DNA of 33,333 nucleotides from Pirellulales bacterium (GTDB taxonomy: Bacteria > Planctomycetota > Planctomycetia > Pirellulales > JADZDJ01). The stretch's first letter is position 1, and each line of letters opens with the position of its first letter. The stretch covers positions 1-33,333 of the forward strand of contig DASRSD010000161.1 of the NCBI GenBank assembly GCA_035656635.1, read 5' to 3'. Below, one piece after another: positions 1-33,333 of the stretch. The position numbers and the translations under genes are program-made. The notes beneath the pieces were generated by a model. The model had not been told where the DNA came from and did not search any database. It worked only from the letters and a program-made list of their open reading frames with translations.

Positions 1-218
1 CGCAGTCCCGTGAATGAGCCCGGACCGGTGGTCACGGCCACTAACCGCACGTCGCCTGGCTGCCAGCCGGCTGTTTTTAGCAATTCTTCGATGCCAGGTG
101 CCAAAGATTGGGCGCTTCGCAGCTGTGCGTCTAAGTCGATCCCGACTACCGCTCGATCGTTTTCCAGCACTGCCACGCTACCAGCTAAATCGGTGGTTTC
201 AATCGCCAAAATTCGCAT
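1..218 (-). CDS. tsaB: TsaB, tRNA threonylcarbamoyladenosine biosynthesis protein (5' part only)
   Basis: The reverse strand from the ATG at 218 gives 72 codons that run off the left edge of the window. The N-terminus MRILAIETTDLAGSVAVL is the ASKHA-type first strand of TsaB/YeaZ, and TTGPGSFTGLR near the window edge is the family's signature loop. In the known family TsaB is the catalytically inactive partner that scaffolds TsaD and TsaE in making the t6A modification of ANN-decoding tRNAs in the cytoplasm. It is divergent from the phosphoesterase gene, with about 300 bases between them. The missing C-terminus lies outside the window, so completeness cannot be judged. The family call is secure. 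Confidence 0.93.
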   Translation of the reverse strand, partial: MRILAIETTDLAGSVAVLENDRAVVGIDLDAQLRSAQSLAPGIEELLKTAGWQPGDVRLVAVTTGPGSFTGL

Positions 219-521
219 GCTCTGAGTGGAAACGTTCGTGGAATTTTCGTGACGGCCGATGCATAACGCAGCCTTGAATTACCGCAATTCAGATGCGCGC
301 GTCAAAACTGCCGTCGGATGGATACGATGACGCAAATGCCTATCGTGCAATGGCTTGACCGCCTTCGCGTTGCTTCGTAGACTGCCAGTTTAGCCTTGTC
401 CGTTGCGACAAGATAGAATGAATTGACACCAACCCATCCGACGTGGGGCTACGGCGGCGTAAACCTGTAGGGTGTAGCGTCTGCTGGTTCCACGTTTATG
501 TTCTTGTTAGGTTAAGCGCGC
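219..521. other. Intergenic region between tsaB and the phosphoesterase gene
   Basis: No convincing gene is visible. The stretch must hold the divergent promoters of tsaB and the downstream phosphoesterase, but I could not pair a good -35 with a good -10 box. A perfect TTGACA at 423-428 has no matching -10 at 16-18 bases. Two small perfect inverted repeats are present: TGAATT-5-AATTCA at 275-291 and CTTGTC-6-GACAAG at 395-412. Either could be an operator or a leader hairpin; neither has a T-run. Confidence 0.5.
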
Positions 522-1274
522 GTGAAGCGAGCCCTGATCAGCGATATTCACAGTAATCTCGAAGGCCTCGAGGCCGTGCTGGCCGACATCCGCGCCCAAG
601 GGATCACAGAGATTTTCTGCCTGGGGGATATTATCGGCTACGGCCCCAACCCGCGCGAGTGCATCGACTTGGTCATGAACTGCAAAATGTGCTTGCTGGG
701 CAACCACGACCAAGGGGCGCTATTTGATCCGGAGGGTTTTAATAGCGGCGCCGAACGAGCCATTTTTTGGACCCGCGAACAATTGGAAAATCCGCGTGGA
801 AATCCCGACGCCAACACCAAGCGCTGGGAATTTTTGGGCGAACTACCTCGCAGCCACCGGGACAATGGCTTTTTATACGTGCATGGCTCGCCGCGCAATC
901 CGCTTAACGAATATGTGTTTCCGGAGGACACCATTTGTAGTCCGAAAAAATTGGAAAAAAGCTTTGCGCTGATACAACGGTGTTGCTTCCAGGGCCATAC
1001 CCATGTGCCAGGCGTGTTTACCGAAGGCATGAATTTCCTCAGTCCAGAAGAAATCAATTTTCAATATCGTGTCGGCAGTGAAAAGGCGATGATTAACGTG
1101 GGCTCCGTCGGACAGCCGCGCGACGGCGATCCGCGGGCTTGCTACGTAGTGCAGGAAGACGACAAAATTACCTACCGCCGCGTGGAATATCCGGCCGAGA
1201 AGACGCGGCAAAAGATTCACGACATTCCCGATCTCGATAATTTTCTCGGCGACCGGCTACTGGAGGGCCGGTAA
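522..1274 (+). CDS. Metallophosphoesterase (calcineurin-like, YfcE/MPP family)
   Basis: This 250-residue cytoplasmic protein carries the full metallophosphoesterase metal-site set: D8-x-H10 (SDIH), GD at 35-36, GNHD at 60-63, H121 and GHTH at 158-161. In this superfamily these residues bind a dinuclear metal centre that hydrolyses phosphomono- or diesters. The fold subgroup resembles small bacterial phosphodiesterases with a GHTHxP ending; the substrate cannot be read from sequence. The start is a GTG with no clear Shine-Dalgarno. An in-frame start further in would remove the first metal ligands, so the GTG is preferred. It is 120 bases upstream of yidC on the same strand and could be co-transcribed with it, but no functional link is implied. 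Confidence 0.88.
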
Positions 1275-1394
1275 GTGGGCGCCAAGCATTCAAAAAGTCG
1301 AAGAGTCAAACCCGCTACGACTTTAGGCGCTGCGACTATTCGGCTTTGCCGATTCCTCCCGTTTTTGATTCAGCCCGTGGTCTAGGATTTCTTC

Positions 1395-3779
1395 GTGGAA
1401 AACCGCCGTTTTATTTTGTTCATTGTCGGGGCGATTGCCATTCTGGCCGCCAATTTTGCGTTTTGGGCATGGCTGCGCGGGCCGCTGCCGCCGCAACCGG
1501 TGGCCCCACAAAAACAGAACGAAGCTGGAGCGGAAAAGAACGCGGCCGATAAACTCAATGGCGATGAACAAAGACCGAAAGAAGAGGCCACCGCCAATAT
1601 AGAAGCCGCGCCTGCGAATGCAGCCGAAGAACGTGAGACGCCAACGCAATGGTTTACGCTTGGTTCCGCCGACGCCGGAGAAAATAATCCCTACCGCCTA
1701 TTAGTGACGCTTACCAATCGCGGCGCGGCTGTGGAACGCATTGAGTTAAGCAGCGCGAAGTATCGCGATTTAGAAAACCGCGCCGGCTATTTGGGCCATT
1801 TGGCCGCAGAAAATGCTGCCCCAGGAGTGAAAATCAATTTGGTTGCACCCGGCACGCCTGCAGCCGCCGCCGGGCTGCTTCCCAACGACGTCATCACAGG
1901 AGTTAATTCGCAATCGGTGGCCGACGCGGCGGCTCTAGAAAAGGCCATCAACAACAGCTCGCCCGGCGAAAAAATTGAACTTTCGGTGCTTCGCGGTGGG
2001 CAGCCGCAATCGCTTTCGGTCACGTTGGGAAAGCGCCCGCTGGAAGTTGTGCGTCCGGAATTGTTCACAGCCGACATGCAAATGCCACAGCCGCTCGACA
2101 TGGTCGCCGGCAACACCCACGATCCGTTGTCGTTTTTGCTGACGTTGTGGCAGATCGATAAAAAGACTTTGGCCGATGATAAAAAAATTTCCGATGATAA
2201 AACGCCGCCGGTCGATCCGCTGGCAGGACTTGACACGGAATTGCCGGGCGTTAAGCTCCGCACCGCAAACTGGCAGGCCAAGCAAATTGACGTCGATACG
2301 GTCGAATTCACGCGCGCGGTTCCAAGCTTCGATTTGGAACTTGTTAAGCGTTACAAACTCGCAAAAGCGGATGGTGGAAAACCCGCTTATCATCTAACGC
2401 TTGAAATTGAATTACGCAACACAGGCCAAACAAAGCACACGGTCAGCTACCAACTCGATGGGCCCACGGGATTGCCCATCGAGGGTTGGTGGTACACCAG
2501 CCGGCCGTCGCGCAGTTGGAGCGGCATCGGAGTGCGCGATACCGCCTTGCTTCTACAAGGAAAAGATCCGGCGCTCATCAGTCCGATGGCCACCGCCGAA
2601 GGGAAGCTCGATCCGCCCTACCGCTCGGAAGAACCCGATGCCCTGATGGTGTATGCGGGAGTGGACGGCCAATACGTGGCCTCCGCGCTGTTGCCGACAC
2701 CGATGAAAGATCGCGAGCCCTGGTTAGCCCAAATCAAACCCATTGTCGTGGGCCGTATGCCCACTGATCCGCGCTATAAAACGCTGGGAGATGTTTCTTG
2801 CCGCTTGGTGAGCGTCAGCGAAACGCTGGATCCGGGCGGCGCGCCCGTCAAGCACAGTTACACTTTGTTTGCCGGCCCGAAGCAGCCCGATTTGCTGGCT
2901 CAATATCCGCTGGAAGGCGATCCCCAAGATAACTTGGGCGAATTAATTTATTACGGCTGGCCGATCTGGGCGGTGGTCGCCAGGCCAATGACTCACATTC
3001 TGTCTTTCTTTTACGGCATCGTGGGCAATTACGGGTTGGCGATCATCCTGCTGACGGTGCTGGTTCGGGCTTGCATGTTTCCCTTCACGCGCAGGCAAGC
3101 GGCTAGCGCACAAAAAATGCAGGCACTAAAGCCTGAGCTAGACCGCATCAACCAAAAATACAAAGGCAAAGCAGAAGAAAAAACGCGGGCGATGCAGGAG
3201 CTGTATCGCAAGCACAACTTCAATCCGATGGCCGGCTGCATGTTGGCCTTTTTGCAGTTACCCATCTTCATTGGGTTGTATCGCTCGTTGATGATCAACA
3301 TCGATTTGCGCCAGGCGCCATTGTTGGGAGAAAGCATCCGCTGGTGCTCGAACCTCGCGGCGCCTGACATGCTGTGGTATTGGAAAGATTTTTCGCTGAT
3401 TCCCAATTTTTTAACGGCCTACCGCGGGTTCATGTCACTAGGGCCCTATTTGAACATTCTGCCGATTTTCACCGTCACGCTGTTCATCATTCAACAGCAA
3501 ATGTTTATGCCGCCTGCGACTGACGATCAAACGAAAACGCAGCAAAAAATGATGAAGTACATGCTGATTTTGATCGCCTACGCTTATTATTCGGTGCCCA
3601 GCGGGTTGTGCTTGTACATTATTGCTTCCAGCATCTGGGGCATTGCTGAGAAAATGCTGTTGCCAAAAACAAAAATAACTGACGGCGCGCTGGCGACAGC
3701 TTCCAGTCGAACTGGAGCTTCTTCCTCCGGCAACGGCGCAGCTACCCGACGTGATCGAAAAAGGCAACGCGGAAAATAA
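1395..3779 (+). CDS. yidC: Membrane protein insertase YidC with an inserted PDZ-like domain
   Basis: The 794-residue protein inserts and folds inner-membrane proteins. An N-terminal helix (about 7-27) is followed by a low-complexity Ala/Glu/Lys stretch and a long periplasmic region. The conserved Oxa1-type core runs from about residue 530 to 770, with FFYGIVGNYGLAIILLT, the in-membrane arginine in LLTVLVRACMFPFTRRQA, and a cytoplasmic helical hairpin rich in Lys/Gln. The tail is basic (RRDRKRQRGK), as in ribosome-contacting YidC tails. Residues about 131-215 do not belong to the standard periplasmic beta-sandwich: they read as a PDZ domain (APGTPAAAAGLLPNDVITGVN, then a long helix and SVTLGKR). 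Escherichia coli YidC has about 550 residues, so this one is considerably larger. The start is GTG at 1395, giving an immediate membrane anchor. mnmE follows 54 bases downstream, a common gram-negative neighbour. Confidence 0.95.
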   Translation: MENRRFILFIVGAIAILAANFAFWAWLRGPLPPQPVAPQKQNEAGAEKNAADKLNGDEQRPKEEATANIEAAPANAAEERETPTQWFTLGSADAGENNPYRLLVTLTNRGAAVERIELSSAKYRDLENRAGYLGHLAAENAAPGVKINLVAPGTPAAAAGLLPNDVITGVNSQSVADAAALEKAINNSSPGEKIELSVLRGGQPQSLSVTLGKRPLEVVRPELFTADMQMPQPLDMVAGNTHDPLSFLLTLWQIDKKTLADDKKISDDKTPPVDPLAGLDTELPGVKLRTANWQAKQIDVDTVEFTRAVPSFDLELVKRYKLAKADGGKPAYHLTLEIELRNTGQTKHTVSYQLDGPTGLPIEGWWYTSRPSRSWSGIGVRDTALLLQGKDPALISPMATAEGKLDPPYRSEEPDALMVYAGVDGQYVASALLPTPMKDREPWLAQIKPIVVGRMPTDPRYKTLGDVSCRLVSVSETLDPGGAPVKHSYTLFAGPKQPDLLAQYPLEGDPQDNLGELIYYGWPIWAVVARPMTHILSFFYGIVGNYGLAIILLTVLVRACMFPFTRRQAASAQKMQALKPELDRINQKYKGKAEEKTRAMQELYRKHNFNPMAGCMLAFLQLPIFIGLYRSLMINIDLRQAPLLGESIRWCSNLAAPDMLWYWKDFSLIPNFLTAYRGFMSLGPYLNILPIFTVTLFIIQQQMFMPPATDDQTKTQQKMMKYMLILIAYAYYSVPSGLCLYIIASSIWGIAEKMLLPKTKITDGALATASSRTGASSSGNGAATRRDRKRQRGK

Positions 3780-3833
3780 GCGTGTAAGTTCAGAGGGGCC
3801 ATTCTTGCTTGAAACCTGGTCATTTTTGGCCTC

Positions 3834-5243
3834 ATGCTTTCGCTCGACGATACCATTGCCGCAGTTGCGACAGCGTCGAACCCGGCGGCGCGGGGAATTG
3901 TGCGGCTCAGCGGACCTCAGGCCGTAGAAATTATTTCGCGATGCTTTGTCGCATTACATTCCAATGCGGATTGGACGCGGCTGAAGCAACCGACGGCAAT
4001 TAGCGGGCACGTGTCTGGCAATCGTTTGCCTGGTTCGTCGGCAAATAATCAGCCGCTGCAATTACCGGCCGATCTTTTTTTATGGCCCACGACTCGTAGC
4101 TACACGCGTCAGCCCCTGGCAGAAATACATTCCATCGGGTCGCCTCCCCTGCTGCAAACTTTGCTGCAAGCCGTCTGCAATGCCGGTGCCCGACTGGCCG
4201 AGCCGGGCGAATTCACGCTGCGCGCATTTTTGGCCGGCCGCCTCGATTTGACGCAAGCGGAGGCCGTTTTGGGCGTGGTCGATGCCGCCAATCGTCAGCA
4301 GCTTCACGCGGCTTTGGAACAATTGGCCGGCGGATTATCGCACCCCTTGCAGCAGCTGCGGTCCAACTTGCTGAATCTGCTGGCAGACTTGGAAGCCGGA
4401 CTCGATTTTGTGGAAGACGACATCCGCTTTATCACCTCCGACGAATTAAAACATCGCCTGGCCGATGCGGCAATGCAAATGGAAATCACTGGCCGACAAC
4501 TGGACAACCGCACCGCCGGCGCAGGCTTGCCGCGTGTGGTGCTGCTGGGTTGGCCGAACGTAGGAAAAAGCAGTCTCTTTAACGCGCTTTTGGAAAGCGC
4601 TGCCGCCTTGGTTTCCCCGCAGGCTGGCACCACGCGTGATTATCTTGTCGCCGTTATTAACGCTGCCGGATTGCCTATCGAGCTGATCGACACCGCGGGG
4701 ATGATGTCCGAAGGCGAATCGCGGCGGCCCGAAGATGTTGCTGCTCAATCCGCCTCGGAGCATCAGCAGGGCCAGGCCGACTTGCAACTGCTGTGCCTGG
4801 ATGCCACCCGAGCGGCCAACGATTGGGAACAAGCTGAGATACAGCGTGTGAAATCATATTCCAACACGTTAATCATTTTGACGAAATGCGATGCACCCGC
4901 TCAGGCAAATTGCATGGAGCCAGCCATTCGCACCAGCAGCCATAGCGGGCAGGGATTAAATCAATTGCGGAGAGCCATTCGTGCTGCCCTAGCGGCACAG
5001 CCCAATGAAGCAGGAGTCGTCGCTGGAACGGCAGCCAGAGTGCGGGAAAGTTTGCGGCTAGCAAACGAGGCTCTGTTGCGAGCGCAGCGTTTAGTCGGAT
5101 CTGCTGAGGTTCATCAAGCGGCGGAAGAGCTCCTGGCAGCGGAGCTTCGACTCGCCTTGGGGGAATTGGGAAAAGTGGTGGGCGCTGTATATACCGATGA
5201 TTTGTTGGACTGCATTTTCAGCCGGTTCTGCATCGGCAAGTGA
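3834..5243 (+). CDS. mnmE: tRNA uridine-5-carboxymethylaminomethyl modification GTPase MnmE (TrmE)
   Basis: The 469-residue length is usual for MnmE. The N-terminal folate-binding domain starts DTIAAVATASNPAARGIVRLSG. It is followed by the helical domain with an inserted G domain: G1 GWPNVGKSS near residue 240, switch GTTRD, G3 DTAG and G4 TKCD. The protein ends FCIGK, the conserved C-terminal motif containing the functionally required cysteine. In the known pathway MnmE with MnmG adds cmnm5 to U34 of certain tRNAs in the cytoplasm. The ATG at 3834 lacks an obvious Shine-Dalgarno, but the protein aligns from its first residues. It sits 54 bases after yidC, so the two are likely co-transcribed. 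Confidence 0.97.
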   Translation: MLSLDDTIAAVATASNPAARGIVRLSGPQAVEIISRCFVALHSNADWTRLKQPTAISGHVSGNRLPGSSANNQPLQLPADLFLWPTTRSYTRQPLAEIHSIGSPPLLQTLLQAVCNAGARLAEPGEFTLRAFLAGRLDLTQAEAVLGVVDAANRQQLHAALEQLAGGLSHPLQQLRSNLLNLLADLEAGLDFVEDDIRFITSDELKHRLADAAMQMEITGRQLDNRTAGAGLPRVVLLGWPNVGKSSLFNALLESAAALVSPQAGTTRDYLVAVINAAGLPIELIDTAGMMSEGESRRPEDVAAQSASEHQQGQADLQLLCLDATRAANDWEQAEIQRVKSYSNTLIILTKCDAPAQANCMEPAIRTSSHSGQGLNQLRRAIRAALAAQPNEAGVVAGTAARVRESLRLANEALLRAQRLVGSAEVHQAAEELLAAELRLALGELGKVVGAVYTDDLLDCIFSRFCIGK

Positions 5244-5438
5244 GTGGTAAGGCCAAAAGCGCTTGCTTGCCTAAGAGATTCGCCTGGAAAAGATGCGAAC
5301 TGGGTTGATACTTAAGCCAGCATGACCTACAAATAGATAGCCCAAACGCCAATCACTGCCCAGACTACGCAATATAACAGGCGAAAACGGCGGCGATATT
5401 TCATGTGTCCGTCTTTCGATTTTTGAAGGGTTTTAAGC
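5244..5438. other. Short intergenic region with hdeD-like promoter and a 25-codon antisense ORF
   Basis: The 195 bases between mnmE and the HdeD-like gene contain the promoter described separately at 5305-5333. On the reverse strand a 25-codon ORF (5404 down to 5327) would encode an Arg-rich N-terminus and one hydrophobic helix ending VVWAVIGVWAIYL. It has only a weak ribosome-binding site, so it is not annotated as a gene. Confidence 0.4.
5305..5333 (+). promoter_or_regulatory. Sigma70-like promoter for the HdeD-like gene
   Basis: TTGATA at 5305-5310 (five of six consensus bases) and TACAAA at 5328-5333 (four of six) are separated by exactly 17 bases. Transcription would begin near 5340, leaving a leader of about 100 bases before the ATG at 5439. 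It lies after the mnmE stop, suggesting that the HdeD-like gene is separately expressed. Confidence 0.45.
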
Positions 5439-6005
5439 ATGTTTGATAAGGCAAAACGCATTTCCAGTTTTCTGGTGATTCGCGGCTTGTTGGCACTGGT
5501 GTTCGGCGTGCTGGTGTTGGCGCTTCCCACGCTGGCGGTGGTTTCTTCGTTGATTTGGGTGTTCGCGATTTTTGCGATTGTGGATGGAACCTTTGCCGTC
5601 GTCGGGTCGTTGGCCAGTCATGAAACGTTTGAGGATTGGTGGCTCCTGCTATTGGCCGGCATCATGGGAATTATGATTGGCGTCTTCACGTTTGCTCGGC
5701 CTGGCGTGGCAGCGTTGGTATTGGTGATGTACATTGGCCTGCGAGCAATCATCAGCGGCATTTTAGAAATTGTTTTCGCAATCCGGCTGCGCAAGCATGT
5801 GGAAGGCGAATGGCTGTTCGTTGTGGCCGGCGTGCTCTCGATGCTGTTCGGCCTGGCGCTGATTGTGTGGCCGATCGCCGGAATCGAGGCCGTGGTATGG
5901 CTGATCGGAGTTTACGCTATTGCTGGTGGCGCCATGCAACTGGTGCTGGCCGGGCAAGTGCGCGATTGGGTGCGGCGGATCGAAGACAGAAAAACAGCCG
6001 CATAG
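5439..6005 (+). CDS. HdeD-like membrane protein (DUF308)
   Basis: The 188-residue protein is almost entirely hydrophobic, with about six transmembrane helices arranged as repeated pairs (GLLALVFGVLVLALPTLAVV, LLLLAGIMGIMIGVFTFARPG, VVAGVLSMLFGLALIVWPIAG). Each pair ends in a Pro-containing turn, the pattern of the HdeD/DUF308 family. HdeD is tied to acid resistance in enterobacteria; in other phyla the role is mostly unknown, so no function is asserted. GAAGGG about eight bases before the ATG is a good Shine-Dalgarno and supports this start. It converges on the pseudouridine synthase gene, with eight bases between their ends. Confidence 0.82.
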   Translation: MFDKAKRISSFLVIRGLLALVFGVLVLALPTLAVVSSLIWVFAIFAIVDGTFAVVGSLASHETFEDWWLLLLAGIMGIMIGVFTFARPGVAALVLVMYIGLRAIISGILEIVFAIRLRKHVEGEWLFVVAGVLSMLFGLALIVWPIAGIEAVVWLIGVYAIAGGAMQLVLAGQVRDWVRRIEDRKTAA

Positions 6006-6013
6006 CAACTGCG

Positions 6014-7006
6014 TCAGGAAGTTCGCTTGGACGGCGGCCTGAAAGATCGCAATTCATTCAGCACTGCCAGCAGATCAGCGGCCAGGGGCGCTTCGAAAGT
6101 TAATACCGCGCCGCTGGCCGGATGTGCCAAGCTTAGTCGTTGGGCATGCAACGCTTGCCGAGCAAGAATGACTTGGCGATCGTCGGTTTGCTTCCGAATT
6201 TCGCCGCGCGTAATTTCCGCTCGGCCGCCGTATTGTTTATCACACAATACTGGACAACCGATGGCCGCCAAATGGACGCGAATTTGGTGCGTCCGTCCCG
6301 TCTTTGGTTTCACTTGGAGTGCGGCAAAGCCGTCGAACAACTCGGCGACTTCGTACATGGTTTGCGCCGGCCGGCTGGACGGATGATCGCGACGAATGGC
6401 CATTTTTTCCCGTTGATACGGGTGCATTCCAATCGGCATGTCGATGACGTCGCGATCCCGATCGATTGCACCTACTACAATCGCAAAATACTCTTTCTGT
6501 ACCGTGCGCTGAGCAAATTGCTCCGCTAATGCGTAATGGGCCGCATCGGTTTTAGCCACAACTAAAACCCCGCTGGTATCACGATCTAGCCGATGCACAA
6601 TACCAGGACGAGTGGGACCACCGGCTCCGCTGAGTTGTTGAAAATGAAACGCCAAGGCTGCGGCTAGTGTGCCCGACCAGTGCCCTTTGGCCGGATGCAC
6701 AACCATGCCTGGCGGCTTGTTGATTGCCGCCAAATGCTCGTCTTCGAATAGTATTTGCAGCGGAATATCTTCCGGCACAGGGCCCGGTCGAGGCAGCTCG
6801 GGCAATGCAAACCGTAATTGCTCGCCACCTTTTAAACGCTGCCCGGCCTTGGCCGGCCGATCGTTCAGCGAAACTGCGCCCGCATCAATCGCCCGCCGCA
6901 ATTGGGCGCGGCTGAATTCAGGAAACTGGCTGGCCAAAAAGACATCGAGCCGGCACCCGGCATGCTCCGGCTCTACCATGCGCTCAATCGGCGAGCCAGC
7001 GGACAT
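6014..7006 (-). CDS. RluD-type 23S rRNA pseudouridine synthase (RluA family)
   Basis: The reverse-strand protein from the ATG at 7006 has 330 residues. An N-terminal S4 RNA-binding domain (CRLDVFLASQFPEFSRAQLRRAI) precedes the RluA catalytic domain with HRLDRDTSG near residue 140, whose second Asp is the nucleophile, and KTGRTHQIRVHL further on. Members isomerise specific uridines in 23S rRNA or tRNA; RluD is the closest architectural match, but target uridines cannot be read from sequence. The frame stays open to 7150, but those upstream codons overlap the preceding TPR gene and do not resemble the family, so 7006 is chosen. It lies 10 bases after the TPR gene's stop, so the two form an operon. 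Confidence 0.93.
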   Translation of the reverse strand: MSAGSPIERMVEPEHAGCRLDVFLASQFPEFSRAQLRRAIDAGAVSLNDRPAKAGQRLKGGEQLRFALPELPRPGPVPEDIPLQILFEDEHLAAINKPPGMVVHPAKGHWSGTLAAALAFHFQQLSGAGGPTRPGIVHRLDRDTSGVLVVAKTDAAHYALAEQFAQRTVQKEYFAIVVGAIDRDRDVIDMPIGMHPYQREKMAIRRDHPSSRPAQTMYEVAELFDGFAALQVKPKTGRTHQIRVHLAAIGCPVLCDKQYGGRAEITRGEIRKQTDDRQVILARQALHAQRLSLAHPASGAVLTFEAPLAADLLAVLNELRSFRPPSKRTS

Positions 7007-7016
7007 CAGACGTTCG

Positions 7017-7865
7017 TCATTTCGACGCTCCGGCCGGCGGAGAATTGGAACCCGGCGGGGAAGATTCAGGTACCGGGGCCACTGGAGGAATCGATGTGCC
7101 GCCAGACTTGTTGTCGGAAGTACGGCTTGAAGTGCTGCCGGATAGCGCACTGGGCAACTTTACATCGCCTGGAGATACCGATTCGGAGGGCTCTTCTAAA
7201 TTAAAGGCAGGCTTCACACCGGGTATGCCGGGCGAATTATCCTGCGCTGGCGGGCGTGGCTCTTGCTTGGCAAACCAATCGTAAAACTCTTTGATCGACG
7301 GCTGATTCAAACGGTTAATATGAGTTCGAGCTGACTCGACCAGTGAACTATCTGGATACTCTTTGATGAGACGCTGGAAGTCGTCCCGGGCGCGGTCTAA
7401 ATCGCCTATGGATTCGTGAGCTCTTCCTAAACCGTACAACGCCCAAGCCCGCAGCATGGGGTCCTTTGTTTCCTTTTCAACCGTGGCAAACGCTTCGGAG
7501 GCATTAAAAATGGCTTCGCGACCAGCCGGCTTGTTGGCGAATAGCGCGTTGGCGCCGTTATCGAGCATTGTTTCCGCCATCACCAATTGGGCTACGGTTG
7601 CTGGTTGCGTACCACGATGATCGTCCACCGTGCGCTGCAGTTCGGGCATCATTTGGCTGTCCAATGCCATGACGAGCTGATCGGAAGCCGCGACCGTGGC
7701 TCGCCGTTCGACCGAGCCCAAATAGGCATAAACCGCCAAGACAATCGCCAGCGCCACGAGGATGCCGAGGATAGCCCGCGCGTAAGGCTTGAGCTTTTCG
7801 CTGGTTTTTTCCAGCCAGTCGGCGAGTTGGTTGGTATGTAGTTCGTGACGGTGTTGAGCTTTCAT
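7017..7865 (-). CDS. Membrane-anchored tetratricopeptide-repeat protein
   Basis: From the ATG at 7865 the protein has 282 residues. A charged N-terminus is followed by one transmembrane helix at about 31-50 (AILGILVALAIVLAVYAYLG), an arrangement like YfgM-type anchors. A helical region includes a recognisable TPR, YGLGRAHESIGDLDRARDDF with LIKEYPDSS after it. The last 70 residues are a Pro/Ser/Gly-rich disordered tail. Such proteins usually bind partners at the outer face of the inner membrane, but no partner is evident. The frame is open to 7904, but GGAA about eight bases before the 7865 ATG and the shape of the N-terminus favour the shorter form. It is the first gene of a pair with the pseudouridine synthase. 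Confidence 0.8.
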   Translation of the reverse strand: MKAQHRHELHTNQLADWLEKTSEKLKPYARAILGILVALAIVLAVYAYLGSVERRATVAASDQLVMALDSQMMPELQRTVDDHRGTQPATVAQLVMAETMLDNGANALFANKPAGREAIFNASEAFATVEKETKDPMLRAWALYGLGRAHESIGDLDRARDDFQRLIKEYPDSSLVESARTHINRLNQPSIKEFYDWFAKQEPRPPAQDNSPGIPGVKPAFNLEEPSESVSPGDVKLPSALSGSTSSRTSDNKSGGTSIPPVAPVPESSPPGSNSPPAGASK

Positions 7866-8151
7866 CCGTGTTCCAATGAAGGGGAGTAGTACACAAATCG
7901 ACAATGCAGATGTGCCGAAAGTCGATGCACGAATGACTTTTAGCCGCGCTTATTTCCTGCAGAAGTATAGCGCCGAAAGAAGATTAACGTCAAGGCCGGC
8001 ACGGGCATGGAATGACGAAGTATCGACAGAAATTTCAGCCAATGGACAAGCCGCCGGTGCAAACGATACACTCGCGGGCCAGCCAAGTGTCATTAAAATT
8101 TATATCGGCGTCTTTAGCACGTCGCCAGAATATTCTCTCTGCTGCTGACCC

Positions 8152-10167
8152 ATGTCGCTTAATCCTGCTCAACGCCAGGCTGTTGAAACGCTTTCCGGAC
8201 CGCTATTGGTTCTGGCCGGGGCAGGCACGGGCAAAACTCGCGTGGTTACATTTCGAATTGCCAACCTAATCCGCAATCGCACGAAGCCGGAACGGATTTT
8301 GGCGGTCACCTTTACCAACAAAGCGGCCGGCGAAATGCAACAACGGGCTGCCGAACTGTTGGGCAAGCAACTGAAGTCGCGGCCAGAAATTTCCACATTT
8401 CATTCGCTGTGCGTGCGAATACTTCGGCGGCAAATTCAGCATTTAGGCTATCCGCGGCAGTTTGTCATTTTCGATCGCGGCGATCAGGAAGGAGCCGCCC
8501 GGCAATCGCTGCGCGAAGTTCGGGCCAGCGCCGACCGGCTGCGTCCCGGCGATTTGCTGTATTTCATTGGGCGTTGGAAAACGGCGGGCGTGGAACCCAA
8601 CGAAGCCGCTGCACAGGCGGAAACGGAGCGCGATCATCTTGCGGCGGTGGCTTACCGCCGCTACCAAGACGCTTTGAAAACCGCGGGCGCTGTCGATTTC
8701 GACGATCTGCTGCTGCTCACGCAAAAACTGTTCGACGAGTTTCCGCAAGTTCGCCGCGATGAAGCGCGCCGCTTCGACCATCTGCTGATCGATGAATATC
8801 AGGACACCAACGCCAGCCAATACCGGATTGTGAAAGCGCTCGCCGGTGGTCATGGAAACTTGTGCGTGGTGGGGGACGATGATCAATCGATTTACGCTTG
8901 GCGCGGCGCCGAAGTGGAACACATCCTGCGATTCCAGCACGATTGGCCCCACGCCACCGTGGTGCGGCTAGAAGATAATTACCGCACCTGCGAAGCCATT
9001 TTGGAATTCGCCAACCGGTTGATTGCGTTTAACCGAAATCGCCATGAAAAAGTGCTGCGCGCTTCCATCTCCGGCGGTTTGCGGCCAAGCATCGTGCAAT
9101 GCCAGGACGAGACCGACGAAGCCGCACAAACCGTCGCAGATATTAAACTGCGGCTGGAAAACCCGGCGATTCAGCGGTGCGAAATTGCCATTTTGTGCCG
9201 CACCAACGAACAGCCACGACCCTTCGAAATGGAACTTCGCAAGGAAAAACTTCCTTACGTGCTGATTGGCGGACAATCGTTTTACGATCGCCGGGAAGTG
9301 AAAGACCTTCTGGCTTATCTGCGCGTGCTAGATCGCCCGCACGATGAGCCATCGTTATTGCGGATCATCAACATTCCGCCGCGCGGCATTGGGCAAACCA
9401 CGGTCAAAACGCTGGTGGAGCAGGCGGTGCAGCAAGGCCGCCCCTTGTGGGATGTTTTGGCGAACCTGCCAACCGACGCCAAATTGACCCCGGTGGCGAT
9501 CGAAGCGACGAATAAATTTCGCACGTTGATTGAATCATATCGTGCTCGTGTTGCTGAAGAGCCGCTATCCGAAATTACCACGCAATTGATCACGCACATC
9601 CGCTATCAGGACGATTTGGCCCGGCAATACCCTGATGCCAACGAGCAGCAAAGCCGCTGGGCCAGCGTCCGGGAACTAATTAACGCTTTGGCGTCGTACG
9701 AAAAGCGCGCGAAAAAACCCACACTCCGTGCTTTTCTGGACGAAGTGGCGCTCGGCGAGCGCGACGAAGCCAGCGACAAGGAATCGAAACTCAATCGCAA
9801 TGCCATCGCACTCATGACATTGCACGCCGCCAAAGGATTGGAATTTCCGCACGTGTATTTGGTCGGCCTGGAAGAAGGCTTGCTGCCGCATCAAAAATCG
9901 GTTGACGCGGAAAAAAATGGCGACACGAAGGCCATCGACGAGGAACGCCGGCTGTGTTATGTGGGGGTGACGAGGGCGAAAGATCGGCTGACACTGTCGC
10001 TGGCGCTTTCGCGAATGAAATGGGGCAAAGCGCGGCCCACGGAACCGAGCCGGTTTTTGTATGAATTAACCGGTCAGGCGGAAAATCGAAAATCACGAAC
10101 GCCACAAAATGCAAAGAAAGCACCGTCGCAACGCCATGGAACTTTGCGGCGCGCTCCGCTCAGATGA
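8152..10167 (+). CDS. UvrD/Rep-family ATP-dependent DNA helicase
   Basis: The 671-residue SF1A helicase begins MSLNPAQRQAVETLSGPLLV, the Q-motif and first strand of the family. It has Walker A AGAGTGKT at 22-29, TFTNKAAGEM (Ia), LLIDEYQDTN (II), VGDDDQSIYAWRGA (III), LEDNYRT (IV), TLHAAKGLEFPHVYLVGLEEG (V) and RLCYVGVTRAKDRL (VI). Proteins of this group unwind DNA 3'-to-5' in repair and replication restart. The length is close to Rep (about 673) and shorter than most UvrD/PcrA; the extended C-terminus that binds RNA polymerase in PcrA appears minimal. Rep versus UvrD cannot be decided here. The 286 bases upstream contain the 10-base palindrome AGAATATTCT at 8127-8136 but no recognised SOS box. 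It converges on the sulfotransferase fusion gene. Confidence 0.93.
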   Translation: MSLNPAQRQAVETLSGPLLVLAGAGTGKTRVVTFRIANLIRNRTKPERILAVTFTNKAAGEMQQRAAELLGKQLKSRPEISTFHSLCVRILRRQIQHLGYPRQFVIFDRGDQEGAARQSLREVRASADRLRPGDLLYFIGRWKTAGVEPNEAAAQAETERDHLAAVAYRRYQDALKTAGAVDFDDLLLLTQKLFDEFPQVRRDEARRFDHLLIDEYQDTNASQYRIVKALAGGHGNLCVVGDDDQSIYAWRGAEVEHILRFQHDWPHATVVRLEDNYRTCEAILEFANRLIAFNRNRHEKVLRASISGGLRPSIVQCQDETDEAAQTVADIKLRLENPAIQRCEIAILCRTNEQPRPFEMELRKEKLPYVLIGGQSFYDRREVKDLLAYLRVLDRPHDEPSLLRIINIPPRGIGQTTVKTLVEQAVQQGRPLWDVLANLPTDAKLTPVAIEATNKFRTLIESYRARVAEEPLSEITTQLITHIRYQDDLARQYPDANEQQSRWASVRELINALASYEKRAKKPTLRAFLDEVALGERDEASDKESKLNRNAIALMTLHAAKGLEFPHVYLVGLEEGLLPHQKSVDAEKNGDTKAIDEERRLCYVGVTRAKDRLTLSLALSRMKWGKARPTEPSRFLYELTGQAENRKSRTPQNAKKAPSQRHGTLRRAPLR

Positions 10168-10216
10168 ATTGCTGAGTTGCCGTTGCGCAAAGCCGGCTGC
10201 GAAGCACGCAATGGGC

Positions 10217-11584
10217 TTATTGTCGGACGATGGGGCCCAGCAGTTGGCAAATCTCGCCGGGTTCAATTTTGAAAGTGCGAACAATATCGATCCCATCGCC
10301 GGTGCCGCCGGGAACGCCATCTGAACCATAGCTCGTAATGACGAAAGTGTCGGGCCCGGTTACCGAATAATGGAGCTTTTGGTTCCAAGCATCGGTGATT
10401 TCTTTTGCCGAGCGGTTGTCCTGAATAGCACACAGTTTTGCAGGCAACTTTTGATTCTGCAGGGCGTACAGCTCGATGCGATTGGCCGTTTTATCGATGG
10501 TGGCAACGGTGAAATCAACCGGTGAATTTGCATTGGCCAACGATCTGGAAAAAAATAGGCCGAAAAAAATGATGCTGGCAGCGAACGCGGCAACCATGCC
10601 GGCCGGCAGGTTTGAATACTCGCGAAATTTCCGACGAATGCTGACTTTCCGATTGGGGCGTGTGTCTGCCGAGGGGATTGCACGCACGGGGCCTGGCTGC
10701 GACGCCCCAGGAAAAAAGCTGCGCGGGGTTGGTTCCTCGAAGAAGCTTTCCCACGGGGTGCCTAAGAAGTGTTGTTGCAATTCAGTGTAATTTTCAATCG
10801 CCACCGATAAGGGACGCACTTCCTGCTTGATCATATTAATTTTTAGATCGCACACGTCGACGCCGAGAAACTGCTGCGCTTGCCGCAAGTGTTCCGCAGG
10901 AGTTTGTGAGACATCTTCATAAAACCAATCCAGGGTTTCGTGTCCCGCGATTTTTTTATCGATGACTTTATTATAACGCTGCCTGCTGCGCCATTCGGCT
11001 ATGCACTGCCTGGGCTTAAGATGCACCACCGCTTGCGATCTTTCAGACTCACTTCCAATTTTGAACTTTGTGGTTTGTTCTGCTATTTTCAGAGAGGTAT
11101 AAGTCGCTAAAAGATTACGCCGTTTAAGATAAATAATTTGCACCTCTTGGTTTCGCTGCAGCCATTTCCAAATGCAGCGGAACGTGTGATTTTCAACCTG
11201 CTCTGGAAACAGCTTGAAGCCAACCGCCTTGACGTGGTCTGGGTAAGACGCAAATACATACTGCTCAAGAAACTCCAGCGGCCATTTATTTCGGAACTCC
11301 ATTAACTTGGCGGAATGATTTTCGTAGCTGCCGAAAGCAAAATCGATTCGCTTGCGGTGAAACAACTCGGCAAAGGCGACAATTTGCGGATGATTGTCCA
11401 GGGCATCGATAATCATTGAGGAGCCGGAACGTGGATGCCCCAACAAGACGAACTTGCGGTAGCTGCGATTCGACCCTTGCAAGGCAGCCGGCCGGGTGGC
11501 AACTAAATCTGCAACGGTCGTTTTTTCTGGACGTTGGGCGGGCTTCAACGATTGAAGCGCGGTGCCGAGGCGTGCTTCGGGCAT
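10217..11584 (-). CDS. Sulfotransferase fused to a transmembrane helix and GspG-like pseudopilin domain
   Basis: The 455-residue protein has two unrelated halves. Residues about 43-290 resemble Stf0-like sulfotransferases: the 5'-phosphosulfate loop is at 51-56 (PRSGSS), followed by NHPQIVAFAELFHRKRI, then IIYLKRRNLLATYTSLKIA, which matches the 3'-phosphate-binding region. These enzymes transfer sulfate from PAPS to a sugar or lipid acceptor. After a Pro/Arg-rich linker a transmembrane helix lies at 328-350. The last 105 residues look like the soluble part of GspG: IELYALQNQKLP, then DAWNQKLHYSV at 398-408 and SYGSDGVPGGTGDGIDI at 418-434, the calcium-loop end of type II secretion major pseudopilins. 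No prepilin-peptidase leader is present at the N-terminus. A strong Shine-Dalgarno (GGGAGGAGAT, 11592-11600) fixes the start. The stop at 10217 converges on the helicase gene. The acceptor, topology and role of the fusion are unknown. Confidence 0.8.
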   Translation of the reverse strand: MPEARLGTALQSLKPAQRPEKTTVADLVATRPAALQGSNRSYRKFVLLGHPRSGSSMIIDALDNHPQIVAFAELFHRKRIDFAFGSYENHSAKLMEFRNKWPLEFLEQYVFASYPDHVKAVGFKLFPEQVENHTFRCIWKWLQRNQEVQIIYLKRRNLLATYTSLKIAEQTTKFKIGSESERSQAVVHLKPRQCIAEWRSRQRYNKVIDKKIAGHETLDWFYEDVSQTPAEHLRQAQQFLGVDVCDLKINMIKQEVRPLSVAIENYTELQQHFLGTPWESFFEEPTPRSFFPGASQPGPVRAIPSADTRPNRKVSIRRKFREYSNLPAGMVAAFAASIIFFGLFFSRSLANANSPVDFTVATIDKTANRIELYALQNQKLPAKLCAIQDNRSAKEITDAWNQKLHYSVTGPDTFVITSYGSDGVPGGTGDGIDIVRTFKIEPGEICQLLGPIVRQ

Positions 11585-11591
11585 AGTAACA

Positions 11592-11600
11592 TCTCCTCCC
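11592..11600 (-). promoter_or_regulatory. Strong Shine-Dalgarno of the sulfotransferase-pseudopilin gene
   Basis: On the reverse strand GGGAGGAGAT ends seven bases before the ATG at 11584. It is one of the strongest ribosome-binding sites in a window where many genes have none, and it supports active translation from this start. Confidence 0.7.
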
Positions 11601-11643
11601 TTACGACAAATTTAAGCCTATGCGCTCGATGAATTGCCGAAGA

Positions 11644-11731
11644 GCGGAAAACTACGACGTCACTGCAAAGATGCGAAATTGGATCGTCTAAACTTTTTGC
11701 GACGTCTAAAAAGACACTCCTAGTTTTCCGC
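11644..11731. repeat. Long-spaced perfect inverted repeat upstream of the sulfotransferase fusion
   Basis: Perfect 11-base arms GCGGAAAACTA (11644-11654) and TAGTTTTCCGC (11721-11731) bracket 66 bases. Inside each arm lies the palindrome GACGTC (11656-11661 and 11701-11706). Between them CTTTTT and AAAAAG form a further inverted pair around the second GACGTC. The element lies 60-147 bases before the start codon of the fusion gene, so it could be an operator array, a leader RNA fold or the remains of a small mobile element. I see no target-site duplication. Confidence 0.6.
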
Positions 11732-11826
11732 GAAAGTAACCCATGCGACACGCGCCGCTTGAATCAACTAATCAGCATCTTCGACACGTTCGGCACGCCC
11801 ACTTTAGCCAATAATACCCCTACATA

Positions 11827-12597
11827 TTACCGGGGTGGTTCGGGCGGAGCCGGTTGATCGCCCGGCTTTTTGCCGAATAAAAAGTGCATGAGATCGCGGG
11901 TGCCGATCAACCGCGGGCTGGAAAACATTTCGCCGGCAGGAAAACCCGCGGCCGTTCCCAGTTGCACGGCGAAGGCCTGCACGCGCTGCTCGATCTGCTT
12001 TTCCGGCTTGGCGCCGAATTGTGTTTCGTAGCAACGGATGGCTTCGAGCTTGGCTGCCAGCGTGTCGGTAATGTCGACCACGATGCTGCCTGCCCCCGGC
12101 GGCACGCCAAATGAGGTGAATGCCAGCGTGTAATACAAATAGGCGGTGATGGTGTGAACCGGCAGACCGTCGAAGTGTTGATCCCACTTGGTTAGCCGTG
12201 CGTAGAACACGCTGGCATCGGTAATTTGCATCGCCTGAAAATGGTCGGGCGAAGCCAGTGGCGTTTTTTCGCCAAAGCCAAACACCAACCGCGGCCGGTA
12301 GCGGCGGAACACTTTGCCCAACGCCACCCGGGCTTCGAACGTGTCGAACAACCGCCGGTTGGGCAATCCCAACTGCACCCGCACGTGCACGCCGAGTTTT
12401 TTTGCCGCCGCCTCGGCTTCGGCCAGCCGCGCTTCCGGCCCAGGCGAATGCGGCGTGGGTTCGCCATCCGTGAGATCGACAATGCCCACGCGATAACCCT
12501 GCTTGACCAGTTTGGCCAGCGTGCCGCCGCAGGCGATTTCCACATCATCCGGATGCGCGCCGACGGCAATCACATCGAGCGGTTTTTCGTCAGGCAT
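11827..12597 (-). CDS. PIG-L (LmbE-like) deacetylase, BshB1-like
   Basis: The 256-residue protein begins with a strand followed by AHPDD at 14-18, the zinc-binding and catalytic motif of PIG-L deacetylases. It then has [44 protein letters not shown] and SPDHFQAM, whose His would be the third zinc ligand. These enzymes remove the acetyl group from N-acetylglucosamine-type substrates. The order of motifs resembles BshB1 of bacillithiol synthesis, but the usual DRHPDH box is changed to a SPDH version, and no other bacillithiol genes are in view, so the substrate stays open. The ATG at 12597 lacks a Shine-Dalgarno. It starts 26 bases after the end of the CobL gene on the same strand. Confidence 0.85.
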
Positions 12598-12622
12598 GGT
12601 TTAGAAGTGGAAAGGAAAAATC

Positions 12623-13867
12623 TCATTTCGGTTTGACTGTGCTCAGTAAGAACGTGGGATTCAATGCGACAAATCGCATCCTTTCCAGTTGCTGTGTGCC
12701 GCGAGCGACGTTGATCATGAGCACGTTGACGTCGCCAGTATGCCGTTGCAATCCTTCGCGCACGGCTGCCAAGTTTTCGATGCTGCCGACGGAAGCGACC
12801 AATCGCCCGCCGGGCTTCAATTGCTTGTACGCCAGTTCCACCAGCCGGGAAATTTCGCGCCCGCTGCCGCCGACAAAAATGCAATCGGGCTGCGGCAAAT
12901 TGCCCCACGCCTCCGGGGCACGGCCCAACACGGGCACCAGGTTTTTCACGCGAAAGCGCTCGGCGTTCGCTTTAATCAGCTCGATATCTTCCGGATCCAT
13001 TTCAATGGCGTAGGCTGTGCCTTCGGCGGCTAACAAGGCGGATTCAACCGAGACCGATCCGCTGCCGGCCCCCACATCCCACACAATGCTGTTCGTTGCG
13101 ATGGCCAATTCCGCCAGGGCAATGCTGCGGACTTCCGCCGGGGTAAGCAGGCCGCGCTTTGGCCGGGCTTGTAAAAATACTTCATCCGGATTGCCGAAGC
13201 GACGCAGCCGTTGGGCATCGGTCGGACGATCGGGCGTTTCCGGCCGCCGCACCAAAATCATCACATTCAGCGGGGCGAATTGCTCACGGGCAATTTCATT
13301 CAGCGAGCCTTGCGTTACTCGTTCATCGGGCGAACCGAGATTTTCACACACATAGGCCTGAAAATAATCGATTTGCTCGCCCAGCAAGGCCTTGGCCACG
13401 GCGGCGGGCGGAAACGCTTCGCTGGTGAACAGGCCCACGGTGTCGGCGATGCGGATTTTTTCGATCACTGCAGTCAGCGGATGCGAAGCCAAGTTGGTCA
13501 GGTAAGCATCTTCCCAACTTTCTTTCACTCGGGCGAACGCCAATTGCATGCTGCTGACGTGCGGCACGACCTCGAAGCGATCCTTGCCGAGCTTATCGCA
13601 CAAATAGCGGGCCACGCCGTAAAAAAGCGGATCGCCCGAAGCCAGCACGGCGATTTTTTTGTCGCCAGCCTGGCTGACCAGTTGGACGGCTTCATCCAAA
13701 TTTCCGCCCAGCGACACACGCTGCTCGGTCACGCCCGATTTGGGCAATAACTTGAGCGTGGCCTCCGCGCCAAGCACCAGTTCGGCCTCTTCAATCAGCC
13801 TGCGGGCCTGGGCAGTGATTCCTTCCAGTCCATCGTCGCCAATGCCGATGATGTGGATTTTCTTCAT
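12623..13867 (-). CDS. cobL: Bifunctional precorrin-6Y C5,15-methyltransferase/decarboxylase (CobL, CbiE-CbiT fusion)
   Basis: The 414-residue protein joins two methyltransferases. Residues 1 to about 205 are a CbiE/tetrapyrrole methylase domain (IHIIGIGDDGLEG, then LASGDPLFYGVARYL). Residues about 225-400 are a CbiT class I SAM methyltransferase with WDVGAGSGSVSVE near 260 and DCIFVGGSGREI further on. CobL methylates C5 and C15 and decarboxylates the C12 acetate in cobalamin synthesis. No other corrin-pathway gene is present in the window. The start at 13867 is preceded by a weak GGCGGC site and by the hairpin listed at 13871-13890. The PIG-L gene follows after 25 bases and is probably co-transcribed. 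Confidence 0.93.
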   Translation of the reverse strand: MKKIHIIGIGDDGLEGITAQARRLIEEAELVLGAEATLKLLPKSGVTEQRVSLGGNLDEAVQLVSQAGDKKIAVLASGDPLFYGVARYLCDKLGKDRFEVVPHVSSMQLAFARVKESWEDAYLTNLASHPLTAVIEKIRIADTVGLFTSEAFPPAAVAKALLGEQIDYFQAYVCENLGSPDERVTQGSLNEIAREQFAPLNVMILVRRPETPDRPTDAQRLRRFGNPDEVFLQARPKRGLLTPAEVRSIALAELAIATNSIVWDVGAGSGSVSVESALLAAEGTAYAIEMDPEDIELIKANAERFRVKNLVPVLGRAPEAWGNLPQPDCIFVGGSGREISRLVELAYKQLKPGGRLVASVGSIENLAAVREGLQRHTGDVNVLMINVARGTQQLERMRFVALNPTFLLSTVKPK

Positions 13868-13870
13868 GCC

Positions 13871-13890
13871 GCCGATTCTACGTTATCGGC
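13871..13890 (-). promoter_or_regulatory. Hairpin adjacent to the cobL start codon
   Basis: GCCGAT (13871-13876) and ATCGGC (13885-13890) form a six-base perfect stem with an eight-base loop, ending three bases before the cobL ATG. Because it adjoins the weak ribosome-binding region it might reduce translation. I see no cobalamin-riboswitch motifs around it. Confidence 0.35.
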
Positions 13891-13949
13891 GTAAAAACGA
13901 AAAGCGGTTATCAAACGTCTGACAATAGGGTGCGACAAAAATTCGCCGA

Positions 13950-14126
13950 TTAGTCAGCCAACACGCGGTCGAGCACCAGCAATAGCACGCCGCCGGCGAT
14001 CAGCGACGAACCGGCAATAACTTCGTGACCTTCGAAAATGCTGACCAACACGAACTGCCTTCCCATCAATGGCAAAACGAACGAGCCGATTCCCAATATC
14101 AGCAAAAAGATTGTAATACGGCGCAT
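13950..14126 (-). CDS. Small membrane protein of 58 residues, unrecognised
   Basis: From the ATG at 14126 the reverse strand encodes MRRITIFLLILGIGSFVLPL, a short polar loop, then SSLIAGGVLLLVLDRVLAD and a stop at 13950. This gives two hydrophobic helices joined by about 15 residues, with positively charged residues before the first helix. GGGAG about nine bases before the ATG is a good Shine-Dalgarno, which distinguishes it from a chance ORF. It sits downstream of the terminator of the A-type carrier gene and 82 bases before cobL, so it either has its own promoter or leads the cobL transcript. I do not recognise a family and assign no function. Confidence 0.6.
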   Translation of the reverse strand: MRRITIFLLILGIGSFVLPLMGRQFVLVSIFEGHEVIAGSSLIAGGVLLLVLDRVLAD

Positions 14127-14221
14127 AAGTGCGCTCCCATAATCTCGCGAAAAGAGAATAAGAAAAGAACGCTCTTAGCGGGGTATTTTAACCAAGGTTC
14201 CGTCCGACGCCATCAGGGCGC

Positions 14222-14260
14222 AAAAAAAGTGCCACGCAAAGATGGGTCCATTGCGTGGCA
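14222..14260 (-). terminator. Intrinsic terminator downstream of the A-type Fe-S carrier gene
   Basis: TGCCACGCAA (14230-14239) and TTGCGTGGCA (14251-14260) are perfect 10-base inverted arms with an 11-base loop. On the reverse strand the stem is followed by C and seven T (A-run at 14222-14228). It lies 86 bases after the carrier gene's stop and before the 58-residue gene, so it separates the two transcripts. Confidence 0.85.
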
Positions 14261-14346
14261 ACGGTGGGTATTTTTAATCGGGGTCGCAAAGCACCGCTGC
14301 CCTTGCGGTTCGCGGCAATAGCGACATCAACCAATCACAAAACTTT

Positions 14347-14679
14347 TTATGCTTGGAACGAGCTGCCGCAGCCACAGCTTTTAACGGCGTTGGGGTTATC
14401 GAAGGTGAAGCCGCGTTTTTCCAGCCCTTCGTAAAAATCGACCGTGGTGCCGTCGAGGTATAAAGCGCTTTTCTTATCGACGACCAGGCTCACGCCGTGG
14501 CAATCGTATTTGGAGTCGGCCTTTTCATCGAACTTTTGATCAAAGCCCAAGTTGTATTGGAAACCGCTGCAACCACCTCCGGCCACGCCCACGCGCAACA
14601 GCGTGCCGGCTCCCATCTTTTGGTCTTCAAGAATTTTCTTGACTTCTTTTGCAGCCCGTTCGGTGAGCGAAACAGCCAT
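14347..14679 (-). CDS. A-type iron-sulfur carrier protein (IscA/ErpA/SufA family)
   Basis: The 110-residue protein has the family fold and the three cysteines that bind Fe or an Fe-S cluster: C37 in GGGCSGF, and C102 and C104 in SCGCGSSF at the C-terminus. Length and spacing are standard. A-type carriers take nascent clusters from the scaffold and hand them to apo-proteins in the cytoplasm. AGGAG about 11 bases upstream supports the ATG at 14679. It lies downstream of the cysteine desulfurase gene on the same strand, fitting a shared role in Fe-S assembly, but a promoter between them and a terminator after it suggest it can be expressed alone. IscA, ErpA and SufA cannot be told apart here. 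Confidence 0.93.
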
Positions 14680-14733
14680 GGCGAGTTAAACTCCTGAATT
14701 CTTCATTGAAATGGGTTGATAGCGGTGGCTTTT

Positions 14734-14766
14734 ATTTCAGCACTTCTCTGAATTATACGCTGAAAT
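14734..14766 (-). promoter_or_regulatory. Promoter of the A-type carrier gene bracketed by an inverted repeat
   Basis: On the reverse strand a perfect TATAAT (14757-14752) would start transcription near 14745, 66 bases before the ATG. The -35 region is poor. The -10 box is bracketed by perfect eight-base arms ATTTCAGC (14734-14741) and GCTGAAAT (14759-14766), whose centre lies about two bases from the -10 box. This is the layout of a repressor or activator site that would control polymerase access. Confidence 0.5.
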
Positions 14767-14867
14767 TTTCAAATGGAAGAGGGCAATTTTGTGACGGGCC
14801 CATGGACCAAACACCAAGCAGGAACTGAATTTGCCGCTGCCAATTGGCCATTACAATAGGTTTTTGG

Positions 14868-16103
14868 TTACTTTTCCCTCCCCATACTCGAAAGTTTTCG
14901 CAGGCGGTTGACGGAACCGGCGACAATCTCGATTGCGGCTTCCACGTTAGCGGCTGTGTTGAAGCGGCCCAGGCCAAACCGCAGGCTGCTGCGAACGGCA
15001 TCCTCGGAAAGGCCTAGCGCTCGCAACACATGGCTGGGTTGTGGATTAGCCGAAGTGCAAGCGCTGCCTGCGCTAACAGCCAACCGATCTTGCATGTCCA
15101 GCAGCAGCGCCTCACCTTCGACAAAAACAAAACTGACATTCAAATTGCCGGGCAGGCGAACAAGGTTGTTGTTGATCTTGGGCTGATCCAGTTCTGGGCC
15201 ATTGAGGACCACATTGGGCAGATGTTCGGTCAGCCCGGAAAACAGTCGATTTCTTAGTGCGGCCTGGCGGGGTTGTTCGACGGGCATTTCTTGATCGCAC
15301 AATTGTAAAGCCCGGGCAAAACCGACAATGCCCGGCACGTTGGCGGTGCCGCTGCGCAAGCCATTTTCTTGCCCGCCGCCGAAAATCTGAGGTTCCAATT
15401 TAACCAGCGGGGTCCGCCGACGTACAAACAACGCGCCGATTCCTTTCGGCCCATAAATCTTGTGGGCCGAAAAGCTCAGCAAATCGACTGGCAAATCGTC
15501 CACATGGACAGGCATTTTCCCCACGGCCTGCGTGGCATCGCTGTGCAATAAAATTCCGCGCTGTCGGCACACGGTTCCAATTTCCGCCAAGGGCTGAATC
15601 ACGCCGATTTCGTTATTCGCCAGCATCACGCTTACCAACACAGTATTCTCACGCATGGCAGCGGCAACTTGCTCGGCTGAAATTAGGCCCGCGCCAGAAC
15701 TGCCGGCCTGTTCCACAGGCAACAGCGTGATTTCGCAGCCGCGCTGGCTCAGAAACTCCAAGGGATCCAAGATGGCCTTGTGTTCGGTCATCACACTAAT
15801 GATGTGTGGCGGCCGATCGGGCTTTTTGATCCGTGCTCGCTCCGTCACCCCGCGCAATGCCAGGTTGTTGCTTTCCGTCGCGCCGCTGGTAAACACGATT
15901 TCCCGCGGCTGGGCGCCAATACTTTCTGCGATACTTTCCCGGGCTGCAGCCACGGCTTCGCGCGCTTCCCAGCCGTAACGGTGGCTGGTGCTGCCCGCAT
16001 TTCCAAATTGCTCGCTGAAAAACGGCAACATGGCCTCCAACACCCGCGGATCGACCCGCGTAGTGGCGTGGTTATCCATGTAGATGGGCAAGTCGCTGGC
16101 CAT
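14868..16103 (-). CDS. Cysteine desulfurase, IscS/NifS type
   Basis: The 411-residue PLP enzyme removes sulfur from L-cysteine as a persulfide for Fe-S and thio-cofactor synthesis. Visible motifs are YMDNHATTRVDPRV at the N-terminus, SGATESNN at 73-80, TEHKAILDP with H108, the PLP-binding lysine K215 in SFSAHKIYGPKG, GGGQENGLRSGT, and the active-site cysteine C349 in SAGSACTSANPQPSHVL. The SACTS loop and length place it with class I IscS/NifS, not SufS. No Shine-Dalgarno is evident before the ATG at 16103. The gene precedes the A-type carrier by 188 bases; no IscU, IscR or ferredoxin gene is in this cluster. Confidence 0.94.
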   Translation of the reverse strand: MASDLPIYMDNHATTRVDPRVLEAMLPFFSEQFGNAGSTSHRYGWEAREAVAAARESIAESIGAQPREIVFTSGATESNNLALRGVTERARIKKPDRPPHIISVMTEHKAILDPLEFLSQRGCEITLLPVEQAGSSGAGLISAEQVAAAMRENTVLVSVMLANNEIGVIQPLAEIGTVCRQRGILLHSDATQAVGKMPVHVDDLPVDLLSFSAHKIYGPKGIGALFVRRRTPLVKLEPQIFGGGQENGLRSGTANVPGIVGFARALQLCDQEMPVEQPRQAALRNRLFSGLTEHLPNVVLNGPELDQPKINNNLVRLPGNLNVSFVFVEGEALLLDMQDRLAVSAGSACTSANPQPSHVLRALGLSEDAVRSSLRFGLGRFNTAANVEAAIEIVAGSVNRLRKLSSMGREK

Positions 16104-16180
16104 TCACTTGTTTATTATCGAGCGACGTTCCCTGTCGAAGAAAAAATACCGGAGAAAAACATACGGAACCCCGATTCCGA

Positions 16181-16798
16181 TCAACCAAACAAAGCTTGCA
16201 AGCAAAATTGCGACCACGATTCAAATTGCGGCAAATCGGCAAGCAATTCTGTCACCGGGCGGAAGCCGGCATCCAAAATTTCGCTTTCTCGCGACTTTAC
16301 CGCCGGGCGCTCTACGTCGAGCAAATGCACCACACCCAAGTGAACCTGGCCGACGGGGGTTTGATCGTCGTTAATCAATCCTACGCAGCGGCCTGTGAAC
16401 GGGGTATCGATAATCACCTCTTCATCGAGCTCGCGCCGCATGCCTTCGTCGTAGGGAACGCGGCCCTCCGTGGTGCAATCGTCGATGGAAATGTGGCCTC
16501 CCACCCCCACGCTCCGTTTGCTGTGGAGGCGGCTTTCGCCCATGCCTTTGCCGCGGGTGTACTGAAACAAATGATTTTGGCCGGTGGCGTCGCGGTGGCG
16601 AAAAATGACGTAGGGGATTAACTGCTTGAAATCCGGATTTTCTTCCATTTCGCCCCGCGGACGGTAACTGGTGTTGCCGGCGCTCAGCAGTTCTGCCAGA
16701 TAACGATCAATTTCGCGGGTGAAGCCCTGGAAATAACCGAGGCGATGAAACAACTCGGTGGGTACAACCAACACGAGTTCGGTATGGACGAGAGACAT
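16181..16798 (-). CDS. Nudix-fold hydrolase, predicted phosphoesterase (COG4112-like)
   Basis: The 205-residue protein contains a Nudix box: GGHIS near residue 100, then EGMRRELDEEV, which supplies the REL-x-EE metal ligands. The spacing between GGH and REL is longer than in the canonical 23-residue box. The N-terminus (ELVLVVPTELFHRLGYFQGF) and the segment YVIFRH...LFQYTRGKGMGESRLHSKRSVGVGGHI match a group annotated as MutT-like phosphoesterases. These hydrolyse nucleoside diphosphates linked to another moiety; the substrate here is unknown. A possible promoter lies just upstream at 16895-16923. The cysteine desulfurase follows 77 bases later on the same strand. Confidence 0.85.
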   Translation of the reverse strand: MSLVHTELVLVVPTELFHRLGYFQGFTREIDRYLAELLSAGNTSYRPRGEMEENPDFKQLIPYVIFRHRDATGQNHLFQYTRGKGMGESRLHSKRSVGVGGHISIDDCTTEGRVPYDEGMRRELDEEVIIDTPFTGRCVGLINDDQTPVGQVHLGVVHLLDVERPAVKSRESEILDAGFRPVTELLADLPQFESWSQFCLQALFG

Positions 16799-16894
16799 GA
16801 GGAAGAATTCTGGGTAAAGAATTGGGGATTTGGATTCAAAAAGAAGATTAAGCGAGCCAGGCGTAAGAAATTGGTTACCTCGTGAATGATTGGC

Positions 16895-16923
16895 AGTATA
16901 CGAATCGCGGCCCGGTCACACAA
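16895..16923 (-). promoter_or_regulatory. Possible promoter of the Nudix gene
   Basis: On the reverse strand TTGTGT (16923-16918) and TATACT (16900-16895) are separated by 17 bases. The -10 box matches five of six consensus positions and the -35 three. It overlaps the end of queA, so the Nudix and desulfurase genes could be transcribed apart from queA. Confidence 0.35.
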
Positions 16924-17974
16924 TTAGCATGGCGTCGCCATAGCTGTAAAAGCGGTATTCGTTTCGCACTGCTTCCTCATACGCAGATTGCATAAGTTTG
17001 TCGCCGCCAAAGGCTCGCACCAACACCAACAACGTCGTGCTGGGGAGGTGAAAGTTGGTTAACAAGCAATCGACGGCTCGAAAGCGATACGGCGGCCGGA
17101 TGAACAGTTGAGTTTGTCCTTCCCAAGGTCGCAGCACGCCATCGGCGGCGGCGGTTTCCAAAACGCGCACCGAAGTGGTGCCCACGGCCACAATTCGCCC
17201 TTTATTTTTTCGAGCAAGATTAATCCGCTCCACGTTCGTGGCATCGATTTGCCCCCATTCGCTGTGCATGGCATGCTTGTCGAGCTGGGCGGCCTTAATG
17301 GGGCGAAAAGTATCCATTCCCACGTGCAACGTCACACGGGCGATGCCGATTTTCGCGGCCTGCAGGCGATCGAGCAATTCGGCCGTGAAGTGCAAACCAG
17401 CGGTGGGAGCCGCCACGGAACCGCTGTGCTTGGCATAGACGGTTTGATAGCGCTGCAGATCGGCATCGACCATTTCGCCGTGACGAATGTACTTGGGCAA
17501 AGGAACGCGGCCAATCCGCTCCAACAATTTGATGGGGAGCTCATCTTCCGACGGCCGGACCAGCCACACACCCTGCTCCGATTTCGCGATCAATCGCAAT
17601 TGAGTATCTTCTCGAGCCAAACGGTCGAGCAATTGAATGGTTTCGCCCGGCGCCAGCTTCCCTCGGGCTTTGCACAACACCTGCCACGCACCACTGGGTT
17701 CCGAATTGAGGTACAACCCTTCCCAGCGGCCTTTGGTCGACATGCGATAGCCCACCAAGCGGGCAGGAATAACCCTTGTATCGTTCAGCACCAGGCAATC
17801 ACCAGGGCGGAGTAACTCCGGCAGATCGCGCACATGCTGGTGCATGATTTGACGCTGCGCGCGATCGACCACCATCAACCTGGCGTCGGCCCGATTTGCC
17901 ATCGGTTCCTGCGCAATCAGATGCTTGGGCAAATTGTAATTGTATTGATCGAGTTCAGAAGTCACGTTCGTCAT
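16916..17974 (-). CDS. queA: S-adenosylmethionine:tRNA ribosyltransferase-isomerase QueA
   Basis: The 352-residue protein carries the QueA signatures: YNLPKHLIAQEP at the N-terminus, LVLNDTRVIPARL, TAGLHFTAELLDRL, VTLHVGMDTFRP and LLTNFHLPSTTLLVLVRAFGG. QueA moves the ribosyl part of SAM onto preQ1 at position 34 of GUN tRNAs, giving epoxyqueuosine. The frame stays open to 18004, but the ATG at 17974 begins 15 residues before the first family motif and has CAGGGCG upstream, so it is preferred. Other queuosine genes are not in view. Together with tsaB, mnmE and the pseudouridine synthase it makes this window rich in RNA-modification enzymes. An inverted repeat resembling one class of SOS box lies upstream at 18069-18082. 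Confidence 0.96.
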   Translation of the reverse strand: MTNVTSELDQYNYNLPKHLIAQEPMANRADARLMVVDRAQRQIMHQHVRDLPELLRPGDCLVLNDTRVIPARLVGYRMSTKGRWEGLYLNSEPSGAWQVLCKARGKLAPGETIQLLDRLAREDTQLRLIAKSEQGVWLVRPSEDELPIKLLERIGRVPLPKYIRHGEMVDADLQRYQTVYAKHSGSVAAPTAGLHFTAELLDRLQAAKIGIARVTLHVGMDTFRPIKAAQLDKHAMHSEWGQIDATNVERINLARKNKGRIVAVGTTSVRVLETAAADGVLRPWEGQTQLFIRPPYRFRAVDCLLTNFHLPSTTLLVLVRAFGGDKLMQSAYEEAVRNEYRFYSYGDAMLIV

Positions 17975-18068
17975 TGCGCCCTGCCAAAAAATCGCCAAAA
18001 ACACATCGCAGAAATTTAACGCTGTGGCGGCCCATTTTAACGGGCCGGAAGCGCCAAGCGCAGGGCTA

Positions 18069-18082
18069 TGAACAGGCGTTCA
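18069..18082. promoter_or_regulatory. GAAC-N4-GTTC inverted repeat resembling a Gram-positive-type SOS box
   Basis: TGAACAGGCGTTCA is a five-base inverted repeat with a four-base spacer, and its core fits GAAC-RNRY-GTTC, the LexA site known from Bacillus and relatives. It sits about 95 bases before the queA ATG. LexA recognition in this phylum is not known to me, and neither flanking gene is a typical SOS gene, so the resemblance may be accidental. Confidence 0.3.
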
Positions 18083-18252
18083 CAAAATAGTGTTGATGTT
18101 CATGGAGGCGGCTCCTGATAGCATGCATTTGTCTGGCCGAAGTCCTCGGAACTAGACGACTTACGACAAGTAGCTCACACTCCATGATTTTCCCACAACA
18201 AGCCAACTTGACGTGTGGTAAAAACCCGGGCACCATCAGGCCACAGTAACCG

Positions 18253-18420
18253 CAAGCTGTAACAAGCGAGCTTTGGCCACAGGCTTGTTTGATGCCGCTT
18301 CAGTTTTCCATCCGGAAGGAATCCGCGATGGCTTGCAGCAGCGACTCCGATGTATCGCCGCTGACTGCCAGCGTCCAACCTGCGGGGGTGCAGGGAAGTT
18401 ACCCGGGTTGGAGCGTTTTT
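18253..18420 (+). ncRNA. Candidate structured RNA, unknown family
   Basis: Four predicted folds follow each other. CAAGCTGT (18253-18260) pairs with ACA-g-GCTTG (18279-18287). CCATCCGG (18308-18315) pairs with CCG-c-GATGG (18323-18331). TGGC, CAGC and GCG (18329-18343) pair with CGC, GCTG and GCCA (18356-18370), leaving internal loops. TCCAACC (18374-18380) pairs with GGTTGGA (18406-18412), enclosing two short hairpins. A run of five T follows at 18416-18420. The second and third folds share 18329-18331, so they are mutually exclusive, as in a switch. Direction is inferred from the T-run. I could not fit it to SRP RNA, RNase P RNA, tmRNA, 6S RNA or a riboswitch I know. Confidence 0.4.
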
Positions 18421-18441
18421 GAAAACCACGGGGTTGAAATT

Positions 18442-18509
18442 AGCAAGCGGAATCACTCAGCCGCTAGCGGATTTGGGCTGTTTCTGCGTTGCAAAAAACT
18501 CCGCTTGCT
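18442..18509. repeat. Perfect 10-base inverted repeat with nested palindrome
   Basis: AGCAAGCGGA (18442-18451) and TCCGCTTGCT (18500-18509) are exact inverted copies 48 bases apart. The loop contains the 10-base palindrome CCGCTAGCGG (18461-18470). No T-run follows, so it does not look like a terminator. It could extend the structured RNA upstream or be a protein-binding site before rsmH. Confidence 0.5.
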
Positions 18510-18734
18510 TGAAGTGGCGAGAATCGGTACATAGCCCACCCGTGTGTCTGACTCGGCATCACGGGACAGGCATGCGCGCCACGTTCGTGGCTTTTTGAGT
18601 CCGACAGGTTTGGAACTTCTGTTGAAAATGGAATTCGTTGCTGCGATGCGCGTATCTATGCGCTAGCAGGCGGTGGGCGCTACAATACGACGGTTGCCCG
18701 CATAAAAATCTCATTTTCCTCAGCTTTACCACAC

Positions 18735-19613
18735 ATGTCGGCGTCGTGTCATGTTCCTGTTTTGCTGGCAGAAGTTCTGTCGGGCCTAAATCCACAGCCC
18801 GGCGGCATTTTTGTCGATGGAACGGCCGGTGGCGGCGGACACACGAGAGCTTTGGCGGAACGAGTGGGACCGACCGGCCGGGTATACGCCATCGATCGTG
18901 ATCCGGCAGCGGTGAGTGCGGCGGAAAAAAATCTGGCGGATTTACCGGTCCGACGAATTCAAGCAAATTATGCCGATTTACCGGAGGTGCTGGCAGAACA
19001 AAACGAGTCGAAAGTGGACGGCATTTTGCTCGACTTGGGATTATCCAGCGATCAGTTAGCCGATCCCCTGCGAGGCTTTAGTTTTGAAGCCGATGGCCCG
19101 TTGGACTTGCGATTTAATCCGTTGGCGGGCGAACCAGCGGCCCGGTTAATCAATCGCTTGAGCGCGGAACATTTGGCCAATTTAATTTTTCAATTTGGAG
19201 AGGAACGCTTTAGCCGTCGCATTGCCAAAGCCATTGTCGATGCACGACATCACGAACCAATTCAAACAGCCCGCCAATTAGCGGAAATTGTGAGGCGGGC
19301 TGTGCCGGCGGCGGCCCGGCAACAGCGAATTGATCCGGCCACACGAACATTTCAAGCCCTGCGGATTGCCGTGAACGATGAACTTAAATCACTGGAAATT
19401 GCACTGCGGAGGTTGCCCGATTGTTTGAAACCCGGTAGCCGGTTGGCGATCATCAGCTTTCACTCGCTGGAAGATCGGCGCGTGAAAGAAGCCTTTCGAG
19501 ATGATGCACGACTCCAGGCAATTTCACGCAAACCGGTAACCGCACACGAAGCGGAGATTGCCCGTAACCCCCGCAGCCGCAGCGCTAAGTTGAGGATTGC
19601 GGAACGGGTGTAA
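18735..19613 (+). CDS. rsmH: 16S rRNA (cytosine1402-N4)-methyltransferase RsmH (MraW)
   Basis: The 292-residue protein starts HVPVLLAEVLSGL and has the SAM-binding loop FVDGTAGGGGHT at 26-37, then YAIDRDPAA, GILLDLGLSSDQLADPLRGFSF, RTFQALRIAVNDEL and IISFHSLEDRRVK, all RsmH hallmarks. It methylates N4 of C1402 in the ribosomal decoding centre. In most bacteria rsmH opens the division and cell-wall cluster with mraZ before and ftsL/ftsI after. Here neither mraZ nor ftsL/ftsI is seen, and a LysM protein follows after 63 bases. The ATG at 18735 has no Shine-Dalgarno, but the family aligns from residue 6. Confidence 0.96.
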   Translation: MSASCHVPVLLAEVLSGLNPQPGGIFVDGTAGGGGHTRALAERVGPTGRVYAIDRDPAAVSAAEKNLADLPVRRIQANYADLPEVLAEQNESKVDGILLDLGLSSDQLADPLRGFSFEADGPLDLRFNPLAGEPAARLINRLSAEHLANLIFQFGEERFSRRIAKAIVDARHHEPIQTARQLAEIVRRAVPAAARQQRIDPATRTFQALRIAVNDELKSLEIALRRLPDCLKPGSRLAIISFHSLEDRRVKEAFRDDARLQAISRKPVTAHEAEIARNPRSRSAKLRIAERV

Positions 19614-19676
19614 ATGGGATCGCAGATTGTTCGGACGGTAGACGGTTGAGACGAAAGCCTCAAGGAGGAGGCCAGC

Positions 19677-21113
19677 ATGGCACGGGAAGCCAAATTGGGG
19701 TTAATGTTTATCGGCATTTTGCTGACGGTGTTCTGCGCGCTGTTGATCAAGCGCTTGACGAAACATCCTAGTCTACCATCCATGAATCTTAGTGCGTCGG
19801 CAACGAAACCGACTGATGCGGCGCCGCGTTCTTACGCTCCACCCCAGCCTGCTCCGCCCACTTTGGTCACGCCGCAAGATGACAATACTCGGCCGCCTGA
19901 GTATGCGATGAATGGTCGTGACGATCTAAAGCAAAATGCCGCGCTCGGATGGACAAATTCGACCGCGCAACCGACGAAGACCGATTTATCTCGTGAAGCG
20001 ACACCCGTTGCTTCCCCGCCCCCATCACTATTGTCCGAGCCATTACCCGTGACCGAAGCAGATAATCGCTACTCGTCACGCAACCCGGAACAAACCAACG
20101 AATTACACACCAAGGCACCGCTTCCCTACCATTCCGGCTATAGCGCGGCCAACGACGATTCTCGTTCCACTCCGTCCACGATTGACAGGGCGCCGCCTTC
20201 GACGGCGCCAGTTGATCCTTTCGCAAAAGTTAACGCCAACGAAACCTCACCGCGAGCAGATACCGGTCGTGAAACAGAACAATCTTTGGTAAATAATTTG
20301 CGATCGAACTCTGGCAGCATGCCCCCTCCAAGCACTATGCCGCCAGCGGTTCCAACGATTCCACCATCAGGAATCACCTCAACTGCCGGCGATCGTTATT
20401 CGGTGCCGCCAGCTCCGCGTATCGCCATTCATACCTCGCCAGTTTCTTCCGATTTCGCCCCGCGCCCGGCACCGACCAACGAATACTTGCCCCGCAATAA
20501 CACCACAGTAGATTTGTCACGGTCAACAATGACCAACGATTTTGCGGCGCGCACGCCAATGTCCGAAGTAGTGCCCACTTCTTCCGTTCCATCAAATATT
20601 CAGCGCAACGGCGACCAATATACGGTACAACCCAACGACAGCTTTTGGATCATTAGCGAAAGGGCGTACGGGGTGGGCGGTTACTTCAAAGCGCTATTTG
20701 AGTTAAATCGCAAACGGACCAAGGATTCTGAAGATCTGAAAGTTGGCGAAGTGCTAACTGTGCCCGACGAGGCGATGCTTCGCCGCATGTATCCCGATTT
20801 GTGCCCCAAACCGCGCAAGCAAACAGCCAGCCTGCAACAACGAATGGTCTCAGCCAATAGCCGCCTGCAAGGAGGAGGCCGTGTGTACACCATAGTCGAG
20901 GGTGATACGCTGTTCGAAATTGCACGGCACGAACTAGGTAAACCCTCGCGCTGGGGCGAGATCTACGAGCTGAACCGGGATGCTTTAGGCGACGATTTCG
21001 ATTACCTGCGCCCCGGCATGCAGCTAATTCTGCCCGATCGACCCGGCGGCAGGCCCGCTGATTTGCACGGCAACACGGCCACTCGCCAGCCTGATGCATT
21101 CTATCCGCGGTAG
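19677..21113 (+). CDS. Membrane-anchored protein with two C-terminal LysM domains
   Basis: The 478-residue protein has an N-terminal transmembrane helix (about 6-22, LGLMFIGILLTVFCALLI). About 290 residues of Pro/Ser/Thr-rich disordered sequence follow, then two LysM domains at about 314-364 (YTVQPNDSFWIISERAYG) and 403-452 (YTIVEGDTLFEIARHELG, ending PGMQLILPD). LysM domains bind N-acetylglucosamine polymers such as peptidoglycan, so the protein probably bridges the inner membrane and the wall. A strong Shine-Dalgarno (AAGGAGGAGG) sits seven bases before the ATG. It occupies the place where ftsL or ftsI usually follows rsmH, which suggests, without proof, a link to the envelope. It ends four bases before the convergent hydrolase gene. 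Confidence 0.85.
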   Translation: MAREAKLGLMFIGILLTVFCALLIKRLTKHPSLPSMNLSASATKPTDAAPRSYAPPQPAPPTLVTPQDDNTRPPEYAMNGRDDLKQNAALGWTNSTAQPTKTDLSREATPVASPPPSLLSEPLPVTEADNRYSSRNPEQTNELHTKAPLPYHSGYSAANDDSRSTPSTIDRAPPSTAPVDPFAKVNANETSPRADTGRETEQSLVNNLRSNSGSMPPPSTMPPAVPTIPPSGITSTAGDRYSVPPAPRIAIHTSPVSSDFAPRPAPTNEYLPRNNTTVDLSRSTMTNDFAARTPMSEVVPTSSVPSNIQRNGDQYTVQPNDSFWIISERAYGVGGYFKALFELNRKRTKDSEDLKVGEVLTVPDEAMLRRMYPDLCPKPRKQTASLQQRMVSANSRLQGGGRVYTIVEGDTLFEIARHELGKPSRWGEIYELNRDALGDDFDYLRPGMQLILPDRPGGRPADLHGNTATRQPDAFYPR

Positions 21114-21117
21114 TTTT

Positions 21118-21966
21118 TTAATTATTTTTGGGCTCGCGCGATGCAGATGGCAGGGCATCCAGGAATTTATCAAGCACTTGGAAAAATTGCGGCGTGCGCG
21201 GGTCGTTATGGTCGCCGCCATGAATAACGACAAATTGCTTTGGTTCATTGGCTGCTGCGAACAATTTGCGGCCTAATGCAATAGGCACAATTGTGTCGGC
21301 ATCGCCATGCACTTGCAACAGCGGCCCATGATATTTGCCAATTGCAGCGGCAGAATCAAGCTGCGTTCGCATCAACTGCTTCACCGGCAAGTATGGATAA
21401 TGCACGGCAGCAACGGCCGGCAAATTGTTGAAGCTGCTTTCTATCACTAAGCCTCGGGCCGGTGATTCCGCTGCTAATTGCACTGAAACGGCGCCCCCTA
21501 GCGATTCTCCCATCAGCACAATCTCGCTCTCGGGAATTAATTCGCGCTGGGCAAGCCACTTTCGGGCTGCACGGCCGTCGGCCAAAATCCCCGCTTCGTT
21601 TGGGGAGCCAGAGCTGCGTCCATAGCCACGATAGTCGTACGCCAGCACGGCCAGACCCATGTGATGCAGTTCCCTCAGCAAATCTGCGCGATGGCTGATA
21701 TTTCCAGCATTTCCGTGAGAAAACAATGCCACGCCCCGCGGATGCTCACACGGCACAAACCAGCCGTGCAGCCGAGTGCCATCTGTGGCCTGAAACCAAG
21801 CATCTTCAAATTTTAACCCCGACGGGTTCCAATCACCGTCCGGGTACTTTGACGCAACAAACAGCAGTGTGTTTTCTAGAATCATCATTGCGACAATCAC
21901 CACCAAATACACAATCAGCAACAAGCCTGCCACCAGCCAAATTCGTCGCTTAAATAAATTCGACAT
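21118..21966 (-). CDS. Membrane-anchored alpha/beta hydrolase (Bem46/ABHD13-like)
   Basis: The 282-residue protein has an N-terminal transmembrane helix (about 10-30) and an alpha/beta-hydrolase domain. Visible are HGNAGNISHRADLL (oxyanion region), YDYRGYGRSSGSP, the nucleophile S155 in GESLGG, the acid D224 in HGDADTIVP, and H253 in GGDHND. The order matches the Bem46/ABHD13 group of serine hydrolases, whose substrates are mostly unknown. AGGTG six bases before the ATG supports the start at 21966. It follows the second DUF1571 gene by 34 bases on the same strand, so it probably belongs to that transcript. Confidence 0.9.
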   Translation of the reverse strand: MSNLFKRRIWLVAGLLLIVYLVVIVAMMILENTLLFVASKYPDGDWNPSGLKFEDAWFQATDGTRLHGWFVPCEHPRGVALFSHGNAGNISHRADLLRELHHMGLAVLAYDYRGYGRSSGSPNEAGILADGRAARKWLAQRELIPESEIVLMGESLGGAVSVQLAAESPARGLVIESSFNNLPAVAAVHYPYLPVKQLMRTQLDSAAAIGKYHGPLLQVHGDADTIVPIALGRKLFAAANEPKQFVVIHGGDHNDPRTPQFFQVLDKFLDALPSASREPKNN

Positions 21967-22000
21967 CCGGCACCTGCCACGTGAAACGATGTCTCGCCAT

Positions 22001-22864
22001 TCATTTTAAGCCGAAATGGTAATCCGGATTGTGGGGATCAAAATCGGCATCGGTGAGGCCGGGATTTAGTTTCAGATTGACGTACGTGTACCGTTCCAAA
22101 AGCAGCGGCGGATCACCCTCATGTGCCGGCCAGTCGTAGGCTTCGTAGTGCAGCGGCACCGTCAATTCTTTGTCGATGAAAATTCGAGCAATATGAAAAA
22201 TGAACCCGGGACGCCGGATGGGATGCATGACGGTAACCAGAATGCAGGACCGATCGCCGACTTTCGCCCGGTCGTTGCGCCACACATAGCATTCGGCATA
22301 TTTGCGATCGTGCTCGCCAACTTCGATAAGCCGTTTAGTCAAATTCGCGATTCCCAATTCTGTGATGGGATATCGCTGCCCCAGCATAGCAATGGCGCTT
22401 TTAGGATCCAGCCACACCGAGCCGGCCAGCGTCCTTAACCCACTCCCGGCGTGCCCGACCAACTGGTTGTCGTGGACTCCTTCCACGTACATGGCTTCCT
22501 GCCCTTTCAGACTCTCGGGAGCCAAAAAATCCATGTAGATGCTGAATGGCTGGCTACGAATTTTTACGTTGCAGATTTCCTGGGGCTTGAGCTGGCCGGC
22601 GAAGCGGCTTTGCATAATGACTGTGGCTGTATAATCATGCACGTTGTGGTCGATGTTTTCGAGAACCTGCTTCGCTAAATCCAGAGCGGCATCGAGCGGA
22701 TGCGAGTGCCCTGCCTCTGCTGAAGCCTGCAGGCCACTTGAGTTCCCGCCAATAGCGGGCAATTTATCCGACCAACCTAAATCGCGTCGCAGGCATAGAA
22801 AGCCAAAAACAGCAATGGCCGCGACAACGGCGGCGCAAATAATTCCTCCGATTAGCCATTTCAT
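22001..22864 (-). CDS. DUF1571 protein, second copy
   Basis: The 287-residue protein has an N-terminal membrane helix and a DUF1571 domain, recognised by HDYTATVIMQSR, PFSIYMDFLAPESLKGQEAMYV, GQRYPITELGIANLTKRLIE, YEAYDWPAHEG and the ending GLTDADFDPHNPDYHF. The function of DUF1571 is not established; its beta-rich, LolA-like look is an impression only. The start chosen has GGGGA nine bases upstream; a further ATG at 22873 is in frame and lacks proper spacing. It is a diverged paralogue of the gene just upstream, with matching segments throughout the domain. Confidence 0.85.
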   Translation of the reverse strand: MKWLIGGIICAAVVAAIAVFGFLCLRRDLGWSDKLPAIGGNSSGLQASAEAGHSHPLDAALDLAKQVLENIDHNVHDYTATVIMQSRFAGQLKPQEICNVKIRSQPFSIYMDFLAPESLKGQEAMYVEGVHDNQLVGHAGSGLRTLAGSVWLDPKSAIAMLGQRYPITELGIANLTKRLIEVGEHDRKYAECYVWRNDRAKVGDRSCILVTVMHPIRRPGFIFHIARIFIDKELTVPLHYEAYDWPAHEGDPPLLLERYTYVNLKLNPGLTDADFDPHNPDYHFGLK

Positions 22865-22947
22865 AAGCAGCATCCCCAGTTCTAGGATGCTTCGATTGTT
22901 TGACGATCAACGTTCTTTGGCAAGTCCGGCGATGCAAATTCAATCCC

Positions 22948-22996
22948 AAAAACACAGCGACCCCGCGCCCGAGCAGGCAGCTCGGGAGCAGGGTCG
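22948..22996 (-). terminator. Terminator-like hairpin between the two DUF1571 genes
   Basis: CGACCC (22958-22963) with GGGTCG (22991-22996), and CCCGAGC (22968-22974) with GCTCGGG (22980-22986), make a long stem with a five-base loop. On the reverse strand a run of five T follows a few bases later (22952-22948). It lies 48 bases after the first DUF1571 gene and may partly terminate its transcript, lowering expression of the genes behind it. Confidence 0.6.
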
Positions 22997-23043
22997 GGAT
23001 TGAACAAACGGTTGAAGTGAGGGGATTACCCCGCGGAAGACAG

Positions 23044-23976
23044 TCACTTCACATTGAAGCTGTACTTTGCGTTGTGGACATCAAAATCGGCATCCGTGAG
23101 GCCTTCGTTGACTTTCAAATTCATGTAGGTGTACTCTTCCAGCAACACCGGAGGACCGCCGGCTTGCGTGGGCCAATCGTAGGCTTCGTAACGGATGGGC
23201 ACTTGCAATTCATCGTCGAGATAAATCCGTGCCATGTGGAACAGGAAATTTGCCCGCGGCACGGGATGCGTTACTTGAATCATCGTGCAGACTCGGCCGT
23301 TGACTTTGGAGCCCTGAAAAAACTGAACGTCGCATTCGCCGAATTGCTTGTCATGATCACCGACTTCAATGAGCCGCTTGGTTAAATTAGAAATGCCGAT
23401 TTCGGTAATTGGATAACGCTGACCTCGCATCGCCATCGCACTGGTGGGGTCTAACGATACCGTGCCAAATCTGTATCGAAACGTACCGGGCGGCGCGTGG
23501 GCAAACATTTTGCCGTTGTTCTGCCCTTCGACGTACATACACTCTTGCCCTTTAACATCTTCCGGGCCAATGAAACCGAGATAAACACTAAATGGCTGCT
23601 GCCGAACTTTGATGAGTGCATATTCCGGATCGCCGAGCTTACCATCGATGCGTTCGTGCTTCACAATCGTGGCGGAGTAATCATGCAGATTGGCCTTCAT
23701 ATTCTCTTGGACTTTCCAGGCCATTTTCAACGCGGGCTCCAACGGATGTTGTTGTGTAGAGGCCGGTTGTTGGGCGCTCGCCGAGGCTGGTTGCATAAGT
23801 CCTTGCGGCATGACAGTATTCGTTTCGGCAACCCGCAATTGAGCCTGAGCAATTGACGCTTGAAAATAAACGGCCAGGACAAGCACCGAACAGAACAAGC
23901 CGCTCATCAAAAACTTGGGTGCGATCGTCGCGCAATAGGCCGCGCGTTGAACAGACTGGGCACGCAGAATTGGCAT
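23044..23976 (-). CDS. DUF1571 protein, first copy
   Basis: The 310-residue protein has an N-terminal hydrophobic stretch ending ASIAQAQ, which reads as a signal peptide, and a DUF1571 domain: LHDYSATIVKHERIDG, PFSVYLGFIGPEDVKGQECMYVEG, GQRYPITEIGISNLTKRLIEVG, YEAYDWPTQAGGPPVLLEEYTYMNLKVN and the ending GLTDADFDVHNAKYSF. It is likely exported to the periplasm. Function is unknown. The ATG at 23976 follows AGGGAG by eight bases; a GTG at 23985 is in frame but overlaps that Shine-Dalgarno. It is the first gene of a minus-strand set with its paralogue and an alpha/beta hydrolase. Confidence 0.87.
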   Translation of the reverse strand: MPILRAQSVQRAAYCATIAPKFLMSGLFCSVLVLAVYFQASIAQAQLRVAETNTVMPQGLMQPASASAQQPASTQQHPLEPALKMAWKVQENMKANLHDYSATIVKHERIDGKLGDPEYALIKVRQQPFSVYLGFIGPEDVKGQECMYVEGQNNGKMFAHAPPGTFRYRFGTVSLDPTSAMAMRGQRYPITEIGISNLTKRLIEVGDHDKQFGECDVQFFQGSKVNGRVCTMIQVTHPVPRANFLFHMARIYLDDELQVPIRYEAYDWPTQAGGPPVLLEEYTYMNLKVNEGLTDADFDVHNAKYSFNVK

Positions 23977-24502
23977 AACATTCACTCCCTTGAAATCGCC
24001 GTTGCGCGAAATAGCTTCCTAAGCCGTTGGGTTGCCGTTGTGTTGGAGGCGGGTCACTAACTTTTTTATCTTTTCATCGTCCAGTGATAACAGCGAGCAA
24101 GTTCTATACCGCCTTGCAACCACCTAGGTCGAGGGCGCTTTTCACCGGTTATTGATATTGGCGCAACCCCTTAAACCGATGGAGGCTTAGGAAGGTTATG
24201 CAAACCTGGTCAAACCGAATACGCCGCCGTACACATGCTTTTCATCGCCACGATTACTGGCAAGAATTACATCCGCTTCAAAATCACGGTCCAGTTTGCC
24301 CAGGCCGATTTGTAGCCCTTGTTGGAAATTGCCCCTATTTCAAATGGCTGTCAAAGTACAATACGGAGTAGGGGCACCGCCCAGAAAACCGTACAGACCA
24401 CGGCAAATAATATCGATGCCGCAACGGCGAGTGCAAAATCCACCGATTATTTTGCACGCCACCTACCGCTGCAGACTGGTTATCCGTTAAACTCCTTCGC
24501 AA
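23977..24502. other. Intergenic region between divergent DUF1571 and metallo-hydrolase genes
   Basis: No supported gene is seen. It should hold promoters for both flanking genes. The clearest element is the nine-base inverted repeat at 24431-24457. A 30-codon hydrophobic reverse ORF (24443 down to 24351) has no ribosome-binding site and is not annotated. Confidence 0.5.
24431..24457. promoter_or_regulatory. Nine-base inverted repeat before the metallo-hydrolase gene
   Basis: GTGCAAAAT (24431-24439) and ATTTTGCAC (24449-24457) are perfect inverted copies with a nine-base spacer. The second arm ends 45 bases before the ATG at 24503. There is no T-run, so a protein operator or a leader hairpin is more likely than a terminator. 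Confidence 0.45.
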
Positions 24503-25159
24503 ATGCCCGCCATTGAGCCCCGCATCTTGACCGTTGTTTCCCGAAAGTTCGGGCAAAATACCTACATTGCTTGGCTGGACAGCCGAAAAGATTGCCTGGT
24601 GATCGACCCCGGCTTAGAACCCAAGAGGATTATTGAGGCAATTGAGCAGTACGAGCTTACGCCAGGGGCCATGCTTATTACCCACGGCCACAGCGACCAC
24701 ATTGGTGGCAATGCGGCGATGAAACGCCGTTGGCCGGATTGCCCTATCGTTATCGGAACTCACGAGGCGGACAAACTGACCAATCCGAAGGCGAATTTAT
24801 CGGAAAAGTACGGCAAACCGATAATTAGTCCCGCGGCAGATCGCTTGGTAAATGAAGGCGATGTAATCGAGTACGCCGGCTTTGATCTGGAAGTATGTGA
24901 AATTCCCGGGCATTCTTCAGGCCACGTCGTTTACATTTGGACTTCTAATGATCCGCGAATTGTTTTTGGCGGCGACGTATTGTTTGCCGGCGCCATTGGC
25001 CGGACCGATTTTCCCGACGGCGATTACGACCAGTTGGCCTTGGGAATTCGGGAAAAACTATTTACTCTGCCCGATAACACTTTAGTTCTTTCTGGTCACG
25101 GTCCTGTGACCACCATCGGCAAAGAAAAGCGGACTAACCCGTTTGTGAAGCCGCTATGA
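24503..25159 (+). CDS. Metallo-beta-lactamase-fold hydrolase, glyoxalase II-like
   Basis: The 218-residue protein has the binuclear zinc motif THGHSDH at 60-66, then GHSSGHVVY with the third His, FGGDVLFAGAIGRTDFPDGD with the bridging Asp, and LSGHGPVT with the last His. The size and the GRTDFP element match the small glyoxalase-II-like (YcbL-type) branch, which hydrolyses thioesters such as S-lactoylglutathione in glyoxalase II itself. The true substrate here is unknown. No Shine-Dalgarno is seen, but the protein aligns from the first strand (LTVVSRKFGQNTYI). The gene stands alone, convergent with the histidine kinase. Confidence 0.9.
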   Translation: MPAIEPRILTVVSRKFGQNTYIAWLDSRKDCLVIDPGLEPKRIIEAIEQYELTPGAMLITHGHSDHIGGNAAMKRRWPDCPIVIGTHEADKLTNPKANLSEKYGKPIISPAADRLVNEGDVIEYAGFDLEVCEIPGHSSGHVVYIWTSNDPRIVFGGDVLFAGAIGRTDFPDGDYDQLALGIREKLFTLPDNTLVLSGHGPVTTIGKEKRTNPFVKPL

Positions 25160-25203
25160 AGCGGCAGAGAAATTTCCGCCATTTGTTTTACGCGTAGTCG
25201 CTG

Positions 25204-26925
25204 CTAGGCATTTGCCGAATTGCCGACATGTGTTTGCTTCACCTCTCCGCTTGCGCCCTCGGCGCTTAATATAGCCGGAAATTCCAGTGTGAACCGGCTG
25301 CCGCGGCCTTCTTCGCTATCAACGACAATCCGGCCGCCGTGTTCTTTAATAATTTTCTGACTTACCGGCAGCCCCAGCCCGGTGCCGCGAGCACCTTTGT
25401 CGGACACAAAAACTTGGAAGATCTTGGGTAATTGCTCAGCTAGAATGCCCACGCCGTTGTCGGCAACGATTACTTGCACGAGGCATTGGTCCGGCAGATA
25501 GTGTGTCGAAACATCAACCCGGCCGTTTGATTGATCATCGCAAGCGTCCAGGGCATTGGTGACGACATTCAGCACCGCCCGATGGATGGCGTCGTGATCG
25601 AATTGAATTTGCGGCATTTGAATATCTGGCTTCCAGTCCAGCGCAACATGGAACTCAGCGGCGCGCGATTGCATAAGCTCCATGACGTCGGCCACAACGT
25701 CATTTAGCTGGGATAATTCAAATTCCGGCTCGCGTTCTTTGCTGAACGTAAGCATGTCCATCACCATCGTCGAAATTTTGTTTTGGTTTTTCTCAACGAT
25801 GTGCCAGCCTTTGCGGACGACATCTTCATCGTGATCGCCTAAACCCATTTCGATTAAGTAACTACCGCCGCGAATCCCCTGCAAAATGTTTTTAATATGA
25901 TGCGACAGCATTGCGATGGTTTGCCCAATCGCCGCTAGTCGTTCCGCTTGCACCATCGCGGAATAATACATGGTATCTTCCACCGCCAGCGCCGCTTGAT
26001 GACCGATGGCAACCATTAGCTTCAAATGCTCTTCCCGAAAGCGGCGGGGAGCATTGGCAATCACTTTGTGGGCCGGAGTTAGCGTGTCGATATAAATGAC
26101 GCCTACGACGTCATACCGTCCCTGCATGGGCACGCAAATAGCTTCACGAACGCCTTGCTGCAAAATACTGGCTGCGGTATCCCAACGTTGATCTTCGCGC
26201 GCATCGCTGGTGAGGACACCTTCTTTATTCTGCAGAACGTAGTCGAGAATCGTTTGGCTGATATTCATTTGCTCGTCCGCCTCGGTGCGCTGCCGATCAC
26301 GCCGCACTTTGGGCACAAGCTGTTTGGTCTCGGGCTCAAGGAGCATGATACAGCCGCGGTCGGCCTCCACCCATTCGAAAATCAACTGCATGATACGACT
26401 GAGCAGTTGATCTATATTCAACGTGTGGCTCACGGCAAGCGCCGTATGATACATCACTTGCAAGTTGCTGCGGGCCCGCGCGAGCCAGGGGTTTTCGGCT
26501 GCATCGATCGATGGGGTCCACAGCACGCTGCCCTCCTGCTGTGGCAGCGATTGCACAATGCGTGAGCCGGCGCTGGATTGGGCAGAACTGACAATGTGCA
26601 CACGTTGGCCAATGTTTTGTGGTCCGCTATCGCCCGGACCTGTAAACAGCATGACGGTGCAGCCAATTTGCACTTGATCGCCGCTGGCAAGTTCTTTTTG
26701 ATCAACCCGTTGGTTGTTGACAAACGTACCGTTAGAGCTGCCCAAGTCGGCCAACAGAAATTTTTCCCCCTCGCAGCGAATTTCAGCGTGGCGGCGCGAG
26801 ACCTCGGTATCGTGCAGCTGAACACGGTTGCCGGCCTCGCGACCGACAAATAGAGCGCCACCACCGGCGTCTAAATCGAAGCGAACGCCTTGATCAGGGC
26901 CCTGAATAATGAACAGCGAAGCCAC
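25204..26925 (-). CDS. Cytoplasmic sensor histidine kinase with FHA and GAF domains
   Basis: From the GTG at 26925 the protein has 573 residues and no transmembrane segment. Domains in order: FHA at about 1-95 (VGREAGNRVQLHD, SRRHAEI, LADLGSSNGTFVNN), which binds phosphothreonine; GAF at about 140-320; a dimerisation and phosphoacceptor region with SHHIKN near residue 342; and an ATPase domain with N in VVTNALDAC near 454, VADNGVGI and GTGLGLPVSQKI. Such kinases read a small molecule and partner phosphorylation and phosphorylate a response regulator. The frame continues upstream to another GTG at 27015, which overlaps the preceding gene by 20 bases. The shorter start is chosen because ASLFIIQGPDQG begins the FHA domain in similar proteins, but neither has a clear Shine-Dalgarno. 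Confidence 0.85.
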   Translation of the reverse strand: MASLFIIQGPDQGVRFDLDAGGGALFVGREAGNRVQLHDTEVSRRHAEIRCEGEKFLLADLGSSNGTFVNNQRVDQKELASGDQVQIGCTVMLFTGPGDSGPQNIGQRVHIVSSAQSSAGSRIVQSLPQQEGSVLWTPSIDAAENPWLARARSNLQVMYHTALAVSHTLNIDQLLSRIMQLIFEWVEADRGCIMLLEPETKQLVPKVRRDRQRTEADEQMNISQTILDYVLQNKEGVLTSDAREDQRWDTAASILQQGVREAICVPMQGRYDVVGVIYIDTLTPAHKVIANAPRRFREEHLKLMVAIGHQAALAVEDTMYYSAMVQAERLAAIGQTIAMLSHHIKNILQGIRGGSYLIEMGLGDHDEDVVRKGWHIVEKNQNKISTMVMDMLTFSKEREPEFELSQLNDVVADVMELMQSRAAEFHVALDWKPDIQMPQIQFDHDAIHRAVLNVVTNALDACDDQSNGRVDVSTHYLPDQCLVQVIVADNGVGILAEQLPKIFQVFVSDKGARGTGLGLPVSQKIIKEHGGRIVVDSEEGRGSRFTLEFPAILSAEGASGEVKQTHVGNSANA

Positions 26926-26995
26926 AACTGCTTTTTGCCAATAGGAAAGAACCGCGATGAGGGCGCGAGCAATTAAATACGAAGCTCGTGCAAAA

Positions 26996-27379
26996 TTATG
27001 CTGCTGCGCGGCCACACCGCTGCCGCAGCAGTAACTCTTCTATTCTAAGAATTAGCGGCTTGAAGTGATAGGGTTTGGCTACGAACTCGCTGCCAGACGT
27101 GCCCGAGATTGATGGCAAATTACCGAGAAGCAGCAGCGTGCTACCGTCATTTTCCGCAATCGAAGCGAATTCTTCCGCCGTCTCGCTGCCTGTCGGGCAG
27201 CAGTCCAGATCGAGCAGAACTAAATCGGGCTGGTGTAGCCGGGCCATCGCTAACCCAGCGGCAGCGTGCGTGGCTTCCAGCACCCGGAACCCACGTCGCT
27301 CCAGAGCAGTGCGCAACACCTCGCGCGATTCGTCGAAGCCATCGACAACCAGCACGGTAGAATGGGGGATCAACGACAT
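26996..27379 (-). CDS. Stand-alone response regulator receiver domain
   Basis: The 127-residue protein is a single receiver domain without an output domain. The phosphoacceptor is D57 in LVLLDLD, and the conserved lysine is K102 in FVAKPY. The N-terminal acidic pair is unusual: VLVVDGFDESREVL has D13 followed by G14, where most regulators have two acidic residues binding Mg. It precedes the FHA-GAF kinase by 70 bases on the same strand, so the two probably work as a pair. It may act through protein contact or as a phosphate relay. The ATG at 27379 has AGGGA close upstream. Confidence 0.87.
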   Translation of the reverse strand: MSLIPHSTVLVVDGFDESREVLRTALERRGFRVLEATHAAAGLAMARLHQPDLVLLDLDCCPTGSETAEEFASIAENDGSTLLLLGNLPSISGTSGSEFVAKPYHFKPLILRIEELLLRQRCGRAAA

Positions 27380-27477
27380 GTTCCCTACACTTTCTTAATT
27401 TGGCTGGATCGCCAAGGGATGGGGAAGATAGCCACCTGGCTGCAAGATGTCAAATGCGAGTTGTTCAAATTGTAAAA

Positions 27478-27506
27478 ATGTCAAAAATCAATCGCTGCGG
27501 TATACT
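27478..27506 (+). promoter_or_regulatory. Promoter of the M28 peptidase gene
   Basis: ATGTCA (27478-27483, four of six) and TATACT (27501-27506, five of six) are 17 bases apart. Transcription would start near 27513, before the chosen ATG at 27549 and after the start of the longer open frame at 27447, which argues against the longer form. Confidence 0.5.
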
Positions 27507-27548
27507 AAAAGCGATGCAATGTTTCTCATCTGCTCATGGAGACTTCTG

Positions 27549-28952
27549 ATGCTTGCGGAATTAAAGAAATTCGGCCGTCGTCATGTTTTGATCGTCCGGT
27601 CATTGCCGCTGGTGGCAATTGCCTGGGCGGGCATGGCGGCATTGTGGCAGGCGAATGCCGAAGAAACCACCGAGGCAGTGGCCAATGCACGGTTGGCTCG
27701 AACAGTAATTTATCTGTCGTCCGATGAGCTGGAAGGGCGCGGGCTGGGAAGCAAGGGACTCGATTTAGCGGCCGATTACATCGCCGGACAGTTCCACGAA
27801 ATCGGTTTGAAAATAGACTTGTACGATGGGATGCCATTTCAAAAATTCAAGGCTCCCAGCACTTCGCCGCATGGAGTCAAACCGCCAACTGCCGGCGATA
27901 ACAGCGACCGTAGCGGAAATTCAACCAATTCTGCAGGGAACAAATCTGACGCCAACGGCATACCGCAGCCAGCCGAAACGAAACGGATCGATGCCAAAAA
28001 CGTCGTTGCTGTATTGGAAGGCGAGGGACCGCACTCCGACGAAACCATTGTTATTGGCGCGCATTACGATCACCTGGGCCGTGGCGAGCCTGGTTCGTTG
28101 GAGCCGGAATCGCACGAAATACATCACGGGGCCGACGATAATGCTTCCGGCGTCGCGGCCATGCTGGAAGTTGCCAGACAACTGGAAGCTCGGGAAAAGA
28201 AGCTGCCCCGCCGAATTGTGTTTATTGCCTTCACCGGCGAGGAGCGCGGACTGTACGGCAGCGCCCATTACGTGAAAGACCCATTGGTGCCACTGGAAAA
28301 AACCGTCGCCATGCTGAACCTGGACATGGTGGGCCGGCTGACCGATGACAAGCTGATTGTCTACGGCACTGGCACGGCAACTCAATGGGACGATTTACTG
28401 ACTCGGCTGAACGAAAAGCACGGCTTCCAAATAACTCGCCACCCGGAAGGTTTTGGGCCGAGCGATCATTCGTCGTTTTATGCAAAGCAAATTCCTGTAT
28501 TGTTCTTTTTTACCGGCACACACAAAGAATATCACCGACCCAGCGATACGTTCGACAAAATTAATGTCGATGGCATGCGCCGTGTGGCTGCGCTCGTAGC
28601 CGACGCCGCCGTGGCCGTTGCCGAAAATGATGCTCGGCCTGCATACAAGGAAGTGGGCGGGCAATCGCAATTCGCCAAAAGCGGCGACCGGCCATACTTC
28701 GGCAGCATTCCCGATTTCTCGCAGGACCAACCCGGTTATGCGTTGATGGGCGTTTCCAAAGGTGGCCCGGCCGAGGTGGTCGGAATTAAAGGCGGCGACA
28801 TTATTCTGCGCTTGGGTGACTACATAATCGGCAATTTGGAAGATTTTGACACGGCATTGCGCAAGTTCAAGGCTGGTGACCACGTGACCGTGCTGATCAA
28901 GCGCAACGGCGAAGAGAAAAAGTTCGATGTCACCCTTGAGCCCCCGAGATAG
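27549..28952 (+). CDS. Exported M28-family zinc aminopeptidase with C-terminal PDZ domain
   Basis: The 467-residue protein has a basic N-terminus and hydrophobic segment (HVLIVRSLPLVAIAWAGMAALWQANA), a likely signal peptide. The M28 catalytic domain shows the metal ligands in order: GAHYDHLG near 170, the bridging Asp in GADDNASG near 195, GEERG near 231, NLDMVGR near 256 and HRPSD near 328. A PDZ domain closes the protein at about 375-465 (GYALMGVSKGGPAEVVGIKGGDIILRLGDYIIGNLEDF). M28 enzymes cleave N-terminal residues from peptides, so this one probably processes peptides outside the inner membrane. GGAGA seven bases before the ATG supports this start; the frame is open upstream to 27447. 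Confidence 0.92.
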   Translation: MLAELKKFGRRHVLIVRSLPLVAIAWAGMAALWQANAEETTEAVANARLARTVIYLSSDELEGRGLGSKGLDLAADYIAGQFHEIGLKIDLYDGMPFQKFKAPSTSPHGVKPPTAGDNSDRSGNSTNSAGNKSDANGIPQPAETKRIDAKNVVAVLEGEGPHSDETIVIGAHYDHLGRGEPGSLEPESHEIHHGADDNASGVAAMLEVARQLEAREKKLPRRIVFIAFTGEERGLYGSAHYVKDPLVPLEKTVAMLNLDMVGRLTDDKLIVYGTGTATQWDDLLTRLNEKHGFQITRHPEGFGPSDHSSFYAKQIPVLFFFTGTHKEYHRPSDTFDKINVDGMRRVAALVADAAVAVAENDARPAYKEVGGQSQFAKSGDRPYFGSIPDFSQDQPGYALMGVSKGGPAEVVGIKGGDIILRLGDYIIGNLEDFDTALRKFKAGDHVTVLIKRNGEEKKFDVTLEPPR

Positions 28953-29232
28953 TCATCGGCTAGCAGCGAGCTAATCGTTCTCTAACTGCGCACAAATAGT
29001 GCGAACTCTGTAATCGATTGCTTACTTTTTGATCGCAAGAAGTTCACAGCAGTTTAGTGGCCATCTCATCGCTTGCTAGCGCGCCGCTAATAAGCGCCCC
29101 CTATAACGCTGCTATCCCAAAGGAGCAGGAAGAGGCCGCTTGTAAGGAATCCTTCGCGCGAGCGATCGATTCTGAACATTGTTTCGATTGCAAAGCACAT
29201 CGTCACAACTTGCTCACTTGAGGAGAACGCCA

Positions 29233-30330
29233 ATGAAATGTTTGTGGAATCGTTTTTTCAGAGCTGTGGTCATCGTTGGATTTCTGATCTTTGCAGAACA
29301 TGAAGTGCGGGCCACGCCGTTTACGCAGGGCGATTTAGCGATTTACCAGGCGGATGCCTCGGCCAATAATTCCACATTTTCGATTGTGGAAATTAACACA
29401 ACCACGGCCAATCAAACTGCGGTGCAAACAATTTCCATCAACGGCACCACAACTCCGAACGAGTTGCGCACCAGCGGCACCGCTTCGAGCAATGGTTTAT
29501 TGGCACTCAGTGCCGACCGCTCGCTTCTAGCGTTCACGGGCCACAACAGCACCACGACGAGCGCCAATGCGAATACGCTTAATCCTCGTGGTGTAGGAAC
29601 CCTAGATGCCAATGGCAATTATAACCTGGCGACCACATACACCGGCACGAGCGGAAATCAAACACGTGGTGCCACAACGTTGGACAACTCCAATTGGTTC
29701 ATCTCAGATCAAGGCGGCATTTATACCAACGGCAGTATTGGAGCCAGCCCAAGCGGCAACACTCGTGGGATCAAGGCATTCGGTGGAACGGTTTATGCGT
29801 TGCAGCAGTCAGCTACGGCAGCCGTGATTGCATCCGTTTCTGCTACGTCAGGCGGGACGTTGACTGCGGTGTCCGGCTTGCCGGCTAACAACAATGCGAC
29901 CGACTTCTACATGCTGTCGTCGGCGAACAACGGCACCTATGACGAGCTGTATGTAGCCAGCGGAACCGGCAATGGCACTGGAATTTCAAAGTTCTCGCTG
30001 GTGAGTGGAACTTGGACGGCGAATGGTACGGCCGCAGTAACGGGGGGGGTATATGGCATTGCCGCCGCGCTAGATCCGCTGGGCGGCGAAGATTTATATG
30101 TCACCACCGGCAACGGCGGCGCCAACAACAGCGTGCTAAAGTTCGTCGATTCCGCCGGCTTCAATTCGAGCATCACCGTGGGAACACCGACAACTTTATT
30201 CACGGCTCCTTCGGGCGCAATCGACAAAGGAATTGAATTCGTGCCGATACCCGTACCCGAACCTGCAGCACTGGTGCTGGCCTTAGTCGGGTTGGCAGCA
30301 ATGGGGCCGCGTTTGCGAAGGCCTGCTTAG
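29233..30330 (+). CDS. PEP-CTERM exported protein, beta-rich, unknown role
   Basis: The 365-residue protein has an N-terminal signal peptide (FFRAVVIVGFLIFAEHEVRA) and ends with PVPEPAALVLALVGLAAMGPRLRRPA: a VPEP motif, hydrophobic helix and basic tail. This is the PEP-CTERM sorting signal, processed in the known systems by an exosortase, none of which lies in the window. The middle is rich in Thr, Asn, Ser and Gly, with repeated short strands (TSGTASSNGLLALSADRSLLAFTGHNS) resembling a beta-propeller-like surface protein. A strong GAGGAG six to eight bases before the ATG fixes the start. A second PEP-CTERM gene follows after 112 bases. Confidence 0.85.
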   Translation: MKCLWNRFFRAVVIVGFLIFAEHEVRATPFTQGDLAIYQADASANNSTFSIVEINTTTANQTAVQTISINGTTTPNELRTSGTASSNGLLALSADRSLLAFTGHNSTTTSANANTLNPRGVGTLDANGNYNLATTYTGTSGNQTRGATTLDNSNWFISDQGGIYTNGSIGASPSGNTRGIKAFGGTVYALQQSATAAVIASVSATSGGTLTAVSGLPANNNATDFYMLSSANNGTYDELYVASGTGNGTGISKFSLVSGTWTANGTAAVTGGVYGIAAALDPLGGEDLYVTTGNGGANNSVLKFVDSAGFNSSITVGTPTTLFTAPSGAIDKGIEFVPIPVPEPAALVLALVGLAAMGPRLRRPA

Positions 30331-30442
30331 AAACGAGTCCTAACGACTTACCCCGAACATTTGCGTGGTTCTTTGGGCATGAATTTATGCCGCCAGGCGT
30401 CACTTGCATGTGCTGCTTACAAAAGACAAAGGACGGACAGTT

Positions 30443-31582
30443 ATGAAAGCCCGTTTCCATTTTACAATTTCAGCCGTCGGTATGGCACTTGTCGTCTCTG
30501 GGCTGACAATCGCAACTAAACCGGCGACGGCCGACCCATTTGCCTATACCGGCGGCACGTACTCTAATAATTTCGACGGCCTGCCGACCGATGCCAACAA
30601 TGCAACGCAAACGATCACCGGCGATGGTCCCGTTTATTTCGCAGGAACCGTGAACGGTGTTAGCAATTTGGACGGATGGCAATTGGCCAATCCGGGCGGT
30701 TCCAGCGGGAATATCGAGTTCAAATCCCAAAACGGAAGCCTTGCCAACAATGTGGGTCGAGGTGTAGTAAGCTACGGCATCAACGGTTCCACGAACCGCG
30801 CGATTGGAACAACCGCCACCAGCAATCAGATAAACACGTTTGGCATGCTGCTGGTGAATAACACGACGACTACATTCACTCAATTCACGCTGTCTTATAC
30901 TGGTGAAGTCTGGAGCATTGGTGACGAGACCCCACCCGATGCACTTGTGTTTGCCTACGGTTTGCCGACTGATACCAACGACATCGATTCGCTTCTATTG
31001 TCCGCGGACAGCAACTTGGACTTTCACGGCAATAATACTTCGAATTACTCAACGATCAAGTCGACTGTGCCGACGGGGGGCAGCATTGCGGTTGACGGCA
31101 CAAACGCCACCAATCAACAAAACGTTTCTGATACAGCGTCAGGGGTTTCGTGGGCGCCGGGTCAAGTTTTTGCTATTCGTTGGTTTGGCCAGAACAACAA
31201 AGGCCAGGACGACGGATTGGGAATCGACAATCTTTCCCTGTCGTTTGCCGTCACAACGTCGATTCTGCACGGCGACATGAATTTTGATGGGCACGTCGAC
31301 TCCAGCGATATTGTTGCCTTAGAAAAAGCGTTAGCCGATCCAAGTGGATTTGTCGCCGACAATCCTGATCACGGATTGACTGTCAGCAACTTGGGCAACT
31401 ACGCCGATGTCACAGGCAACGGAATCTTCAACAACGCGGACGTGCAATCGCTGATCAACTTACTTTTAGCCGGCAATGGAAGCATTACGTCGGTTCCGGA
31501 ACCCAGTTCTGTATTGTTGGCTGGAATTGCTTGGATCAGCTTTGGGCTATTGCAATTGTCGAAGCGTGCGAATTTGAGCTAA
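30443..31582 (+). CDS. PEP-CTERM exported protein with dockerin-like calcium repeats
   Basis: The 379-residue protein has a signal peptide (residues about 8-27) and a beta-rich N-terminal domain (FAYTGGTYSNNFDGLPTDAN, then a region like lectin or cell-surface domains). Near residue 275 two EF-hand-type dockerin repeats appear: GDMNFDGHVDSSDIVALEKAL and then ADVTGNGIFNNADVQSLINLLL. The C-terminus SVPEPSSVLLAGIAWISFGL with a basic end is a PEP-CTERM signal. In cellulosomes dockerins bind cohesins; in planctomycetes such repeats are common on secreted proteins and the partner is usually unknown. AAAGGACGG upstream supports this start. It follows the other PEP-CTERM gene on the same strand. Confidence 0.85.
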   Translation: MKARFHFTISAVGMALVVSGLTIATKPATADPFAYTGGTYSNNFDGLPTDANNATQTITGDGPVYFAGTVNGVSNLDGWQLANPGGSSGNIEFKSQNGSLANNVGRGVVSYGINGSTNRAIGTTATSNQINTFGMLLVNNTTTTFTQFTLSYTGEVWSIGDETPPDALVFAYGLPTDTNDIDSLLLSADSNLDFHGNNTSNYSTIKSTVPTGGSIAVDGTNATNQQNVSDTASGVSWAPGQVFAIRWFGQNNKGQDDGLGIDNLSLSFAVTTSILHGDMNFDGHVDSSDIVALEKALADPSGFVADNPDHGLTVSNLGNYADVTGNGIFNNADVQSLINLLLAGNGSITSVPEPSSVLLAGIAWISFGLLQLSKRANLS

Positions 31583-31772
31583 TGGCGAACGCCGGACGGC
31601 ATTCTAACAGTAATGTAACCAAAGCCTGACAGTACAACCGTTGACACGTATTGAACCATTATCAAGACGTATGAATCCTCGCGCGTTCAATTCTCAAGTT
31701 GTTCACCGGTGCATTTCGTTGAAAGTCGCTGACTTTTTTGATGCGATATAAATGCTTCGAAGAAGGACCTTC

Positions 31773-32708
31773 ATGGCAACCACTCGAAAGTCCGGATTCA
31801 CTTTAGTTGAGTTGCTGGTAGTGATTGCGATTATTGGAATTCTAATCGCTCTTCTCCTACCCGCGGTTCAGTCCGCCCGCGAAGCAGCCCGCCGTACGGA
31901 ATGCCTCAACAATTTGCGCCAAATGGGATTGGCGCTCATGAACTACGAAAGCGCAAAGAAGAGCTTTCCATATAGCCGTTGGGGAGACAAGGTCGCGATT
32001 TATCTTAATCCGTTTAAAACTTCGAATCAGCAGTCTTGGACGTCCGTCATTTTGCCGTTTATAGAAGAAAGGGGAATCTCCGCGCAGTACGACCAGACGC
32101 AAGCTTGGTGCAGCCAAGCAAACCGTCCTGCAATTAGCATGACTATCAAAATGTTCCTTTGCCCATCGACTCCAGCCGAAAATCGCGTCGACACAACCTA
32201 CGCTAAAGGTGCCATTGCCGGTGATTACGGATCGATGAACGGTGTCAAATCCGGTTTTTGGAATCACTTCCCGCAACTAGGAAAGGCAACATGGGCCGAA
32301 AGCCGCCCGCCGGCGGTGGGCGTGCTCAACAAGTATCAGGACGGGAATGGTGTGAACATTTCCGCCTGCAAAATCAAAGACATTACGGACGGCACTTCAA
32401 AAACGATGATGGTCGCAGAAGATGCCGGACGGCCTGAACTGTATCAAAACGGATTGGATGCCAACACCGTCGTCGGCAACGGCATTGGCTGGGCGGATCC
32501 CGATAATGGCTTTAGCCTGTCCAATTCGTCGGGCGTGGTCATGAACGCCACAAACGACAGTGAAGTCTACAGTTTTCATATCGGGGGCGCACAGTTTTGT
32601 TTTGCCGATGGAAGCGGCCACTTTATTCAAGAAACGATCGATCCATTGATCTATATGGCGATTGTGACTCGCGCGGGCGGCGAGAACATCCCCGGCAACG
32701 CTTTCTAA
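31773..32708 (+). CDS. DUF1559 prepilin-like protein with H-X9-DG motif
   Basis: The 311-residue protein starts with a type IV prepilin leader: a short charged stretch, then GFTLVELLVVIAIIGILIAL with the Gly before Phe that prepilin peptidase cuts and the Glu at +5. The N-terminal helix continues LLPAVQSAREAARRTECLNNLRQ, the planctomycete DUF1559 form. The C-terminus has HIGGAQFCFADGSGHFI, an exact H-X9-DG motif, and ends YMAIVTRAGGENIPGNAF. This family is greatly expanded in planctomycetes, but its role is not known. AAGGA six bases before the ATG supports the start over the one at 31752. It stands alone, 190 bases after the dockerin gene. Confidence 0.92.
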   Translation: MATTRKSGFTLVELLVVIAIIGILIALLLPAVQSAREAARRTECLNNLRQMGLALMNYESAKKSFPYSRWGDKVAIYLNPFKTSNQQSWTSVILPFIEERGISAQYDQTQAWCSQANRPAISMTIKMFLCPSTPAENRVDTTYAKGAIAGDYGSMNGVKSGFWNHFPQLGKATWAESRPPAVGVLNKYQDGNGVNISACKIKDITDGTSKTMMVAEDAGRPELYQNGLDANTVVGNGIGWADPDNGFSLSNSSGVVMNATNDSEVYSFHIGGAQFCFADGSGHFIQETIDPLIYMAIVTRAGGENIPGNAF

Positions 32709-32867
32709 GTAGTCGACATTCATCTCTCAGAGCTCTTTCGACTCTATTGCTCCCCAGCGCGTCCTTTTAGGCCGTTTTTTTGCCTCAGATTGACCTTGCG
32801 GCACTTTGGGCTGATCGACACAATACCGCCCGCTTTTAGCTTGCCGGAGCCCATGCTGGCATGCATA

Positions 32868-32881
32868 AGGCTGGCCAGCCT
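32868..32881. repeat. 14-base perfect palindrome before the OmpH-like gene
   Basis: AGGCTGGCCAGCCT is fully palindromic and lies 66 bases before the GTG at 32948. It may be a protein-binding site; nothing else about its role can be read. Confidence 0.35.
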
Positions 32882-32947
32882 GTGCGGCTTCCAACTCGAC
32901 CGGCGCCGGTCAAGGATGACTCGCCCAACCATGCAAGGAGTGCAGAC

Positions 32948-33333
32948 GTGAAATCGACTTTCTCGTTATTTGCTTTCGCAGCCGTTCTGGCAATTCTCGC
33001 CGGAAATGCATCAACTCTGTTCGCTCAAGCGCCCCAATACGGCAATCAATTGCCGGGAATGCAAACAGGCGTAGGTCAAGCTCAGCCCGGTATGCCACAA
33101 AACCAAGGTGCGCTTGCTGCCAGCACAGGTGGCCTGGGAATTGACGGCATCGCTGTGGTTGATGTGGCATATATCTTCAAAAAGCACGCCCGCTTTCTGC
33201 AACAAATGGAACTGATGAAGCAGAAAGTCGAAGCGGCTGAAGCGGAATTAAAGCGCGATCAAGATGAGCTGAAGCGAATGTCCGAACAATTGAAAACATT
33301 CCAAGCTGGCTCGCCCGACTACAAAAAATTAGA
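32948..33333 (+). CDS. OmpH/Skp-like periplasmic chaperone (5' part only)
   Basis: The reading frame from the GTG at 32948 runs off the right edge after 128 codons. It begins with a signal peptide (STFSLFAFAAVLAILAGNASTLFAQA), a Gln/Pro/Gly-rich spacer, then IAVVDVAYIFKKHARFLQQM, the start of the Skp/OmpH fold. A charged coiled-coil helix follows (KVEAAEAELKRDQDELKRMS) and the region SPDYKKL, where Skp-like proteins begin the return of the coil. The known family holds unfolded outer-membrane proteins in the periplasm. AAGGAG about nine bases before the GTG supports the start. Confidence 0.85.
   Translation, partial: MKSTFSLFAFAAVLAILAGNASTLFAQAPQYGNQLPGMQTGVGQAQPGMPQNQGALAASTGGLGIDGIAVVDVAYIFKKHARFLQQMELMKQKVEAAEAELKRDQDELKRMSEQLKTFQAGSPDYKKL

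Follow-up and report, generated by a model that had tools for sequence, protein, structure and literature searches.

A predicted sulfotransferase fused in frame to a GspG-like head domain in a planctomycete genus

Analysis of the gene at 10217..11584 (minus strand) of the window, as we call the whole 33,333-nucleotide stretch of DNA analysed here, showed that its 455-amino acid product is a genuine in-frame fusion and a rare, new combination of known parts: a sulfotransferase domain, a linker, a transmembrane (TM) helix and a GspG-like (T2SSG) head, in that order. The assignment was made based on the open reading frame, Pfam matches and an ortholog from a sister species. Both halves scored above their Pfam cut-offs, with Sulfotransfer_3 at residues 46–244 (32.3 bits; cut-off 27) and T2SSG at residues 359–435 (28.2 bits; cut-off 21); in a whole-genome search, T2SSG scored 27.5 bits and Sulfotransfer_3, scored there on a partial match, 21.7 bits, which is below the cut-off of 27. 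The fusion is not a chance feature of the data, since a second species of the same genus (G001) encodes a 451-amino acid ortholog (L078:5674-7029) with the same architecture, aligned nearly end to end at 52% identity. These results confirmed the in-frame fusion proposed in a preliminary description of this DNA, and the sister species showed that the two halves are not always separate genes. Although the genome containing the window is fragmented (190 contigs), the joining of two genes by an assembly artefact has a next to negligible probability, because a separate genome carries the same join in the same place at that level of divergence. With a probability of roughly 60%, we interpret the product as a membrane-held cytoplasmic PAPS sulfotransferase whose substrate is a precursor of an envelope glycan and whose periplasmic head may bind calcium.

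Translation of the plus strand of 10217–11584, made in one frame, gave many stop codons. A Shine-Dalgarno-like sequence, GGGAGGAG (11593..11600, minus strand), was read 8 bases 5′ of the ATG at 11584, and AAGGAGG precedes the ATG of the sister-species gene. The promoter scan returned no promoter-like site, and terminator-like sites occurred at chance level. The gene order bshB1-like, fusion, uvrD-like, with gene names assigned from sequence, was common to both species. Elsewhere in the window, at 31752-32708, a prepilin-like gene (FTLVELLVVIAIIG, recognised by eye) was present, with no visible link to the fusion.

The N-terminal 284 residues were assigned to a PAPS-dependent sulfotransferase, an activity predicted from the features of the domain. 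The domain proper covers residues 41–284 (10733..11464, minus strand), as delimited by Pfam, relatives, the structural model and a fold search, and it ends where the stand-alone relatives end. It includes the 5′-phosphosulfate loop PRSGSS at residues 51–56 (11417..11434, minus strand), of which R52 and G54 were invariant in an alignment of 33 rows, namely the window protein plus 32 frames taken from 31 of the 48 loci of sulfotransferase relatives. The same alignment showed E73, R155, N157, S164, E223 and N265 to be invariant. We take R52 and G54 to act in the 5′-phosphosulfate loop, and R155 and S164 to be the Arg and Ser of the 3′-phosphate site. The model of residues 41–284 was confident, with ten-residue blocks mostly at pLDDT >90. 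Annotation reading identified 39 of the 40 Foldseek matches at E ≤ 0.001 as sulfotransferases (TPST2, heparan 3-O-sulfotransferases, Stf0 and others), the sole other match being Get1/Get2/Get3 at rank 32; TM-scores over these 40 matches were modest (0.15–0.31 by query, 0.22–0.52 by target). The nearest solved sequence was PDB 9vki, named LPS sulfotransferase NodH, with E-values of 2.4e-10 for the single sequence and 4.6e-20 for the family profile. The window protein thus shares the PAPS loop, the R155/S164 region, E73 and the fold with Sulfotransfer_3 and Stf0-NodH-like enzymes (9vki; Stf0 1tex), but whereas the relatives in the 48 named loci stop at the end of the enzyme, it continues for about 170 residues of linker, TM helix and head. 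An APS kinase is encoded in the genome of the window. Another unusual fusion, found in the same class (L061:1444-3447), carries a Stf0-like sulfotransferase domain C-terminal to an NPCBM domain.

The enzyme is followed by a variable linker (residues 285–328; 10601..10732, minus strand), Pro-rich and then Arg/Lys-rich, which the comparison of orthologs showed to be poorly conserved, and by a single hydrophobic helix (residues 329–347; 10544..10600, minus strand) identified from hydrophobicity, the model and the sequence. The hydrophobic peak extends over residues 326–347. In the 30 residues on either side of the helix, Lys and Arg were distributed 8:2 and 8:3 between the N-terminal and C-terminal sides in the two species. 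This excess of positive residues before the helix points to an N-in/C-out topology, with a cytoplasmic enzyme and a periplasmic head. PAPS is made in the cytoplasm. The position of Met330 at the start of the helix, together with Met324 and Met331 at this place in the sister gene, could indicate that one gene gives two products, with an internal start at Met330 also yielding a free, small anchored head; the resulting 126 residues would be close in length to six stand-alone proteins of 132–188 amino acids. Such a second product is nonetheless improbable, as by eye none of the three Met codons is preceded by a Shine-Dalgarno-like site, while both gene starts are.

The GspG-like head, delimited by Pfam and head-profile matches, covers residues 349–440 (10265..10540, minus strand) and contains DAW at 398–400 and SYGSDGVPGG at 418–427; these two motifs and PRSGSS had been listed in the preliminary description and were all present in the translated reading frame. 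A head profile of 12 rows (the heads of the two fusions, nine of non-pilin type and that of the prepilin L057) found the GspG structures 3gn9, 3fu1, 4lw9 and 2kep with E-values of 3e-10 to 1.3e-9, and 5wda weakly, so that the GspG match suggested earlier for the C-terminal part was recovered by Pfam T2SSG and by this profile alike. The head was modelled poorly, with a mean pLDDT of 52 alone and ten-residue blocks at or below 60 in the whole model, and its fold assignment therefore rests on the sequence profiles. Alignment to EpsG/GspG structures delimited a predicted calcium loop, SYGSDGVPGGTGDGIDI, at residues 418–434 (10283..10333, minus strand), in which D422 and D433 occupy the positions of the aspartates in the GADG and ADI elements of EpsG; both are kept in the two species. 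In 3G20, D117 and D125 coordinate the calcium through their side chains, together with backbone oxygens, with T122 given as a side-chain calcium contact in one passage and as a main-chain contact in another (PMC3396595). Judged by the aligned aspartates, calcium binding by the window head, also raised in the preliminary description, is plausible.

The window protein shares the T2SSG domain and the D-W, GADG-GG and DI elements with the GspG major pseudopilin (3gn9, 3fu1, 4lw9, 2kep; TIGR01710), but differs from it by having no leader or cleavage motif, a helix in the middle of the protein and a score far under the equivalog cut-off. A regex scan of both orthologs detected no prepilin-type motif in the window protein; the sole match, AASNSE at position 389 of the G001 protein, lies away from the start of the helix. 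Together with the hydrophobic peak, this agrees with the mid-protein helix without a prepilin leader that had been noticed earlier. Against TIGR01710 (GspG equivalog) the head scored 15.9 bits compared to a cut-off of 88.85, which is not a clean test because, among nine non-pilin T2SSG proteins, eight fell below this cut-off but the tandem protein L063, which does not look like a pilin, passed with 108.5 bits. In a tree of 41 rows, of which the 39 non-fusion rows were hand-chosen from the loci found and in which the bootstrap was unsettled, a branch with 98/97 support parted 23 prepilin heads from the other rows, which comprise 16 non-pilin heads and the heads of both fusions. The heads of the two fusions were not each other's neighbours in this tree: one of them grouped with the long-branch row L028, and the tree therefore supports the split between pilins and non-pilins only. 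The genome has its own GspG (AFTLIE) on another contig, where it adjoins a T2SSF protein; its loop is shorter than that of the fusion head. No gsp operon was present at the fusion locus, where the neighbours are bshB1-like, cobL-like and uvrD-like genes.

A protein of this kind could also be a true modular pseudopilin through which the enzyme becomes part of the T2SS pseudopilus. A pilin-type module is likewise joined to a functional module in modular type IV pilins, for example PilB of Streptococcus sanguinis, but these have the pilin end at the N-terminus and a class III leader (PMC8179133), whereas the window protein has an N-terminal enzyme and no leader. The T2SSG score above the Pfam cut-off and the presence of T2SSF proteins and GspG in the genome would fit a pseudopilin. 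One enzyme relative (L128:5173-7477) is flanked by a prepilin peptidase gene (Peptidase_A24) on one side and by an ORF bearing a prepilin N-methylation motif on the other, a context that favours a pilus link at that locus and was the sole such hint. Weighed against the missing prepilin motif, the tree position of the head among the non-pilins, the low TIGR01710 score (qualified by L063, as above) and an enzyme N-terminal to the helix, which is the reverse of the order in those published modular pilins, these points leave a modular pseudopilin very improbable. The preliminary description had offered anchoring of the enzyme to a secretion pilus as one meaning of the fusion; with no cleavage motif, a predicted cytoplasmic N-terminal part of 328 residues, a head grouping with non-pilins and a separate, ordinary GspG beside T2SSF, this proposal was not upheld.

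The head is better compared with T2SSG domains that occur outside pili. Regex classification of 34 distinct head-containing frames, taken from loci found in the genome searches, gave 8 with a prepilin motif, 6 with a lipobox, 17 with another hydrophobic segment and 3 with none, although these anchor classes are rough, since L009, L036, L037 and L058 (classed as TM/signal) look like lipoproteins, L042, L051 and L066 (classed as lipobox) may not be lipoproteins, and one L068 frame classed as TM/signal has the pilin-like GFTLIQ. The window head resembles those of small planctomycete TM-anchored proteins and lipoproteins (L083, L084, L085, L087, L088), in which the same head follows a non-pilin anchor; unlike the window fusion, these proteins are stand-alone and 152–188 amino acids long. 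In the stretches read around the stand-alone heads of L083–L088, no ORF matching the window's sulfotransferase was found near the head, and an origin of the fusion from an operon accordingly received no support.

T2SSG matches at E ≤ 1e-4 were present in 75 of 117 genomes of the order that were searched for them. Besides the two fusions, 11 distinct frames of at least 390 amino acids were listed for the order, of which 10 were examined (G063:C113 was left out). Three of these combine DUF2961, which we take to be GH172-like, with T2SSG (L169:2289-4910, L170:2070-4436 and L176:2209-4176), and they come from three genomes of one family. As in the fusion, T2SSG is joined to another domain in these proteins, but the head makes up part of a longer C-terminal region, ahead of which no hydrophobic helix was noticed, and the profile match stops at position 90–93 of 108, before the calcium loop. 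Two further frames (L171, L172) encode long proteins in which Pfam detected no domain besides T2SSG at E ≤ 0.01, and the remaining five (L168, L173, L174, L175, L177) are prepilins as judged by eye from an FTLxE-type motif, with L168 having only 186 amino acids on a separate frame count. A single protein at L063:1243-2808 contains four copies of the T2SSG domain, and in L070 this domain lies inside a long protein with no hydrophobic segment right before it. L063, L059, L062 and L066 were observed to be 468–522 amino acids long, with three or four T2SSG-like stretches (some of them weak) and an N-terminus that is signal-like rather than pilin-like. The window fusion is one case of a T2SSG domain used outside pili. 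Because non-pilin anchors and other proteins carry this head as well in these genomes, a match to ‘type II secretion system protein G’ alone should not be taken as evidence of a pseudopilin.

The distribution of the fusion was narrow. With a profile of the two orthologs and the best four candidates per genome, matches to both halves were obtained in two genomes out of 396 in the order and in one out of 392 in the phylum, the latter being the window's own; the two genome sets overlap. Among the same candidates, all remaining matches were confined to one half, a few enzyme-half matches running past the end of the enzyme through stop codons, up to profile position 328 at most (L050). The fusion was present in two of the three family genomes examined. 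It had no match in G002, from another genus of the family, in which the bshB1-like gene (83% identical) is followed by an ORF that by eye encodes a Fur-type regulator. The preliminary description had named conservation of the two-domain architecture in several genera as support for a real fusion; among the genomes searched, the architecture was found in one genus only.

Scanning named genomes with narrow fusion patterns found nothing, and a scan of named genomes with the enzyme alignment gave 48 loci in Planctomycetota, Chloroflexota, cyanobacteria, proteobacteria and others. No head match was detected in any of the 48 (frames of at least 60 amino acids, E ≤ 1e-3), and the main enzyme frame was unbroken in 46 of them. 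The profile match ended at position 278–288 with 0–10 residues remaining in 45 loci, and at 254 with 1 residue remaining in L137. In L133 and L134 the enzyme was split over two frames, the second of which ended at 283 with 1–2 residues remaining, and in a second frame of L132 the match broke off at 243 and was followed by 45 residues that contain no hydrophobic helix. Since the relatives lack the head and the enzyme ends there, the linker, helix and head appear to have been added, in this lineage, to an enzyme that was already complete. A complete, stand-alone sulfotransferase would probably have gained an anchor and head of the small non-pilin planctomycete kind.

Between the two orthologs, identity was 61% in the enzyme compared to 45% and 44% in the head and helix, respectively. 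From a codon comparison, dN/dS was lowest in the enzyme (0.13), higher in the head (0.30) and highest in the 23-codon helix (0.68), and it was undefined for the linker, where dS was saturated; owing to the high dS in enzyme and head (1.9 and 1.5, respectively) these values are rough. The fusion was the fastest-changing of eight genes compared, its 52% identity contrasting with 75.5–95.7% for seven neighbours. The faster change of head and helix, and the occurrence of the fusion in one genus only among the genomes searched, could indicate that the head is a non-essential passenger that is drifting, the fusion giving a membrane anchor alone or nothing. We regard this as unlikely, if still a serious candidate, because the reading frame and the DAW, SYGxDGxPGG and DIVRT elements are kept in both species and the dN/dS of the head is below 1, though with dS near saturation.

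Gene neighbourhoods pointed to the probable substrate of the enzyme group. For 25 of the 28 loci with at least 12,000 bases (all but L100, L107 and L109, which nearly repeat others), we scanned a single ORF to either side of the relative, in each case the nearest one called, apart from the downstream ORFs of L099 and L106. These two neighbours included a glycosyltransferase, polysaccharide flippase, Wzy-type or UDP-sugar epimerase gene in 17 of the 25 loci (L095, L098, L099, L104, L108, L111, L115, L116, L117, L124, L125, L126, L132, L133, L135, L136 and L138), and no glycan gene was among them in the other eight (L105, L106, L112, L121, L123, L128, L129 and L137). The other neighbour of the relative in L138 is an APS kinase gene. 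Glycosyltransferase, polysaccharide deacetylase/methyltransferase and radical SAM genes surround the relative in L080, and the one in L090 adjoins an FkbM methyltransferase gene. The two closest enzyme relatives are L091 and L092. L092 has a GH9 hydrolase, an amidase, a transporter and others nearby and no glycan biosynthesis neighbour, while the four scanned ORFs surrounding L091 gave no match. A sugar substrate is therefore likely for the sulfotransferase group, and we extend it to the window gene by inference, although that gene is not itself near glycan genes: its neighbours, named from sequence, read as housekeeping. The earlier suggestion that the protein modifies glycans was thus backed indirectly, by the surroundings of many relatives but not by those of the window gene.

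In our preferred interpretation of a membrane-held sulfotransferase, the protein would be a bitopic inner-membrane enzyme with its catalytic domain in the cytoplasm, at the site of PAPS synthesis, and a single helix tying it to the membrane. Most likely, it would act at the cytoplasmic face and sulfate a sugar intermediate that is bound to the membrane and belongs to a glycan of the envelope or one that is exported. The periplasmic head would form a small globular domain, possibly stabilised by calcium, and could serve for docking or stabilisation, with anchor and head fixing the enzyme to the membrane or to a partner belonging to the export machinery. This interpretation brings together a predicted topology, putative calcium binding, a predicted sulfotransferase activity, a presumed glycan substrate, a probable origin and a supposed partner of the head. 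If true, it would describe a bacterial sulfotransferase that is tied to the membrane by a C-terminal anchor with a domain on the outside. A wider proposal, which we consider speculative and rather doubtful, is that in Planctomycetota the GspG head escaped from pili and was recruited as a general-purpose module of the envelope, found on lipoproteins, bitopic proteins, tandem arrays and enzymes, and that in the genus of the window a periplasmic calcium-binding head positions or gates, from outside, glycan sulfation by the cytoplasmic sulfotransferase.

The sulfotransferase and T2SSG parts are both known and their combination is new; searches of open-licence literature gave no paper describing the fusion, a C-terminal anchor on an enzyme of this type or a GspG head outside a pilin. 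Because the partner enzyme has a measurable activity, the fusion offers a testable lead to the role of the detached head. As a further observation on the enzyme group, a DUF6473 gene immediately adjoins the stand-alone sulfotransferase in four loci (L080:5047-5994, L112:4960-5901, L121:6796-7701 and L123:6800-7687), and its product is perhaps a partner in the pathway of the sulfotransferase.
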